A program made the translations under genes and the position numbers. Positions 1-63,492 of a stretch of 63,492 nt of DNA are shown one piece after another (the stretch's first letter is position 1; each line of letters starts with the position of its first letter). Source of the DNA: Betaproteobacteria bacterium (GTDB lineage: Bacteria; Pseudomonadota; Gammaproteobacteria; Burkholderiales; Casimicrobiaceae); assembly GCA_029884335.1 (NCBI GenBank), contig JAOUIA010000014.1, positions 1 through 63,492 on the forward strand, given 5' to 3'. The notes beneath the pieces were generated by a model. The model worked only from the letters and a program-made list of their open reading frames with translations. It had not been told where the DNA came from and searched no databases.

Positions 1-65
1 GAGGCCCTCGCGCGGCCTCCTTGGACGGTCAGCGCAAGGACGATGCGTCGAGTGTCGGCCGCCTG

Positions 66-130
66 CCAAGGGCCTCTTGCCGTCGATCCCCACGCTGCGC
101 GTGGGGCCCCTCGCCGGGTGAGGCCCTTGG
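66..130 (-). terminator. Large stem-loop after the macB-like permease
   Basis: An 11-bp perfect inverted repeat (CCAAGGGCCTC at 66-76, GAGGCCCTTGG at 120-130) encloses a second hairpin, CCCACGC/GCGTGGG. It begins directly beside the stop codon of the permease at 131. There is no clear T-run, so it may be a processing or repeat element rather than a classic intrinsic terminator. Bases 1-65 hold only a short repeat pair (TCCTTG/CAAGGA) and no gene. Confidence 0.5.
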
Positions 131-1363
131 CTACTCGTGCCTGAGCGCGTCGATCGGCGCGAGCCTGGCGGCCTTGCGCGCCGGATAGAAGCCGAAGAAG
201 ACGCCGATCGCGCCGGCGAAGCCGACGGCCAGGAGCACGGCGACGGCGTCGACCTCCGTGCGCCAGCCCGCGAAGTGGCCGACGGCGTACGACGCGCCGA
301 CGCCGAGCACGATGCCGACCAGGCCGCCGATCAGCGCGAGCGTCACCGCCTCGACGAGGAACTGCAGCAGGATGTCGCGGCCGCGCGCGCCGACCGCCAT
401 GCGCAGGCCGATCTCGCGCGTGCGCTCGGTCACCGAGACCAGCATGATGTTCATGATGCCGATGCCGCCGACGACGAGCGACACCGACGCGATCGCCGCG
501 AGCAGCAGCGCGAGGATGCGCGAGCTCGCCTCCTGCGCGGCGAGCACCTCGGAGAGGTTGCGCAGGAAGAAGTCGTCCTCCTGGTTGGGCTGCAGCCGGT
601 GGCGCTGGCGCAGCAGGTCGCGCATCTCCTGCTCGACCGCGGCGACGTCGCCGCCGTCCTGCACCTTGACCGTGATCGCGCCGACGTTGCGCGACTTCAC
701 CTGCTGGCCGCCGAGCACGCGCTTGCGCGCCGTGGTGATGGGAATCAGCACGACGTCGTCCTGGTCCTGGCCGACCATGCTCTGGCCCTTGCGCTCGAGG
801 ACGCCGACGATCTCGTGCGGCACGCGGCGGATGCGAACGGTCTCGCCCACCGGGTCCGCCTCGCCGAACAGGCTGCGGGCGACGCTCTGCCCGACGAGCG
901 CGACCTTCGCCGCCGAGTCGACGTCCTGCGCATTGAGCGTGCGACCCGAGGCCGCCGACCAGTTGCGCGCCGTGAAGTACTCCGGGGTCACGCCCAGCAC
1001 GGAGGTCGCCCAGTTGCTGTTGCCGTACACGACCTGCCCGGAGCCGCGCAACTGGGGGGCCGAAGCCTCGATCGCCGGGATCTCCCGCTGCAGCGCGTAG
1101 GCGTCGTCCTCGGTGATGGTCGGCTGCGAGCCCGCGCCCATGCGCGCGCCGCCGCCGGTGAAGTTGCCCGACAGGACGATGATGAGGTTCGAGCCGAGGC
1201 TCTTGATCTGGTCCTCGACGCGCGCCTGCGCGCCGGCGCCCACGCCGACCATCGCGATGACCGCGGCCACGCCGATGATGATGCCGAGCATCGTCAGCGA
1301 CGAGCGCAGCTTGTTCGTGCGCAGCGCCGCCAGCGCGACCTTCAGCGTGGCGAGCAGCGTCAT
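131..1363 (-). CDS. MacB-type ABC transporter permease
   Basis: 410 aa inner-membrane permease with MacB periplasmic-core and FtsX domains. One transmembrane helix lies near the N-terminus (about 20-42), followed by a large periplasmic domain. Three C-terminal helices follow (about 285-400), and the family ending [18 protein letters not shown] is present. Such subunits drive a periplasmic adaptor and an outer-membrane channel to expel substrates from the periplasm (macrolides, peptides, siderophores). Its ATG overlaps the stop of the upstream ATPase gene by 4 bases (ATGA), so the two are translationally coupled. E. coli MacB is one fused chain; here ATPase and permease are separate. The substrate cannot be read from sequence. 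Confidence 0.9.
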
Positions 1364-2094
1364 GCCGGGGCCGCCACGCGCGCGAGCGCGGCCGCGGCGT
1401 CCTGCGGATGCTGCCGCTCGTCGCGCACCACGCGGCCGTCGCGGAAGTGGATCGCGCGGCCGGCGAAGGCCGCGATGTCGTGCTCGTGCGTGACCAGCAC
1501 GACGGTGATGCCCTCGGCGTTCAGCTGCTGCAGAAGCGCCATGACCTCGACGCTGGTCACGGAGTCGAGCGCGCCGGTGGGCTCGTCGGCCAGGATCAGC
1601 CGGGGCTGGTTGACCAGCGCGCGCGCGATCGCCACGCGCTGCTGCTGGCCGCCGGAGAGCTGCGCGGGGTGGTGGCCGGCGCGGCTGCCGAGGCCGACCC
1701 GCTCGAGCTGGTGCATCGCCCGCTCGCGCCGCTCCTGGGCCGGCACGCCGGAGTAGAGCAGCGGCAGCGCGACGTTGTCGAGCGCGCCCGTGCGCGGGAG
1801 CAGGTTGAATTGCTGGAATATGAAGCCGATCTTGCGGTTGCGGATCGCGGCGAGCGCGTCGGCCGACAGTCCCGCGACGTCCTCGCCGTCGAACCAGTAC
1901 GTGCCCGAGGTCGGGGTGTCGAGGCAGCCGATGACGTTCATGAACGTCGACTTGCCCGAGCCCGAGGGCCCCATGACCGCGACCATCTCGCCCTCGGCGA
2001 TGTCCACCGTCACGCCGGCGAGCGCGCGCACCTCGGCGTCGCCCATCGCGTACACCTTGACGAGGTCGTGCGTCGAGATCAGCGGCACGGCCAT
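1360..2094 (-). CDS. MacB-type ABC transporter ATP-binding protein
   Basis: 244 aa ATPase of the MacB/LolD branch. Walker [10 protein letters not shown] lies at residues 42-50, followed by a Q-loop (FQQFN), the signature [15 protein letters not shown], Walker [13 protein letters not shown] and the switch histidine in VTHEHD. It powers the permease encoded immediately downstream and overlaps it by 4 bases. The adaptor gene lies 147 bases upstream across a palindromic repeat, so all three probably form one exporter operon with the M48 protease. Confidence in the family is high; the transported substrate is unknown. Confidence 0.92.
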
Positions 2095-2111
2095 CGCAGC
2101 GCGTCGTGTCG

Positions 2112-2170
2112 TCGTCCCCGCGGAGCCTGCCCCCGAGGACTGCAGTCGGGGGGCGGGGATCCAGCGTCCT
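2112..2170. repeat. Palindromic GC repeat between macA- and macB-like genes
   Basis: The 147-base gap between adaptor and ATPase genes holds a hairpin made of GCCCCCGA and TCGGGGGGC arms around a CTGCAG core, bounded by GTCCCCGC and GCGGGGATCCAG. It resembles the GTCCCCGC...GGGGACCCAG palindrome at 52209-52304 and is probably a divergent member of that dispersed class. It could attenuate transcription within the exporter operon. Confidence 0.45.
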
Positions 2171-2241
2171 TCGGCCGAACCATGCCGGGCTTCCCCTCTC
2201 GCGGGCGCGAAGAAAGGAGGCGGTGCGTCACGCGACCCCCC

Positions 2242-3831
2242 TCAGAACGGCAGCCGCGGCGCGCCGCTCGGCGGGCGCGGGGCCGCGCTGCCGGCCGGCT
2301 GCTGCGTGCCGACGATCACGTCCTGTCCCTCCGCCAGATCGCCCGCCACGATCTCCGTCGCGTTGCCGTCGGTGAGGCCGGTGCGCACGCTCACCTCCTT
2401 CGGGCCTTCGGCCGCGGGAACGAAGACCCGCCCGGCGCCGCCGGCCGCGCTGCCGCGGCCGGTCTCGCTCGCGACGATCTCGGCGTAGCGCTTCTGCTGC
2501 TCGGCGTTGAGCATGCCGCTGATGCGCTGGCGCACGTCGATGCGGATGCGCTCCATGCGCGGCCGCCGGTCGGCCTCGGGCAGCTCGCGCAGCTCCATGA
2601 AGCGCGTGCGCATCTCGGCGAAGATCTCGTCGAGACGCGCCACCTGCCCGGCATCGAGCTTGAGCTCGTCGATCAGCCGCTTGCGCCGCGCCTGCTGGTC
2701 GCCGGCGTTGCCCGGTCCGGAGCCGGCCGCGGCGGCGGGCGCCGCCTCGTCCTTGGCGGCGCCGACGCCCGCCGGGCGCCAGCGCAGCGCGGCGTTCGGC
2801 ACCTTGAGCACCGCGTCGCGCTGGTCGGTGACGATGCGGGCGTTCGCGGTCATGCCGGGCACCAGCTGCAGCGCCTGGTTCTGCGTGCCGACGACGACGA
2901 TGTAGGTGACCACGTTCTGCACCGTCTGCGCCGCCTTGCGGATCTGCCGCACGCTGCCGTTGAACGTGCGGCCGGGGAACGCGTCGACGGTGAACGTCAC
3001 GCGCTGGTCCGCGCGGATGCGGCCGATGTCGGACTCGTCGATGGCGACGTCCACCTGCATCTCGCGCAGGTCCTGCGCGATGGTGAACAGCGTGGGCGTG
3101 TTGAGGCTCGCCGCGACGGTCTGGCCCGGCTCGACCTGGCGCGAGATGACCACGCCGTCCACCGGCGCGGTGATCGACGTCTTGGAGAGGTCGTTGCGCG
3201 CGCTGGCGAGCGCGGCCTGGCGCTGCTTCACCACGGCGTGCGCGTTGGCGACCATCGCCTCGGCCGCCCGGAGCTGCGCCTGCGCGGTGCGCACCGCCTC
3301 GGCGGCGCCGCGCTCGACGAACACCGCCTTGTCGCGCTCCGCCTCGGAGATGAAGTTCTTCGCGAGCAACGACTGCTTGCGCTCGACGTCGCGCTTCGCG
3401 TCCTCGTGCGTGATCTGCGCGCGCACGATCTGCGATCGCTGCGAGGCCGCCTCGCTCTCCCGCTGCAGGAGGGACGTGCGCGCGGCCTCGAGGTCGGCGT
3501 CCGCCTGCTTCACCTTCAGCTCGAACGTCTCGGGGTCGATGCGCGCGAGCAGCTGGCCCTTCTTCACCGGCGAGTTGAAGTCCACCAGGATCTCGCGGAC
3601 CTGCCCCGAGATCTGCGAGCCGACCAGCACGGTGGTCACCGCGGTGAGCGTGCCCGACGCCGAGACGGTCGACGTGATGCCGCCGCGCTCGACCTTCGCC
3701 AGCCGCAGTTGCGGCGCCTTGTCGGCCGGGCCGAGGTACCTCCACGCGGCGAACGCCGCGGCGCCCAGTACGGCGACGATGACGAGCGTGGTCGCGAGGC
3801 GGGCGGTGCGGCGGGTCGCGGGTGCGGGCAT
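2242..3831 (-). CDS. MacA-like periplasmic adaptor with CpxP/Spy-like insertion
   Basis: 529 aa membrane-fusion protein. It has an N-terminal membrane anchor (about 11-30), a biotinyl-lipoyl-like half (about 45-100), a long coiled-coil hairpin rich in Ala, Gln and Arg (about 105-215), and the second lipoyl half with TAPVDGVV at 221-228. Beta-barrel and membrane-proximal domains follow. It would link the MacB-type pump to an outer-membrane channel. Unlike ordinary MacA proteins (about 370-400 aa), residues 355-465 insert a helical segment with LDAGQ (392-396) and LNAEQ (441-445). These resemble the LTXXQ motifs of CpxP/Spy periplasmic chaperones. The adaptor then resumes with GRVFVPAAEG and ends in a Pro-rich tail. 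The protease gene lies 54 bases upstream. Confidence 0.9.
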   Translation of the reverse strand: MPAPATRRTARLATTLVIVAVLGAAAFAAWRYLGPADKAPQLRLAKVERGGITSTVSASGTLTAVTTVLVGSQISGQVREILVDFNSPVKKGQLLARIDPETFELKVKQADADLEAARTSLLQRESEAASQRSQIVRAQITHEDAKRDVERKQSLLAKNFISEAERDKAVFVERGAAEAVRTAQAQLRAAEAMVANAHAVVKQRQAALASARNDLSKTSITAPVDGVVISRQVEPGQTVAASLNTPTLFTIAQDLREMQVDVAIDESDIGRIRADQRVTFTVDAFPGRTFNGSVRQIRKAAQTVQNVVTYIVVVGTQNQALQLVPGMTANARIVTDQRDAVLKVPNAALRWRPAGVGAAKDEAAPAAAAGSGPGNAGDQQARRKRLIDELKLDAGQVARLDEIFAEMRTRFMELRELPEADRRPRMERIRIDVRQRISGMLNAEQQKRYAEIVASETGRGSAAGGAGRVFVPAAEGPKEVSVRTGLTDGNATEIVAGDLAEGQDVIVGTQQPAGSAAPRPPSGAPRLPF

Positions 3832-3885
3832 CCTGTCTTCTTGTTTCTTGTTTGGGCGAGGCGCGGTTTGCGTTCAGGCGGCGGG

Positions 3886-5391
3886 TCAGCCCTGCTTTCC
3901 GAAGCCTTCCTTCTGCTGCTCGACGATCTCGCGTCGCAGCACGCGCAGCCGCGTCTCGACCACCGAGGACTCGTAGAAGTTGGCGTCGCCCGCGCGCGAT
4001 GCCAGCTGCAGCTGGTCCACGGCGCCGCGCAGGTTGCCGAGCCACGCGTAGTACTCGCCCTGGTGGTAGTGCTCCTTCAGCTTGCGGCCGAGGCCGGCGT
4101 ACGCGCGCGCGGCGGTGCGGTGAAGCGTGCCGTCGCCGGGAAAGCGGACGAGCTGCTCCTCGCAGAACTTCGCGGCATCGGCGTTGCGGCCGGCCTTGAC
4201 GAGCGCCTCCGGATAGTCGTAGACGAGCTGCATCTTGTTCGGATAGCGCTGCAGGGCGCGCTCGATGCGGACGATCGCGGCGGCGACGTCGCCGCTCTCG
4301 AGCAGCACGTGCGCGCCGATCGCCTCGATCATCGGATGCGGCGGCGCGGTCTTCTCCAGCGCCGCGAGCTCGCGCTTCGCCGGCGCGTAGTCCTTCGCGC
4401 GCAGGTAGGAGGCGACGAGCCCGTAGCGCACCGCGTTCTCGTCGTTGAACTTCCGCTCGGCGAGCGCGGCGCGGAAGAATTTCACCGCGTCCTGCGCCTC
4501 GCCCTGGTAGCTGCGCAGCAGCGCGCGCACCATCTGGAAGTCCGGCGAGTCCGCGACCTGACGGTACGGCAGCGTCTGCGCGCGTGCCTGCGCCTCGGCG
4601 ATGCGCTCGTAGGTCACCGGGTGCGTGCGCAGGTACGACGGCGTCGAGCCCTCGAGGAAGCGGCCGCTGCGCTGCATGCGCTCCATGAACGCCCCCGCGG
4701 CGCGCACGTCGTAGCCGGCGGCGGCGAGGCGCTGGAAGCCGATGCGGTCGGCCTCGTACTCGAACTCGCGCGTGAAGTTGAGCTGGTTCTGGATGGCGAG
4801 GGCCTGCGAGGTCGCGATGGCGGCGCTGGCCATGTCGCCCGACGACGAGCCGCCCGCGCGCGCGGCCAGCAGCGCGACGGCGAGCGCGGCGAGCGACATC
4901 AGCATGCTCTGCTGCTGGCTCTGCAGCATGCGCGCGATGTGGCGCTGCGTGACGTGCGTGATCTCGTGCGCCAGCACGCTGGCGAGCTCGGACTCGCTCT
5001 GCGTGAGGAGGATCAGCCCCGCATTGACGCCGACGAAGCCGCCGGGCAGGGCGAAAGCGTTGATGCCGGCGTCGGGAACCGCGAAGAACTCGAAGTCCTG
5101 CCGCGCGTCGGGCGAGGCCGCCACGAGCCGGTTGCCGAGCTCGTTCAGGTAGTCGTTGACCTCGGGGTCGTTCAGCAGGCCGCCGCTCGCGCGGGCCTGG
5201 CGCATGATCGCCTCGCCCAGCTTGCGCTCCTGCGCGGGCGAAAAGCCCGCCTGGGCGACGTCGCCCAGGTCCGGCAGCGCCTGCGCGACGGCGGAGGAGA
5301 TGGGCGGCGGCGCGGCCGCCGGCGCCAGGGCGAGGGCCAGCGCGACGAGCGCGGCAACGAGGCGGCGGGGGCGGTGGGTGGCGATCGGCAT
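3886..5391 (-). CDS. M48 family beta-barrel assembly-enhancing protease (BepA-like)
   Basis: 501 aa periplasmic zinc protease with TPR repeats. A signal peptide covers about residues 1-36. The zinc motif HEITH is at 142-146, with the third ligand expected in the EYEAD segment near 215. The C-terminal half (about 270-490) is built of TPR-like helices. BepA/YfgC proteins assist or degrade outer-membrane proteins such as LptD. It is the first gene of the minus-strand exporter operon and divergent from moaC across only 47 bases, so the two promoters are packed together. The length matches BepA. Confidence 0.9.
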
Positions 5392-5438
5392 CGAGTAGGG
5401 CTGCGGGCGGGGCAGGGTCGCGTGGCTCGTCTGCTAAG

Positions 5439-6053
5439 ATGACTTCAAGCCCGCCGAGTTCAGCCGCCGCGTCGATGCGGCGCCCGGGCTCCCGCATGCC
5501 ACGCTCCACACGTTCCCCGGCTACAGCAGCCCGCCGGCCGCGGCCCGCGGCCCGGAAGGGCGCGCCCGGCAGCCATTTTACGCACTTCGATGCCGCGGGC
5601 GCCGCGCACATGGTCGACGTCGGCGGCAAGGATGTAACCAGGCGTGTCGCGCGGGCGGGCGGCAGGATCGTGATGGCGCCCGCAACGCTCGACCTGATCG
5701 CGCGCGGCGATGCGAAGAAGGGCGACGTGCTCGGCGTGGCGCGCGTCGCCGCGATCCAGGCGGCGAAGCGCACGAGCGACCTCGTGCCGCTGTGCCACCC
5801 GCTGCCTCTCACGCGGGTCGCCGTGGACTTCGCGCTCGACCGCGACGCCGGCGCCGTGCGCGTGGAGGTCGTCGCGGAGACCCTCGGGCGCACGGGGGTC
5901 GAGATGGAGGCGCTCACCGCCGCGGCGGTGGGGCTGCTCACGATCTACGACATGTGCAAGGCCGTCGACCGCGCCATGCGCATCGAGGGCGTGCGCCTGC
6001 TCGAGAAGAGCGGCGGCCGCTCCGGGCACTTCGTCGCCGCCGGGGACGGATAG
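5439..6053 (+). CDS. moaC: Cyclic pyranopterin monophosphate synthase
   Basis: Second enzyme of molybdenum cofactor synthesis, forming cyclic pyranopterin monophosphate. The MoaC core starts near base 5572 ([14 protein letters not shown]), with LCHP and [10 protein letters not shown] carrying active-site residues. From the first ATG the product is 204 aa, against about 160 for the family. The 45 extra N-terminal residues are Arg/Pro/Ser-rich and their codons lack the usual GC-rich third positions. A -10-like TAAGAT (5435-5440) overlaps the first ATG, so translation may begin at ATG 5475 or 5496 or at a non-standard codon. Function is certain; the start is not. Confidence 0.88.
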
Positions 6054-6055
6054 CG

Positions 6056-6382
6056 ATGTTCGTTCGCCACGACGACTGCAGGCTGGAAGACCTGGGCGGC
6101 GGCGTGAAGCGGCGCATCCTCGCCCATGCCGGCGGGCTCATGCAGGTCGAGGTCCACTTCGACGCCGGCGCCGTGGGAGCGCTGCACAGCCACCCCCACG
6201 AACAGCTGACGCACGTGCTGTCCGGCGAGTTCGAGTTCACCGTCGGCGGCGAGACGCGCACGGTGTCCGCGGGCGACACGCTCTACAAGGCGCCCGGCGT
6301 GGTGCACGGCTGCGTGTGCCGGCGCGCGGGCGTGCTGCTCGACACGTTCACCCCGCAGCGCGACGACTTTCTCGCCGGGTAG
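6056..6382 (+). CDS. kdgF: KdgF-like cupin (unsaturated uronate linearisation)
   Basis: 108 aa single-domain cupin beginning at ATG 6056, two bases after the moaC stop. The metal motif HSHPHEQLTHVLSGEFEF and the later VVHGC supply the usual His/Gln/His set, and the tail VLLDTFTPQRDDFL closely resembles KdgF proteins as I remember them. KdgF converts 4,5-unsaturated monouronates from pectin or alginate breakdown to the linear keto form. The downstream uronate genes support this role. A generic cupin remains possible, because no lyase or kdg gene is visible in the window. Confidence 0.75.
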   Translation: MFVRHDDCRLEDLGGGVKRRILAHAGGLMQVEVHFDAGAVGALHSHPHEQLTHVLSGEFEFTVGGETRTVSAGDTLYKAPGVVHGCVCRRAGVLLDTFTPQRDDFLAG

Positions 6383-6405
6383 CCCCGGCGGACCCCGGTG
6401 GACCG

Positions 6406-6418
6406 GTGGTCGGACCAC
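6406..6418. promoter_or_regulatory. Perfect FadR-type palindromic operator
   Basis: GTGGTCGGACCAC is a perfect 13-base palindrome centred on G6412. It contains TGGTCnGACCA, the core recognised by FadR-subfamily GntR regulators. It lies 62 bases before the regulator start and 24 bases after the kdgF-like stop. Partial half-sites (GGTGGACC before, GACCAC at 6421-6426) flank it. It is probably the autoregulatory operator of the regulator at 6480 and thus controls uxuB-uxaC. Confidence 0.7.
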
Positions 6419-6479
6419 TTGACCACTGGCGGGGCCGCGGCGTAGGCTGGCCTCCAACCCCGGCCCCCAGGGAGGGCGC

Positions 6480-7229
6480 TTGCCGCTGCAGACGGTCGAG
6501 CCGACGCGGCTCTATCGCCAGATCGCCGACCAGATCGCCGCGCTGATCGATCGCGGCGAGTTCCGTGCGGGAGAGCGCCTGCCGGCGGAACGCGAACTCG
6601 CGAGCCTCCTCGGCGTCTCGCGGACCTCGGTCCGCGAGGCGATCATCTGCCTCGAACTCGCCGGGCGCGTGGACGTGCGCGTAGGCACGGGAATCTTCGT
6701 GCGCGACTCCCGCGGTGCGACACCCCCGCCGGCGGCCGCCGCGGCGGGCGACGAGGCGGGCCCGTTCGCGCTGCTCGAGGCGCGCGCGCTCGTCGAGGGC
6801 GAAATCGCGGCGCGCGCCGCGCGATCGATCCGCCGGCGCGATCTCGACCGCCTCAAGGAGGCGATCGGCCGCATGCGCGAGGGCGAGGGCGACTTCGCCC
6901 GCCGCGACGACGCCGACCGCGAGTTCCACGTCGCCATCGCGCAGGCGACCGGCAATTCCGCGCTGGCCGACGTCGTCGCGCACCTGTGGCACGAGCGCTC
7001 GCACCCGATGTGGCGGTGGATGGAAGCGCATCTGCACACCAGCGCGTTGCACCGGATGACGCTGCGGGACCACGAAGCGATCGTCGCCGCGCTCGCGCAG
7101 CACGACCCCGAGGCGGCGCGCGCGGCGATGCAGCGGCACCTGCGCCGCGTCGCCCGCGAGTTCCAGCGCCGCTGGGACGCATCGGCGACGGCGGCTCGCA
7201 AGCCGCGCGCCGCGAGGAGGAAGCAATGA
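6480..7229 (+). CDS. FadR/GntR-family regulator of uronate genes (UxuR/ExuR-like)
   Basis: 249 aa DNA-binding repressor starting at TTG 6480 behind the Shine-Dalgarno GGAGGG. A winged helix fills residues 1-75 (RLPAERELASLLGVSRTSVREA). The all-helical FCD ligand domain follows, with metal-type residues in DREFH, HRMTLRDHEAI and MQRHLRRV. The gene overlaps uxuB by 4 bases (ATGA), so it is translated with the enzymes it most likely controls. The nearby operator palindrome fits autoregulation. The effector is probably a uronate or its keto form, inferred from the neighbours only. Confidence 0.88.
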   Translation: MPLQTVEPTRLYRQIADQIAALIDRGEFRAGERLPAERELASLLGVSRTSVREAIICLELAGRVDVRVGTGIFVRDSRGATPPPAAAAAGDEAGPFALLEARALVEGEIAARAARSIRRRDLDRLKEAIGRMREGEGDFARRDDADREFHVAIAQATGNSALADVVAHLWHERSHPMWRWMEAHLHTSALHRMTLRDHEAIVAALAQHDPEAARAAMQRHLRRVAREFQRRWDASATAARKPRAARRKQ

Positions 7230-8707
7230 TTCGGCTCGCCGAGACCGAACTGGACGCGCTGCCCCCAGGCGTTGCGGTGCCCGCCGCACGGCCCGCAGCC
7301 ATCGGCATCGTGCACCTTGGCCTCGGTGCGTTCCATCGCGCGCACCAGGTCGAGTTCACCGACGACGCGCTGCGGTTGGCCGGCACGCCCACCGCCCCGT
7401 GGGGCATCTGCGGCGTCAGCCTCAGGACGGCGGGCGCGCGCGACAAGCTCGTTGCGCAGGACGGCCTCTACACGCTGGTGCGGCGTGAGGCGCGAGGCGT
7501 CGAGCGGCGCGTGCTGGGCAGCCTGCGCGAGGCGCGCTTCCTCGGCGACGAGCGCCACGAGGTGCACGCGCGGCTCGCGGCGCCCGAGACCGCGATCGTC
7601 TCGCTCACGATCACCGAGAAGGGCTACGGTCACGACCCCGCGACGGGGCGCCTCGATCCCGCGCACCCGGAGCTCGCGCCCGACCTCGCCGACCTCGAGC
7701 GCCCGCGCAGCGCGGTGGGGCTGATCGTCGCCTCGCTCGACGCGCGGCGCCTGTCGCACGGCCGGCCCTACACGGTGCTCTGCTGCGACAACCTGCCGCA
7801 CAACGGCGCGCTGGTGCGCGGCCTGGTGCTCGACTTCGCGCAGCGGCGCGACGCGGCGCTCGCCGCGTGGATCGAGCGGCACGTCGCTTTCCCGTCGACG
7901 ATGGTCGACCGCATCGTCCCGGCGACCACGCCCGCCGACGTCGAGGAGAACGATCGCGCGATCGGCATGCACGACGCCGCGGTCGTCGTGTGCGAGCCGT
8001 TCCGCCAGTGGGTGATCGAGGACGCGTTCGTCGCCGGCCGCCCGCCGTGGGAGCTGGCCGGCGCCGAGATGGTCGGCGACGTGGCGCCGTTCGAGACCAT
8101 GAAGCTGCGGCTGCTCAACGGCAGCCACTCGGCGTTCGCCTACCTCGGCTTCCTGGCCGGCCACGAGTTCGTCTACCAGGTCGCCGCGCAGCCGGAGTTC
8201 GTCGCCTACATGCGCGCGCTGATGGCCGAGGCGGCGCCGACGCTGCGCGTGCCGGCGAGCGTCGACCTCGTCGCCTACCGCGCGGCGCTGGTGGAACGCT
8301 TCGGCAACCCGGCGCTGCCGCACCGCACGAAGCAGATCGCGATGGACGGCTCGCAGAAGCTCCCGCAGCGGCTGTTGGGCACGATTCGCGAGAATCTCGC
8401 CGCGGGCCGGCCGGTCACGCGTCTCGCCCTTGCCGTCGCCGCGTGGATGCGCTACGTCGCCGGCGTGGACGAGCACGGGGCGCCGATCGACGTCGCCGAT
8501 CCCCTGAAAACCGAGTTCGCCGCGATCGCGCAACGCCACCGCGGCGACGCGCGCGCGCTGCGCGACGCGCTGCTCGGCCTGCGCGCCGTCTTCGGGGACG
8601 ACCTCCCGCGCGATCCGCGCTTCACCGAGCCGGTGGGCACGTGGCTCGAGCAGTTGTTCCGCGACGGCGCCGCGCGCACCGTCGCTGTCTGCAACCAGCG
8701 GAAATGA
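7226..8707 (+). CDS. uxuB: Fructuronate reductase / mannonate dehydrogenase
   Basis: 493 aa polyol dehydrogenase of the mannitol-dehydrogenase family. An N-terminal Rossmann domain with GIVHLGLGAFHRAHQ lies near residues 27-41. The catalytic signature MKLRLLNGSHS lies near residues 290-300. With uxaC next door the likely reaction is NADH-dependent reduction of D-fructuronate to D-mannonate; tagaturonate reduction is the alternative. The start overlaps the regulator stop, and uxaC follows after 4 bases. Confidence 0.88.
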   Translation: MIRLAETELDALPPGVAVPAARPAAIGIVHLGLGAFHRAHQVEFTDDALRLAGTPTAPWGICGVSLRTAGARDKLVAQDGLYTLVRREARGVERRVLGSLREARFLGDERHEVHARLAAPETAIVSLTITEKGYGHDPATGRLDPAHPELAPDLADLERPRSAVGLIVASLDARRLSHGRPYTVLCCDNLPHNGALVRGLVLDFAQRRDAALAAWIERHVAFPSTMVDRIVPATTPADVEENDRAIGMHDAAVVVCEPFRQWVIEDAFVAGRPPWELAGAEMVGDVAPFETMKLRLLNGSHSAFAYLGFLAGHEFVYQVAAQPEFVAYMRALMAEAAPTLRVPASVDLVAYRAALVERFGNPALPHRTKQIAMDGSQKLPQRLLGTIRENLAAGRPVTRLALAVAAWMRYVAGVDEHGAPIDVADPLKTEFAAIAQRHRGDARALRDALLGLRAVFGDDLPRDPRFTEPVGTWLEQLFRDGAARTVAVCNQRK

Positions 8708-8711
8708 CCGC

Positions 8712-10124
8712 ATGAAACCGATCGACCTTCACCCCGACCGCCTGTTCCCCGCCGAGCCCGCGACGCGCGCGCTCGCCCGCGCGCTCTACGACACGGTCAG
8801 GGACCTGCCGATCGTCTCGCCGCACGGCCACACCGACCCGCAGTGGTACGCCGACGACGCGCCGTTCCCGGACGCCAGCGCGCTGCTCATCGTGCCGGAC
8901 CACTACGTGTTCCGCATGCTCTACAGCCAGGGCATCCCGCTGGAGCAGGTCGGCATTCCCCGTCGCGACGGCGGTCCCGTCGAGCGCGACGCGCGGAAGA
9001 TCTGGCGCACGTTCGCCGCGCACTACCACCTCTTCCGCGGCACGCCCACGCGCATGTGGCTCGACCACGCGTTCCGCGCCGAGTTCGGCATGGAGGAGCG
9101 GCTGACCGCCGAGAGCGCCGACCGCTACTTCGACCGCATCAACGCGATGCTCGCGACGCCGGCGTTCCGCCCGCGGGCGCTGTTCGAGCGCTTCAACATC
9201 GAGGTGATCGCCACCACCGAGTCGCCGCTCGACCCGCTGGCGCACCACGCGCGCATCCGCGCGAGCGGCTGGAAGGGCAGGGTGGTCACCGCGTACCGGC
9301 CCGACCCCGTCGTCGATCCCGAGTTCGACGGCTTTCGCGCCAACGTTGCGAAGCTCGGCGAGATCACGGGCGAGAACACCGCGACGTGGACCGGCTACCT
9401 GGCTGCGCACCGCAACCGCCGCGCCTACTTCAAGTCGATGGGCGCCACGTCGACCGACCACGGCCACCCGACCGCGCTCACCTGCGACCTCGATGCGGCG
9501 GCCTGCCAGAAGCTGCTCGATCGCGCGCTCGCCGGCACGATCGCCGCGGAGGAGGCGGAGCAGTTCCGCGGCCAGATGCTGACCGAGATGGCGACGATGA
9601 GCCGCGACGACGGGCTCGTCATGCAGATCCACCCGGGCAGCTTCCGCAACCACAACGCGCTCCTGTTCGCCGACTTCGGCCGCGACAAGGGCGCGGACAT
9701 CCCCACGCGCACCGACTACGTGCGCGCGCTGCGCCCGCTGCTGGCGAAGCACGGCAACGCGCGCGACCTCACGGTGATCCTGTTCACGCTGGACGAGACG
9801 AGCTACGCGCGCGAGCTGGCGCCGCTCGCCGGGCACTACCCGATCCTGAAGCTCGGCCCGCCGTGGTGGTTCCACGACAGCCCCGAGGGGATGCTGCGCT
9901 TCCGCGAGCAGGCCACCGAGACCGCCGGCTTCTACAACACGGTGGGCTTCAACGACGACACGCGCGCGTTCCTGTCGATCCCGGCGCGCCACGACGTCGC
10001 GCGGCGCATCGACTGCCGCTTCCTCGCCACGCTCGTGCGCGAGCACCGGCTGGGCGAGGACGAGGCGTTCGACCTCGCGCCGCAACTCGCCTACCACCTC
10101 GCGAAGCAGGCGTACAAGCTGTAG
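8712..10124 (+). CDS. uxaC: Uronate (glucuronate) isomerase
   Basis: 470 aa TIM-barrel amidohydrolase-superfamily enzyme that interconverts D-glucuronate with D-fructuronate and D-galacturonate with D-tagaturonate. Near the N-terminus SPHGHTDPQWY provides the metal-site HxH. QIHPGSFRNHN and the late GFNDDTRAF are family blocks, and the length matches UxaC (about 470). Its fructuronate product is the substrate of the upstream uxuB. The next pathway enzymes (mannonate dehydratase, KDG kinase and aldolase) are not in this window. Confidence 0.95.
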   Translation: MKPIDLHPDRLFPAEPATRALARALYDTVRDLPIVSPHGHTDPQWYADDAPFPDASALLIVPDHYVFRMLYSQGIPLEQVGIPRRDGGPVERDARKIWRTFAAHYHLFRGTPTRMWLDHAFRAEFGMEERLTAESADRYFDRINAMLATPAFRPRALFERFNIEVIATTESPLDPLAHHARIRASGWKGRVVTAYRPDPVVDPEFDGFRANVAKLGEITGENTATWTGYLAAHRNRRAYFKSMGATSTDHGHPTALTCDLDAAACQKLLDRALAGTIAAEEAEQFRGQMLTEMATMSRDDGLVMQIHPGSFRNHNALLFADFGRDKGADIPTRTDYVRALRPLLAKHGNARDLTVILFTLDETSYARELAPLAGHYPILKLGPPWWFHDSPEGMLRFREQATETAGFYNTVGFNDDTRAFLSIPARHDVARRIDCRFLATLVREHRLGEDEAFDLAPQLAYHLAKQAYKL

Positions 10125-10139
10125 CGAGTCTTCCGATTC

Positions 10140-10162
10140 CCGCCGGCCCCGGCGGCCGGCGG
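10140..10162 (+). terminator. uxaC: GC hairpin after uxaC
   Basis: Arms CCGCCGGC and GCCGGCGG pair across a 7-base loop, 15 bases after the uxaC stop. No T-run follows, so this is a possible rather than a firm intrinsic terminator of the uronate operon. Confidence 0.4.
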
Positions 10163-10281
10163 TGCGACCCGGTTTGTCGAACACGGGAGCGGTGACTTGT
10201 CCGGCCTTTCCCGGCACACTTGCGCGCCGCGCCGGCGGCCGAGGGGTCCCGGCCACATTCCGGGGAAGAGGGGAAGACGAC

Positions 10282-12264
10282 ATGGGCAGTCCGCTTCGTA
10301 CCGTGGGCCTGGCGTTCGCGTGCCTCGCGCTCACCGCGCCTGCGACAGCACAGGACACCGCCGACCGCATCTGGACGGGCGGCACGATCCTCACGATGAA
10401 CGACAAGGCGCCGCGCGCGCAGGCCGTTGCGGAGCGGGGTGGGCGCATCGTCGCGGTCGGCACGCGTGCCGACGTGCTCAAGCTGCGCGGCCCGAACACG
10501 CAGGTGATCGATCTCGCGGGCCGCGCCTTGCTGCCGGGCTTCTTCGACGCCCACGGCCACGTGACCCTGGGCGGCCTGCAGGCACTGTCGGCCAACCTGC
10601 TCGCGCCGCCCGACGGCAAGGTGACGGACATCCCGGCGCTGCTGCAGACGCTGCGCGACTGGATCGCGGCCAACGAAGCGGCGGTGAAGAAGGTCAACCT
10701 GATCGTCGGCTTCGGCTACGACAACTCGACGCTGGCCGAACGGCGCCACCCGACGCGCGACGATCTCGACAGCGTCTCGCGCGACGTGCCGATACTGCTC
10801 GTGCACCAGTCGGCGCATCTCGCCGCCCTCAACTCGAAGGCGCTCGAGGTCGTCGGGTACACGTCAGACACCCCCGACCCGGCAGGTGGCGTGATCCGGC
10901 GCAAGGCGGGCGGCCGGGAGCCCGATGGCGTCCTCGAGGAAACCGCGATGCAGGCGGCGGCGCTGAAGCTCCTGGGCCAGGTGGGTGCCGACGGCGTGAA
11001 GACGTTCTTCAAGGCCGGCACGGAGCTGTGGGCGCGCTACGGCTACACCACCGCGCAGGACGGCGGCTCGACGCCGGGCAGCGTGGCCGCGATGCGGCAG
11101 GTTGCCGCGGCAGGCGAACTGAAGATCGACGTGACCTCGTACCCGCTGCTCGCGATCGACCGCGACTTCGTCAAGGCCAACGCGAGCCGCGAGTACGCCA
11201 ACCGCTTCCGCGTCGCCGGCGGCAAGATCGTCATCGACGGCTCGCCGCAGGGCTTCACGGCGTGGCGCGATCGCCCCTACTACAAGCCGGTCGGCAGCTA
11301 CCCGCCAGGCTACAGCGGCTATCCGTCCGCCATGCCGGAGGACGTGGTGAGCCTGCTCACCTGGGCCTATGCCAACGACGTCCAGGTGCAGACGCACGCG
11401 AACGGCGAAGCGGCATCCGACGCGCTCATCGCGGGGCTGACGGTCGCGCAGCTGAAGCACGGCGGCAAGAACCTGCGACCCGTGCTCATCCACGGCCAGT
11501 TCATGCGTGAGGACCAGGTCGACGCCTACCAGCGCCTGAACGTGTTCCCGTCGCTGTTCCCCATGCACACCTTCTATTGGGGCGAGTGGCACCTCAACCA
11601 GACCGTGGGCCCGGAGCGCGGTCGGAACATCTCGCCGACCGGCTGGGTCCGCCAGCGCGGGATGATCTTCTCCACGCACCACGACGCGCCGGTCGCATTC
11701 CCGGATTCCATGCGCGTGCTGGACGCGACGGTGACGCGACGGGCCCGCGGGACGGGCCGCGTCGTGGGGCCGCATCAGCGCGTGGACGTCATGACCGCGC
11801 TGAAGGCCATGACGATCTGGCCGGCGTATCAGCACTTCGAGGAGGAACGCAAGGGCTCGATCGAGGTGGGCAAGCTCGCCGACTTCGTCATCCTGTCGGC
11901 GGATCCGACGAAGGTTGCACCCACGTCGCTCGCACAGCTCAAGGTGACCGCGACGATCAAGGAAGGCGCGACGATCTTCGCGCTCGACGCGCGGGAGCAA
12001 CGCAAGGCCGCGCTCATGCCAAGGCCCGGGATCGCGGGCGACGACGCGTTCGCCCGCGCGATCCGCACGCTTGCCGTCTACCGCGAATACGAGCGCCTGC
12101 CCGTCTTCATGCAGACCCCCGTGGTCATGCGGCACCTCGCCGCCATGCCGCACAGCAATGCCTGCACGGGCGCTGCGATCGGCGAGCTGGTGGCGGCGAT
12201 GCTTGCGGGAAGCGGCGAGCGGTCAGACGAGCCCGCGCAGGCGCCGCGCACGTCGGTGCACTGA
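10282..12264 (+). CDS. Exported amidohydrolase (YtcJ-like, Amidohydro_3)
   Basis: 660 aa metal-dependent hydrolase. ATG 10282 follows a GGGGAAG ribosome site and opens a clear Sec signal peptide cut near TAQD (about residue 25), so the enzyme acts in the periplasm. The metal pair HGH sits in FDAHGHVTLGG (about residues 91-101), QTHANGE near 372, and the late KLADFVILSADP is typical of cyclic amidohydrolases. YtcJ-type enzymes cleave N-formyl or amide compounds, but the substrate here is unknown. It lies alone between the uronate genes and a convergent LysR gene. Confidence 0.8.
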   Translation: MGSPLRTVGLAFACLALTAPATAQDTADRIWTGGTILTMNDKAPRAQAVAERGGRIVAVGTRADVLKLRGPNTQVIDLAGRALLPGFFDAHGHVTLGGLQALSANLLAPPDGKVTDIPALLQTLRDWIAANEAAVKKVNLIVGFGYDNSTLAERRHPTRDDLDSVSRDVPILLVHQSAHLAALNSKALEVVGYTSDTPDPAGGVIRRKAGGREPDGVLEETAMQAAALKLLGQVGADGVKTFFKAGTELWARYGYTTAQDGGSTPGSVAAMRQVAAAGELKIDVTSYPLLAIDRDFVKANASREYANRFRVAGGKIVIDGSPQGFTAWRDRPYYKPVGSYPPGYSGYPSAMPEDVVSLLTWAYANDVQVQTHANGEAASDALIAGLTVAQLKHGGKNLRPVLIHGQFMREDQVDAYQRLNVFPSLFPMHTFYWGEWHLNQTVGPERGRNISPTGWVRQRGMIFSTHHDAPVAFPDSMRVLDATVTRRARGTGRVVGPHQRVDVMTALKAMTIWPAYQHFEEERKGSIEVGKLADFVILSADPTKVAPTSLAQLKVTATIKEGATIFALDAREQRKAALMPRPGIAGDDAFARAIRTLAVYREYERLPVFMQTPVVMRHLAAMPHSNACTGAAIGELVAAMLAGSGERSDEPAQAPRTSVH

Positions 12265-12440
12265 CGGCGCGCGGCTCGCGCGCCACGGCGCCCCGCGCCG
12301 AGCAAGGCGAGATGGCGACCGCGGCGCCACCCGCCCCAGGGATCGCCCTCCCAGGAGCAGAAGGCGTTGGCGAATCGCGTGCCGCCGTCGCTGTAACGGG
12401 CGGCGGTGCGCGCGCCGCCCGCACGGGCAATGCGTGCCGG

Positions 12441-13388
12441 TCATTTCGCCGCGCGCCGGGGAGGGGCGGGCCCCGCGGCGAGGAATCGCCAGTCGCTGCC
12501 GGCGATCGCGTCGATCCACCAGGCGAGCGCCTTGCCCGGCCGCGTGTCGCGCCAGGCCGCGACGATGCGCGCGGGGTGCCGCTGCGTGTCGACGGCGCGC
12601 GCGACGAGCAGCCCCGCGGCGACGTCGTCCGCTGCGAGGAACCACGGCAACCAGCCGCAGCCCAGTCCCGCGACCTGCGCCGCGCGCTTGTCCGCGAGGC
12701 TTGCCACGGCGAGCGTCTCCTGTCCCGTGAGCAATCCGACGCTGCGCGGCGGCAGCCGGCGCGAGCTGTCGGTGGCCACCACGCCGCGGTGCTTCGCCAC
12801 CTGCGACTCGGTTATCGGCTCCGGCGCGCGCGCGAGCGGATGCGTGGGCGCGACGAGGAAGATCATCGGCGCCTCCGCCAGCACGCGCGTGCGAAAGCCG
12901 CCGCCGGGGGGAGGCTCGCCGGAGGCGCCGAGCACGAGGTCGACGCGCGATTCGGCAAGCGCGTCCCAGGCACCGCCGAGCACCTCGTGCGAGAAGCGCA
13001 AACGCGTGTGCGCGCCCTGGCGCTGCCGGCACTCGGCGAAGAAGCGCGCCGCCATCGGCCACACGCGGCCCATCGGCAGGATCGTGTCCACCGCGATCGC
13101 GAGCTCCGCTTCCCAGCCGCTCGCCACGCGCTGCACGCGTTGTTCGAGCGCGGCCGCTTCGGCCAGAAGCACGCGACCCTGCTCCAGCAGCTCGTGACCG
13201 GCGGGCGTGAGCTTCGCGCGCTTGCCGCGCCGGTCGAACAGCAGCACGTCGAGCTCGTCCTCGAGCCTGCGCACGGTGTAGGTGATCGCGGAGGGCACGC
13301 GGTCCAGCGCCCGCGCCGCGGCGGCGAAGCTGCCGCCGCGGTCGATGGCGTCGATGACGGCGAGCGACTCGAGGTCGATGCCCATCAT
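12441..13388 (-). CDS. LysR-family transcriptional regulator
   Basis: 315 aa. An N-terminal winged helix-turn-helix (about residues 4-63; SFAAAARALDRVPSAITYTVRRLE) is followed by a two-lobed effector domain. It is divergent from pirin-doxX with 93 AT-richer bases between, the standard arrangement for a LysR regulator and its target. An ATTCG-N6-CGAAT site lies in that gap. The 176-base gap to the convergent amidohydrolase shows only GC-rich sequence and a small hairpin. Confidence 0.9.
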   Translation of the reverse strand: MMGIDLESLAVIDAIDRGGSFAAAARALDRVPSAITYTVRRLEDELDVLLFDRRGKRAKLTPAGHELLEQGRVLLAEAAALEQRVQRVASGWEAELAIAVDTILPMGRVWPMAARFFAECRQRQGAHTRLRFSHEVLGGAWDALAESRVDLVLGASGEPPPGGGFRTRVLAEAPMIFLVAPTHPLARAPEPITESQVAKHRGVVATDSSRRLPPRSVGLLTGQETLAVASLADKRAAQVAGLGCGWLPWFLAADDVAAGLLVARAVDTQRHPARIVAAWRDTRPGKALAWWIDAIAGSDWRFLAAGPAPPRRAAK

Positions 13389-13450
13389 TCAAAATATCTG
13401 CACATAGACTTCAGCATTCTCTCGTTTTTCCGTTGGCCATGCCACTGTAC

Positions 13451-13468
13451 CATTCGCGGCATCGAATG
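13451..13468. promoter_or_regulatory. LysR-type inverted repeat ahead of pirin gene
   Basis: CATTCG and CGAATG pair across 6 bases, giving the T-N11-A pattern of LysR-type boxes. The site is 14 bases upstream of the pirin start, in the LysR/pirin intergenic region. A second ATTCGAAT palindrome (13476-13483) overlaps the pirin start codon. Confidence 0.5.
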
Positions 13469-13481
13469 ACAGAGGATTCGA

Positions 13482-14180
13482 ATGATCACACTGCGACACG
13501 CCTCCGAACGCGGCCACGCGAACCACGGCTGGCTGGACAGCTTCCACAGCTTCAGCTTCGCCGACTACTACGACCCCGCGCATATGGGCTACTCGAGCCT
13601 GCGGGTGATCAACGAGGACAGGGTGCAGCCGGGCATGGGCTTCGGCACGCACGGCCACCGCGACATGGAGATCGTGAGCTACGTGCTCGACGGCGCGCTC
13701 GAGCACAAGGACAGCATGGGCACGGGATCGGTCATCGTGCCCGGCGACGTGCAGCGCATGAGCGCCGGGCGGGGCGTGATGCACAGCGAGTTCAACGCCT
13801 CGCGCGAGCGCGTGGTGCACTTCCTGCAGATCTGGATCGAGCCTGCGACGCGGGGCCTCGCGCCCTCGTACGAGCAGGCGAACGTGCCCTCGCAGGCCAA
13901 GCGCGGCCGGCTCGCGCTCATCGCGGGGCCCGCAGGCAGCGGCGCCGCGGTGACGATCCACCAGGACGCGAAGCTGTACGCGACGCTGCTCGACGGCGAG
14001 GAGCGCGTGCAGCACGCGCTTGCCCCGGGCCGCCGCGCCTACGTGCACGTCGCGCGCGGCAGCGTGCGCGTCAACGGCACCCCATTGACGCACGGCGACG
14101 CCGCGAAACTCGATGGCGAGCCGACGATCACCCTCGACCGCGGCGACGCGGCCGAGGTGCTGCTGTTCGACCTCCCCTGA
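13482..14180 (+). CDS. Pirin family protein
   Basis: 232 aa bicupin. The N-terminal cupin carries the metal ligands in GTHGHRDMEIVSYVLDG and in GRGVMHSEFN, as in YhhW/quercetinase-type pirins. The C-terminal half is the second cupin. Bacterial pirins act as quercetin dioxygenases or redox-responsive modulators; which applies here cannot be decided. doxX follows after 20 bases, so they are co-transcribed, probably under the divergent LysR regulator. Confidence 0.9.
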   Translation: MITLRHASERGHANHGWLDSFHSFSFADYYDPAHMGYSSLRVINEDRVQPGMGFGTHGHRDMEIVSYVLDGALEHKDSMGTGSVIVPGDVQRMSAGRGVMHSEFNASRERVVHFLQIWIEPATRGLAPSYEQANVPSQAKRGRLALIAGPAGSGAAVTIHQDAKLYATLLDGEERVQHALAPGRRAYVHVARGSVRVNGTPLTHGDAAKLDGEPTITLDRGDAAEVLLFDLP

Positions 14181-14200
14181 CCCCTCCGGAGACAATCACG

Positions 14201-14599
14201 ATGAGCAATGCCCGTGACATCGCGGCGCTGATCGGCCGCATCCTGATCGCCATCATGTACATCCCCGCCGGCTTCTCGAAGATCGGCGGCTTCGCCGGCA
14301 CGTCCGGCTACATCGCCAGCAAGGGCCTGCCGCTGCCCGACGTCGGCGCGGCGATCGCGATCGTCGTCGAGCTCGTCGGCGGCCTCATGCTCCTCGTGGG
14401 GTGGAAGACGCGCTGGGCGGCGCTGGCGCTGGCCGTCTTCACGCTGGCGGCGACGATCCTCTTCCACAACTTCTGGGCGCTTCCCGAGGCGCGGCAATTC
14501 GCGGAGAAGCTGCTCTTCAACAAGAACATGGCCATCGTCGGCGGCCTGCTGCTCGCGTACGCATTCGGACCGGGGCGCTACTCGGTCGACAGGGAGTAG
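14201..14599 (+). CDS. DoxX family membrane protein
   Basis: 132 aa integral membrane protein starting at ATG 14201 behind CCGGAGA. Four hydrophobic helices and the motif [12 protein letters not shown] near the N-terminus are typical of DoxX/YphA quinone-linked proteins. The pirin-DoxX pairing is frequent in proteobacteria and is associated with thiol or aromatic-compound stress. The exact role is unknown. Confidence 0.88.
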
Positions 14600-14724
14600 C
14601 CCCGGTCCGGGCGGTCCGATAAGGGCCCCCTATGCAGGCGATCGATACGTTCGATTGGCCACGCGGGCGGGGGATGCTTATCCTTGTGCATCGCCCGCGT
14701 CCCGCGGGCCCCCACGGAGGCGAC

Positions 14725-15219
14725 ATGAAAGCGAAGAGAGCCGCGGCGCCCGCGATCGACACGGGCATTGCCGCGAAGGACCGCGCCAGAATCGCGGAGG
14801 GCCTGTCGCGCCTGCTGGCCGATACCTACGCGATCTACCTCAAGACGCACAACTTCCACTGGAACGTCACCGGCCCGATGTTCAACACGCTGCACCTCAT
14901 GTTCGAGGTGCAGTACACCGAGCTGTGGACGGCGACCGACCTGATCGCCGAGCGCATCCGCTCGCTCGGCCACTTCGCGCCCGGCACCTACGCGGAATTC
15001 GCGAAGCTCTCGTCGATCCGCGAGACCCCCGGCCAGCCGAGGGCGGAGGAGATGATCCGCCTGCTCGTCGAGGGCAACGAGGCGGTCGTGCGCACGGCGC
15101 GCAGCATCCTCCCGGTCGTCGGCAAGGCGAACGACGAGCCGACGGCCGACCTCCTCACCCAGCGCATGCAGATCCACGAGAAGAACGCGTGGATGCTCCG
15201 ATCGCTGCTCGAAGCATAG
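14725..15219 (+). CDS. dps: Dps family DNA-protection / ferritin-like protein
   Basis: 164 aa four-helix dodecamer-forming ferroxidase. The start at ATG 14725 is favoured by GGAGG five bases upstream; an in-frame ATG at 14632 lacks one. Ferroxidase residues fall in [18 protein letters not shown] and [11 protein letters not shown] Lys-rich N-terminus (MKAKRAA) may contact DNA. It oxidises iron with peroxide in the cytoplasm. The 125-base leader holds an ATCGA-N5-TCGAT inverted repeat (14641-14655) that could bind a regulator. Confidence 0.92.
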
Positions 15220-15280
15220 GCGCGCCTTCCCGGCGGAGGCTCATGCGGCGAGGCCGCGTGACGACTCCGCCTCGAAGGGA

Positions 15281-15313
15281 GCGTGGATGCTGCGGTCGCT
15301 GCTCGAATCCTGA
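15281..15313 (+). pseudogene. Remnant 3' end of a second dps gene
   Basis: Ten codons encoding [10 protein letters not shown] plus TGA repeat the last codons of the dps gene ending at 15219 ([10 protein letters not shown]). Two of the differences are synonymous third-position changes. The piece lies 61 bases beyond the dps stop with no open frame upstream. It looks like the surviving tail of a diverged tandem copy or of a recombination event. Confidence 0.55.
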
Positions 15314-15343
15314 CTGCGTTTCCGGATACGGGGCCGCCCCGGG

Positions 15344-16063
15344 TCAGGCCGGATTGGGCCGGTCGGACGCGATCCGCCCGTCGACCAGCTCGACGATGCG
15401 GTCGCAGCGCGCCGCGAGCCTCGGGTCGTGCGTGACGATCAGGAACGCCGTGCCGCGCTCGCGGTTGAAGCGGCGCATCAGTGCGAAGATGTCGTCCGCC
15501 GAGTGCGTGTCGAGGTTGCCGGTCGGCTCGTCGGCCAGCACGAGCTGCGGCGACATGGCGAGTGCGCGCGCGATCGCCACGCGCTGCTGCTGGCCGCCGG
15601 AGAGCTTGCGCGGCAGGTAGTCGAGGCGGTCGGCGAGCCCCACTGCCGTCAGCAGCTCGCGCGCGGCGGCGCGGCGCGGCGCCGTGACCGGGCCTTCGGC
15701 CACGAGCGAGGGCATCAGCACGTTCTCGGTGGCGGTGAACGCCGGCAGCAAGTGGTGGAACTGGAACACGAAGCCGATCGTGCGCCCGCGCAGGCGCGTG
15801 AGCTCGGCCTCGGCGAGCTGCGCCGTCTCGCGACCCTGCAGCCGGTACGAGCCGCCGGTGGGCGGCTCGAGCAGGCCGATCACGTTGAGCAGCGTCGACT
15901 TGCCCGACCCCGAGGGGCCGATGAGCGCAGTGAACTCGCCGGGCTGCAGGACGAGGTCGAGGCCGTGCAGCACCTGCGTCTCGACTTCCGTGCCCGTGCC
16001 GTAGTTCTTGGTGAGGCCCGCGAGTTCGAGCAGGGGGACCGCAGTGCTTGCCGCAGTGCCCAT
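15344..16063 (-). CDS. LolD/MacB-type ABC transporter ATP-binding protein
   Basis: 239 aa ATPase starting at ATG 16063. Walker [10 protein letters not shown], the Q-loop [12 protein letters not shown] typical of LolD, signature [15 protein letters not shown], Walker [13 protein letters not shown] and switch VTHD are all present. It pairs with the permease gene two bases upstream and the adaptor beyond it. The presence of an adaptor suggests a tripartite exporter rather than the LolCDE lipoprotein system. Confidence 0.92.
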
Positions 16064-16065
16064 GG

Positions 16066-17292
16066 TCAGATGCGAATCGCCTGCGCCGGGTCGAGCCCGG
16101 CCGCGCGGCGCGCGGGCGCGTAGGCGGCGGCAAGGCCGCACACGATCGCGCCGACCGCCGTGCCGACGAACAGCCACGGCGTCACGACGAGCTCGAACAG
16201 CGGCGTGCCGTCGGCGTTGCGCGCGACGTCGAGGAAGACCACTACCATGGCCAGCGCCAGCGCGATGCCGAGGACGGAACCGACCACGGCCACGACGGCG
16301 CCCTGCAGCAGGAACACGCGCTGGATCTTGCCGCGCGAGGCGCCCATCGCGCGCAGGATGCCGATCTCGCGGCGCTTCTGCACCACCGACACGACGAGCA
16401 CGCTGGCGATGCCGAGCACGACGATCACCGAGACGAAGATGCGGATCGTCGTCGTCGTGATCGTCTGCGCGCGCAGCGCGGCGAGCAGCTGCTCGTTGGT
16501 GCGCATCCACGACTCCACCGTGAGCCCGGTGCGCGCCTGGAGGTCCTGCGCGAGCGCTTCGGCGCCGAACAGCTCCGTCACCTTGAGGTCGATCTGCGAG
16601 GCGCCGCCCGGCAGCGACAGCAGCGCCTGCGCGGTGCGAAAGCCGATGTAGACGCTGCGGCGATTGAGGTCGCGCACGCCGAGGTCGACGATGCCGGTCA
16701 CCATGAACGCCTCGGAGACGGCGGCGGCGCCCTCGGAGGTGACGAGGCGGAAGCGGTCGCCGACGGCGAGCCCAAGGTCCTGCGCGAGCTCCTTGCCGAT
16801 CACCGCCTCGTTCGCCTGCACGCGGAAGGCGCCGTGCACGAGCCGCTCGGTCAGCGAGACGATGCGGTCGTAGCGCTGCGGGTCGACGCCGAACACCGCG
16901 ATCGCCTTCGTCGCGTCGCCGCGCACGGCGAATCCGGGGCCGGAGACCATCGGCGAGACGCCGGTGAGCCCCGGAAGGCCGTCGAGCATGGCCACCAGCG
17001 GCTGCCACTGGTCGATCGAGCGCAGGCGCTGCGCGCGCGCCTCCACGCGCGGCAGCACGGCGCCTCCCTCCGCGGCGTCGCGCTGCGGGCGCGCGACCTC
17101 CTCGGTGGGGCGGATGACGATGTGCGCCTGCGTGCCCAGCACGCGGCGGATCGTGTTCGCCTGCAGCCCGTTGACCAGCGCCGTGATGAAGATGACCACC
17201 GCGACGCCGATGGCGGCGCCGCCGATGATGAGCAGCGACTGGAAGCGGCCCTCGCGCAGGAAGCGCAGCGCGACCGTCCACTCGAACGGCAT
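16066..17292 (-). CDS. ABC transporter permease (LolC/LolE/MacB-like, FtsX domain)
   Basis: 408 aa. One N-terminal transmembrane helix (about 20-45), a periplasmic core domain, then three C-terminal helices with [22 protein letters not shown] between them, the coupling region of FtsX-type permeases. It sits 3 bases after the adaptor gene and 2 bases before the ATPase gene, so it is the middle gene of a three-gene export operon. Confidence 0.9.
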
Positions 17293-17295
17293 CGC

Positions 17296-18495
17296 CTACT
17301 CGCGCACGCGCACGCGCGCGCCTTCGGCGATGCCGGGCGTCGCGACGACGCGATCGCCGGCGGCGAGCCCCGACACGACCTCGACGCGATCGGCGGCGCG
17401 CGCGCCGAGGCGGACGGCCTGCCTGTGCGCCACGCCGTCGCGCGCCACCAGCACCCACGGCGATGGCGTGGCGGCGTCGCGCAGCGCGCCCGCGGGCACG
17501 ACGAGGGCGTCGCGGCGCTCGGCCACGCCGATGTCGATCGACACCGTCATGTCGGAGCGCAGGTAGGCGGGCGGCGAGGGGACGGCGAACTTCGCCTCGA
17601 CCGTGCCGCGCTGCGCGTCCACGCCGGGCGAGAGGTACTCGAGCACCGCGTCGAAGCGGCGGTCGGGAAACGCGTCGGCCGAGGCCACGGCCTTCTGGCC
17701 GGCGACGAGCACCGCGAGGTTCTTCTCGTCGATCAGCGCCGTGAGCCGCACCGGTCCGTCGAGCGCCAGCGACAGCAGGCTGCGCCCCGGCTGGACGATG
17801 TCGCCGGGCTCGACGTTGCGGTCGAGCACGACGCCCGCAGCGGGCGCGACGATGCGCGTCTGCGCGAGCTTGGCCTGCGCGGCCTCGCGCGCGCCGCGCG
17901 CCTGCGCGAGCTGGTCGTCGAGCAGCCGGCGGTCGACGCCCTGGTCGCCCCCGGCCGCGGCGTTTGCCCGCGCCACGTCGAGCTGGCTGCGCGCAACCGC
18001 CAGTGCGCGGCGCACTTCGTCGACGCGCGCCTCGCCGACGAAGCCCTTCGCGTAGAGCTCCTCGAAGCGCTTCGCCTCGCGGTCGGCCAGCCGGAAATTG
18101 GCCTCGGCCTGCGCGAGCTGCTCGCGCACCCCGGGCCGCGCAACGGCCTTCCACTGCTCGATGCGAGTGGCGGCGGCACGCTCGGCGGCGACGGCCTGCG
18201 CCAGTGCGGCGGCGAGTTCGGCGGGCTCGAGCTCGAGCAGCGGCGCGCCCGCGGCCACCTTCGCGCCCTCGGCCGCGGCGACGCGCGCCACGCGCCCGGT
18301 GATCGTCGAGCCGATCTCCACGCGCGCAGGGGCGAGCACGCGGCCCGACACGACGACCGTCTGCGCGAGTCGCGTGGGCGCCAGCACGACGGTGTCGACC
18401 AGGGGACCCGCGCGGCGCAGGAACAGGTACGCGCCGGCGGCGATCGCCAGCACGACCAACGCGATCGCCCAGCGGGACCAGCGGGAAAGGGCCAT
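17296..18495 (-). CDS. Periplasmic adaptor subunit (HlyD/RND membrane-fusion family)
   Basis: 399 aa. An N-terminal membrane anchor (about 8-26) is followed by lipoyl half-motifs, a long Ala/Gln coiled coil (about 85-195), the second lipoyl half [19 protein letters not shown], a beta-barrel and a membrane-proximal domain ending in the family-typical [13 protein letters not shown]. It is the first gene of the second exporter operon. No outer-membrane channel is encoded nearby, so a shared TolC-like protein is implied. A 150-base structured repeat lies just upstream. Confidence 0.9.
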
Positions 18496-18520
18496 GGCGT
18501 CGGCATTATCGCCCAGGCGG

Positions 18521-18670
18521 CCGATGCAAAAGGCGTTCGCACGGGAGGCGAGGACACGAGGCGTTGGAGTCGCGCCTCTTGCATCGGGTCGAAGTCAGGG
18601 CGGGCGCCTAGGGGCGGCCCGTCGGCGCCCGCCGGCAACGGCACGCAACAACACGCGTCATGCAACGCCT
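18521..18670 (-). repeat. 150-bp three-hairpin dispersed repeat, copy A
   Basis: About 84% identical, without gaps, to 46487-46636 by hand count. Hairpins: GATGCAAAAGGCG with CGCCTCTTGCATC; GGCGGGCGCC with GGCGCCCGCC (the intervening block is identical in both copies); and GCACG with CATGC. Changes relative to copy B give A-C mismatches on the plus strand but G-U pairs on the minus strand, so a minus-strand RNA is suggested. It lies between dtd and the adaptor gene, both minus. The rest of that gap (18671-18743) shows nothing recognisable. Confidence 0.8.
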
Positions 18671-18743
18671 GGGTGCCCGCTGCGCCGTCTTCCACGACCT
18701 TTCAGTGCCGGGGCTGCTCCGTAACAAGGTCCGGGTTAGACGA

Positions 18744-19196
18744 CTACTCCCGGGCTCTCGAGTCGAGCCAGATCGTGACCGGGCCGTCGTTGACCAGCGC
18801 CACCTGCATCATCGCGCCGAACACGCCCGTGGCCACCGGCCTGCTCGCCGCCATCGCCAGTTCCGCCACGAAAGCCTCGAACAACGGCCGCGCGACCTCG
18901 GGCGGCGCCGCGCCCGACCACGACGGCCGGTTGCCCTTCCTGGTCGAGGCGAACAGCGTGAACTGCGACACGACGAGCAGGCCGCCGGCCACGTCGAGGA
19001 CCGAGCGGTTCATCACGCCTGCGTCGTCGTCGAAGATGCGCATCTGGACGACCTTGCGCGCGGTCCACGCCCTGTCCTCGGCCGTGTCGTCGGCGGCCAC
19101 GCCGGCGAGCACGACGAGGCCCGGCCCGATCGCGCCTGTCACGCGGCCCTCGGCCGTGACGCTCGCCTCGCGCACCCGCTGCACCAGCGCGCGCAT
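18744..19196 (-). CDS. dtd: D-aminoacyl-tRNA deacylase
   Basis: 150 aa, the usual Dtd length. It hydrolyses D-amino acids (and glycine from tRNA-Ala) mischarged on tRNA. The SQFTLFA motif and the cross-subunit Gly-cisPro motif in [10 protein letters not shown] define the active site. Its start overlaps the stop of the upstream DUF4124 gene, so the pair forms an operon. Confidence 0.97.
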
Positions 19197-19729
19197 CAGC
19201 GCACCACGCGCCGCTCGACGGCGACCACCGCGCCGTCCTCGAAACGGACCAGCGTGATCGTCTGCGGGTCGTCCGGGGCAGGGAGGTAGGTCCAGCGCGC
19301 CTTGCGACCGGCTTTCGGCGAAGCGAAGTCGGGTGTGCCCAGCCGGGCCAGCACTTCGCCTTCGGTCATGCCTTCGCGGACGTGCCGGCGCAGCGCGGGA
19401 TCGCCGGCGATGCGCGACTCCGCCCGGCGCGGCCTGGGCGAGGGTGCCTCGGCGCGCCGCGGCTTCGCCTTCGGTTCGGCTGGGCGCGCCGGCAGTTCCA
19501 GCGGCACGATCGACAACGGCGGAGGGTCGGCGGCGAGGTCCTTCTGCTGCCGCCCGGCGTCGCAGGGCCTGTCCTGGTACACGGGGGCCGCGCCGGGGAC
19601 CGCGCAGCGCCAGACGCCCGGCGCGGCCGCCACGCCGGCGGCGCAGGCGAGGAGCAGGGGCGCAGCGAGCGGGACCAGGCGGGTTCCGTTGCGGGCGGGC
19701 ACGGGATGCGCGGCGGTTGGCGTTAGCAT
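19196..19729 (-). CDS. Secreted DUF4124-like protein with SmpA/OmlA-like tail
   Basis: 177 aa. A signal peptide ends near GVAAAP (about residue 36), followed by a DUF4124-like strand motif ([18 protein letters not shown]). A basic Pro/Ala linker comes next, then a C-terminal segment with [18 protein letters not shown], the pattern of BamE/SmpA-type domains. It is therefore a periplasmic or envelope protein of unknown role. It overlaps dtd and is divergent from the aminotransferase. A CGTTAACG palindrome (19741-19748) lies within a larger GCGTTA/TAACGC pair in the shared promoter region. Confidence 0.8.
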
Positions 19730-19780
19730 GCGAGTGCGTACGTTAACGCATCGCGCCCGCCGTCCCGCATCGGCCATTCG

Positions 19781-20953
19781 ATGGACTCCCGCCTCGCCAC
19801 CGCCGCACGCGTCGCCGGCATCGCGCCGTTCCACGTGATGGAGGTGCAGACCGCCGCGCGCGCGCTCGAGGCCGCCGGCCGGTCGGTGGTGCACATGGAG
19901 ATCGGCGAGCCCGACTTCCCGACGCCGCCCGCCGTGCTGGAGGCCGCGCGCGCGGCGTTGGCCGGCGGCGGGATCTACTACACCTCGGCGCTCGGCCTGC
20001 CGGAGCTGCGTCGCGCCATCGCGCGGCACTACGGCGAGCGCTACGGCGCCGACGTCGACCCCGAGCGCGTGATCGTCACCGCAGGCTCGTCGGCCGCGCT
20101 GCTGCTGGTGATGGCCCTGCTGGTCGACCGCGACGACGAGATCCTGCTGGCCGACCCCGGCTACCCGTGCAACCGCCACTTCGTGCGCGTGCTGGAAGGC
20201 GCTCCGGTCGGCATTCCGGTCGGGCCGGAGCGCGGCTACCAGCTGTCGGCCGACCTCGTCGACGCGCGCTGGAGCGCGCGCACGCGCGGCGTGCTGATCG
20301 CCTCGCCGTCGAATCCGACCGGCACGATGGTGGCGCCGGGCGCGATGCGGGACATCGCTCGCGCCGTCGCGGCGCGCGGCGGGCAGCTGGTCGTCGACGA
20401 GATCTACCTCGGCCTCGCCTACGAGGGCGAGCCGCGCTCGGTGCTCTCGTTCGCCGACGACGCCTTCGTCGTGTCGAGCTTCTCCAAGTACTTCAACATG
20501 ACCGGCTGGCGGTTGGGGTGGATCGTCGCGCCGCGGCGGCACGTGCGCGACCTCGAGAAGCTCGCGCAGAACCTCTACATCTCGCCGGCCACCGTCTCGC
20601 AACGCGCCGCGCTCGCCTGCTTCCGCCCGGACACGCTCGCGCTGCTCGAGGAGCGGCGGCGCGCGTTCCGCGAGCGGCGCGACTTCCTCGTGCCGGCACT
20701 GCGCGAGCTGGGCTTCGGCGTGCCGGTCATGCCGGGCGGCGGGTTCTTCGTCTACGCCGACTGCTCGCGCTTCTCGCGCGACAGCCTCGCTTTCTGCCGC
20801 GACGTGCTCGAGCGGACCGGCGTGGCGATCACGCCGGGCGTGGACTTCGGCGAGCACCGCGCGGCGGAGCACGTGCGCTTCTCCTACACGATAGCGCTGG
20901 ACAAGCTGCGCGAGGGTGTGGCGCGCCTGCGCGGCGCGCTCGTTCCCGCGTGA
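19781..20953 (+). CDS. PLP-dependent class I/II aminotransferase
   Basis: 390 aa fold-type I aminotransferase. It shows EIGEPDFPTPP and GIYYTSALGLPELR near the N-terminus, SPSNPTGT, and the PLP lysine in SFSKYFNMTGWRLGW. It probably uses aspartate, alanine or an aromatic amino acid as donor; specificity cannot be read. Its stop overlaps the start of the aminopeptidase gene (GTGA), which suggests coupled amino-acid salvage. Confidence 0.9.
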   Translation: MDSRLATAARVAGIAPFHVMEVQTAARALEAAGRSVVHMEIGEPDFPTPPAVLEAARAALAGGGIYYTSALGLPELRRAIARHYGERYGADVDPERVIVTAGSSAALLLVMALLVDRDDEILLADPGYPCNRHFVRVLEGAPVGIPVGPERGYQLSADLVDARWSARTRGVLIASPSNPTGTMVAPGAMRDIARAVAARGGQLVVDEIYLGLAYEGEPRSVLSFADDAFVVSSFSKYFNMTGWRLGWIVAPRRHVRDLEKLAQNLYISPATVSQRAALACFRPDTLALLEERRRAFRERRDFLVPALRELGFGVPVMPGGGFFVYADCSRFSRDSLAFCRDVLERTGVAITPGVDFGEHRAAEHVRFSYTIALDKLREGVARLRGALVPA

Positions 20954-22023
20954 GGCGGGCGCTGCGCAACGCCCTGCTCGCGCCGGTCGTCGCGGCGCTG
21001 GGCGGTTGCGGGGCGCTCGACTACTACTGGCAGGGAGCCGCCGGGCAGTTCGGCCTGCTCGCCGGCGCGCGGCCGGTCGACGAGGTGATGTCGACGACCG
21101 CCGACGCGAAGCTCGCCGAGCGCCTCGCGCTCGCCCGGGAAATCCGCGCGTTCGCCAGCCGCGAGCTCGCGCTGCCCGACAACGCGAGCTACACGCGCTA
21201 CGCCGACCTCGGCCGGCCGTTCGTGGCGTGGAACGTCTTCGCGGCGCCGGCGCTCTCGCTCGAGCCGCGGAAGTGGTGCTTCCCGGTCGCGGGCTGCGTC
21301 AACTACCGCGGCTACTTCAGCGAGGCGGACGCGAAGGCGGAGGCGGCGCGGCTCGCCGCAGCGGGCGACGACGTCCACGTCGCCGGCGTGCCCGCGTACT
21401 CCACGCTCGGCTGGTTCGACGACCCGCTGCTCTCGTCGTTCGTGCGCTACCCCGACACGGCGCTCGCGCGGCTCGTCTTCCACGAGCTCGCGCACCAAGT
21501 CGCCTACGTGCGCGACGACACCACCTTCAACGAGAGCTTCGCCGCCGCCGTCGAGGAGGCGGGGGTCGCGCGCTGGATCGCCGCGCGCGCCGGCACCGAC
21601 GCGCACGCGCGGCTCGCCGCCGAGCAGGCGCGCGCCGATCGCCTGCGCGGCGTGTTCGTGCAACTGGTGCGCGATGCGCGGGCGGAACTCGCCGCCGTCT
21701 ACGCGAGCGACGCTCCCGAGGCGGTCAAGCAGGCGCGCAAGGCCGCGGCATTCGCGTCGATGCGCGCGGCGTACGAAGCCGCCAGGGCGGGCGAGGCGGG
21801 GCTCGCGGGCTACGAGCGCTGGTTTGCCGGTCACGATGGCCGCGGGCCGAACAATGCGAGCCTCGCGTCGGTCGCGCTCTACGACGAGAAGGCGCCGGCG
21901 TTCCGCGCGCTGCTTGCGCGTTACGGCGGCGACCTGCCGCGGTTCTACGCCGAGGTGCGCTATCTGGCGAAGCGCCCCAAAGCCGAGCGCGACGCAATCC
22001 TCGGGGGCACGATGCCGCAATAG
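20950..22023 (+). CDS. Lipoprotein zinc aminopeptidase (COG4324-like)
   Basis: 357 aa, starting at GTG 20950 and overlapping the previous stop by 4 bases. A short hydrophobic leader ends in the lipobox LGGC (Cys about residue 18), so the protein is membrane-anchored in the envelope. The zinc motif HELAH is near residue 178, followed by a NESFA segment with a likely third ligand. These features fit the predicted-aminopeptidase family COG4324. The biological substrate is unknown. Confidence 0.85.
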   Translation: MRRALRNALLAPVVAALGGCGALDYYWQGAAGQFGLLAGARPVDEVMSTTADAKLAERLALAREIRAFASRELALPDNASYTRYADLGRPFVAWNVFAAPALSLEPRKWCFPVAGCVNYRGYFSEADAKAEAARLAAAGDDVHVAGVPAYSTLGWFDDPLLSSFVRYPDTALARLVFHELAHQVAYVRDDTTFNESFAAAVEEAGVARWIAARAGTDAHARLAAEQARADRLRGVFVQLVRDARAELAAVYASDAPEAVKQARKAAAFASMRAAYEAARAGEAGLAGYERWFAGHDGRGPNNASLASVALYDEKAPAFRALLARYGGDLPRFYAEVRYLAKRPKAERDAILGGTMPQ

Positions 22024-22099
22024 CCCTGTTCCTCGCGAGGGCGAAGGCGCGTGGCGACTGCGCTACGATGGCCGCCGGGCCACACGAGCAGGGGGCGGC

Positions 22100-22624
22100 A
22101 TGGCGCGCCGTACCGCAGCAGCCGCGGAGATGACCGGACGCCTCGAGCGGCACGTCCCCGGCGTCGCCTACGGGGTGCTCGACGAGCTGACCGGCTACGC
22201 GATCCGCCGCGCACAGCTCGCCTCGCTGGTCGTGTTCGAGCGCGTCGTCGGGGGCACGAAGTTCACCCCGCAGCGCTTCAGCTCGCTGGTGATCGTCGAG
22301 CAGAATCCCGGACTGACGCAGACCCGGCTCGCGGAGATCCTCGGCATCGCGCGTTCGGGCGTCATGCTGCTGATCGACTTCCACGAGGCCGAGGGCTTCG
22401 TCGCGCGGGTGCCTTCGGCGACCGACGCCCGGGCCTACGGCCTGCGCATCACGCCCGCGGGCCGCCGCCGCCTGGCCGAGGTGAAGCAGCTGGTCTTGGA
22501 AGCGGACCGGCAGGTCGCTGCCTGCCTCACGGCGGCGGAGCGCCGCAAGCTCGCCGCGCTGCTGGAGAAGGTCGGCGAGCCGCCGGCGCGGCCGGCACGC
22601 CGGGGGCGGAGCGCCCCGGGCTAG
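22100..22624 (+). CDS. MarR-family transcriptional regulator
   Basis: 174 aa winged-helix regulator starting at ATG 22100 behind GGGGGCGG. It shows QNPGLTQTRLAEILGIARSGVMLLIDFHEAEGFVAR (recognition helices, split here across about 75-112) and wing residues SATDARAYGLRITPAGR. The C-terminal tail is basic. Its ligand and targets are unknown. The hairpin that ends its transcript lies inside the rpsF promoter. Confidence 0.88.
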   Translation: MARRTAAAAEMTGRLERHVPGVAYGVLDELTGYAIRRAQLASLVVFERVVGGTKFTPQRFSSLVIVEQNPGLTQTRLAEILGIARSGVMLLIDFHEAEGFVARVPSATDARAYGLRITPAGRRRLAEVKQLVLEADRQVAACLTAAERRKLAALLEKVGEPPARPARRGRSAPG

Positions 22625-22630
22625 CCCGCC

Positions 22631-22660
22631 TTGCCCGACCGGGGCCGGTCGGGCTACAAT
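22631..22660 (+). promoter_or_regulatory. rpsF operon promoter with terminator hairpin in its spacer
   Basis: A -35-like TTGCCC (22631-22636) and -10 TACAAT (22655-22660) are separated by 18 bases. The same stretch holds GCCCGACC (22633-22640) and GGTCGGGC (22647-22654), an 8-bp perfect stem that starts 8 bases after the MarR stop. One segment may therefore terminate the MarR transcript and promote the ribosomal operon. Confidence 0.6.
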
Positions 22661-22782
22661 GTTGGGCTTCCTTGCCACACCCGGAAGGTACGGGGTGGCC
22701 GTCGGCGCGGCCGGGAGCGAGCTTCCGGCACGGTTCCCGCGAGGGGAACGATGCGCCCAATCGTCCGTAAGGAGAGTCTGTC
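22661..22782 (+). promoter_or_regulatory. Structured rpsF leader, candidate S6:S18 autoregulatory site
   Basis: A 122-base leader precedes rpsF. GCCACACCC (about 22674) can pair with GGGGTGGC (about 22696) around a GGAAGGTAC loop. Leaders of rpsF operons in many bacteria bind the S6:S18 complex for feedback control. The match here is by position and fold only; I could not test it against the known consensus. Confidence 0.35.
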
Positions 22783-23196
22783 TTGCGACACTACGAGATC
22801 GTCTTCATCGTCCACCCGGACCAGAGCGAGCAGGTCCCGGGGATGGTCGATCGCTACAAGGCCACGGTGACCAGCCGCGGCGGCCGGGTGCACCGGCTGG
22901 AGGACTGGGGGCGGCGCCAGCTCGCCTATCCGATCCAGAAGATGCACAAGGCGCACTACGTCATGATGAACGTCGAGATCGACCAGGAGACCCTGACCGA
23001 GCTCGAGCACGCGTTCAAGTTCAACGACGCGGTGCTGCGCCACCTCATCGTCGCCAAGCGCGTGGCGGAAGTCGCCCCGTCGCCGATGATGAAGGAGGAG
23101 AAGGCCCGCAGCCTGTCCGACCGCGGCGAGCGCGGCGAGCGCAAGGAGAGCGCGCCCGTGGCGCCGGCCGAGGGCCAGGCGCCGGCGGCGGCCTAG
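22783..23196 (+). CDS. rpsF: 30S ribosomal protein S6
   Basis: 137 aa. It starts at TTG 22783 behind AAGGAGAG and reads [18 protein letters not shown], the S6 N-terminus. The core fills residues 1-100 and an acidic/Ala-rich tail follows, as in other proteobacteria. S6 pairs with S18 in the platform of the small subunit; rpsR is two genes downstream. Confidence 0.98.
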
Positions 23197-23217
23197 GCGA
23201 ACGCCGGGCGCTCCGCC

Positions 23218-23562
23218 GTGCCCCCCGCCGGGCAAGGCTCCGCCAACCGGTTGACGCTCGACGCCACGATCGCGCATCGCGACGACCTGCGCTACACGCC
23301 CGCCGGGGTCCCGGCGCTGTCGCTGACGCTGCAGCACGCGTCGGAGCAGCCGGAGGCCGGGGGGCGACGCAAGGTCGACTGCGAGATCGCCGCCGTGGCG
23401 TTCGGGGACACCGCGCGGGGCCTGGCCGGGCTGCCGGAGGGTTCGGCGATCCGCTGCGCGGGCTTCGTCGCGCGGCGCTGGCGCACCGGAACCACGCTCG
23501 CCCTGCACATCGACCGCTTCGAGCCGCTGGACGCGCGAACGAACGAACGCATCGACCACTGA
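23218..23562 (+). CDS. priB: Primosomal replication protein N (PriB)
   Basis: 114 aa OB-fold single-strand DNA-binding protein for replication restart, starting at GTG 23218. The [25 protein letters not shown] segment (split over about residues 8-32) and the [11 protein letters not shown] ending are typical. Its place between rpsF and rpsR is conserved in beta- and gammaproteobacteria and helps to place the organism. Confidence 0.95.
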
Positions 23563-23578
23563 GAACGAGGAAGACACC

Positions 23579-23860
23579 ATGCCCCGCCCGATGGGAAAAG
23601 GCAAAGGACGCAAGGACGGCAAGAAGCGCGAACGCGGCAATGCGCTGTTCAAGCGCCGCAAGTTCTGCCGCTTCACCGCCGAGAAGGTGAAGGAGATCGA
23701 CTACAAGGACGTCGACGTGCTGAAGGACTTCGTGCAGGAGAACGGCAAGATCATGCCGGCGCGCATCACCGGCACGAAGGCCCGCTACCAGCGCCAGCTC
23801 GGCACGGCGATCAAGCGCGCGCAGTTCCTCGCGCTGATCCCCTACACCGACCGCCACTAG
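23579..23860 (+). CDS. rpsR: 30S ribosomal protein S18
   Basis: 93 aa. A basic N-terminal extension is followed by the conserved [21 protein letters not shown] and [14 protein letters not shown] segments. Start ATG 23579 lies behind GAGGAAG. It binds S6 in the 30S platform. Confidence 0.98.
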
Positions 23861-23870
23861 GGAGGACGCC

Positions 23871-24329
23871 GTGCAGATCATCCTCCTCGAGAAGGTCGGC
23901 AACGTCGGCAACCTCGGCGACGTGGTGAAGGTCAAGGACGGCTTCGCCCGCAACTACCTGATCCCGAAGGGCATGGCGAAGCGCGCCACGCCCGAGAACC
24001 TGAAGCTCCTCGAAGCGAAGCGCAGCGAGCTCGAAGCCGCCGCGGCGGAGAAGCTCGCCGCGGCGCAGGCGCTCGCCGGCAAGCTCGAAGGGCAGACGGT
24101 GCGGGTCGTGCAGAAGGCCGGCGTGGACGGCCGCCTGTTCGGCTCGGTGGGCACGATCGACATCGCCGAGGCGCTCGGGCGCGACGGCGTGAAGATCGAG
24201 AAGGCGCAGGTGCGCCTGCCCGCCGGCCCGCTCAAGACGGTCGGGGAACACCCGGTGACGATCGCGCTGCACAGCGACGTGCTCGCGCACGTCACCGTCA
24301 CGGTCGTCGGCGAGACCGCGCAGAGCTGA
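23871..24329 (+). CDS. rplI: 50S ribosomal protein L9
   Basis: 152 aa, starting at GTG 23871 behind GGGAGGA. The N-terminal domain [23 protein letters not shown], the long connecting helix (about 45-75) and the C-terminal RNA-binding domain are all complete. Last gene before a strong terminator. Confidence 0.98.
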
Positions 24330-24364
24330 TGCGGGGCGCGGCCCGCGCGGCCGCAGCGAGCCGG

Positions 24365-24397
24365 CGAAGGCGCCCCCCGGGGCGCCTTCGTCCTTTT
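24365..24397 (+). terminator. rplI: Strong intrinsic terminator after rplI
   Basis: Twelve-base arms CGAAGGCGCCCC (24365-24376) and GGGGCGCCTTCG (24379-24390) are followed by TCCTTTT. This is the clearest rho-independent terminator in the window and ends the rpsF-priB-rpsR-rplI operon, separating it from dnaB. Confidence 0.9.
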
Positions 24398-24426
24398 CAA
24401 CGAACGCCGCGTGCGTGGCGCGGGCG

Positions 24427-24615
24427 CTAGTGCAGTGAGTCGGTAGTTCGTTGACGCATTCCCGCCGGGTCGAGGCGCCCCGCACAATCCGGCCGCGTTC
24501 GCTTCCGGCCGCGACGCCCCTGCGCGGCGAGGTTGGGCACCTGCCGCGCAGGGGCAACAATGGCTGGGAGCGAACTGGCCGGATTGTTCAACGAACTGCC
24601 GACTCACTGCACTAG
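24427..24615 (+). repeat. 189-bp fold-back (MITE-like) element, copy 1
   Basis: The ends are 28-base inverted repeats (24427-24454 and 24588-24615, one T-G wobble), each closing with CTAG. Inside are nested pairs ACAATCCGGCC/GGCCGGATTGT and CCCCTGCGCGGC/GCCGCGCAGGGG. A second copy is at 38002-38188. It has no coding capacity and fills most of the 325-base gap between rplI and dnaB, which otherwise holds only the rplI terminator and a short dnaB leader. Its right end followed by AAT gives TAGAAT (24613-24618), a possible dnaB -10 box. Confidence 0.85.
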
Positions 24616-24654
24616 AATGACCGTTTTCGCCGCGCTTCCCTCCCGTTCCCGCCG

Positions 24655-26022
24655 ATGCCCGACGACCCGCAAGTCGATGCGCTGAAGCTGCCGCCGCACT
24701 CGATCGAGGCGGAGCAGTCCGTGCTCGGCGGCCTCATGCTCGACAACGACGCGGCCGACCGCATCGGCGACGTCCTAGGGCCCGAGGACTTCTACTCGGA
24801 CGCGCATCGCCTGGTCTACGACGCGGCGATGCGGCTGATCGCGGAGGGCCGGCCGGCCGACGTGGTCACGGTGTCCGAGGCGCTCGACTCGACGCGCAAG
24901 CTCGACTACGTCGGCGGGCTCGCGTACCTCGGCGCGCTGGTGGGCAACGTGCCGACCGCGGCGAACATCCGCCACTACGCGGCGATCGTGCGCGAGCGCT
25001 CGATCCTGCGCCAGCTCGCCGGCACCGCGGGCGAGATCGCCGAAGCCGCCTACCGGCCGATGGGGCGCAGCGCGCGCGAGGTGCTCGATCTCGCCGAGGC
25101 GAAGGTGCTGCACATCGCCGAGCGGGGCTCGCGCGGCCAGCAGAACTTCGCCGAGATCGGGAAGCTCCTGAGCAGCGTCGTCGAGCGCATCGAGGAGCTC
25201 TACAACCGCGACGACCCCTCCGACGTGACGGGCGTGGCGACCGGCTTCACCGACCTCGACCGCCAGACTGCGGGGCTGCAGCCGGGCGACCTCGTCATCG
25301 TCGCCGGAAGACCGAGCATGGGCAAGACGTCGCTCGCGCTCAACATCGGCGAGCACGTGGCGCTGCACGTCAAGCGCCCGGTGGCGGTGTTCTCGATGGA
25401 GATGGGCGCGAACCAGCTCGCGATGCGGATGATCGGTTCGGTCGGGCGGCTGCCCGCGCAGCACCTGCGCACCGGCCGCCTGCAGCCGGAGGACTGGGAG
25501 CGCCTCTCCGCGGCGCTCGGCCACCTCAACGACGCGCGCATCCTGATCGACGAGACGCCGGCGCTCTCGGCGATCGAGGTCCGCTCGCGCGCGCGGCGGA
25601 TGATGAAGCAGTACGGCGACCTCGGGCTGGTCATCGTCGACTACATCCAGCTGATGCAGGCGACCTCGCAGGGCGAGAACCGGGCGACGGAGATCTCCGA
25701 GATCTCGCGGTCGCTGAAGGCGCTGGCGAAGGAGCTCAAGGTCCCCGTCATGGCGCTCTCGCAGCTCAACCGCTCGCTGGAGCAGCGGCCGAACAAGCGG
25801 CCGGTGATGTCGGATCTTCGCGAGAGCGGAGCCATTGAACAGGATGCGGACGTGATCCTGTTCATCTACCGCGACGAGGTCTACAACCCGGACACGCAGG
25901 ACAAGGGCGTGGCCGAGATCATCATCGGCAAGCAGCGCAACGGCCCGATCGGCACGGTCCGCCTCACGTTCCTCGGCGAGTACACGCGCTTCGAGAACTT
26001 CGCCCAGCCCGGCAGCTACTGA
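24655..26022 (+). CDS. dnaB: Replicative DNA helicase DnaB
   Basis: 455 aa hexameric 5'-3' helicase. The N-terminal primase-interacting domain (about 10-115; PPHSIEAEQSVLGGLM) and the RecA-like domain are both present. Walker A GRPSMGKT lies near residue 220, Walker B in LVIVDYIQLM near 330, and SQLNRSLEQRPNKRP follows. No intein is visible. The leader lies next to a fold-back repeat. The glycosyltransferase gene follows 7 bases after the stop and may be read through. Confidence 0.98.
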   Translation: MPDDPQVDALKLPPHSIEAEQSVLGGLMLDNDAADRIGDVLGPEDFYSDAHRLVYDAAMRLIAEGRPADVVTVSEALDSTRKLDYVGGLAYLGALVGNVPTAANIRHYAAIVRERSILRQLAGTAGEIAEAAYRPMGRSAREVLDLAEAKVLHIAERGSRGQQNFAEIGKLLSSVVERIEELYNRDDPSDVTGVATGFTDLDRQTAGLQPGDLVIVAGRPSMGKTSLALNIGEHVALHVKRPVAVFSMEMGANQLAMRMIGSVGRLPAQHLRTGRLQPEDWERLSAALGHLNDARILIDETPALSAIEVRSRARRMMKQYGDLGLVIVDYIQLMQATSQGENRATEISEISRSLKALAKELKVPVMALSQLNRSLEQRPNKRPVMSDLRESGAIEQDADVILFIYRDEVYNPDTQDKGVAEIIIGKQRNGPIGTVRLTFLGEYTRFENFAQPGSY

Positions 26023-26029
26023 ACCCCGC

Positions 26030-28459
26030 GTGGTCCCCGCCGCACCGTTTCCCGCGCCGGCCTCGCGCAACGCGCCGTGCCCCTGCGGCAGCGGTCGCCG
26101 CTACAAGGAGTGCCACGGCGCGATCGACGCCGCGGCCGCCGCGCTCGACGCGACGCTGCGCGATGCGCTCGCCGCGCAGCAGCAGGGACGAATCGTCGAA
26201 GCGATCGGCGCCTACGAGCGCGCGCTGGAGCTCGCGCCGGATCACTTCGACGCGCTGCACATGCTCGGCGTGGCGCACTTCCAGCGCGGCGAGTTCGAAG
26301 TCGCGCTGCGGCTCGTCGACCGCGCGCTCGCGCTGCGCCCCGGCGATGGCGGCGCGCGCTTCAACCGGCGCCTGATCGAGCAGGCGCTCGCGCGCCGGCC
26401 GGCCGAGGCCGAGCTCGTCCGGGAGGCCGTCGCGTTTGGCGCTTCGATCGACGGCGCGCACGCCGGCGACGATCGCGCGGTGCGCGTGATCGCCTTCTAC
26501 CTGCCCCAGTACCACCGCATTCCCGAGAACGACGAGTGGTGGGGCGAGGGCTTCACGGAGTGGACGAACGTCCGCCGCGGGCGGGCGGTCTACGCCGGGC
26601 ACGCGCAGCCGCACGTGCCGGGCGAGCTGGGGTACTACGACCTCACCGACCCGGCGGTCCGCGAGGCGCAGGCCGCGCTCGCCCGGCGCCACGGCATCGA
26701 CGCGTTCTGCTACTACCACTACTGGTTCGGCGGACGCCGGCTGCTCGAGCGGCCGCTCGCTGAAGTGCTGGCCTGGGGCCGTCCCGACTTCCCGTTCTGC
26801 GTGTGCTGGGCGAACGAGAACTGGACGCGCCGCTGGGACGGCCTCGACCACGAGATCCTGGTGGCGCAGCGGTATTCGGAGGACGACGCGCGCGCGTTCA
26901 TCGAGAGCCTCGTTCCCGCGTTCCGCGATCCCCGCTACGTGCGCGTCGGCGGCCGTCCGCTGCTGCTCGTCTACCGCATCGCGGACATTCCCGACGTCGC
27001 GCGCACGGTGGCGATCTGGAGGGACGCGTGCCGGGCGTGCGGCGTCGGCGAGATCCACCTGGCGGCGGTGCAGCGGCACGGGCTCGACGATCCGACGCCC
27101 TTCGGGTTCGACGCCGCCGTCGAGTTCCCGCCGATCGGCCACGCGGCGGAGAACGTCTCCGCCCGCACGCCGGCGCTCGACCCGTCGTTCCGCGGCAGCG
27201 TGTACGGCTATGCGAACCTCGCCGCCGATTACCTGCTGCGACCGCGCCCGACATTCCCGCAGTACCGCGGCGTGACGCCGATGTGGGACAACACCGCGCG
27301 GCGGCCGAGCGACGGCATGGTGGTCGATGGGGCGACGCCCGAGCTCTTCGGCGTGTGGCTCGAGCACGTGCTGCGGCAGACGCGCCGCCGGCACCGCGGC
27401 GACGCCCGGCTCGTGTTCGTGAACGCCTGGAACGAGTGGGCGGAGGGCAATCACCTCGAGCCCGATGCGCGCCATGGACGGCGCTGCCTCGAAGCCGTCC
27501 GCGCGGCGCGCGAGAGGTCCTGCAGCCCGGACCCCGGCCGGCCCCGTTTCGACGCGATCGTGCGCGCGACGCAGGCTGCCGTCGCGGACGGCTCGATCGC
27601 CGTCGAGCGCACGGATGCCGGCGCGACGATGTCGGAGCAGGCGCGCGGCGAACGCGCGGGCGAGAAGGTCTCCGTGGTGATGCCGGTGTACAACCACGCC
27701 CGCTACCTCGCTCGCGCAGTCGCGTCGCTCGCCTCGCAGACGCGGCTTCCGGACGAGCTCGTCGCGGTCGACGACGGCTCGACCGACGGCAGCGTCGACG
27801 CGATTCGCGAGTTCGCGCGGCGCGCGCCGTTCCCGGTGACGCTCGTGCGGCAGGCGAACGCAGGCGCGCACGCCGCCCTGAACCGGGGCATGGCGCTCGC
27901 CCGCGGCGAGGTCATCGCGCTCGTGAATTCGGACGATGCATTTGCGCCGGACCGGATCGCGGTCCTCGCCGGTGCGCTCGACGATGCGCACCGCCTCGCT
28001 TTCTCCGGCGTGACGCTCGTCGACGACGACGACCGGCCGGCCGACGCCCCCTACGCGCGCGAGCTCTCGGAGCGCCTGCGCGAAGCCGCGGCGGCGCCGG
28101 ACCTGCTGCGCGTGCTGGTGCGTCACAACGCCGCCGTGTCGACAGGCAACCTCGTCTTCCGGCGCTCGCTCCTCGACGCCACCGGAGGATTCGCGGCGCT
28201 ACGCGTCTGCCACGACTGGGACTTCCTGCTCGCGGCGAGCTTCGCCACGCGGCTTCGCCTCGTGCCGGATCCGCTCTACGTCTACCGCCTGCACGGCGGC
28301 AACACGTTCTCCGGGCTGACGCTCGCCGGCCGGCTCGAGGGCGACGCGGTGCTGTCGGCGTTCTTCGCGAGGCTCCCCGAGCATCCGGGCTTCGACGCGG
28401 CAGGCCTCGAGTCGTTCCGCGCGTTTGCGCGCGACGCCGGGCTCGGAGGCTACCTGTGA
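26030..28459 (+). CDS. SEC-C/TPR protein fused to WbsX-like and GT2 glycosyltransferase domains
   Basis: 809 aa, starting at GTG 26030. Order: SEC-C zinc motif CPCGSGRRYKECHG (17-30), TPR pair (about 45-115), WbsX/GH99-like domain (about 155-490; FYLPQYHRIPENDEWWGEGF, NAWNEWAEGNHLEPD), then GT2 transferase (about 547-809; SVVMPVYNHARYL, VDDGSTDGS, NSDDA). This is a two-activity glycan-assembly enzyme, with no signal peptide, probably at the cytoplasmic face. The N-terminal module is shared with the next protein, which it overlaps by 4 bases (GTGA). No polymerase or flippase is nearby; the acceptor is unknown. Confidence 0.85.
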   Translation: MVPAAPFPAPASRNAPCPCGSGRRYKECHGAIDAAAAALDATLRDALAAQQQGRIVEAIGAYERALELAPDHFDALHMLGVAHFQRGEFEVALRLVDRALALRPGDGGARFNRRLIEQALARRPAEAELVREAVAFGASIDGAHAGDDRAVRVIAFYLPQYHRIPENDEWWGEGFTEWTNVRRGRAVYAGHAQPHVPGELGYYDLTDPAVREAQAALARRHGIDAFCYYHYWFGGRRLLERPLAEVLAWGRPDFPFCVCWANENWTRRWDGLDHEILVAQRYSEDDARAFIESLVPAFRDPRYVRVGGRPLLLVYRIADIPDVARTVAIWRDACRACGVGEIHLAAVQRHGLDDPTPFGFDAAVEFPPIGHAAENVSARTPALDPSFRGSVYGYANLAADYLLRPRPTFPQYRGVTPMWDNTARRPSDGMVVDGATPELFGVWLEHVLRQTRRRHRGDARLVFVNAWNEWAEGNHLEPDARHGRRCLEAVRAARERSCSPDPGRPRFDAIVRATQAAVADGSIAVERTDAGATMSEQARGERAGEKVSVVMPVYNHARYLARAVASLASQTRLPDELVAVDDGSTDGSVDAIREFARRAPFPVTLVRQANAGAHAALNRGMALARGEVIALVNSDDAFAPDRIAVLAGALDDAHRLAFSGVTLVDDDDRPADAPYARELSERLREAAAAPDLLRVLVRHNAAVSTGNLVFRRSLLDATGGFAALRVCHDWDFLLAASFATRLRLVPDPLYVYRLHGGNTFSGLTLAGRLEGDAVLSAFFARLPEHPGFDAAGLESFRAFARDAGLGGYL

Positions 28460-30453
28460 CCGGGGCGTTGCCGTCGCGGAACTCGCCGTGTCCCTGCGGC
28501 AGCGGGCGGCGCTACAAGGACTGCCACGGCTCGCTCGAAGCCTCGGCGGCGCCCGAGACCCTCGAGTCCGTGCTGCTGCGGGCGCTCGGTGCGCAGCAGG
28601 CGGGGCGTCTCGACGACGCTGCCCGCGCGTACGAGCGCGCGCTCGCGCTGGCGCCCGGTCACTTCGACGCACTGCACATGCTCGGCGTCGTGCACTTCCA
28701 GCGCGGCTCGTTCGCGCGCGCGCGCGAGCTCGTGGCCCGTGCGGTGGCGATCCGGCCGGACGTCGGGATCGCGCAGCGCAACCTCCGGCTCGTCGACAGC
28801 GCGCTGCTGCGCGAGCGCTGGGAAGCGCGCTACGCGTCGTGGTTGGACTTGGTCGAGCGGCCGGACCGCGATCGCCGCGCGGCCCTGCGCGCGGCGGCCG
28901 CCGCCGAGCCGGGCGCGCCGCGCTTCTCGATCGTCACTCCCACGTACGACTCGCCGGAAGGGCCGCTGCGCGCGTGCCTCGACAGCGTGCTTGCCCAGGA
29001 CTACCCGCACTGGGAGCTCTGCATCGCCGACGACGCCTCGCCGGCGCCGCACGTGAGGCGCGTGCTGTCCGAGTACGCGCAGCGCGACGCGCGCATCCGC
29101 GTGGCGATGCGCGAGCGCAACGGGCACATCTCCGCGGCCTCGAACAGCGCGCTTGCGCTCGCGACGGGCGAGTTCGTCGCGCTGCTGGACCACGACGACC
29201 TGTTGGCGCCGCACGCGCTAGGCGAGGTCGCGACGGAGATCCTCGCGCATCCCGACGCCGCGATCGTCTACAGCGACGAGGACAAGGTCGACGAGTCCGG
29301 CCGCCGGTTCGAGCCCTACTTCAAGCCCGACTGGAACCCGGCGCTGCTGACCGCGCAGAACTACGTGAGCCACCTCGGCGTGTACCGGACGTCGGTCGTC
29401 CGCGCGGTCGGCGGCTTCCGCGAGGGCGTGGAGGGCGCGCAGGACTGGGACCTGCTGCTTCGCTGCGCCGAGCGGGTCGATGCCGGGCGGATCCGCCACG
29501 TGCCGCGCGTCCTCTATCACTGGCGCGCGATCCAGGGATCGACGGCGCGCACGATGGCGAGCAAGCGCTACGCGGCCGATGCGCAGGAGCGCGTCGTCGC
29601 CGACGCGTTCGCGCGCCGCGGCGTCGCGGTGCGGATTCGCCGGGTCCTGCGGGACAACTTCCTCGAGTGCGATCCCGTGGCCGCGCCGCCACCCGGGGTG
29701 TCCGTCGTGCTGCTTGGACCGGCTGGCCCTCACGCCGAGGCGTGGCGGTCGGCGACGGGCGCTGCGGCGCGCGAGCTGAGCGCGGTCGACGTGCCTGCCG
29801 CGGCGCTCGACGGGCGGCCCCGCGCGATCGGCCGCGATGCCGCCCGCGCGATCAACGCGGCCGTGGGGGCGGCGGCAGGCGACGTGGTGCTGATCGCCGA
29901 TGCCGGCTGCTCGCCCCCGCCCCCGGAGCGTCTCGCCGCGTGGATCGCCCATGCAGCGATGCCCGACGCCGGGCCCGTGGGAGCGCTGGTGGAGGACGCG
30001 AACGGCGACATCGCCGCGGGGGCCTTCATGCTGGATCCGGTCGGCATCGCGGCTGCCGCCTGGCATGGCGAAGCGGAGGGCGTCTGGGGCATGGCGGGCC
30101 GCGCTGCCCTCGTGCAGAACGTCGCCGCCGTGACGATCGAGGCGATGGCGGTGCGTCGCGACCTCTGGGCGGCGTTGGGCGGCCTCGACGCTGCGACGTT
30201 TGCCGCTCGCGGGTACGACGTCGACTTCTGCCTGCGCGCCGCCGCATCGGGCTGCCGGACGGTCTGGCACCCGGGCGTGGTGCTGCGTCACGCCGGGACG
30301 GTCCTCGGCAGTGTGGCATCCGGGCCCTCCGGGGACGCCGACGCCGTTGCCATGCGCGCCCGCTGGGGAGCGCTGCTGGCTGCCGATCCCGCCTACAATC
30401 CGAACCTCGCGCACGCGCCGAAGCTCTTCGAGCTCGCGCTGCCGGAGGTCTAG
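28456..30453 (+). CDS. SEC-C/TPR protein fused to tandem GT2-type glycosyltransferase domains
   Basis: 665 aa, starting at GTG 28456 inside the previous stop. SEC-C CPCGSGRRYKDCHG (residues 12-25) and a TPR pair (about 40-110) closely match the preceding protein. A GT2 domain follows (about 155-400; FSIVTPTYDSPEG, LDHDDLLAPHAL, YSDEDKVDE), then a weaker GT2-like region (about 415-640; WAALGGLDAATFAARGYDVDFCLRA, split by insertions). The pattern recalls O-antigen rhamnosyltransferases with two domains. The second domain lacks an obvious DxD and may be inactive. Confidence 0.85.
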   Translation: MTGALPSRNSPCPCGSGRRYKDCHGSLEASAAPETLESVLLRALGAQQAGRLDDAARAYERALALAPGHFDALHMLGVVHFQRGSFARARELVARAVAIRPDVGIAQRNLRLVDSALLRERWEARYASWLDLVERPDRDRRAALRAAAAAEPGAPRFSIVTPTYDSPEGPLRACLDSVLAQDYPHWELCIADDASPAPHVRRVLSEYAQRDARIRVAMRERNGHISAASNSALALATGEFVALLDHDDLLAPHALGEVATEILAHPDAAIVYSDEDKVDESGRRFEPYFKPDWNPALLTAQNYVSHLGVYRTSVVRAVGGFREGVEGAQDWDLLLRCAERVDAGRIRHVPRVLYHWRAIQGSTARTMASKRYAADAQERVVADAFARRGVAVRIRRVLRDNFLECDPVAAPPPGVSVVLLGPAGPHAEAWRSATGAAARELSAVDVPAAALDGRPRAIGRDAARAINAAVGAAAGDVVLIADAGCSPPPPERLAAWIAHAAMPDAGPVGALVEDANGDIAAGAFMLDPVGIAAAAWHGEAEGVWGMAGRAALVQNVAAVTIEAMAVRRDLWAALGGLDAATFAARGYDVDFCLRAAASGCRTVWHPGVVLRHAGTVLGSVASGPSGDADAVAMRARWGALLAADPAYNPNLAHAPKLFELALPEV

Positions 30454-30468
30454 CGCTGACTCGCCTGC

Positions 30469-32250
30469 ATGGCCACGATCACGCCCGACGACATCGTCTT
30501 CGCCGGCCCCGGGGAAACACTGCGTGCCGGGCTCGCCTGCCCGGTCTGCGGATCGCGCGATCCTGCCCGTCCGGTGGCAAGCGTCCCCGGGCTGGTCGAA
30601 CCTCACGTGCCGCTGACGCTGCTGCGCTGCGCGTCGTGCGCGAGCCTCTACTACGATCCGCCCGGCATCCGCGACTTCTCCGACCTCGACCAGAGGCGCG
30701 ACGACTTCTGGCGGTTCTACGTGGAGGCGGGGGGCGGCGTCTGGGAGACGATCTGGCCGATCCTCGTCGCGCGCCAGCGCGGCAGCGTTCTCGACGTCGG
30801 CTGCGGCTTCGGGTTCGCCCTCGACTTCTGGCAGCGCACCGGCCGGGGCGAGGCGATCGGCGTCGAACTCGCCGACTACGGCAGCATCGGCGCCGAGAAG
30901 CTGGGCGTCACGATCCACGGCGAGCTGCTGGAGCGCTGCGCGGCGCTCGCGGGCCGGCGGTTCGACGTCGTCTACGCATCCGAGGTGATCGAGCACGTGC
31001 CCGATCCCGGCGCGTTCGCCGCGCTCGTCGGGCGCTGGGTCGCCGACGACGGCGTCCTGATCCTGACCACGCCCGCCGCGTCGTTCGTCGCGCCGTCCAA
31101 CCGCTCGACGACGCAGCTCGCGGCGCTGGCTCCGGGCTTCCACGGGTTCCTGATGTCGACGCGGGCGCTCGAGGACGCGGTTCGCGCGGCCGGCTTCGCG
31201 CACGTGCACTCGCGCGTGGCGAACGAGCGCCAGTTCGTGTGGGCGTCGCGCCGGCCACTCGCCCCCGTTGCGGACCCCGAACTGCAGCGGGCGGCGTACT
31301 TCGAGTACATGGCTGCCCGGTTCGCGCTGCCCGACGACGCATCTCCCGTCTGGATGGGCTATGCGTACCGGTACCTGCGCGACCTCGTCAACACCGCCCA
31401 GTTCGCGCTCGCGAAGCGCGTTGCGGAGCGGCTCGCCGCGGCGATCGCCTCCGTGTACGGATCCGACGCGCTCGACCCCGAGCGCACGGTCCCGCGCCTT
31501 GCCGCCTGCCAGTCGCTCACCGACGTGGGACGCATCGCGCCGTTCTTCATCCCTTGCTACTACCAGCTGGCGGCGGCGGTCGCGCAGCACGTGGACGGGG
31601 ACGCGGCAGCCGCAAGAAGGCTGTATCGCGGCGCGGCGGAGGCGGCGATGGCGTGCACGCGCATCGGCGTCGTCTTCTTCCTCGAGGCCGCCGGCATGGT
31701 CTGGTCGGCCCGGCTCGGAGAGGCGCTGATCGCGCTCGCGCTGGGCGATGCGTCAGGGGCGGCGACCCTGGTCCGGCTGGCCGACGAAGGGCTCGAGTGC
31801 AGCGCCGCGAATGCGTATGCGACGGTGGCGCCCGCGCAGGTCGAGGCGCTGCTGCCGCCCGTGGCGGAGGATCTCGCCGCGCGGGGACAGTGGGCGCCGG
31901 CGGTCGCGATCGCCGCGGCTTATGCCCGGCACGTCGAGCGGCACTACGGGGCGGCGCTCGCGACGCTGCCTGGCATCGATCGCGCGCTGCGCGATCCTGC
32001 AGTGCCCCGCCCGCTGGACCCGCTGTTCCCGCCGTTCTTCGACGCGCTGGACGCCGTACGCGTGCCGGAGCGCGCGGATGCGGCGCGCGGCGCGCTCGCC
32101 GAGGTGGCGCGCATCGCCGACACGGTGAGCGACGGCTATGCGCCGCGCGCCCGCGCCGTGGCGGCGAAGGCGCGGGCCGCCGCCGGCATGCCGCCGCGAC
32201 AGGCGTTCTCCTTCTCGATCGACTACGGCGTCACCCGGCACTCCCGCTGA
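30469..32250 (+). CDS. Class I SAM-dependent methyltransferase with zinc ribbon and helical C-terminus
   Basis: 593 aa. An N-terminal zinc-ribbon-like segment (CPVCGSRD...LRCASCASLYYDP, four Cys) is followed by a Rossmann methyltransferase domain (about 100-225). It has SAM motif I LDVGCGFGFALDFW, VIGVELADYG-type motif II, and FDVVYASEVIEHVPDPGAF. Residues about 260-590 are Ala-rich helices of unknown fold. Its position 15 bases after the glycosyltransferase suggests methylation of the same glycan, for example chain capping. The C-terminal region resembles nothing I can name. Confidence 0.82.
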   Translation: MATITPDDIVFAGPGETLRAGLACPVCGSRDPARPVASVPGLVEPHVPLTLLRCASCASLYYDPPGIRDFSDLDQRRDDFWRFYVEAGGGVWETIWPILVARQRGSVLDVGCGFGFALDFWQRTGRGEAIGVELADYGSIGAEKLGVTIHGELLERCAALAGRRFDVVYASEVIEHVPDPGAFAALVGRWVADDGVLILTTPAASFVAPSNRSTTQLAALAPGFHGFLMSTRALEDAVRAAGFAHVHSRVANERQFVWASRRPLAPVADPELQRAAYFEYMAARFALPDDASPVWMGYAYRYLRDLVNTAQFALAKRVAERLAAAIASVYGSDALDPERTVPRLAACQSLTDVGRIAPFFIPCYYQLAAAVAQHVDGDAAAARRLYRGAAEAAMACTRIGVVFFLEAAGMVWSARLGEALIALALGDASGAATLVRLADEGLECSAANAYATVAPAQVEALLPPVAEDLAARGQWAPAVAIAAAYARHVERHYGAALATLPGIDRALRDPAVPRPLDPLFPPFFDALDAVRVPERADAARGALAEVARIADTVSDGYAPRARAVAAKARAAAGMPPRQAFSFSIDYGVTRHSR

Positions 32251-32298
32251 CGGGAACGCGCCAGAGGGCGCCTCGACAACCTCCGGTCCGGCGCCCGC

Positions 32299-32769
32299 TC
32301 AGCGGTACACGAGGACGGGAATCTTCGCCTGCACGACGACCTTGTGGGTCTGGCTGCCGAGCAGGGCGCCCGCGATGGACTGGCGCGTGTGCGGGGCGAT
32401 GCAGATCAGGTCGCACTTGCGCTCGCGGGCGACTTCGAGGATCGCCTCGGCGGGGTAGTCGCTGGTCCTGTGCACGCCCGCGAACGGCACGCCGGCTTCC
32501 GCGGCGAGCTTGGCCAGCTTGCCCAGGTAGCGGTCCGTCATCTTCGCGATCATCGCCGCGTGCTCGTCGGGCGCCAGGTAGCCCTTGGGCAGGAACCTGC
32601 CGAACACGACCGGGGTGGCCGGCGGAGCGGCGAAGAAGCCGGTGACGCGACCGCCGGTCGCCTTCGCCAGCGCCATTGCGCCCGCCGCTGCGCGCAGCGA
32701 CGCGGGGGAACCGTCGGTGGGAACGAGGATGTGCCGGAAAACCGGCGTCTTCGCGTTGTCAGCGGGCAT
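32299..32769 (-). CDS. Universal stress protein (UspA family)
   Basis: 156 aa single Usp domain, starting HILVPTDGSPAS near residue 13. The expected ATP loop G-x2-G-x9-G-S is altered (APHTRQSIAGALLGSQTHK), so nucleotide binding may differ from the partner protein at 34124. It overlaps the end of the antiporter gene by 11 bases and is the last gene of a Usp-antiporter-Usp operon. Confidence 0.9.
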   Translation of the reverse strand: MPADNAKTPVFRHILVPTDGSPASLRAAAGAMALAKATGGRVTGFFAAPPATPVVFGRFLPKGYLAPDEHAAMIAKMTDRYLGKLAKLAAEAGVPFAGVHRTSDYPAEAILEVARERKCDLICIAPHTRQSIAGALLGSQTHKVVVQAKIPVLVYR

Positions 32770-34075
32770 AGGGGAGGACCCAGATGATCATGCCGAACGC
32801 ATAGCATACGCCGGAGGCGATCAGCGTGAACGGCACGCTCCACGACAGGAACTCGCGCAGCGACACCTTGCGCTTCTCCTCGCGCTCGCAGATGTTGAGC
32901 GCGGCGAACAGCGCCGGCGCGCCGGCGACGGTGAGGTTGCTGCCGAGCGTGCCGGACCACACCATCATCCACCACAGCGGCCACGCCGGGACGCCCTCGC
33001 CGCCGAGTTCCTTGATGAGGTGCAGGAACGTGAGGATGTAGGCGTCGTGCTCGACGATGCCGACGATGGGAATCGTGACCCAGTACAGCAGCGTCGCGCC
33101 CAGCGCGTAATTCTCGGCGAAAACGGGCTTCAGCATGTGCGCGAACTTCTCGATCAGCCCGGTCTTCTCGAGCCCGCCGACCAGCGCGAACAGCGCGATG
33201 TAGAACAGGATCGCGCGCCAGTCGAGCTCGCCGAGGATCTCCTCGAACGAGGGCGGGCGCAGCTTGCTGCGGAGGACCTCGAGCAGCAGCACCAGCGAGA
33301 CGGCGCCGGTGAGCGCGATGAAGCCGAGCTTGACGCCGAGGTACTCGCGCATCGCCATCCCGAACACCGTCAGGAGGAACCAGGCGACCACGAGTGTCGC
33401 GAAGGGCTTGTTCGGGATGTGCGTCTCGATCCCGAGCGCGTCGATGTCGACCGCGCGCCGCTTGTGGTCGCGGAAGCCGTAGGCGTACATCGCCGCCAGC
33501 GTGATCGCGAACGTCACCATCAGGATCGGGAACGACGACGGGCGGCCGTGCTGCCAGATGAAGTCGCCGAACTCCGCGCCCGAGACGCTGTGCAGCATCT
33601 GCGGCGGCAGGTCGCCGAGCAGCAGCGCGCTGCCCATGAAGTTGGCGGCGAAACCGATCATCAGGACGACCGGCGTGACGGGGAGGTTGAGCGCGCGCGC
33701 GAGCGGCAGGGCCACCGGAGCCATCATCAGGATGACCACGACGTTGTCGACGAACATCGAGATGACGCCGGCCAGCAAAGACAGGATCATCACCAGCAGC
33801 CCCGGGTGGCCCCCGGACAGCCGCAGCGCCTGCACGGACAGCCAGCTCGGCACCCCGGACTTGCCGAAGTACCCGGCGATGATCCAGATGCTGAGCAGGA
33901 TGGCCATGACGTTCCAGTCGACCAGCCCGAAGGCCTCGGTCTCGGTCATCACGCCCAGCCAGATCATCAGCGCGACGCCGATCAGCGCGGCGATCGTGCC
34001 GTCGACGACGTTGATGATCACCAGGAAGATCGTCACGACGAAGATGGCCAGCGCCATCCAGGCGAGCGGTTCCAT
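32759..34075 (-). CDS. Ion-transporter superfamily antiporter (NhaD/ArsB/SLC13-like)
   Basis: 438 aa polytopic inner-membrane protein with about 11-12 hydrophobic helices. Family signs are the re-entrant segment VDNVVVILMMAPVALPLARAL (split near residues 113-133), GFAANFMGSALLLGD and a C-terminal GTLGSNLTVAGAPALFAAL. These match the ion-transporter superfamily, in which NhaD (Na+/H+) and ArsB are members. It lies between two universal stress protein genes, which suggests regulation of transport by nucleotide or stress state. Whether it exchanges Na+, another cation or an organic anion cannot be read. Confidence 0.82.
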   Translation of the reverse strand: MEPLAWMALAIFVVTIFLVIINVVDGTIAALIGVALMIWLGVMTETEAFGLVDWNVMAILLSIWIIAGYFGKSGVPSWLSVQALRLSGGHPGLLVMILSLLAGVISMFVDNVVVILMMAPVALPLARALNLPVTPVVLMIGFAANFMGSALLLGDLPPQMLHSVSGAEFGDFIWQHGRPSSFPILMVTFAITLAAMYAYGFRDHKRRAVDIDALGIETHIPNKPFATLVVAWFLLTVFGMAMREYLGVKLGFIALTGAVSLVLLLEVLRSKLRPPSFEEILGELDWRAILFYIALFALVGGLEKTGLIEKFAHMLKPVFAENYALGATLLYWVTIPIVGIVEHDAYILTFLHLIKELGGEGVPAWPLWWMMVWSGTLGSNLTVAGAPALFAALNICEREEKRKVSLREFLSWSVPFTLIASGVCYAFGMIIWVLPYAR

Positions 34076-34123
34076 GCTTTCCCCTCGGCGCGCGCGGCGG
34101 GGCCGGGCGCCTCCTCCTGCTTG

Positions 34124-34555
34124 TTATTTGACCAGCAGCACGGGCACCTTCGAAAGGTGCACGACGCGCGTGACGGTCGACCCGATCAGCAGGTCCGCGA
34201 GCGCCGTGCGCCCGCGGGTGCCCATGACGATCTCGTCGCACTGCATTCTATCCGCAACCGCGACGATGGTCTCGGCGAGCGGACCGACCTCCGCGTGCGC
34301 CTGGTACGCGATGCCCGCCGCGTCGAGCCGCGCCCGCGCGCCGGCGAGGGCCTTGGCGCTCTCGTCGCGGTGGAAGCCGGCCACCTGCTCGCGGCTCACG
34401 AACGACGTGATGCCGCCGGGCAGCTGCGGCTGGACGTTGACGAGGTGGACCTCGCAGGCGCCGGGCCCGGCGTTCCGGATCCTGCCGACGACGTGCTCGA
34501 CGGCGCGCTCGGCGTGCGGCGAGCCGTCGACGGGCAGGAGGAGGCGCTGTGGCAT
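34124..34555 (-). CDS. Universal stress protein with ATP-binding loop
   Basis: 143 aa Usp domain. It opens MPQRLLLPVDGSPHAERA and ends with MGTRGRTALADLLIGSTV, an intact G-x2-G-x9-G-S ATP motif. First gene of the Usp-antiporter-Usp operon; 48 bases separate it from the antiporter. Confidence 0.93.
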   Translation of the reverse strand: MPQRLLLPVDGSPHAERAVEHVVGRIRNAGPGACEVHLVNVQPQLPGGITSFVSREQVAGFHRDESAKALAGARARLDAAGIAYQAHAEVGPLAETIVAVADRMQCDEIVMGTRGRTALADLLIGSTVTRVVHLSKVPVLLVK

Positions 34556-34638
34556 GGACGGGCCCCGGGTGAGCGATTCGCGATGGACCGAAGGGGCCGA
34601 TTATGCCTGCGCGCGGCGCGTGCCCGGTTTGCGCCGCG

Positions 34639-35142
34639 TCAACCCGGCGGCCGCCACGTCGGCGCATCGAAGTGCGCGCGAGCGCCCGTGCGCCAGGCCG
34701 CAGCGAGCACCGCAGGCATGTGGGGCTTGAGGCGCAGGCGCGCGGCCTCGTCGCGCGTCACGTAGCGGCACTCGAGCGTCTCCACGCCGTCGGGACGCGG
34801 CGTGCCCGTGACGGCACGCGCGCCGAACAGCGTCGAGACCCAGGCTATGCGGTCGCCGTTGGCATAGGTCGCCCCCTGCAGCGGGCCGCCGAACACGCCG
34901 GCGACGTGCGTGAGCTCGACGGCGAGCCCGGTCTCCTCCCACGTCTCGCGCACCGCGGCGTCGGCCGGCGTCTCGAACGGCTCCACCATGCCGCCCGGCG
35001 TGGTCCAGTCGCCGCCCTCGGCGTGGCGCACGAGCAGCAGCGCTCCGGCGTCGTCCTGCACGGCGACCGCGACGGTGGGCACCTCGAGCAGCTCGCGACC
35101 CACGAGCGCGCGCAGGCCCCGGACGTAGTCGGACATCGGCAC
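34639..35142 (-). CDS. NUDIX hydrolase
   Basis: 167 aa. The Nudix box is intact: [24 protein letters not shown] carries the G-x5-E-x7-REUXEE-x-G-U pattern near residues 50-73 (given here in its key residues G, E, RETWEE, G). It hydrolyses a nucleoside-diphosphate-linked compound; specificity is unknown. Start is ATG 35142 or the internal ATG at 35136. It follows phoH by 25 bases and is likely co-transcribed. Confidence 0.88.
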
Positions 35143-35167
35143 GGCGACGCTCCGGCGCCCCCCGTCG

Positions 35168-36721
35168 CTACAGCACCTCGGCGGCGTGGTCGGCGAGCCG
35201 CGAGCGCTCGCCGCGCGTCAGCGTCACGTGGCCCGAGTGCGACCAGCCCTTGAAGCGGTCGACGACGTAGGTGAGCCCGGAGCTGCCCTCGGTGAGGTAG
35301 GGCGTGTCGATCTGCGCGATGTTGCCGAGGCAGACCACCTTCGTGCCGGGGCCGGCGCGGGTGATCAGCGTCTTCATCTGCTTGGGCGTCAGGTTCTGCG
35401 CCTCGTCGATGATCAGGAACTTGTTGATGAACGTGCGCCCGCGCATGAAGTTGAGGCTCTTGACCTTGATGCGCGAGCGGATGAGGTCGCGCGTGGCCGC
35501 GCGCCCCCACTCGCCGGCCTCGTCGTCGGTCTTGTTGAGCACGTCGAGGTTGTCCTCGAGCGCGCCCATCCACGGGTTCATCTTCTCCTCCTCGGTGCCG
35601 GGGAGGAAGCCGATGTCCTCGCCGACGGGCACCGTGACCCGCGTCATGATGATCTCGGAGTAGACCTTGAACTCCAGCGTCAGCATCAGCCCCGCGGCGA
35701 GCGTGAGCAGCGTCTTGCCGGTGCCGGCCTGGCCGAGCAGCGTGACGAAGTCGATGTCGGGGTTCATCAGCAGGTTGAGCGCGAAGTTCTGCTCGCGGTT
35801 GCGCGCCGTGATGCCCCACACGTTGTTCTTCTGGTGCGTGTAGTCCTTGAGCGTCGACAGCACGGCGGTGCGGCCGGCGACCTCCTTGACGACCGCGTAG
35901 AACGGCGTCTCGCCGGGCCGCTCGCTGTACAGGAACTCGCTGGCGAGCAGGTCCGGCACCAGGGGCCCGGTGACGCGGTAGAGCGTGTGGCCCCCCTGCT
36001 GCCAGCTCTCCATGCCCCCGCCGTGACTGTCCCAGAAGTCGGCGGGGAGCTCCTCCATGCCGGAGTAGAGGAGGTCGGTGTCCTCGAGCGCCTTGTCGTT
36101 GTAGTAGTCCTCCGCGGGCAGGCCCAGCGCGCGGGCCTTGATGCGCATGTTGATGTCCTTCGTCACCAGCACCACGTGGCGCTTGGGGTGCAGGCGCGCG
36201 AGGTGCATGACGACGGCGAGGATCTGGTTGTCCGCCTTGCCGTTGGCCAGCGACGGCGGCAGCGTCACGGCGATCGTCTCGGTCTGCAGGTAGAGCCGCC
36301 CGGTCGCGGCGCCGTTGCTCTTCGCCGCGAGCCCGATGCCCTCCGCGATGCCCTCGTGCTCGGTCTGCGCCGTGTGCGTGGTCACCAGCTCGTCGAGGAA
36401 GCGCGAGGCTTGCCGCGCGTTGCGCGCGACCTCCGTCACGCCCTTCTTGTTCGCGTCGAGTTCCTCGAGCACGAACATGGGCACGTAGATGTCGTGCTCC
36501 TCGAAGCGGAACAGGCTCGTCGGGTCGTGCATCAGCACGTTCGTATCGAGCACGAACAGCTTCGCTGCGTCGGGACTCGTGGCCGGTGCGCGTCCGGCGG
36601 ACTTGTGCGTGCGGTCGGCCTTGCGCTGGGGGAGGGAGAGGATCTGCGAGGGTGCGGGGCGCAACTTGCGTTCGACCATTTGCCTGGGCGGGGCGCTGCG
36701 GGGGAGCAGCTTGCGGCTCAT
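35168..36721 (-). CDS. PhoH family protein with N-terminal PIN domain (PhoH2-like)
   Basis: 517 aa, starting at ATG 36721 (a second candidate is ATG 36679). A basic leader is followed by a PIN nuclease domain (about 55-190; [17 protein letters not shown], acidic metal ligands) and a PhoH ATPase domain (about 290-515; Walker [13 protein letters not shown] near 329, Walker [15 protein letters not shown]). PhoH2 proteins are RNA helicase/nucleases, sometimes with a toxin-antitoxin link. No antitoxin gene is adjacent. The 168-base divergent gap to the binding-protein gene holds promoters but no gene. Confidence 0.92.
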
Positions 36722-36889
36722 GCTAGCCGGGCGGCGGGCGCGGCACAAGCCATGGGGGTCACGCGGGGTGGCGATCGCAACCGGTGTGGTGGAAAGCGCA
36801 CAGCGGTCCGCCCCGGTTGACCTGGGGCAAGGCTCGGGCCGGCGGCCGTTCGCAGAATGGCCCAGTCGGCTCACGCCAGGGGTTCGTCC

Positions 36890-38005
36890 ATGCCTGCCCT
36901 CCTGCGCCACGTCGTTGCCGCCTTGCTCGCCTGCGGCGCCTTGCTTGCCCACGCCGCCGGCGAGGAAGTGCTCGTCGGCCAGTCGGTGTCGCTGACCGGC
37001 CCGGTCGCCGAGCACGGGCAGGGCGTCGCACAGGGCGCCAAGCTCTACATCGACGCGGTCAACGCCGCCGGGGGCGTCGGCGGGCGGCGCATCGTGCTCA
37101 GCGTTCTCGACGACGCCGGCGACGCGAGGCGTTCGGGCGAGAACGCGAAGCAGCTGATCGAGCGCGACGGCGTGGTGGCGCTGTTCGCCGGCGTCGAAGG
37201 CGGGCCGTGCGTCGCGCAGCTGAAGGAGGCCGTGGCGCACAGCGTCCCGCTCGTGGCCTGCGTGGCCGGGTCGCCGGAGATGCGCGAGCCGTTCACGCGC
37301 ATGAGCTTTCCGGTGCGCTCGCCGCACTTCGGCGAGTTCGCCAAGCTGCTCGACATCGCGAAGTCGTACGGGATGAAGCGCGTCGCCTTCTTCCACGCCG
37401 ACTCGGACACCGGCCGGCGGCACCTTGCCAACGTCCGCAAGCTCGCCGAGGCGCGCGGGCTCGACGTCGTGCCGCTGGTCGCGGCGTCCGGCGCGAAGCC
37501 CGACGACCTGGCGCGCGCGCTCGCCGAGGCGCGCGTCGACACCGCGTTCAACCACGGCTCGTACGCAGCCTACGCGGCGCTGATCAAGGCCGCGCGCGCC
37601 CGGGGCAGCACGGTGCAGTTCATGGCCGTGAACTCCGGGGCCGCGCAGATGGCGCGGCTGCTCGGCGCGGACGCCAAGGGGCTGATCTTCACGCAGGTCG
37701 TGCCCTTCCCTTGGGCGGTGGCGGTGCCGGTGGTCAAGGAGTACCACCAGGCGCTCGCGCGCTCGGCGCCCGGGGCGCAACCGTCGTTCTCGGGCCTCGA
37801 GGGCTACGTGAGCGCGAAGGTGCTCGTCGCCGGCCTGCGCGCCGCGGGCAAGGATGCCAGCCGCGCCGGCATCGCGAAGGGGCTCGAGTCGCTCGGCACG
37901 CTCGACGTGGGCGGCATGACCGTCGCCTTCGCGCCGAACTCGCGCACCGGATCGACGTTCGTCGACACGGTGATCGTCGCCGCCGACGGGCGCTTTTCGC
38001 GCTAG
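36890..38005 (+). CDS. LivK-like branched-chain amino-acid-type ABC substrate-binding protein
   Basis: 371 aa periplasmic binding protein starting at ATG 36890, with a signal peptide cut near HAAGEE (about residue 24). VLVGQSVSLTGPVAEHGQGVAQGAKLYIDAVN (split) and the two-lobed LivK fold are clear. There are no permease or ATPase genes beside it, so it is an orphan component or sensor. Its TAG stop (38003-38005) is formed by the CTAG end of the fold-back repeat. Confidence 0.9.
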   Translation: MPALLRHVVAALLACGALLAHAAGEEVLVGQSVSLTGPVAEHGQGVAQGAKLYIDAVNAAGGVGGRRIVLSVLDDAGDARRSGENAKQLIERDGVVALFAGVEGGPCVAQLKEAVAHSVPLVACVAGSPEMREPFTRMSFPVRSPHFGEFAKLLDIAKSYGMKRVAFFHADSDTGRRHLANVRKLAEARGLDVVPLVAASGAKPDDLARALAEARVDTAFNHGSYAAYAALIKAARARGSTVQFMAVNSGAAQMARLLGADAKGLIFTQVVPFPWAVAVPVVKEYHQALARSAPGAQPSFSGLEGYVSAKVLVAGLRAAGKDASRAGIAKGLESLGTLDVGGMTVAFAPNSRTGSTFVDTVIVAADGRFSR

Positions 38006-38188
38006 TGCGGTGAGTCGGCAGTTCGTTGAAGAACGTGCGCTAGGTCGAGGCGCTCCGCACAATCCGGCCGCGCTCGGTTCCAGCCGCGACGCCCCTGCGC
38101 GGCGAGGTTGGCCACCTGCCGCAGTGGCAACAACGGCTGGGAGCGAACTGGCCGGATTGTTCGACGAACTGCCGGCTCGCTACACTAG
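38002..38188. repeat. 187-bp fold-back (MITE-like) element, copy 2
   Basis: Second copy of the element at 24427-24615, with CTAG at both ends and 29-base imperfect inverted repeats in which four of five mismatches are G-U type on the plus strand. It fills the whole space between two convergent genes, and its left and right CTAG supply their TAG stop codons. It could act as a bidirectional terminator. Confidence 0.85.
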
Positions 38189-38811
38189 ACGAGAAGGCGC
38201 ATGCCCAGCGCCACGAAGATCGCGCCGGCGGCGCGGTCGAGCCAGGTGCCGATGCGCGGACGGCGCGCGAGCCGCTCGCCGAGGCCGCCCGCGAAATAGC
38301 CGATCGCGCCGAAGACGAGCGCCGCCTGCAGCGTGAACACGACCCCGAGCTGCGCGATCTGCCAGGCGACGCTGCGCCGGGCGTCGACGAATTGCGGCAG
38401 GAACGCGAGGAAGAACAGGATCACCTTCGGATTGACGGCGTTGGCGACGAGGCCCTTGGCGAACAGCCGGCGCGCCGGCTCGGCGGGCGCGGCAGCCGCA
38501 GGCGCGTCGAGCGGTCGCGCGTGGCGGATGGCCTGGATGCCGAGCCAGACGAGGTAGGCGCCGCCCACGATCTTCAGCACGGTGAACGCGCGCGGCGAGG
38601 CGGCGATCAGCGCGCCGACGCCCAGCGACGCGAGCAGCGTGTGATTGAGGCACCCGAGCGCGCAGCCCAGCCCGAAGGCCACGCCCGCGCGGGCGCCGCG
38701 CGCCATGCCGAGGCCCAGCACCATCAGGTTGTCGGGGCCGGGCGCCAGCGTGACCAGCAGCGCGGCGGCGAGGAACGCGGCGAGCTGCGGAACCGTCAGC
38801 AGCGCGTCCAT
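38185..38811 (-). CDS. LysE family amino-acid exporter
   Basis: 208 aa membrane protein with five to six hydrophobic helices and the signature TLAPGPDNLMVLGLGMARGARAG near residues 21-43 (key part PGPDN). It belongs to the LysE/RhtB superfamily that exports amino acids. Last gene of the GT41-ArnD-like-bcp-GNAT-lysE operon. Its stop codon lies in the fold-back repeat. Confidence 0.92.
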   Translation of the reverse strand: MDALLTVPQLAAFLAAALLVTLAPGPDNLMVLGLGMARGARAGVAFGLGCALGCLNHTLLASLGVGALIAASPRAFTVLKIVGGAYLVWLGIQAIRHARPLDAPAAAAPAEPARRLFAKGLVANAVNPKVILFFLAFLPQFVDARRSVAWQIAQLGVVFTLQAALVFGAIGYFAGGLGERLARRPRIGTWLDRAAGAIFVALGMRLLV

Positions 38812-38814
38812 CGA

Positions 38815-39291
38815 CTACTTGCGCAGGAGCGCGAGGTCGTAGATGCCCGGCGTGGATCCCGCGATGGGCGTCGCGCCGCACACGCGCGCGTAGAACGCCT
38901 CGGGGCCCGCGCCGCCGACGATCGCGTAGGCGTAGCCGGCGTCGCGCATCGCGGCCAGCGCGGCGAGCGTGAGCGCGGCGCCGATGCCCTTGCCCTGCTC
39001 GGCAGGTGCGACGCCCGCGGGGCCGAAGAAGTTGAGGCGCGTCGTGTCGTGGCACGCGAAGCCCAGCACGTCGCCGCCGCGCGCCGCGACGAAGCAGCGG
39101 GGCGGCACGCCGCCGAACGCGACTTCGCACTCGGCAGCCCAACCCGCGGTGAACGCGCGCTCGACGAAGCCGACGACCGCGCGCTTCTCCCACGCGTTCG
39201 CCCGCCGCACGGTGACGCCCGCCCGCGCCGAGCGCGCGATGGCCGCTGCGGGGTCGGGCAGCTCGTAGAGCCTGACCAGGAGATCGGGCAT
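38815..39291 (-). CDS. GNAT family N-acetyltransferase
   Basis: 158 aa. The acetyl-CoA loop GVAPAEQGKGIGAALTL near residues 92-108 carries the Q/R-x-x-G-x-G/A motif. The C-terminal half includes GAGPEAFYARVCGA, as in single-domain GNATs. Three bases separate it from lysE. The substrate is unknown; an amino acid exported by the neighbour is one guess. Confidence 0.85.
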   Translation of the reverse strand: MPDLLVRLYELPDPAAAIARSARAGVTVRRANAWEKRAVVGFVERAFTAGWAAECEVAFGGVPPRCFVAARGGDVLGFACHDTTRLNFFGPAGVAPAEQGKGIGAALTLAALAAMRDAGYAYAIVGGAGPEAFYARVCGATPIAGSTPGIYDLALLRK

Positions 39292-39307
39292 CGGTCGATC
39301 GCCGCAG

Positions 39308-39760
39308 TCACATGGACTGCACGAACGCCAGCACCTCGTCGACGTGCCCCGGCACCTTGACGCCGCGCCACTCCCGCGCCAGCCGCCCCTTGCCGTCGAT
39401 CACGAAGGTCGAGCGCTCGATGCCGCGCACGGTTCGCCCGTACATCTTCTTGTCGCGGATGACGTCGAACTGCCGGCACAGCGCCTCGTCCGCGTCGGAC
39501 AGGAGCTCGAATGGAAAGCCGAGCTTCGCCTTGAAGCTGGCGTGCGACTTGAGCGAGTCGCGCGACGCGCCGGCGACCACGGCGTTCGCCTTGACGAATT
39601 TCGCGTGCGCGTCGCGGAACGCGGCGCCCTCGGTGGTGCAGCCGGGCGTGCTGTCCTTCGGGTAGAAGTACAGCACGACGGTCCTGCCCTTGTGGTCGGC
39701 GAGGCGGAACGTGCCGGCGGTGGAGGGAACGGCGAAGTCGGCGACCTTGGGTGCGCTCAT
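39308..39760 (-). CDS. bcp: Thioredoxin-dependent peroxiredoxin (Bcp/PrxQ)
   Basis: 150 aa, starting at ATG 39760. The peroxidatic cysteine is in FYPKDSTPGCTTE. The helix position five residues later, often a resolving Cys in PrxQ enzymes, is Ala here; another Cys occurs in EALCRQFD. It reduces peroxides in the cytoplasm. 22 bases separate it from the ArnD-like gene. Confidence 0.93.
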   Translation of the reverse strand: MSAPKVADFAVPSTAGTFRLADHKGRTVVLYFYPKDSTPGCTTEGAAFRDAHAKFVKANAVVAGASRDSLKSHASFKAKLGFPFELLSDADEALCRQFDVIRDKKMYGRTVRGIERSTFVIDGKGRLAREWRGVKVPGHVDEVLAFVQSM

Positions 39761-39782
39761 GCGGGCCTCGTGAGGTTGGGGA

Positions 39783-40697
39783 TCAGGCGGCGCGGCGCAG
39801 CTCGACGCCGGCGAGGAACTCCTCGCCCTGCAGCAGCAGCGGCTGCGGGCGTCCGGGCAGTCGCGCAAGCGCAGTCTCGCAGCGCGGCAGCGCCAGCGGC
39901 TCCACGCTGGCGCAAAGCGCGCCGAGGCCGACGAGCTCGTAGCCTTGCGCCTTCCAGCCGGTGAACAGCTGGTCGAGGACGCGCACGAGCCGGACGCCCT
40001 CGATGCCGGCGCGCAGCGCGAACACGGGGCCGGCCGGCAGCTCGCTGCCGGTGATGCCGAGCACGTGCGACGCGAGATTGTCCTCGTCGACGCCGGGCTG
40101 CGCGAGGCACTCGTCGAGCAGCGGCAGCGTCGTCGGGAACTGCGGGCAGCGGATCAGCTCCGCGTTGGCGACCGGCAGGTGCGGCGAGCGACCGCGACCA
40201 TCGCTGCAGTACGCGAAGCCCAGGCGCTGCGTCATGCGCAGAGCGTGCACGTTGGTCTGCCAGCCGGGCGCGGCGTGCGCCAGCGGCGGCTCGCCGAAGA
40301 CCCGCGCGTAGGCGTCGACGGCATGCTGCATCGCCGCCTCGGTCCACGCCGCGCCTTCGCGGGCAGCGTGCCGGCGCCAGCCCGCGGGGTCCCACGCGGC
40401 CACGCCGGTCTCGAAGCCGGCGTCGCGCACGCTGCGCATGAAGTCTCCGCCGCGCCGGCCCATGTCCGGCGACGGCAGCAGCGTGCCGTAGAAGCAAGCC
40501 GGAAAGCCGCGCCGTTCGCGCACGCCGCCCGCCGCGCCCGGCGGCAGCGAACGCGAGAGGCGTCCGGAGCGGTCGGGCCCGACGGCGAAAAAGAACGTCG
40601 CGCCCGCGCCGTGGCGCCGCAACAGCTCGACGAGCGCCGGCACGCCCTCGCTCAGGCCGCGCAGCGTCGACACGTCGATCTTGAGGGCGAGCTTCAT
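39783..40697 (-). CDS. ArnD-like polysaccharide deacetylase homologue lacking metal ligands
   Basis: 304 aa, near ArnD length (about 296). It begins MKLALKIDVSTLRGLSEGVP and contains FFFAVGPDRSGR, AAPGWQTNVHAL, YCSDGRGRSPHLPV and CPQFPTTLPLLDE, all parallel to ArnD, the undecaprenyl-phosphate-L-Ara4FN deformylase. The metal residues are not conserved: the second Asp of IDVDT is Ser10, and the HAWDHHAW histidines are Ala100, Pro104 and Ala105. It may be a pseudoenzyme or use another chemistry. No other arn gene is present. It lies 16 bases after the GT41 gene. Confidence 0.8.
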   Translation of the reverse strand: MKLALKIDVSTLRGLSEGVPALVELLRRHGAGATFFFAVGPDRSGRLSRSLPPGAAGGVRERRGFPACFYGTLLPSPDMGRRGGDFMRSVRDAGFETGVAAWDPAGWRRHAAREGAAWTEAAMQHAVDAYARVFGEPPLAHAAPGWQTNVHALRMTQRLGFAYCSDGRGRSPHLPVANAELIRCPQFPTTLPLLDECLAQPGVDEDNLASHVLGITGSELPAGPVFALRAGIEGVRLVRVLDQLFTGWKAQGYELVGLGALCASVEPLALPRCETALARLPGRPQPLLLQGEEFLAGVELRRAA

Positions 40698-40713
40698 CGG
40701 GAGGCGCCGCATT

Positions 40714-42612
40714 CTACCGTGGCGCGGCGTCCGCGGAGACCGGGAGCGGGTCGCGCGAGCCCGTATCCGCGGCGAGCATCGCAACGTAGCCGCGCTCGAG
40801 CGCGCGCGTGAAGCGTGCCACGTCGAACAGCGCCGAGGATCCGATGCCGCGCGCGAGCGCATCGCGTTCGCGCGCGAGCGAGCGCGGATCGGCCAGCGCC
40901 ACCGCTGTCGCCACGTAGGCGTCGACGTCGGAAGCGACCCACTGCGGCCGGCCGGCGGCTGCCAGCAGCGCGGCGCCCTGGCGGCCGATCATGCGGTCGC
41001 CGCGCAGCGTGACGACGGGCACGCCGTGCGCGAGCGCGTCGCAGGTGGTGACGCCGCCGGCGAACGGGAAGGTGTCGAGCGCGACATCGATGTGCTCGTA
41101 TGCGCGGTGCAGCTCGCCAAGCGCAACGTGGGGCGCGAAGGCGACGCGCTCGACCGGCACGCCGAGCCGCTCCATGCGTCGGCGGACGAAAGCGACGGTC
41201 GACGGCTGGCCGTACGCCGCCGCGCGCAGCACGAGCCGCGAGCCGGGCACTGCATCGAGGACGCGCGCCCACGCCCGCGCGACTGCATCGGTGACCTTCG
41301 CGTGGCGGTTGCAGGAGCCGAACGTGACAAAGCCGTTGCGCAGCACCGGCGCGGGCGATGGCGCGACCGGGACGGGCGGGCGGTAGGCGAAGCGCGCTTC
41401 GGGGAGGAGCAGCAGACGCTCGGTGAAGCGCGCGCGCTCGGCGGCGGGCGTGTGGATGGCGTCGCTGACGAGCCAGCCGATCGCCGGCACGCCCGTGGTG
41501 TCGAACCAGTCGAGCCAGGTCGCCTGCACGGGAACGGGCGAGCGCGCGAGCAGCGGCAGGCGGTTGCCAGGCGCATGGCCGGCGAGATCGACGAGGAGGT
41601 CGAGATCGTCACCGGCGATCGCGGCGAACGCCGCGTCGTCGTCGCGCGGCAGGTCCACCCAGCGGTCGACTGCCGCGCGCACGCGCTGCGCCGCGTCGGC
41701 GGCGACCGGGTGCGCGGCGTAGGCGAGGAGTTCGAAGCGCGAACGGTCGTGCGCCTCGAGCACGGGCGTCAGCAACGCGGCGAGCGGGGCGTCGCCGAAG
41801 CGCGGCGAAAGGTAGCCGACGCGAAGGCGCTGCCTTGCGGCGCGCGGCCTGCGGGAGATCGCGGGAACGGCCGCGTGACGCGCGGCCCACGCGAGGTGCT
41901 CGCCGAAGAGTTGTTCCGGTGTTGCCAGCGCGTCATCGTAGTGCAGCTCGACGAGCAGCGCCGATCCGCCCGCCGCGTCCCGCGGGGCGAGCCCGTTCGC
42001 CACGCGCAGGTCGTCGAGTGCGTCCGCGTGCAGCGCCAGGCTCGAGCGGTGTGCCGCGCGGGCGAAGCGCAGCGCCGGATCGCGCGGGGCGACGGCGATG
42101 GCGCGGTCGAGCCGCTCGATGGCCTCCGGCAGCGCGGCGCGCTCGCCGAGGATCGCGGCGGCCCGCGCGAGGGGGACGGGGTTGTGCGGATCGAGCGCCG
42201 CCGCGCGATCCAGCGCGGCCACGGCGTCGTCGCGGCCGAGCGCCGCGCGCGCGAGCCCGAGGTTCAGCCACGCGGCGGCCACGCGCGGCGCGCGGGTGAC
42301 GAACGCCTCCCAGCGCGCGCAAGCGTCGGCGTGCCGGCCCAGCGCCACGTCTGCGAGCGCGGCGGCGTGCAGGAGGGGCAGCACGTCCGGCAGCGCGGCG
42401 CAGGCTCGCGCGAACAGCGGCGCGGCCTCCGCCTCGCGGCGCGCGCGCCGCATGGCCTCCGCTTGCAGGGCAATGGCGTGCGGCGATGCCGGGTCGAGTC
42501 CCGCACGCGCAGCCTCGAGCCGCGCGGTGTCGCGGTCGCTCAGCAATCGGGCGAGGGCGGCCGGCGTCAAGCGTGCGCTGCCATGGCGCGAGCCGGCCGC
42601 GGTCCCGTGCAC
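40714..42612 (-). CDS. TPR protein with GT41 (SPINDLY/OGT-like) glycosyltransferase domain
   Basis: 632 aa. Residues about 20-215 are TPR-like helices. The rest is a GT41 domain: VGYLSPRFGDAPLAALL, DLAGHAPGNRLPLLARSPVPVQATWLDWF (split), TFGSCNRHAKVTDAVARAWARVL and VALDTFPFAGGVTTCDAL. The His of DLAGH matches the SPINDLY/OGT active-site region. Such bacterial enzymes add a sugar (GlcNAc, fucose or other) to protein Ser/Thr or asparagine, for example on adhesins or flagellin. It is the first gene of a five-gene minus operon. Confidence 0.88.
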   Translation of the reverse strand: MHGTAAGSRHGSARLTPAALARLLSDRDTARLEAARAGLDPASPHAIALQAEAMRRARREAEAAPLFARACAALPDVLPLLHAAALADVALGRHADACARWEAFVTRAPRVAAAWLNLGLARAALGRDDAVAALDRAAALDPHNPVPLARAAAILGERAALPEAIERLDRAIAVAPRDPALRFARAAHRSSLALHADALDDLRVANGLAPRDAAGGSALLVELHYDDALATPEQLFGEHLAWAARHAAVPAISRRPRAARQRLRVGYLSPRFGDAPLAALLTPVLEAHDRSRFELLAYAAHPVAADAAQRVRAAVDRWVDLPRDDDAAFAAIAGDDLDLLVDLAGHAPGNRLPLLARSPVPVQATWLDWFDTTGVPAIGWLVSDAIHTPAAERARFTERLLLLPEARFAYRPPVPVAPSPAPVLRNGFVTFGSCNRHAKVTDAVARAWARVLDAVPGSRLVLRAAAYGQPSTVAFVRRRMERLGVPVERVAFAPHVALGELHRAYEHIDVALDTFPFAGGVTTCDALAHGVPVVTLRGDRMIGRQGAALLAAAGRPQWVASDVDAYVATAVALADPRSLARERDALARGIGSSALFDVARFTRALERGYVAMLAADTGSRDPLPVSADAAPR

Positions 42613-42802
42613 GGCGCGCCGACGCCTGCCCCGCGCGGCAGCCGCGCCACGGCCTGCAAGGGCAAGACACCGAAGCGGCGGCCGGGAGAGTCAGGTGGCA
42701 TAGTGGCGGCTCGCGTGGGGTCCGCGGCGATGATCGCACAGGTGGATGGCGACAGCGGCCGTGCGCCCGCTCCGCTCCACGAGGGAGGGGCGCCGCATTT
42801 GC

Positions 42803-42808
42803 GATAAT
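42803..42808 (+). promoter_or_regulatory. cysS: Candidate -10 box for cysS
   Basis: GATAAT stands out in GC-rich sequence 30 bases ahead of the cysS start and divergent from the GT41 gene. No good -35 hexamer is evident. The rest of the 226-base gap shows no gene. Confidence 0.45.
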
Positions 42809-42838
42809 GACGCCTTTCCGCTTCCCGCCGGGAACGTG

Positions 42839-44227
42839 ATGGGCAAGCCGCTCTCGCTCTACGACAACTACACGCGCAGCCTGCGGGTCTTCGAGCCGCT
42901 CGACCCCGGCGGCGAAGTGGGGCTGTACACCTGCGGGCCGACGGTCTACGACTACCAGCACATCGGCAACTTCCGCACGTTCCTGTTCGAGGACGTGCTC
43001 AAGCGCGCGCTGCGCTGGAACGGCTACCGCGTCCGCCACGTGATGAACATCACCGACGTGGGCCACCTCGTCTCCGACGCCGACACCGGCGAGGACAAGA
43101 TGGAGAAGGGCTCGCGGCGCACCGGGAAGACGGCGTGGGAGATCGCGGCGCTCTACACCGAGGCGTTCCTCGCGGAGATGCGGCTGCTCAACATCGAGGA
43201 TCCGACGATCCTCTGTCGCGCCACCGATCACATCGGCGAGCAGATCGCGTTCATCGCCGCGATCGAGGCCAACGGCTTCACCTACCGCACCTCCGACGGC
43301 ATCTACTTCGACACGTCGAAGCAGCCCGGCTACGGACACCTGGCGCGGCTCGACAAGGAGGGGCTGGAGGCCGGCAAGCGGGTCGACCTGGGCGAGAAGC
43401 GCAATCCGACCGACTTCGCGCTGTGGAAGTTCTCGCCCGAGGGCGAGAAGCGGCAGATGGAGTGGGATAGCCCCTGGGGCCGGGGCTTCCCCGGCTGGCA
43501 CATCGAGTGCTCGGCGATGGCGGAGCGCTACCTCGGGCCGTGGTTCGACATCCACTGCGGCGGCGAGGATCACATCAGCGTGCACCACACCAACGAGATC
43601 GCGCAGACCGAGGCGAAGGCCGGCACGCGGCTGGCGAACTTCTGGATGCACGGCTACTTCCTGCTGATGAACGACGCGAAGATGGCGAAGTCGGCCGGCG
43701 GCTTCCTGCGCGTGGCCTCGCTCGTCGACGAGGGCTACGACCCGCTCGCGTACCGCTACCTCTGCCTCACCGGCCACTACCGCAGCCAGCTCAACTTCAC
43801 GTGGGACGCGCTCGCCGCCGCGCAGACCGGGCTCGAGCGCATGCGGCAGGGCTTCCACGCGCTGCCGCGCGAGGCGCTTGCGCAGGCGGACGCGGCGCTG
43901 GTCGAGCGCTTCGGCGACGAGTTGAACGACGACCTCAACGTGCCGCGCGCGCTTGCCGTCGCGTGGGAAGCGCTGCGCGGCGACCGCCCGCCCGCGGTGC
44001 GCCGCGCGACGCTGGCGAAGCTCGACGAGGTGCTGGGGCTGGGCCTGGAAGCGTGGACGCCGAAGGCGGTCGAGGTGCCCGACGCGGTCCGCGCGCTCGC
44101 CGAAGCCCGCGCAGCCGCGCGCAAGGCGAAGCAGTGGGCCGAGGCCGACCGGCTGCGCGGGGAGCTGGCCACGGCGGGCTGGGAGATGGAAGACCGCGCC
44201 GACGGCTACGCCCTGAAACGCAAGTGA
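42839..44227 (+). CDS. cysS: Cysteinyl-tRNA synthetase
   Basis: 462 aa class I synthetase, starting at ATG 42839 (GTG 42836 is possible). Zinc and cysteine-binding residues are in [18 protein letters not shown] and [13 protein letters not shown]. The HIGH motif is HIGN (QHIGNFRTF) and KMSKS is KMAKS, as in a divergent branch of bacterial CysRS. The C-terminal DALR-like region is short. FAH- and alcohol dehydrogenase genes follow on the same strand. Confidence 0.95.
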
Positions 44228-44255
44228 TGCGCGCAAGCCGGATGGGAGACCTGCG

Positions 44256-45269
44256 ATGAAGCTCGCGACGCTGCGCGACGGCACGCGCGACGGCCGCCTG
44301 GTCGTCGTCGACCGCGACCTCGGTCGCTGCGTCGCAGTCCCCGAGATCGCGCGCACGCTGCAGCACGCGCTCGACGACTGGACGCGCTGCGCGCCGGCGC
44401 TGCTCGCATTGTCGGACGAGCTGTGCGCCGGCCGCCTGCCCGACGCCGTGCCTTTCGACGTGCGCGAGGCGCTGGCGCCGCTGCCGCGCGCCTATCAGTG
44501 GGCCGACGGCTCGGCGTACGTCAACCACGTGGAGCTGGTGCGGCGCGCGCGCGGCGCGACGATGCCGCCCGAGTTCTGGACCGATCCGCTCATGTACCAG
44601 GGCGCGTCCGACCACATGCTCGGCGCGACCGAGGACGTCGAGCTCGCCGACGAGGCGTGGGGCATCGACTTCGAAGGCGAGGTCGCGGTCGTCAGCGGCG
44701 ACGTGCCGATGGGGGTGGCGCCCGACGCCGCGCTGCGCCACGTGCGGCTGCTGATGCTGGTCAACGACGTGAGCCTGCGCAACCTGATTCCCGCCGAGCT
44801 GGGCAAGGGCTTCGGCTTCTTACAGAGCAAGCCGGCCTCGGCGTTCTCGCCGGTCGCCGTCACGCCCGACGAGCTGGGCGCGGCGTGGCGCGACGGGAAG
44901 GTCCACCTGCCGCTGGTCTCGCACCTCAACGGCGAGTTGTTCGGACGGCCGGACGCCGGCGTGGACATGACGTTCCACTTCGGGCAGCTGATCGCGCACG
45001 TTGCCAAGACCCGCACGCTGGCGGCCGGCAGCATCGTCGGCTCCGGTACGGTGTCGAACCGCGAGAACGGCGGGCCGGGCCGGCCGGCTGCGCAGGGCGG
45101 CGTGGGCTACTCCTGCATCGCCGAGCAGCGCACCGTCGAGACGATCGAGCGCGGCAAGCCGGTCACGCCGTTCCTGCGCTTCGGCGACCGCGTGCGCATC
45201 GAGATGCTCGACGCGGACGGGCGCAGCGTGTTCGGCGCGATCGACCAGCGGATCACGAAGCTCCGTTAG
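44256..45269 (+). CDS. Fumarylacetoacetate hydrolase family protein
   Basis: 337 aa. The FAH fold includes AYQWADGSAYVNHVELVRRAR, the metal-binding DFEGEVAVV with acidic ligands, SKPASAFSPVAV and SIVGSGTVSNRENGG. These match the tyrosine-degradation-like FAH branch more than the short YcgM branch. It hydrolyses a C-C bond in a 1,3-diketo acid; the substrate is unknown. It is separated from cysS by 28 bases. Confidence 0.9.
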   Translation: MKLATLRDGTRDGRLVVVDRDLGRCVAVPEIARTLQHALDDWTRCAPALLALSDELCAGRLPDAVPFDVREALAPLPRAYQWADGSAYVNHVELVRRARGATMPPEFWTDPLMYQGASDHMLGATEDVELADEAWGIDFEGEVAVVSGDVPMGVAPDAALRHVRLLMLVNDVSLRNLIPAELGKGFGFLQSKPASAFSPVAVTPDELGAAWRDGKVHLPLVSHLNGELFGRPDAGVDMTFHFGQLIAHVAKTRTLAAGSIVGSGTVSNRENGGPGRPAAQGGVGYSCIAEQRTVETIERGKPVTPFLRFGDRVRIEMLDADGRSVFGAIDQRITKLR

Positions 45270-45279
45270 AGGAAATCGA

Positions 45280-46482
45280 ATGTCCCTCGCAGGCCGCGCG
45301 CGCGTCGCCGTGAATCGCTTGGCGCTCAAGTTCCTGCAGTTCCCGCGCCCGTTCATCCTCACGGGGGCAGGCTCGTCGCTGGCGCTGTGCCGCGAGATCG
45401 CCAACACGGGCGCGCGGCGGGTCATGGTGATCACCGACAGGCCGCTCTTCGACCTCGGCCTGGTCGCGCCCGCGTGCAAGGCGCTCGCCGACGCGGGCGT
45501 CGCCGTCGAGGTCTTCCACGACGTGGTGCCCGATCCGGCCTACGAGGTCGTGCTCGGCGGCGTGGAGCGCCTCAAGCGCTTTCGCGCCGACGCGGTGCTG
45601 GCGGTCGGCGGCGGCTCGTCGATCGACTGCGCGAAGGCGATCCTCCACTGCCACGCCAACGACGCGCACCCGGCGCGGCTCACCGGCGTGTGGCTGTACG
45701 CGCTGCCGCGCAGGCGCGGGCTGCCGTTGTACGCGGTGCCCACCACGGCGGGCACCGGATCCGAGGTCACCATCGTCTCGGTGGTGTCCGACGTCCAGTC
45801 GCGGACGAAGCGGCCGATCATCGATCCCAAGCTGGTGCCGGCCATGGTCGCGCTCGACCCCGAGCTGATGGCGGGATTGCCGCCGCACATCACCGCCGCC
45901 ACCGGGATGGACGCGCTCACGCACGCGGTGGAGGCGTACGTGTCCTCGCTGGCGGACGAGCAGACCGACGTGCTCGCGCGCGCGGCCACCGCGACCATCC
46001 TCAGCCAGCTGCCGGTGGCCTACGCCAACGGCCGCGACCTCGCGGCGCGCGAGCGCATGGCGATCGCCTCGAGCATGGCGGGGCTCGCGTTCACCCGGGC
46101 CGGGGTGGGCTACGTGCACGCCATCGCCCACCAGCTCGGCGCGCTCTACCATTTGCCGCACGGGCTCGCCAACGCGATCGTGATGCCGCACGTGCTCGAC
46201 GTCTCCAAGGGCCACTGCGCGGTACGGCTGGCGGACCTCGCGCGCACGGCGGGCCTCGCGCGCGAAGGCGCGACGGATGCCGCGCTCGCCGACGCCTTCA
46301 TCGCGCGCATCCGCGCGATGAACGAGGCGATGGGCATCCCCTCCAGGGTGAAGGAACTGCGCCGCGAGGACTTCGGCACCATCGTGCGCAACGCCTTCGC
46401 CGAAGCGCACGGCACCTACGGCGTGCCGCGCTACCTCGGCAAGGCGGAGGCGCGCGCGCTGCTCGAGGGCATGCTCCCCTAG
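45280..46482 (+). CDS. Iron-containing alcohol dehydrogenase
   Basis: 400 aa, starting at ATG 45280 behind AGAGGAAA. The NAD-binding loop GGGSSIDCAK is near residue 113, followed by PTTAGTGSEVT and the metal ligands in DALTHAVEAYVS and HAIAHQLGALYHLPHG. The alcohol or semialdehyde substrate is unknown. Ten bases separate it from the FAH gene. Confidence 0.93.
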   Translation: MSLAGRARVAVNRLALKFLQFPRPFILTGAGSSLALCREIANTGARRVMVITDRPLFDLGLVAPACKALADAGVAVEVFHDVVPDPAYEVVLGGVERLKRFRADAVLAVGGGSSIDCAKAILHCHANDAHPARLTGVWLYALPRRRGLPLYAVPTTAGTGSEVTIVSVVSDVQSRTKRPIIDPKLVPAMVALDPELMAGLPPHITAATGMDALTHAVEAYVSSLADEQTDVLARAATATILSQLPVAYANGRDLAARERMAIASSMAGLAFTRAGVGYVHAIAHQLGALYHLPHGLANAIVMPHVLDVSKGHCAVRLADLARTAGLAREGATDAALADAFIARIRAMNEAMGIPSRVKELRREDFGTIVRNAFAEAHGTYGVPRYLGKAEARALLEGMLP

Positions 46483-46486
46483 CAGG

Positions 46487-46636
46487 CCGATGCAAAAGGC
46501 GTTCGCAGGGCAGGTGAGGATCCGGGGGCTTGGTGCTGCGCCTTTTGCATCGGGTCGACGCCAGGGCGGGCGCCTAGGGGCGGCCCGTCGGCGCCCGCCT
46601 CGAACGGCACGCAACACCGCGTGTCGTGCGACGCGC
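46487..46636 (-). repeat. 150-bp three-hairpin dispersed repeat, copy B
   Basis: Partner of 18521-18670. Stem 1 (GATGCAAAAGGCG/CGCCTTTTGCATC) and stem 2 (GGCGGGCGCC/GGCGCCCGCC) are perfect here, and stem 3 is GCACG/CGTGC. It lies between the convergent alcohol dehydrogenase and rlmI genes, 4 bases after the former's stop, so it can also serve as a terminator. Confidence 0.8.
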
Positions 46637-46662
46637 GGCGCTCATTGGCGGCGCCGCCTCGC

Positions 46663-47850
46663 TCAGCGCCTGCGCACGAGCAGGCCCTTGAGGTAGTCGC
46701 CTTCGGGAAACGCGAGCGCGACCGGGTGGTCCGCGCTCGCCGACATGCGTCCCACGATCGCCGCGTCGGCCTTCGCGTCGAGCGCGGCGCCGGCGACGAT
46801 CTTCTGGAACAGGTCGGCAGTGATGCCGCCCGAGCAGGAGAACGTCGCGAGCAGGCCGCCGGGCCGCAGCAGCTTCAGCGCCCACAGGTTGACGTCCTTG
46901 TAGGCGCGCGCGGCCTTCGGGGCGTGCTTCGCGGTTGGCGCGAACTTCGGCGGGTCGAGCACGACGAGGTCGAACGCGCGGCCCGCCGCGCGCAGGTTGC
47001 GCAACTCGGCGAACACGTCGCCCTCCTGCCAGTGCGCGCTGCCGGAGAGCGCCGGATTGCGCGCGAGGTTCGTCCGCGCCAGCGCCAGCGCTTCCGCCGA
47101 GCTGTCGATCGACAGGGCCGAGCTCGCACGCCCGGCCAGCGCCGCGAGCGAGAAGCCGCCGGTGTAGCAGAACGCGTTCAGCACCTCGGCGCCGCGCGCG
47201 CGCTCGCGCACCAGCCGGCGGTTGTCGCGCTGGTCGAGGTAGAAGCCCGTCTTCTGCCCGTGCAGGACGTCGACCTCGTACGCGATGCCGTCCTCGACGA
47301 ACGTCACCGGCTCGCGCAGCGATCCGCGCAGCACGCCGCTGCGCGGATCGAGCCCCTCGAGTGCCCGCACTTCGGCGTCGGAGCGCTCGACGACGCATGC
47401 CGCACCCGTGTGCGCGACGAGCGCATCGGCGATGACCTCGCGCCACGCGTCCGCGCCGGCGGCCAGCAGTTGAAGCACGACGGTGTCGCCGTAGCGGTCG
47501 GCGATGACGCCCGGCAGGCCGTCCGACTCGCCGTGCACGAGCCGGCAGCCGGAGTGGCGCGCATCGAGCATCGCCGCGCGCGCGGCGACGGCCCGCCGGA
47601 CGCGCTCGCCGAGGAACGCGGCGTCGACCGTGGCCGGTTCGAACGACCAGACGCGCGCGCGGATCTGCGACCGGGGCGAATACGCGGCGAGCGCGAGCAC
47701 GCTGCCGTCGTGCGCGCGCACCTCGACGGTCGCGCCGGCCGCGGGCGCGCCCTCGACGCGCGCCACGGCGCCGGAAAAGATCCACGGGTGCCGGTGGCGC
47801 AGCGACCTGTCGCGCCCGGGCGCGAGGCGCAGCACCGCGACCGGCGCCAC
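46663..47850 (-). CDS. rlmI: 23S rRNA (cytosine-C5) methyltransferase, RlmI-like
   Basis: 395 aa, starting at GTG 47850. An N-terminal PUA-like domain (RHPWIFSGAVARVEG) and a central GVIADRYGD block come first. The SAM domain has VLNAFCYTGGFSLAAL, the catalytic-site motif VVLDPPKFA and the late TFSCSGGI with a Cys. RlmI methylates C1962 of 23S rRNA. Last gene of a four-gene minus operon with spacings of 1-2 bases or overlaps. Confidence 0.92.
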   Translation of the reverse strand: MAPVAVLRLAPGRDRSLRHRHPWIFSGAVARVEGAPAAGATVEVRAHDGSVLALAAYSPRSQIRARVWSFEPATVDAAFLGERVRRAVAARAAMLDARHSGCRLVHGESDGLPGVIADRYGDTVVLQLLAAGADAWREVIADALVAHTGAACVVERSDAEVRALEGLDPRSGVLRGSLREPVTFVEDGIAYEVDVLHGQKTGFYLDQRDNRRLVRERARGAEVLNAFCYTGGFSLAALAGRASSALSIDSSAEALALARTNLARNPALSGSAHWQEGDVFAELRNLRAAGRAFDLVVLDPPKFAPTAKHAPKAARAYKDVNLWALKLLRPGGLLATFSCSGGITADLFQKIVAGAALDAKADAAIVGRMSASADHPVALAFPEGDYLKGLLVRRR

Positions 47851-47852
47851 CG

Positions 47853-48317
47853 TCAGCCGCCCGCCATCGCCGCGCGCAACGCCTCGACGCGCGCGCGGTT
47901 GACGCCGAGATCGCTGCGGCCGAGCCGCGCGGCCGAGCGCACGTGCAGGACCCCGGAAGCGTCGGGCACGACCTCGAGGTCGTCCACGAAGCCCCAGAAC
48001 CGCGAGGCGACCTCGACGTGCAGGTAGTCGGGACGCGAGGTCGCCACGCGCGCACCCGGAAGGCTCGCGGCCGCCTCGGCGAGGCGCCTCATCGCTGCCG
48101 CGGGGTCGCCGCGAAACGCGATTGGCGCGACCTTGTGCTCGTCGTCGGTGGCGCGGCTCGCGACGCAGTTCGGCGTGGCAGGGCAGGGCGCCAGCGTCCC
48201 GGTCCCGACGGTGGCCGGCCGCTCGCCAGCGAACAGCGACCCGAACGGGGAAGCGGTCGCCGCGGCCGATGCCATGAGGAGCGCGAGGAGCGCGAGGCTG
48301 CGCACGGCGCGCATCAC
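47853..48317 (-). CDS. DUF1499 domain protein, secreted
   Basis: 154 aa with a signal peptide (cut near ATASP, about residue 22). The DUF1499 features are the CPATPNCVASRATDDEH stretch and YLHVEVASRFWGFVDDLEV. Its function is unknown; the family is envelope-located. It overlaps the SDR gene by 4 bases and precedes rlmI by 2. Confidence 0.9.
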   Translation of the reverse strand: MMRAVRSLALLALLMASAAATASPFGSLFAGERPATVGTGTLAPCPATPNCVASRATDDEHKVAPIAFRGDPAAAMRRLAEAAASLPGARVATSRPDYLHVEVASRFWGFVDDLEVVPDASGVLHVRSAARLGRSDLGVNRARVEALRAAMAGG

Positions 48318-49015
48318 ACGGATCGCGTGAGTCCGCCGTCCGCGCGCAGGTTCTGCCCGGTGACGTAGCCGGCGTCGGCGGAGAGCAGGAATGCCGCCGT
48401 CTTCGCGATCTCCTCGACGCGGGCGTAGCGCCGCATCGGGATCGCGGGCAGATTCTCGGGCTTCACCGGCAGCGAGTCGACGAAGCCGGGCAGGAGGTTG
48501 TTCATGCGCACGCCGTGCTTCGCCTCGGCGTCGGCGTACAGCTTGCAGTACGAGGCCAGCGCCGCGCGCAGCGCCGAGCTCACGGGGAACCGCGCGTCCG
48601 GTTCGAACGCCGCGAACGACGATATGTTGACGATGGCGCCGTGGCGCTCGCGCAGCGCGGGCGTGATGCGCCGCGCGATGCGCACTACGGGCAGCAGCAC
48701 GAGGTCGAGCCCCGCGCGCCAGTCGTCGTCGGCGAGGTCGAGCAGCGCGCCCTTGGGCGGGTGGCCGGTCGACAGCACCGCGCCGTCGATGCGGCCCCAG
48801 TCGCGCAGCGTCTCGTCGACGAGGCGGTCGAGGTCCACGGCCGCCGCGATGTCGCCCCGGGTCGCGCGGCCGCCCAGTTCGCCGGCCAGCGCATCCACCG
48901 CCGCCGAGCGCGCGAACAGCGCCACCCGCCAGCCGCGCGCGGCCAGCTCGCGGGCGCAGGCCGCGCCGATGCCCTTGCTGGCGGCAGTGACGAGGACGAC
49001 GGGCCGTTCGCTCAC
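48314..49015 (-). CDS. Short-chain dehydrogenase/reductase
   Basis: 233 aa SDR. The cofactor motif is [19 protein letters not shown] near residues 10-28. The tetrad positions include NISSF and a Y-x3-K (YCKLY) region near residue 158. The C-terminal [10 protein letters not shown] is typical. Substrate unknown. Its stop overlaps the DUF1499 start. Confidence 0.9.
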
Positions 49016-49016
49016 G

Positions 49017-49979
49017 TCAGGCCGCCAGCGCCGCGTCGATGCGCGCCATGACTTCGGGGGTCAGCTTCGGCACGACGTCGAGCGCCTTCATGTTCTCCTG
49101 CACCTGCGCGACGCGGCTCGCACCGGTGATCACCGTCGACACGCGCGGGTTCTTCAGGCACCAGGCGATGGCCAGCTGCGCCATCGTGCAGCCGAGGTCG
49201 CGGGCGACGGGCACGAGGCGGCGGACCTGCGCGAGCTTGGCCTCGTCGGTCAGCCGGTCGGCGAGCCACTCGTAGCCCTTGACCGCGCCGCGGGAATCCG
49301 GCGGGATCCCCTTGTCGTACTTGCCGGTCAGCAGTCCCGACGCGAGCGGGCTCCAGGTCGTCGTGCCGAGCCCGATGTCCTCGTACAGCCGCGCGTACTC
49401 GCGCTCGACGCGGTCGCGACAGAGCAGGTTGTACTGCGGCTGCTCCATGGCCGGCTTGTGGAGGTGATGGCGCTCGGCGATCTCCCACGCGCGCGCGATA
49501 TCGGCTGCGCTCCACTCGGAGGTGCCCCAGTAGAGCGCCTTGCCCTGCGCGACCATGTCGTGCATCGCCCACACGGTCTCCTCGATCGGCGTGTCGGGGT
49601 CCGGCCGGTGGCAGAACACGAGGTCGACGTAGTCGAGCTGCAGGCGCGCGAGCGAGGCGTCGATCGCCCCGCGCAGGTACTTGCGGTTGAGCGTGTTCTT
49701 CTCGTTGGGCCCGTCGTGGAGGCCCCAGAAGAACTTGGTGGAGACGACGTACGAGCTGCGTCGCCAGCCGAGCTTGCGCAGGGCCTCGCCCATGATCGTC
49801 TCGGACGCGCCCTTCGCGTACACCTCGGCGTTGTCGATGAAGTTGACGCCGGCCGCGTAGGCGGCGCGCATGCAATCGAGCGCGGCTTCGCTGCCGAGCT
49901 GGTTGCCGTACGTGACCCAGGAGCCGAAGGAGAGCTCGCTGACCTTGAGGCCGGAGCGGCCGAGCCGGCGGTAGTTCAT
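49017..49979 (-). CDS. Aldo/keto reductase (potassium-channel beta-subunit-like)
   Basis: 320 aa TIM-barrel oxidoreductase. Catalytic residues are in [11 protein letters not shown] (D, Y), VSTKFF (K) and LVFCHRPD (H). The cofactor region [16 protein letters not shown] lies near the C-terminus. It belongs to the AKR6/YghZ-like branch. It leads the operon AKR-SDR-DUF1499-rlmI, with a strong AAGGAAGG ribosome site. Confidence 0.93.
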
Positions 49980-50086
49980 CGGGGAAGACCTTCCTTTCGG
50001 GAGGGGATGGGAGCGGCGGCGCGCCGCGCCCGGCCGCCGCGGTTAGAATCGCGCGTCCTTCATTCTAAGCCAGCCGGAGCGCACCG

Positions 50087-52159
50087 ATGCCCGCACGCAG
50101 CCGCAGCAAGCGAACGCCGCTGACCGTCGAGGCGCTGTGGGCGATCCGGCGCGTGGGCTCGCCCACGCTCTCGCCCGACGGTGCGCACGCCTGCGCGTCC
50201 GTGACGAGCTACGACATGGAGCGCAACGAGGGCGAGACCGCGCTGTGGCTGTTCCCGACGCACCTCGCAGCCTCCGGCGGCGGCCGGCCGCGCAAGCTCA
50301 CCGCCGGCGACAAGGACAGCGAGCCCGCGTGGTCGCCGGACGGGCGCCACATCGCGTTCGCGGCGAAGCGCCACGGCGACGAGGAGCCGCAGCTCTACGT
50401 GATCGCGCCCGATGGCGGCGAGGCGCGTCGCGTGACGAAGCTGGCCAACGGCGTGGCGGCGCTGAAGTGGTTTCCCGACGGCAGGCGGATCGCCTTCATC
50501 TCGTGGGTGTGGCCGGAGCTCGCCACCGAGGCACAGCAGGCGAAGCGGAAGAAGGACCGCGCCGGGGACAAGGTCAAGGCGCACGTGACCGAGCGCGGCG
50601 AGTTCCGCTACTGGGACCACTGGCTCGCCGACGGGCGCGAGCCGCATCTCTTCGCGTGCGACGTCGCCACCGGCCGGTGCCGGGACCTCCTCGCGGGCAC
50701 GGGCCTGCGGCTGCGCCCGTGGCAGCCGGGCGCGGACGAGTACGACATCTCGCCCGACGGGCGCGAGGTCGCGCTCACGTTCGATCCGGGCGACGAGCCG
50801 CGGATGATGACGCAGACCGACGTGGTCGTGCTCGACCTCGCCAGCGGCAAGTGGCGCAACCTCACCGCCGACAGCGGCATGTCGGACGAGCACCCGCGCT
50901 ACTCGCCCGACGGCCGCCACATCGCCTACCACGCCTACGATACGAAGCGGGCATTCAACGACCAGGGCCACCTGCGACTTCTGGATCGGCGCGCCGGCGC
51001 GTGGTCGCGGCTCGCCCCCGCGCTCGACCGCGCCACCACGCACGTCCGGTGGAGCGCGGACGGCGCCGCGCTCCTGTTCCTCTGCGAGGACCGCGGCCGC
51101 GTGGAGCTGCACCGCCTGCCGCTGGGTGCGGCGACCTCCGAGCGCATCGTCGCCGGCGGCACGCTGGGCGGCTTCGCGCGCTCGCGCGACGGCGCAGTCA
51201 TTGCGTTCGACCGCTCGACCTCCCACCACCCCCCGCAGCTCTTCGCGGTGCGCGCCGATGGCGGCGGCGAGCGCGCGATCGAACGCCTCAACGAGGGGCT
51301 GCTCGCCCGTCACGCGCTGGGCGAGACGCGCGAGTTCACGGTCAAGGGGTGGAAGGGCGAGCCGGTGCAGGTCTTCGTCACCTATCCGCCGGGGTTCGAT
51401 CCCGCCAGGAAGTGGCCGCTGATGCACTCGATCCACGGCGGTCCGCACAACGCGCACCACGACGCGTGGCACTTCCGCTGGAACACGCAGGTGTTCGCCG
51501 GCGCGGGCCGCATCGTCGCCTGCGTCAACTACCACGGCTCGTCGGGCTTCGGGCAGGCGTTCCTCGAGACGATCACCGGGCGCTACGGGGAGAAGGAGCT
51601 CGCCGACCACGAGGCGGCGACCGACTTCCTGGTGGCGCAGGGATACGTCGACCGCGAGCGGCTCACCGCCACCGGGGGCAGCTACGGCGGGTTCATGGTC
51701 GCGTTCATGAACGGCCACGTCGATCGCTACAAGGCGTTCGTCTGCCACGCCGGCTGCTACGACTGGGTGAGCATGATGGCCACCGACGGCTACCGCTTCT
51801 TCGCCTCGGAACTCGGCGCGTTCCACTGGGAGGACGAGGCGCGGGTGCTGCGCCAGTCGCCGCATCACTACGTGCGCAACGCGAAGACGCCGACGCTCGT
51901 CGTGCACGGCGAGCAGGACTTCCGCGTGCCGGCGACGCAGGCGCTGCAGTACTACGACACGCTGAAGGCGAAGGACGTGCCCGCGCGGCTCGTGTACTTC
52001 CCCGACGAGAACCACTGGATCCTCAAGCCGCAGAACTCGCGGCTGTGGTACCGGGAGTTCTTCGCGTGGCTCGAGCGCTGGGACGGCAAGCGTGCGGCGA
52101 AGCCTGCGCGCGGCAAGGCGAAGCGCGCGAGGAAGCGGGGCGCCGCTCGGTCTCGCTAG
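50087..52159 (+). CDS. S9 family prolyl-oligopeptidase-type peptidase
   Basis: 690 aa. The N-terminal beta-propeller (about 20-420) has repeated WSPDGRHIAF-type blades. The alpha/beta-hydrolase domain carries the nucleophile in GGSYGGFM (Ser about 531), Asp in EQDFRVP (about 609) and His in ENHWI (about 642). No signal peptide, so it is cytoplasmic. It ends with a basic Lys/Arg/Ala tail. It probably degrades short peptides. Confidence 0.93.
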   Translation: MPARSRSKRTPLTVEALWAIRRVGSPTLSPDGAHACASVTSYDMERNEGETALWLFPTHLAASGGGRPRKLTAGDKDSEPAWSPDGRHIAFAAKRHGDEEPQLYVIAPDGGEARRVTKLANGVAALKWFPDGRRIAFISWVWPELATEAQQAKRKKDRAGDKVKAHVTERGEFRYWDHWLADGREPHLFACDVATGRCRDLLAGTGLRLRPWQPGADEYDISPDGREVALTFDPGDEPRMMTQTDVVVLDLASGKWRNLTADSGMSDEHPRYSPDGRHIAYHAYDTKRAFNDQGHLRLLDRRAGAWSRLAPALDRATTHVRWSADGAALLFLCEDRGRVELHRLPLGAATSERIVAGGTLGGFARSRDGAVIAFDRSTSHHPPQLFAVRADGGGERAIERLNEGLLARHALGETREFTVKGWKGEPVQVFVTYPPGFDPARKWPLMHSIHGGPHNAHHDAWHFRWNTQVFAGAGRIVACVNYHGSSGFGQAFLETITGRYGEKELADHEAATDFLVAQGYVDRERLTATGGSYGGFMVAFMNGHVDRYKAFVCHAGCYDWVSMMATDGYRFFASELGAFHWEDEARVLRQSPHHYVRNAKTPTLVVHGEQDFRVPATQALQYYDTLKAKDVPARLVYFPDENHWILKPQNSRLWYREFFAWLERWDGKRAAKPARGKAKRARKRGAARSR

Positions 52160-52208
52160 TCTTGAAGTGTCAGAAGGTTCTTGCGCTGGAGCATGAGTCT
52201 GGATCATC

Positions 52209-52304
52209 CGTCGTCCCCGCGCAGGCGGGGACCCAGTGTCTTTGAACGCCGGCATCGGCAGGCAATTCGAAAGTCGCTGGGTCCCCGCCTGCGCGGGGAC
52301 GACG
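52209..52304. repeat. GTCCCCGC...GCGGGGAC dispersed palindrome
   Basis: Two perfect 28-base inverted arms (52209-52236 and 52277-52304) flank a 40-base centre. Each arm is itself partly self-complementary (CCCCGCgcagGCGGGG). This type of repeat is common between genes in GC-rich proteobacteria. It sits between convergent S9 peptidase and TraR-like genes, where it could end both transcripts. Confidence 0.85.
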
Positions 52305-52353
52305 AACGAAACGAACGCGCGCGCCCTGAAGATCGCGTGGGGAGCGCGGCGAT

Positions 52354-52758
52354 CTAGACCGCGGTCAGCGGCGGCCCCGCCTCGCGCTTCTCCAGCGCGC
52401 CCTGGCAGGCGACGCAGCGCGTCGCGGCCGGGTAGGCGCGAAGGCGCGCGGGCGCGATGCGCTCGCCGCAGTCGACGCACTCGCCGTAGGTGCCGGCCCG
52501 CAGGCGGCCCAGCGCGGCCTCGACGTCCGCCAGCTCGGAGAGCAGCTGGTGCGCCTCGGCGATGTCGCGCGCCGCCATCTCGTCGCCCACGCCCCAGTCG
52601 TCCGTCTCCGCGGGCACGCTCGACAAGCCGACCACGCCCTCGTCCCCGGTGCCGCGCAGGTGCGCCTTGATCTCGCCGCGCAGACGCTGCTGGCGGTCGG
52701 CGAGCCGCTTCTCGAGGTCGGCGAGGTCGGTTGCGCTTGGGCGTGCGGTGGACGACAT
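52354..52758 (-). CDS. TraR/DksA-type C4 zinc-finger protein
   Basis: 134 aa from ATG 52758, chosen because AGGGGAGA lies 8 bases upstream; GTG 52764 is too close to it. An N-terminal coiled coil (about 10-90) leads to GECVDCGERI...TRCVAC, the C4 zinc finger of DksA-like RNA-polymerase secondary-channel proteins. It probably modulates transcription under stress. An FNR-like box lies about 85 bases upstream. Confidence 0.9.
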   Translation of the reverse strand: MSSTARPSATDLADLEKRLADRQQRLRGEIKAHLRGTGDEGVVGLSSVPAETDDWGVGDEMAARDIAEAHQLLSELADVEAALGRLRAGTYGECVDCGERIAPARLRAYPAATRCVACQGALEKREAGPPLTAV

Positions 52759-52836
52759 GATCACGATCTCCCCTGCGGGCGCGGAGCAGCCCGCCTGCGG
52801 ACACTCGCAGCATCACAGGAGCGCCGCCGGCGGCGC

Positions 52837-52850
52837 TTGATCCCGGTCAA
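52837..52850. promoter_or_regulatory. FNR/ANR-like box upstream of the TraR/DksA gene
   Basis: TTGATCCCGGTCAA matches TTGAT-N4-ATCAA at nine of ten positions and is flanked by C/G extending the palindrome. On the plus strand it is followed by GCGTTTTT, so it may instead be a short terminator stem. A GC-rich stem (AGCGCCGCC/GGCGGCGCT) lies just before it. Confidence 0.5.
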
Positions 52851-52887
52851 GCGTTTTTCCTGCGCAGGCGCCGGTTCCCGACCCCGG

Positions 52888-53091
52888 TCAGCGAACCCGC
52901 TTCGCGGCGTACTCCTCCTCGACGTTGTCGCGGAAGTAGCTCCACGGCGACGACGAGGTCGACAGGCGCCGCCACACCTCCGGCGACACCCCGGCATACT
53001 CGAACGTGCCCGCCGTGAGCTCCACGCGCAGCGTCTTGGTGCGCTCGTCGTAGCCCGCCGCGCGCAGGCTGCCTCCGGTCATCCGCTTCAT
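52888..53091 (-). CDS. KTSC domain protein (small)
   Basis: 67 aa from ATG 53091 (GTG 53097 adds two residues). The sequence GYDERTKTLRVELTAGTFEYAGVSPEVW (split) and a late SSPWSYFRDNVEEEY match the KTSC domain of short single-domain proteins of unknown function. Here the eponymous KTSC is SSSPWSYF. It begins about 20 bases after the thioredoxin gene and is probably co-transcribed with it. Confidence 0.8.
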   Translation of the reverse strand: MKRMTGGSLRAAGYDERTKTLRVELTAGTFEYAGVSPEVWRRLSTSSSPWSYFRDNVEEEYAAKRVR

Positions 53092-53111
53092 CTCCACGCG
53101 CGCCTCCGCGG

Positions 53112-53579
53112 TCAGGGGCGGGTTTCGAGGAAGCGCCGCACCCTGGCCGGGTCGAGCTTCGCGCCCTCGTGGAACTCGGTCGACGGCGCGGACCGCACCA
53201 CGCGCCCTTCGCCGTCGAGCACGAACAGCGTGGGCAGCCAGCTGAGCTTGGGGAACGCCGCGAGCGCGGCCTCGTTGCGGTTCTCGCTGCCGACGAACAC
53301 CTTCACCGGGACGTAACGCGCGTCGCGCAGGGCGGCGAGCGCGGGATCGGCGGCGAACAGGCGGTCGAGCTCGCGGCAGTCCTTGCACCAGTCGCCGCCG
53401 GTGAGGACCAGCACCTGACGGTGGGCGCGCGGCGCCGCGGCGATCGCCGCGGCGAGGTCGGCGGGCGCGTCGCGCGTCGCGTCGTAGCGGTCGACCGCCG
53501 GCAGCGGCCCCGCGGCGTGCGCCGGGACGGCGAGCGCCAGCGAGGCGGCGAGTCCGGCGAGCAGGTGCCTGAGGTTCAT
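53112..53579 (-). CDS. Periplasmic thioredoxin-like protein
   Basis: 155 aa from ATG 53579, with a signal peptide cut near AHAAG (about residue 22). The active site is GGDWCKDCRELD, a CxxC with Lys-Asp, followed by LSWLPTLFVLDGEGR with the cis-Pro. It is a thioredoxin_7-type disulphide reductase of the periplasm. Partner unknown. Confidence 0.88.
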   Translation of the reverse strand: MNLRHLLAGLAASLALAVPAHAAGPLPAVDRYDATRDAPADLAAAIAAAPRAHRQVLVLTGGDWCKDCRELDRLFAADPALAALRDARYVPVKVFVGSENRNEAALAAFPKLSWLPTLFVLDGEGRVVRSAPSTEFHEGAKLDPARVRRFLETRP

Positions 53580-53667
53580 GCTGGGCGAGTATCGCAAACG
53601 GGCGGGGAGGGGGTCAACGAACGTCGCGTCCGGACGCCTGGCGCCGCGCGCGGCGATATACTGGCCC

Positions 53668-54240
53668 ATGAGCCTCTGGCGCCGCCTGCTGTGGCTGATC
53701 GTGAGACCCGGGGAAGCCTGGGAGGCGATCCGCGACGAGCCGATCGGTGTGGACACGCTGCTCGCCCGCTACATCGTGCCGCTGTCGCTGATCCCTCCCG
53801 TGGCGTCGGTGATCGGCATGCGGACCTTCAACCGCGAGTGGGACGCGGCGAGCGGCTATCTCGTCCCCGAGCACGAGATCTTCGCGGCAGGCGGCACGAC
53901 GCTGTTCGGCACGATCTTCTCGATCCTCGCGCTGGCCGGCATCTTCCGCCTGATCGCGCCGATGTACGGCAGCTCGCGCGACTTCCGGGCGGCGCTCAAG
54001 GTGGCGACGTTCGGCGCCGTTCCCGTGCTGCTCGCCGGCGCGACGCTGCTCATGCCGGCGATGGTGATCGTGCCGGTGGTCGCGCTGTGCCACACGTGCT
54101 ACCTCTACTGGGTCGGCGTGGGGCGCGTGCTCGGCGTCGAACCCGGATCGCAGACCGAGTTCATCGGCATCTCGATCACGCTGCTCGGCGCGGCGTCCAC
54201 GCTCGCCGGCGGCTTCGCCTCGAGCCTCGGCCTGTTCTGA
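53668..54240 (+). CDS. Yip1 family membrane protein
   Basis: 190 aa from ATG 53668. It begins MSLWRRLLWLIVRPGEAWEAI (key part RPGEAWEAI), typical of bacterial Yip1-domain proteins, and has four to five hydrophobic helices (about 35-55, 75-100, 115-150, 165-190). Function unknown. A -10-like TATACT (53657-53662) lies only 6 bases ahead of the ATG, so the mRNA may be leaderless. Confidence 0.85.
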   Translation: MSLWRRLLWLIVRPGEAWEAIRDEPIGVDTLLARYIVPLSLIPPVASVIGMRTFNREWDAASGYLVPEHEIFAAGGTTLFGTIFSILALAGIFRLIAPMYGSSRDFRAALKVATFGAVPVLLAGATLLMPAMVIVPVVALCHTCYLYWVGVGRVLGVEPGSQTEFIGISITLLGAASTLAGGFASSLGLF

Positions 54241-54254
54241 ATCCGCGCGCGGCG

Positions 54255-54872
54255 CTACTTCCCTCCGCCGGCCGCGGCGCCCCAAAGTTGCTTCAGGCGG
54301 GCGTCGCGCCCGCAGCCGTTGCGGTAGTACTGGTACTTGAGCGGGTTCTTCAGGTAGTAGTCCTGGTGGTAGTCCTCGGCCGGCCAGAACTCGCTGGCGG
54401 CGACCACGGGCGTGACGATCGGCTCGCGGAACGGCTTCGACTTCTCCAGCGCCGCCCTCGACGCCTCGGCGAGGCGCTTCTGCTCGTCGGTGTGCGCGAA
54501 GATCGCCGTTCGGTACATCGACCCCATGTCGCAGAACTGCCCGTCCTTCACCGTCGGGTCGATGTTCTTCCAGAACACGTCGAGCAGCTTCTCGTAGCTC
54601 ACCCGCTTCGGGTCGTAGACGACCTGCACGACCTCGGCGTGTCCGGTGACGCCGCGCGAGACCTCCTCGTAGGTCGGGTGGCGCTTGAAGCCGCCCATGT
54701 AGCCCGAAGTCGTCGAGATCACGCCGTCGAGCTTGTCGTAGGGCGGCTCCATGCACCAGAAGCAGCCGCCGGCGAACGTGGCGATCGCGCGCTCCGGTGC
54801 GTTCGCCTGGGCGTGGGCGAGCGCCGCGCAGGCGGTGGCGAGAACGAGGACGGCGAGGCGGGCGATGCGCAT
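54255..54872 (-). CDS. msrA: Peptide-methionine (S)-S-oxide reductase, exported
   Basis: 205 aa. A signal peptide (about 1-21, cut at AHAQA) precedes the MsrA domain with FAGGCFWCMEPPYDKLDGV, where the first Cys is catalytic. It ends with YQYYRNGCGRD and a C-terminal Cys likely to resolve the disulphide. It repairs oxidised methionines in envelope proteins, in line with the nearby periplasmic thioredoxin. Confidence 0.95.
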   Translation of the reverse strand: MRIARLAVLVLATACAALAHAQANAPERAIATFAGGCFWCMEPPYDKLDGVISTTSGYMGGFKRHPTYEEVSRGVTGHAEVVQVVYDPKRVSYEKLLDVFWKNIDPTVKDGQFCDMGSMYRTAIFAHTDEQKRLAEASRAALEKSKPFREPIVTPVVAASEFWPAEDYHQDYYLKNPLKYQYYRNGCGRDARLKQLWGAAAGGGK

Positions 54873-55030
54873 GCGGAAGCTCCCCTTGAGGGCGGTTGCG
54901 GGCCGATTATGCCAACGATTGGTCGAGCGACCCGGTGCTAGGATTACACGGTGATCGTCACGGACATCGGGCGGCCTGTTTGGCGATGAACTTCAGCAGC
55001 CGTCCTTTGCGGCGCGGTCTCGCCCCAATC

Positions 55031-55100
55031 CTCTCTCCCGGTACCGGGGGAGAGGGGCACCGCACCCTCTCCCGCTTGCGGGAGAGGCTCGGGGTGAGGG
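55031..55100. repeat. CTCTCCCGC...GCGGGAGAG dispersed repeat
   Basis: Two adjacent palindromes, CTCTCCCGG/CCGGGGGAGAG and CCTCTCCCGC/GCGGGAGAGG (55066-55087), are followed by GGGGTGAGGG. This is a familiar intergenic repeat type in proteobacteria. It lies in the 283-base gap between msrA and the peptide-binding protein, which otherwise shows only promoter-length sequence. Confidence 0.8.
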
Positions 55101-55155
55101 GGCCGAGTTCGCCACCAGGACAGCGGCTCAGGCTCATCCCTAGTCAGGTCAGTCG

Positions 55156-56961
55156 ATGAGACCGGGCAGGCGCAGATTCGTGCGGGCCGGCGGCGGCGCG
55201 CTCGCGCTGGGCGGTGCCCTGCGCTGGCCGGGGCCCGCCGCGGCGCAGTCGGGCGCCGGGCCGGGAACGTTGCGCGTGGCGTTCTCGATCGCCGAGACCA
55301 GCTTCGATCCGGCGTTTGCTTCCGACGCGGCGTCGGACAGCATCATCGCCAACGTTTTCGACACGATGCTCGACTACGACTTCCTCGCGCGGCCGGTCAA
55401 GGTCGTGCCGCGCGCGCTCGAGGCGCTGCCCGTGGTCGAGGACGGCGGCCGCGCGTACGTCTGCCGGCTGCGCAAGGGTGTCCGCTTCACGCCCGACCCC
55501 GCGTTCAAGGGCGCGCCGCGCGAGCTTGTCGCCGAGGACTTCGCCTACTCGTTCAAGCGCCACCTCGACCCGGCGAGGCGCTCGCCGTGGGCCTGGCTGC
55601 TCGAAGGCAAGCTCGTCGGCGGCGACGAAGCGCAGGAGGCGGCCCGGCGCAGCGGCCGCTTCGACTACGACGCGAAGCTGCCCGGCCTCGAGGTCGTCGA
55701 CCGCCACACGCTGCGCATCCGCCTGAAGGCGCCGGACTACCGCTTCGCGTACGTGCTGGCGATGCCCTACCTGTGCGCCGTGGCGCGCGAGGTCGTCGAG
55801 GCGTACGGCAACGACATCGGCGCGCACCCGGTGGGCACCGGCCCGTACCTGCTCGCCGAGTACAAGCGCAGCTCGCGCATCGTGCTCGAGGCGAATCCCG
55901 GGTTCCGCCGCACGACCTACGCGCCCGCGGGCCCGGTGCCCGCGGAGTTCGCCGGCGTCGCGGCCTCGCTCAAGGACCGGCCGCTGCCGCTCAACCGGCG
56001 CGTCGAGATCTCGGTCATCGAGGAGGGGCAGGCGCGCTGGCTCGCGTTCCTCAACGGCGAGATCGACGTGCTGGACAGCCCGGGCGTGCCGAGCGAGTTC
56101 GTCGAGCAGGCGGTGCCGGGCGGCAGGCTCAAGCCCGAACTCGCGGCGAAGGGCATCCGCCACCAGGTGCTGCTGAGGCCGAACGTCTACTTCACGTACT
56201 TCAACATGGAGGACCCCGTCGTCGGCGGCTACACGCCCGAGAAGATCGCGCTGCGCCGCGCGATCGGCATGGGCTACGACGTCGACGAGAACATCCGCGT
56301 GCTGCAGAAGGGCCGTGCGGCGCCCGCGCACAGCCCGATCCCGCCCGGCATCGAGGGAGCGGACGCCCGCAAGACCAGTGCACAGCTCCACGACCCCGCC
56401 GCGGCGCGCGCGCTGCTCGACCGCTTCGGCTACAAGGACCGCAACGGCGACGGCTTCCGCGAGGCGCCCGACGGCAGGCCCCTGGTGCTCGAGCGCTGGT
56501 CGCCGCCGACCTCGGCGCAGCGCCAGGCCGACGAACTGTGGAAGAAGAACATGGAGGCGATCGGCCTCAGGATCGAGTTCCGCAAGGAGAAGCTGCCGGA
56601 GCTGCGCAAGATGGCGCGGCTCGGCAAGATCGGCATGCGCGGCGACGGCTGGAACGGCGACTACCCGGATGCCGAGAACTTCATGCAGCTGCTCTATGGA
56701 CCCAACAAGGGGCAGGAGAACAACGCCCGCTTCGACCTGCCGGAGTTCAACAGGCTCTACGAAGCCGCGCGCGCGCTTCCCGACGGCCGCGAGCGCAACG
56801 CGCTGTTCGCGAAGATGACCGACCTCGTCCTCGCCTACGCGCCGTGGCGCCTCACGGTGCACGCGCTCGAGGACCAGCTGGCGCACCGCTGGGTGCGCAA
56901 CCACGTGCCGCACCCGATCCGCTCGCAGGAGTGGATGTACTTCGAGGTCGTCGGCCGCTGA
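55156..56961 (+). CDS. Peptide/nickel-type ABC substrate-binding protein (family 5)
   Basis: 601 aa. The N-terminus MRPGRRRFVRAGGGALALGG with RRRFVR suggests a Tat-type export signal. The SBP_bac_5 domain includes EDFAYSFKRHLDP, HPVGTGPYLLAEYKRSS and the late GDGWNGDYPDAENFMQLLYG. It binds oligopeptides or similar ligands in the periplasm. No permease genes are adjacent, so it is an orphan or serves a distant transporter. Confidence 0.9.
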   Translation: MRPGRRRFVRAGGGALALGGALRWPGPAAAQSGAGPGTLRVAFSIAETSFDPAFASDAASDSIIANVFDTMLDYDFLARPVKVVPRALEALPVVEDGGRAYVCRLRKGVRFTPDPAFKGAPRELVAEDFAYSFKRHLDPARRSPWAWLLEGKLVGGDEAQEAARRSGRFDYDAKLPGLEVVDRHTLRIRLKAPDYRFAYVLAMPYLCAVAREVVEAYGNDIGAHPVGTGPYLLAEYKRSSRIVLEANPGFRRTTYAPAGPVPAEFAGVAASLKDRPLPLNRRVEISVIEEGQARWLAFLNGEIDVLDSPGVPSEFVEQAVPGGRLKPELAAKGIRHQVLLRPNVYFTYFNMEDPVVGGYTPEKIALRRAIGMGYDVDENIRVLQKGRAAPAHSPIPPGIEGADARKTSAQLHDPAAARALLDRFGYKDRNGDGFREAPDGRPLVLERWSPPTSAQRQADELWKKNMEAIGLRIEFRKEKLPELRKMARLGKIGMRGDGWNGDYPDAENFMQLLYGPNKGQENNARFDLPEFNRLYEAARALPDGRERNALFAKMTDLVLAYAPWRLTVHALEDQLAHRWVRNHVPHPIRSQEWMYFEVVGR

Positions 56962-56965
56962 CGGC

Positions 56966-57868
56966 TCAGCGTCGCGCGGCGAAGAAGCGCAAGAGCGCGG
57001 CGTCGTCCTCCTCGCCGTACCCGGCCGCGACCGCACCGCGGAACGCTTCCACCGCGGCGCGGGCGAAGCTGTCCGGCGCGCCCACCCGCTGCGCGAGCGC
57101 GGCGGCGATGGCGACGTCCTTGGCGAGGACCTTCGTGGCGGCGCGCACGCCGCGGTCGCCGGCGAGCTCGCGCGCCATGCGCTCCGCGACGATCCAGCTC
57201 GCGCCCGAGCTCGCGTCGATGACTTCGAGCGCCTGCGCCGGGTCGATGCCGGCGCGCTGCGCGAGCACCAGCGCCTGCGCTCCCGCGGCGAGGTTGGCGG
57301 CAGCCAGCAGGTTGTTGACGATCTTGTACGTCATCGCCTGTCCGGGCCGCTCGCCGACCGCGAAGACGTTGCCCGCGATGGCGGCGAACACGCCGGCACA
57401 GCGCTCGCGCGCCGCCGCCGCGCCCGAAACCATCAGCGTCATCGTCCCCGCGTGCGCCTTCGCCGGGCCGCCGGAAACCGGCGCGTCGAGGACGTGGATG
57501 CCGTGGCCCAGCCGCTGGGGCAGCGCCGCGACGTACTGCGGGTCGACGGTCGACGACACGACGAGGATCGCGCCTTGGCGCAGCGCCTTGGCCATGCCCT
57601 CGGCGAAAAGCACCTCGTCGATCTGGACATCGTCGACGACGAGCAGGATCACGACGTCGGACTGCCGCGCGACCTCGGGCGACGAGGCAGCGACGGCGGC
57701 GCCCAGCGATGCGGCCTCGGCCATCTTCGCCGCGTCGATGTCGCGGGCGAACGTCAAGACCCCGTGGCGCCGCAGCGAGCGCACCACCCCCATCCCCATC
57801 AGGCCGGTGCCTACGACGCCGACCGCAGGATGGCCCTCCGGGCTCGCGGCGTCCGCCGCGGCGCTCAC
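56966..57868 (-). CDS. 3-hydroxyisobutyrate dehydrogenase family oxidoreductase
   Basis: 300 aa beta-hydroxyacid dehydrogenase. NAD-binding GVVGTGLMGMGVVRSL is near residue 18, the substrate motif DAPVSGGPAKAHAGTM near 124, and the catalytic lysine in GQAMTYKIVNNLLAA near 170. Possible substrates include tartronate semialdehyde and four-carbon hydroxy acids. It follows the lipoprotein gene by 16 bases. Confidence 0.9.
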   Translation of the reverse strand: MSAAADAASPEGHPAVGVVGTGLMGMGVVRSLRRHGVLTFARDIDAAKMAEAASLGAAVAASSPEVARQSDVVILLVVDDVQIDEVLFAEGMAKALRQGAILVVSSTVDPQYVAALPQRLGHGIHVLDAPVSGGPAKAHAGTMTLMVSGAAAARERCAGVFAAIAGNVFAVGERPGQAMTYKIVNNLLAAANLAAGAQALVLAQRAGIDPAQALEVIDASSGASWIVAERMARELAGDRGVRAATKVLAKDVAIAAALAQRVGAPDSFARAAVEAFRGAVAAGYGEEDDAALLRFFAARR

Positions 57869-57884
57869 GCCAGCGTCGACGCCG

Positions 57885-58274
57885 TCATTTCCCCAGCGGC
57901 GCGGGCGGCGGCGGCTGCCACATGCGCAGCCAGGGGTTCGGGTCTTCCTTCGGGATCATCATCGGCTTGCAGCCCTCGAGGCGCCGCGCGACGCCTTCGC
58001 TGGTGAGCGTGAGGTCGAGCTCCCGGCCGCGCAGCTCCTGCAGGCCGTTCGTGTAGCGGACGCCGGACGCCGTGGCGACCTGGTAGAGGTTGGTCCGCGC
58101 GCCGTCCGGCGCAAGAAGCCGCGCCTCGCCGTCGGTGAAGCGCAGCAGCCAGCGTGCGCCCTCGATGCGGCACTCGTAGGTGTCGGGCGACGGAACTTCC
58201 TCCTTGGTGCCGCCGCCGCAGCCGGCGAGCAGCGCGGCGGCGAGCGCGAGCGGGACGAGCTTGGCGCGTGGCAT
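57885..58274 (-). CDS. Small lipoprotein of unknown function
   Basis: 129 aa from ATG 58274. The lipobox LLAGC (Cys about residue 19) predicts lipidation. The body has a WLLRFTDGEARLL segment and ends in a Pro-rich PNPWLRMWQPPPPAPLGK tail. No family recognised. A -10-like TATCCT lies upstream on the minus strand. The gap to sdaA holds two hairpins (58409-58443 and 58460-58490) and no gene. Confidence 0.75.
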   Translation of the reverse strand: MPRAKLVPLALAAALLAGCGGGTKEEVPSPDTYECRIEGARWLLRFTDGEARLLAPDGARTNLYQVATASGVRYTNGLQELRGRELDLTLTSEGVARRLEGCKPMMIPKEDPNPWLRMWQPPPPAPLGK

Positions 58275-58459
58275 GGGCGGGCCTGGCGGTGGGATGACTC
58301 GCGCCGAGGATAGCACCCACCCGCCTCCTGTACGTCGTTGCCCGCACTGCTCCGGGCGCTGCCACATGAGCGGCAGGCGCAGGACTCGCGGTTCTTCGTG
58401 CCTTTTCCGAGCGGCGGCGCACGGCCGCCCGAAGCCGCCGCTCTGATACCCCTCGTCGC

Positions 58460-58490
58460 AAATTGCGGGAGCGCAGTTCTCCCGCAATTT
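58460..58490 (-). terminator. Perfect 12-bp hairpin after the serine dehydratase gene
   Basis: AAATTGCGGGAG (58460-58471) pairs perfectly with CTCCCGCAATTT (58479-58490) around a 7-base loop, 10 bases beyond the stop at 58501. The A/T flanks give a short T-run on either strand, so it may end transcription in both directions. Confidence 0.7.
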
Positions 58491-58500
58491 TCGGCGAACG

Positions 58501-59832
58501 CTAGCAGTCGGCGACGTTGACCGCGATGCCGCCCAGCGACGCCTGCTTGTAGCGCCCGGCCATCTGCCGGCCGCGTTCGATCATCGAGCGCGCCAGCGCG
58601 TCGACAGCGGAGCGCGGCGCGGGCGAGCGCACGGCGTTCTGCGCCGCAGTGACGGCGCGCCCGGCGGCCGCCGCGTTGCGCTCGATGCACGGCTGCTGGA
58701 TGCGCGCACCTTCGGGGTCGCAGGCGAGCCCGAGATGCGGCTCGAGGGCGAGCTCGGCCGCGAGCAGCACGTGCTCGTTCGCGCCGCCGAGCGCAGCGGC
58801 ATAGCCCGCGGCGGCCATGGCGGCGGCGAGGCCGACTTCGCTCTGACAGCCGGCCTGTGCGAGCCCCTGCGCGCGCAGCGCGCCGTGGATAGCCGCAGCC
58901 GCGAGCAGGAACTCGGCGACGCCCTTGTCCCCGGCGAGCGGCGTCGACTCGCGAAAGTGCGTGAGCACCGCGGCGACCGGACCCGCGGCGCCGTTCGACG
59001 GCGCGGCGACGATGCGCCCGCCGGCGGCGTTTTCCTCGGCGACCGCGGTGGCGAATGCCGCGCACCACTGCGTCGCGGATGCCTGCGTCGCGCGCAGGGC
59101 GTCGGCATGCGCAGGCGCACGGCGCACGCGCCCGCCGGGCAGCATGCCGTCGGTCGCGAGCCCGCGCTCGATCGACGCGCGCATCGCGTCGGCCACCCGC
59201 GCGAGCGTCGCCTGCACCTCCCCCGGGCTCTGCACGACGCACTCGTTGGCGAGCGCCACGTCGGCGATGCGCTTGCCGTGCCGCCGCGCCACCTCCAGCA
59301 GCGTGGCGGCCGACGAGTAGGCGTAGGGCACGCGCAGCGGCCCCCTTCGCGCGCCGACCTCGTCCTGCGCGACGATCGCGCCGTCGCCCGTGGAGAAGTA
59401 GACGCGCGCGGCGATCCTCTCGCCGGCTGCGTCGTGCGCGACGTAGCGCAGCGCGTTGCCGTCGTAGGCGAGCGTCTGGTCGACGCGGAAGACGACGTCG
59501 CGCGCGGGGTGGAAGTCGATGCGGTGGCGCCCGCCGAGCGCGATCGCGCGGTCGTTGTCGGCGTCGGCCGTGCAGCGCGCGAGCAGCGGAGCGTCGCAGG
59601 ACGCCGCCTGGATGCCGGCGAGGCCGGCGACGACGGCGCGCTGGGCTCCCAGGTCGCGGCCGGTGCAGGCGAGGCCGCCGAACAGCTCGACGCGCACCCG
59701 CGCCGTCCGTCCGATCAGCCCGTCCGCGGCGAGTTCGTGCACGAACCGCCGCGACGCCTCGAGCGGGGCGACCGTCTGGGACGACGACGGCCCCGGGCCG
59801 ATGCGATACAGCGTGGCGACGTTCAGGTACAA
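58501..59832 (-). CDS. sdaA: L-serine ammonia-lyase homologue with altered substrate-domain motifs
   Basis: 443 aa from TTG 59832 behind GGGGGAA. It keeps the SdaA iron-sulphur cysteines C329, C371 and C382 at the spacing of E. coli C343/C385/C396, plus the C-terminal Cys443 that acts as a tail ligand. The N-terminal motif GPSSSHT is GPSSSQT (Gln19), and the usual GHGTDRAV block reads RDLGAQRAV (about 59-67). L-serine deamination is the family reaction; these changes could alter the substrate. The name sdaA is by homology. Confidence 0.85.
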   Translation of the reverse strand: MYLNVATLYRIGPGPSSSQTVAPLEASRRFVHELAADGLIGRTARVRVELFGGLACTGRDLGAQRAVVAGLAGIQAASCDAPLLARCTADADNDRAIALGGRHRIDFHPARDVVFRVDQTLAYDGNALRYVAHDAAGERIAARVYFSTGDGAIVAQDEVGARRGPLRVPYAYSSAATLLEVARRHGKRIADVALANECVVQSPGEVQATLARVADAMRASIERGLATDGMLPGGRVRRAPAHADALRATQASATQWCAAFATAVAEENAAGGRIVAAPSNGAAGPVAAVLTHFRESTPLAGDKGVAEFLLAAAAIHGALRAQGLAQAGCQSEVGLAAAMAAAGYAAALGGANEHVLLAAELALEPHLGLACDPEGARIQQPCIERNAAAAGRAVTAAQNAVRSPAPRSAVDALARSMIERGRQMAGRYKQASLGGIAVNVADC

Positions 59833-59924
59833 GCCTGCTTCCCCCGTCTGCGGACAGCGCGATGCGTCGTCGCGCTGCGTTCTCGTCCGGCCCGGGTGCG
59901 GGTCGGCGACGACATCCTGCCACT

Positions 59925-59930
59925 AGCATA
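59925..59930 (-). promoter_or_regulatory. Candidate -10 box for the serine dehydratase gene
   Basis: On the minus strand TATGCT stands out 93 bases upstream of the TTG start. No clear -35 element is seen. The remaining 206-base gap to the deaminase gene includes a small GACAG/CTGTC hairpin near 60012-60026 and no gene. Confidence 0.4.
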
Positions 59931-60038
59931 GGACGTTCGCGGCGGCGAGGCGAGGGTCGGCTCTCCGGCCCCGCCGAACGGCGCGTGCGCCGCCGACAAT
60001 GTCGGCGCGCTTGACAGTGCTGCTGTCGTGGACAGGCG

Positions 60039-60467
60039 CTAGCGCGCGGAAGGCGGCTGCCCGCCGGCCGCGTCGCGCCCGTGGTAGAGCCGCGAGACTT
60101 TCGCCGCAGCGGCGGCCGACTCGCACATCGCGCACGCGCGCGAAGTGCCGTACAGCGCGCAGCCGGAGAGATCGCGGCGGCCGAGCCGCGCCATCGCGAG
60201 CCGCAGCGCCTGCATCTCAGCATGCGCCATGGGGTCGGCGTTCGTCACCACGGCCGACACGCCGTCGGCGACGACTTCCCCGTCGCACACCAGGACCGCG
60301 CCATAGGCCTGGTCGCCCGCGGCGATCGCGCGGTCGCGATTGGCGAACGCGCGCGCCACGAAGCGCTCGTGCCCCGCCGCGGGGCTCGCGCCGACCGCGC
60401 GCGCGAGGGGCGCGAGCAGAATCGCGGCGGCGGCGCGCAGGCGGCCGCGGGACGGCGGTGCGCTCAC
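60039..60467 (-). CDS. Cytidine/deoxycytidylate-deaminase-fold protein with N-terminal export signal
   Basis: 142 aa from GTG 60467, overlapping the aceK stop by 4 bases. Residues 1-30 contain two Arg-rich steps then AAAAILLAPLARAVGAS, like a signal peptide or anchor. The deaminase zinc site follows as HAE (82-84) and CAMC (112-115); the Pro that normally precedes the first Cys is Ala111. It belongs to the nucleoside/guanine-deaminase group. A periplasmic deaminase would be unusual; a cytoplasmic start further in (no good ATG) is the alternative. Confidence 0.75.
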   Translation of the reverse strand: MSAPPSRGRLRAAAAILLAPLARAVGASPAAGHERFVARAFANRDRAIAAGDQAYGAVLVCDGEVVADGVSAVVTNADPMAHAEMQALRLAMARLGRRDLSGCALYGTSRACAMCESAAAAAKVSRLYHGRDAAGGQPPSAR

Positions 60468-62290
60468 GGGCCGCCTGCCGTGGCCGGGACGCCGCCGGGC
60501 CGGGCGGGCACCTCGCCGTCGGCCGCGCCCCGGAAGCGCACGCTTTCGGGATACGAGAGCACTTCGGGCACGTCGCCGCGCGCGATCGTCGCCTGCGTCG
60601 CCTGCCACCACGCCGCGTCGAGCAGCTGTCCGTGGTGGCGCATGAACGCCTCGCGGATCGCCGGGTCGGTGAGGAGGAACGTGGCGAACTCCTCCGGGAA
60701 GACGTCGCGCGGGCCCACCGAGTACCAGACTTCGCCCGACATCTCGTCGTGGCCGGGCGGCGGCGGCGGGATGCGGCGGAAGCGGCAGTCGGTCAGGTAC
60801 TCGATCTCGTCGTAGTCGTAGAACACGACGCGGCCGAAGCGGGTGACGCCGAAGTTCTTGAACAGCAGGTCGCCGGCGAAGATGTTGGCCCGCGCGAGCT
60901 GGGCGATGGCGTCGCCGTACTCGCGCAGCGCGCGGGCGCGCTCCCACGCGTCGGCCTTCGCGAGGTAGAGGTTGAGGGGCGTCAGGCGCCGCTCGATGTA
61001 GACGTGGCGCACGATGACGTGCTCGCCCGCGCGCTCGATCTGCGAGGGCGCCTCGGCCTCGAGCTCGGCGAGCAGCTCGTCCGAGAAGCGCTCGCGCGGG
61101 AACGCCACGTCCGAGTACTCGAGCGTGTCGGTCATGCGACCGACGCGGTCGTGGTGCTTCACCAGCGCGTACTTCTCCTGCACGCGGCGGCGGTCGGTGT
61201 CCTTGGACGCCGCGATGCGGTCCTTGATCACCTTGAACACGTAGGGGTACGACGGCAGCGTGAACACGCTCATCACCAGCCCCCTGATGCCGGGCGCGAC
61301 GACGAAGCGGTCGGTCGAGTGCCGCAGGTGGTGCAGCAAGTCGCGGTAGAAGAGGTTCTTGCCGTGCTTCTGCAGGCCGACCATCGTGTAGAGCTCCGAG
61401 GGCGTCTTGTCGGGCACCACCGAGGCGAGGAAGTCGACGTACGCCGCCGGCACCTCCATGTCGACGAGGAAGTACGCGCGGTTCGCCGAGAACAGCAGCG
61501 CGAGCTCGGTGGGCTCCATCAGCAGCGCGTCGACGCGCAGCTTCCCGGCGGCGTCGTGCTGCACCGGCACGGCGAACGGCTGCACGACGAGGCCGTTGAT
61601 CACGCGGCCGACGACGTACGCGGTGCGGTTGCGGAAGAACAGGCTGCCGAGAACCTGGATCTGCAGGCTCTGCGCGGCCTCGAAGGGGCGCGGGTGGCGC
61701 CGGCGGAACGCCGCGAGCAGGTTGCGCAGGTCGCGGCGGAAGTCGGCGAACCGGCGCGTGAAGCCGAAGTCGAGGACGATGTCGATCAGCGCGGCGCGCA
61801 GCCCGTTGCGGCGCGGGTAGTAGCTGCGGTAGGTCGGCGGGTCGGCGTCGAGGTACTCGGTGGACACCGCCGGGCGCACGAAGATGAAGCGGTTGTTGTA
61901 GTAGGCGCGGTGCAGGATCTTGCACGACACCGAGTTGAAGAACGTCTCCGCGCACTCCGGCTGCCGGTGCTCGATCAGCAGGCCGATGTAGTGCAGCTTG
62001 ACCCGCGCCCACAGCGCGTCCGCGGCGCCGACGCCGGAGGCGGCGAACTCGCGCGCGATGCGCGCCGCGGTCTCGGCCACGCGGCGGTCGTAGAAGTCGA
62101 TGCGCTCGCGGGCGATGTGGCCGATCGCGCGGAAGTTGCCGTCCTCGAAGTGGCGCTGCGCGGCGCGCGCGCAGTCGCGGAACAGCGCGTAGTGCTTGTC
62201 GAAGCCCTCGAGCAGTGCTGCGGCGATGGCGCGCGCCGTCGCGTCGACCGCGGGGTCGATCGCCTCACGGGAGAGCGCGCGGGCGGGCAT
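60464..62290 (-). CDS. aceK: Isocitrate dehydrogenase kinase/phosphatase
   Basis: 608 aa from ATG 62290. This bifunctional enzyme phosphorylates and dephosphorylates isocitrate dehydrogenase to switch carbon into the glyoxylate shunt. Length and blocks match AceK: FVRPAVSTEYLDADPP, PGIRGLVMSVFTLPSYPYVFKVIKD (split), KADAWERARALREYGDAI and VVFYDYDEIEYLTDCRFR. A -10-like TATCAT lies upstream (62327-62332, minus). No aceA or aceB gene is in the window. Confidence 0.96.
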   Translation of the reverse strand: MPARALSREAIDPAVDATARAIAAALLEGFDKHYALFRDCARAAQRHFEDGNFRAIGHIARERIDFYDRRVAETAARIAREFAASGVGAADALWARVKLHYIGLLIEHRQPECAETFFNSVSCKILHRAYYNNRFIFVRPAVSTEYLDADPPTYRSYYPRRNGLRAALIDIVLDFGFTRRFADFRRDLRNLLAAFRRRHPRPFEAAQSLQIQVLGSLFFRNRTAYVVGRVINGLVVQPFAVPVQHDAAGKLRVDALLMEPTELALLFSANRAYFLVDMEVPAAYVDFLASVVPDKTPSELYTMVGLQKHGKNLFYRDLLHHLRHSTDRFVVAPGIRGLVMSVFTLPSYPYVFKVIKDRIAASKDTDRRRVQEKYALVKHHDRVGRMTDTLEYSDVAFPRERFSDELLAELEAEAPSQIERAGEHVIVRHVYIERRLTPLNLYLAKADAWERARALREYGDAIAQLARANIFAGDLLFKNFGVTRFGRVVFYDYDEIEYLTDCRFRRIPPPPPGHDEMSGEVWYSVGPRDVFPEEFATFLLTDPAIREAFMRHHGQLLDAAWWQATQATIARGDVPEVLSYPESVRFRGAADGEVPARPGGVPATAGGP

Positions 62291-62366
62291 GGGGAGATGC
62301 GAATGCGGACGCTTGGCCTGCGGGCGATGATAGCGTAGGCTCGGCGTTGTCCGGACCGACCGCGTC

Positions 62367-63119
62367 ATGCCGCTCCCGCCTGCCTCCACGCCGCTTGCGC
62401 GCCTCGCTTTGCCGCTCGCCGTCGCGCTCCTGCCGGCCGCGGGCGCGGCGCAGGTCTACAAGTGCGTCGACCGCGCCGGGCACACCACCTACCAGCAGTC
62501 GCCGTGCACCGGCAGCCAGAGCGGCGCGGCGATCGAACTTTCCGATCCCGTGCTCGCGCGTCCCGGCGCTCCGTCGAGCGAGAAGGCGGAGGCGATGTGG
62601 CAGGCCGCGGCGCGCGAGGGCCGTGCGGTGGTCGGCATGCCCAAGCCGTTCGTCACGCAGGGAATGGGCGCGCCCGCGGAGATCCGCGCCCCGCGCAACG
62701 GCGAGGGCGGCGGCGAAGTGTGGGTCTATCCGAAGGGCGCGCAGGTGACGCGCATCGGCTTCCTCGACAACGTGGTCGCGTGGATGCGCACCGACGCGAC
62801 GGCGCCGGAGAAGCCGGCCGCCACGCCCGCCACGCCCGCGTCCGCAGCGCTGGCCGACCGCGAGACGCGCGTGCGCGAGGCGCTGACCGTCGGCAAGACC
62901 TGCACCGCCGCGCTGCAGGACGCCGGTCCTCCGGACCGCGACGAGTCGCTCGTCGTGGGGCAGGGTGCGAGCTCGGCCTCGCGCTACGTCTACGTGTTCG
63001 ACAGCGGCGACGCCAACGCCTACGCGGCGTTCGTCTGCGTCAACGGGCGCGTGACCAGCGTCGAGCGATTCCTGCCGGAACGCGTGGCGCCGGTCGCGCC
63101 CAAGGCTGTTCCCCGCTGA
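62367..63119 (+). CDS. Secreted DUF4124 domain protein
   Basis: 250 aa with a signal peptide cut near AAQVY (about residue 29). It is directly followed by the DUF4124 motif VYKCVDRAGHTTYQQSPC. A middle SmpA-like segment (GMPKPFVTQGMG) and a Pro/Ala linker lead to a C-terminal part with two Cys (KTCTAALQDAG, AAFVCVNGR). It is envelope-located with unknown function, and related in layout to the protein at 19196-19729. Confidence 0.82.
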   Translation: MPLPPASTPLARLALPLAVALLPAAGAAQVYKCVDRAGHTTYQQSPCTGSQSGAAIELSDPVLARPGAPSSEKAEAMWQAAAREGRAVVGMPKPFVTQGMGAPAEIRAPRNGEGGGEVWVYPKGAQVTRIGFLDNVVAWMRTDATAPEKPAATPATPASAALADRETRVREALTVGKTCTAALQDAGPPDRDESLVVGQGASSASRYVYVFDSGDANAYAAFVCVNGRVTSVERFLPERVAPVAPKAVPR

Positions 63120-63147
63120 AGGGGGTGAAGGGCGGCGCGAGCCGGCG

Positions 63148-63486
63148 TCAGTTCTCCGCCGCGGCCTTGAACGCCGCCACCGCCTTGTTGTACTCCTCGA
63201 TGGCGCCATTGGCGGCGTCGAGGTGCGGCTTCGCCTTGTCCACGTAGGAGTTGTAGGCAGACTGCTGCTCGCCGATGTACTTCTTGAGGCAGTCGAGGTA
63301 GGCGTTCGCGTTCCGGGTCCAGCTGCGGCGCATCGTGTCGGTGGCGAGCCGGCCGGGGTGGTCTCCGGGTTTCTCGCAGGTGGCCGGGGCGATCGGGGTG
63401 GCCGGGGCGGCGGGGGGCGTCGCCTGCTGGGCGGAGGCCGACGCGGCGAGCGTCGCGAAGGCGGCGGCGAGAAGGAAGCGGATCAT
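63148..63486 (-). CDS. Small secreted Ala-rich protein of unknown function
   Basis: 112 aa with a signal peptide (MIRFLLAAAFATLAASASAQ, cut after residue 19). A Pro/Ala-rich stretch follows, then a helical region with two cysteines (CEKPGDHPGR, YLDCLKKYIGEQQ). It probably forms a disulphide in the periplasm. No family recognised. It faces the DUF4124 gene tail-to-tail with 28 bases between. Confidence 0.7.
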   Translation of the reverse strand: MIRFLLAAAFATLAASASAQQATPPAAPATPIAPATCEKPGDHPGRLATDTMRRSWTRNANAYLDCLKKYIGEQQSAYNSYVDKAKPHLDAANGAIEEYNKAVAAFKAAAEN

Positions 63487-63492
63487 GGCGTC

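Follow-up and report, generated by a model that had tools for sequence, protein, structure and literature searches.

CTAG-flanked hairpin elements with IS630-like ends form a dispersed family in a betaproteobacterial genome

The two units in the window

The window, that is, the whole stretch of 63,492 nucleotides analysed here, contains two short units that begin and end with CTAG. The first lies between rplI and dnaB, and the second is flanked by two convergent genes (Table 1). Direct reading of the sequence confirmed the coordinates that the initial annotation had assigned to the two units, as well as the CTAG at both ends of each. The units are 88% alike, their ends are CTAGTGCAGTGAGTCGG-like, and none of the open frames that cross them looks, by eye, like a convincing gene.

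The terminal inverted repeats had been described as near-perfect. This is true of copy 1, whose 28-bp arms contain a single mismatch (96% identity), but not of copy 2, where only 23 of the 28 positions pair and five are non-Watson-Crick. The mismatch in copy 1 and four of the five in copy 2 are G-U compatible, as had been noticed earlier. The RNA of copy 1 is predicted to fold with an energy of -147.2 kcal/mol on the plus strand (z = -14.8; z = -13.6 on the minus strand), and the z scores of copy 2 are -8.2 and -7.0 on its two strands. None of 200 shuffled sequences folded as well, for either copy on either strand, in agreement with the earlier view that the whole unit can form one hairpin.

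Table 1. Positions of the two units, their parts and their neighbours
Feature	Positions	Strand	Remarks
Probable MITE copy 1	24427..24615	+	189 bp, in the rplI/dnaB interval; sequence read, 8-copy family, empty site in G015
Left terminal inverted repeat, copy 1	24427..24454	+	28 bp, starts with CTAG
Right terminal inverted repeat, copy 1	24588..24615	-	28 bp, complementary at 27/28
Left CTAG, copy 1	24427..24430	.	Target copy; TA is the duplicated part for IS630 types
Right CTAG, copy 1	24612..24615	.	Basis: single CTAG at the G015 empty site
rplI (ribosomal protein L9)	23871..24329	+	Left neighbour of copy 1
dnaB (replicative helicase)	24655..26022	+	Right neighbour of copy 1
TAGAAT, -10-like hexamer upstream of dnaB	24613..24618	+	Its TAG lies within the right CTAG of copy 1
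Probable MITE copy 2	38002..38188	+	187 bp, flanked by two convergent genes
Left terminal inverted repeat, copy 2	38002..38029	+	
Right terminal inverted repeat, copy 2	38161..38188	-	
Periplasmic binding protein gene	36857..38005	+	Stop TAG 38003-38005 inside the left CTAG of copy 2
LysE-type transporter gene	38185..38811	-	Stop TAG 38187-38185 inside the right CTAG of copy 2
Second own-genome family, copies			Outside the window: L187, L193, L195, L197, L199, L201, L203, L205, L207, L209, L211, L213

Copies in the genome and the corresponding sites in relatives

The genome that contains the window is a draft of 3,659,727 bases in 120 contigs and is 95.6% complete. A BLAST search of it, in which 40 of the 152 candidates from a first look were scored, returned 32 rows, some of them inverted matches of a copy to itself, and found eight near-full copies (L001-L008) on six contigs and at least four fragments (L009, L011, L016 and L017). 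The near-full copies are 77-95% alike, with a mean of 86%, and contig C118 carries two of them, one in each orientation. The whole-genome search proposed in the initial annotation has thus turned the pair of units into a dispersed family.

Outside this genome, the element gave no match at E 1e-5 in plasmids and phages (blastn). The exact end pattern was found in two stretches of a genome contig collection and in one of a viral contig collection, and these three matches were dismissed as chance because the inverted partner end is absent from the DNA examined. Among 300 genomes of the order the end pattern is present in the own genome and at one site in G350, which shows no partner end; among 369 genomes of the class it is present in the own genome and at one site in G571. 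A search of 61 genomes, the own genome included, gave only three matches elsewhere, of 31-42 bases, with at most 13 candidates scored per genome. This search is weak evidence of absence, since a relative that appeared blank in it, G015, carries a family with similar ends. A search of the literature, by words and not by sequence, did not find the family.

G015 is the closest relative compared, with 89% identity over the 200 N-terminal residues of DnaB, and is treated here as a sister species of the host. The rplI-dnaB interval is 130 bases long in G015 and 325 in the window. At this place G015 has GGCG-CTAG-AATG and the window has GGCG-CTAG-element-CTAG-AATG, and the BLAST pieces from the two sides of copy 1 share seven bases in G015, the CTAG among them. 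The empty site of copy 1 is therefore exact on both sides.

An orthologous stretch in G015 was compared for seven copy loci (L001, L002, L003, L004, L007, L008 and the fragment L016). No element of the family found in the window (hereafter the first family) is present at any of the seven. Its end is absent at six of them, where the best matches reach 13-16 of 28 bases, and at the L003 locus another element matches at 20 of 28. The expectation that relatives would show a single CTAG was borne out at three of the seven loci, but not at the other four. Besides copy 1, the site of L008 contains a single CTAG (AGG-CTAG-AATGG) and is exact on the right side only, where the BLAST piece begins at that CTAG; the left piece ends 66 bases short. 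At the L007 site a MAFFT alignment gives TTG-CTAG-CGCGG, and in G015 this CTAG doubles as the stop codon for a minus-strand frame that is coding-like and lies on the same side. The L004 site lacks the element and reads CTAC, and the sites of L002 and L016 lack it with no clear target. The 195-bp element at the L003 locus lies beside the same cobD-like gene and ends in the CTAG of that gene's stop codon. Two different MITE families are therefore found at the same stop-codon CTAG, one in G015 (L169, 538-738) and one in the own genome (L003), an apparent reuse of the target in two species.

Two further loci lie outside this set. Both genes flanking L005 are present in G017 and in other genomes without the element, a comparison that is not base-exact. 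For copy 2 there is no empty-site comparison, as none of the other 21 genomes of the genus has its LysE neighbour at more than 45% identity. Of 22 flank pieces available for comparing relatives, 13 were used and nine were omitted for length.

These sites bear on two other readings of the units. A short palindromic extragenic repeat could also be a REP or REPIN-type sequence moved by a Y1 (RAYT) transposase. REPINs are not known to combine a length of about 190 bp, 28-bp terminal inverted repeats, flanking CTAGs and an empty site with one CTAG, and this origin is barely credible.

The initial annotation had also considered a structured RNA repeat. Such an RNA, or a bidirectional terminator kept by selection, would suit the very stable fold, the position of copy 2 between convergent genes and the G-U compatibility of four of the five changes in its arms. 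In an alignment of the eight copies, moreover, 93.0% of the cells pair and the covariation score is 0.100, compared with 25-42% and at most 0.048 in slid controls. However, any inverted repeat would exceed slid controls in pairing, and low values in them are expected here, where one of the aligned sequences provided the structure. Shuffled alignments behave much like the real one: their pairing is 92.6% and is as high as observed in 105 of 500; 32 of 500 have as many as the seven pairs changed on both sides; and 47 of 500 reach the covariation score. The proposed check for covariation among the copies thus gave nothing clearly above shuffles. The terminal arms of all eight copies contain, by hand count, 15 G-T and 11 A-C pairs, which is no clear strand preference, and the window has no match to an Rfam family at gathering scores. 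The empty sites in G015 and the two orientations on contig C118 also speak against a conserved RNA. What the arm pairing shows is a set of inverted repeats decaying chiefly through transitions; the long hairpin follows from these repeats and is no evidence of a functional RNA. Selection on the RNA fold is not supported, and this explanation is considered very improbable.

Ends, target and transposase

Families with similar ends were found in other genomes and again in the own genome. G035, which belongs to another genus of the same family, has three elements of 168-180 bp with no internal likeness seen, and 13 copies were read in G015. With the G015 element as query, 34 rows came from G015 itself, and G001, G002, G003 and G013 contributed one each. 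The 19 rows from the own genome represent a second MITE family there, with ends CTAGTGTCCCGTACCGGAAGTTCC, which was read in 12 copies of 195 bp each; their mean identity is 94%, and the family is less diverged than the first. Contigs C40 and C36 start inside matches to the second family, which may break the assembly. Fragments of the two families appear, by eye, side by side at L016 (1500-1690). One end-like sequence at L197, from position 2107, matches at 19 of the 24 bases after CTAG and is a possible remnant of the first family.

The probable type of the partner transposase was suggested by a blastn search of plasmids with a 30-base element end. It gave seven weak records (E = 5), of which two covered the whole query, both in Acidovorax carolinensis plasmids. 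In the one examined, the match is the left end of an insertion sequence (IS) annotated as IS630 family, and it is only because the match fell on an IS end that a record with E = 5 is counted here. The right end of this IS repeats its first 24 bases in inverted orientation without a single change, and both ends begin with CTAG. Three other records were set aside: no transposase was seen in H7, and in H4 and H5 the IS630 gene lies more than 1 kb away from the match.

The left end of the Acidovorax IS630 agrees with the consensus end of the element at 23 of 28 bases. Relatives of its transposase with 80% amino acid identity are encoded in G007 and G018, which belong to the same genus as the host; their ISs run from CTAG to CTAG, with ends that match the consensus at 20-21 of 28 bases. 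Over the 24 bases that follow CTAG, the IS630 ends match the element at 16-19; of 477 distinct CTAG contexts in the loci examined, 366 match it at 3-9. The proteins were assigned to IS630 by NCBIfam NF033545 (259-275 bits, cut-off 100) and Pfam DDE_3.

In a scan of 13 loci with IS630 genes, which tolerated one mismatch and extended 300 bases into the flanks, CTAGTG ends were found on both sides in eight (L107, L108, L111, L112, L113, L115, L162 and L163), on one side only in L114 and on neither side in L160, L161, L164 and L165. In seven of the eight ISs the transposase frame has no internal stop and ends at the TAG of the junction, and only that of L108 stops before it. The transposase frame of IS870 is said to have been described by Fournier and co-workers in 1993 as likewise ending in the TAG of the target junction.

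The search for an IS with the same inverted ends has thus been answered in part: IS630 ends agree at 20-23 of 28 bases, but the match is partial and no such IS was met in the own draft genome, where neither PF13358 nor a protein search detected an IS630 transposase. As the assembly is a draft, the partner may be either lost or unassembled.

The initial annotation had compared the CTAG ends with the 4-base duplications of IS701- and IS5-type transposases. In PMC2170065, an IS630-family element is reported to insert in vitro almost only at TA and to duplicate TA, and the title of Tenzen and Ohtsubo (1991), as cited there, states that IS630 of Shigella prefers TA within CTAG. As IS630-family elements duplicate TA, the supposed duplication of CTAG is probably a duplication of TA in a CTAG target. 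The CTAG target itself and the single CTAG in the relative agree with the earlier reading.

The ends of 36 copies (eight of the first family, 12 of the second, three from G035 and 13 from G015) were tallied. Of these 72 ends, 69 retain the inner G, 56 the A, 54 the T and 57 the outer C. The boundaries chosen for L005 and for several of the G015 ends are probably off by at least one base, so that the tally serves as a guide only. It would fit an element that includes the G and duplicates TA in a target that is mostly CTAG, and is modest evidence for it. Insertion at TA, preferably in CTAG, is found, and the duplication of TA and that of CTAG are not fully separable.

If the MITE were moved by a transposase of the IS5 or IS701 type, a true 4-base duplication would leave CTAG at both ends. 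There is a precedent in MITEPsy1 of Pseudomonas syringae, which, according to PMC3189936, makes duplications of CTAG or YTAA and is attributed to ISPsy2 (IS5, with a question mark in the table). However, the ISs with similar ends and CTAG flanks that were met belong to IS630, and the better conservation of the inner G argues modestly against this origin. The ends thus appear to point to IS630 and not to IS701 or IS5, and a transposase of the latter types is improbable.

The number of copies, the shared ends and the one-CTAG sites in the relative uphold the earlier suggestion of a non-autonomous mobile element with a CTAG target. The units are short, have terminal inverted repeats of about 28 bp, are dispersed, and have element-free one-CTAG sites in G015. 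They are very probably non-autonomous MITE copies moved in trans by an IS630-family transposase. It is possible to picture the process as follows. An IS630-family (Tc1/mariner-like) transposase, acting in trans, would cut next to the terminal G of the element. The element would then be pasted into the TA of a CTAG, and duplication of this TA would produce CTAG at both ends.

The family is new, and the kind of element, an IS630-type MITE, is already well known. Among its closest counterparts by description is RUP of Streptococcus pneumoniae, which, according to PMC2229807 and PMC3049150, is a 107-bp MITE with the ends of IS630-Spn1. Both are small and non-coding, with IS630-like inverted ends, a TA target, a tight hairpin and inferred mobilisation in trans; the same papers give RUP about 110 copies and an IS common in the species, compared with eight near-full copies and no IS630 found here. 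A preference for TA within CTAG is shared with IS630 of Shigella and IS870 of Agrobacterium vitis, which, unlike the present element, encode a transposase and are autonomous. MITEPsy1 is also a bacterial MITE with CTAG or YTAA flanks and, according to PMC3189936, has been shown to transpose, but it is 100 bp long, its 18-bp ends differ in sequence, and its movement is attributed to ISPsy2. Correia/NEMIS and ERIC are described in PMC2229807 as MITE-like, with TA at their ends and stable folds, and occur in other hosts.

Stop codons, the dnaB upstream region and other repeats

Several of the insertion sites coincide with gene punctuation. The CTAGs of copy 2 supply the stop codons of both convergent genes. 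In the own genome, the TAG stop of a coding-like frame lies in an end of three of the eight copies of the first family (L003, L006 on both sides, and L007) and of seven of the 12 copies of the second; the same is true of all three G035 elements and of five of the 13 in G015. Two more copies of the first family, L001 and L008, adjoin TAGAAT. At L005 (1497-1515) and L016 (1500-1507) the neighbouring frames enter the end of the element and stop inside it, so that the element provides their last codons.

The rplI-dnaB interval was readable in 13 relatives, from 18 loci tried. All 13 have TANAAT upstream of dnaB, at 23-39 bases from the dnaB start in 12 of them and at 122 in G007. A consensus promoter scan gave no sigma-70 site upstream of dnaB. 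From its recurrence, the TAGAAT before dnaB may be a -10 box.

The window contains 22 CTAGs where 67.2 are expected. Leaving out those in the two elements, 17 remain, and nine of these hold the stop of a coding-like frame (at least 90 codons, GC3 of at least 0.75 and GC3 > GC1 > GC2). A special function of the link to stop codons was set aside on this ground. Duplication of TA would leave a stop codon or a TAGAAT box intact; CTAG being rare, and about half of the other CTAGs in the window being TAG stops, surviving insertions are often expected there or at TAGAAT. The siting at stop codons is thus largely explained by where CTAG occurs.

It is conceivable, if rather unlikely, that an IS630/IS870-like lineage and its MITEs have become specialised for gene punctuation. 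The preference for CTAG would then be self-enforcing, as the transposase frame needs the TAG stop of the target, insertion at a stop codon or a -10 box would be nearly harmless, and the 190-bp hairpins would serve as insulators or bidirectional terminators between convergent genes and be kept in part for this role. Such precise targeting is neat, but the distribution of CTAG largely accounts for it. What the case illustrates is how a transposon that prefers CTAG and duplicates its target can insert at stop codons, or next to a promoter-like box, and leave them unbroken. It is a clear case, with an exact empty site in a sister species, of an otherwise ordinary kind of element.

Several other repeats were noticed. 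An inverted repeat with 40-nt arms (90%) at 52204-52309 of the window lies between two coding-like frames, whose TAG stops are in the CTAGs at 52156 and 52354; L011 (445-542) has a repeat that resembles it at about 80%. A third type of repeat, 167 bp long, is present at 18502-18668 and 46468-46634 of the window; the two are 83% alike and have inverted pieces that resemble GATGCAAAAGGCG and, further in, a palindrome around CTAG. The flanks of L009 and L017 are, by eye, similar in wording to this type. Finally, positions 63257-63442 of contig C117 in the own genome (G000) match 22242-22427 of C98 at 99%, at the end of C117, a possible assembly join.
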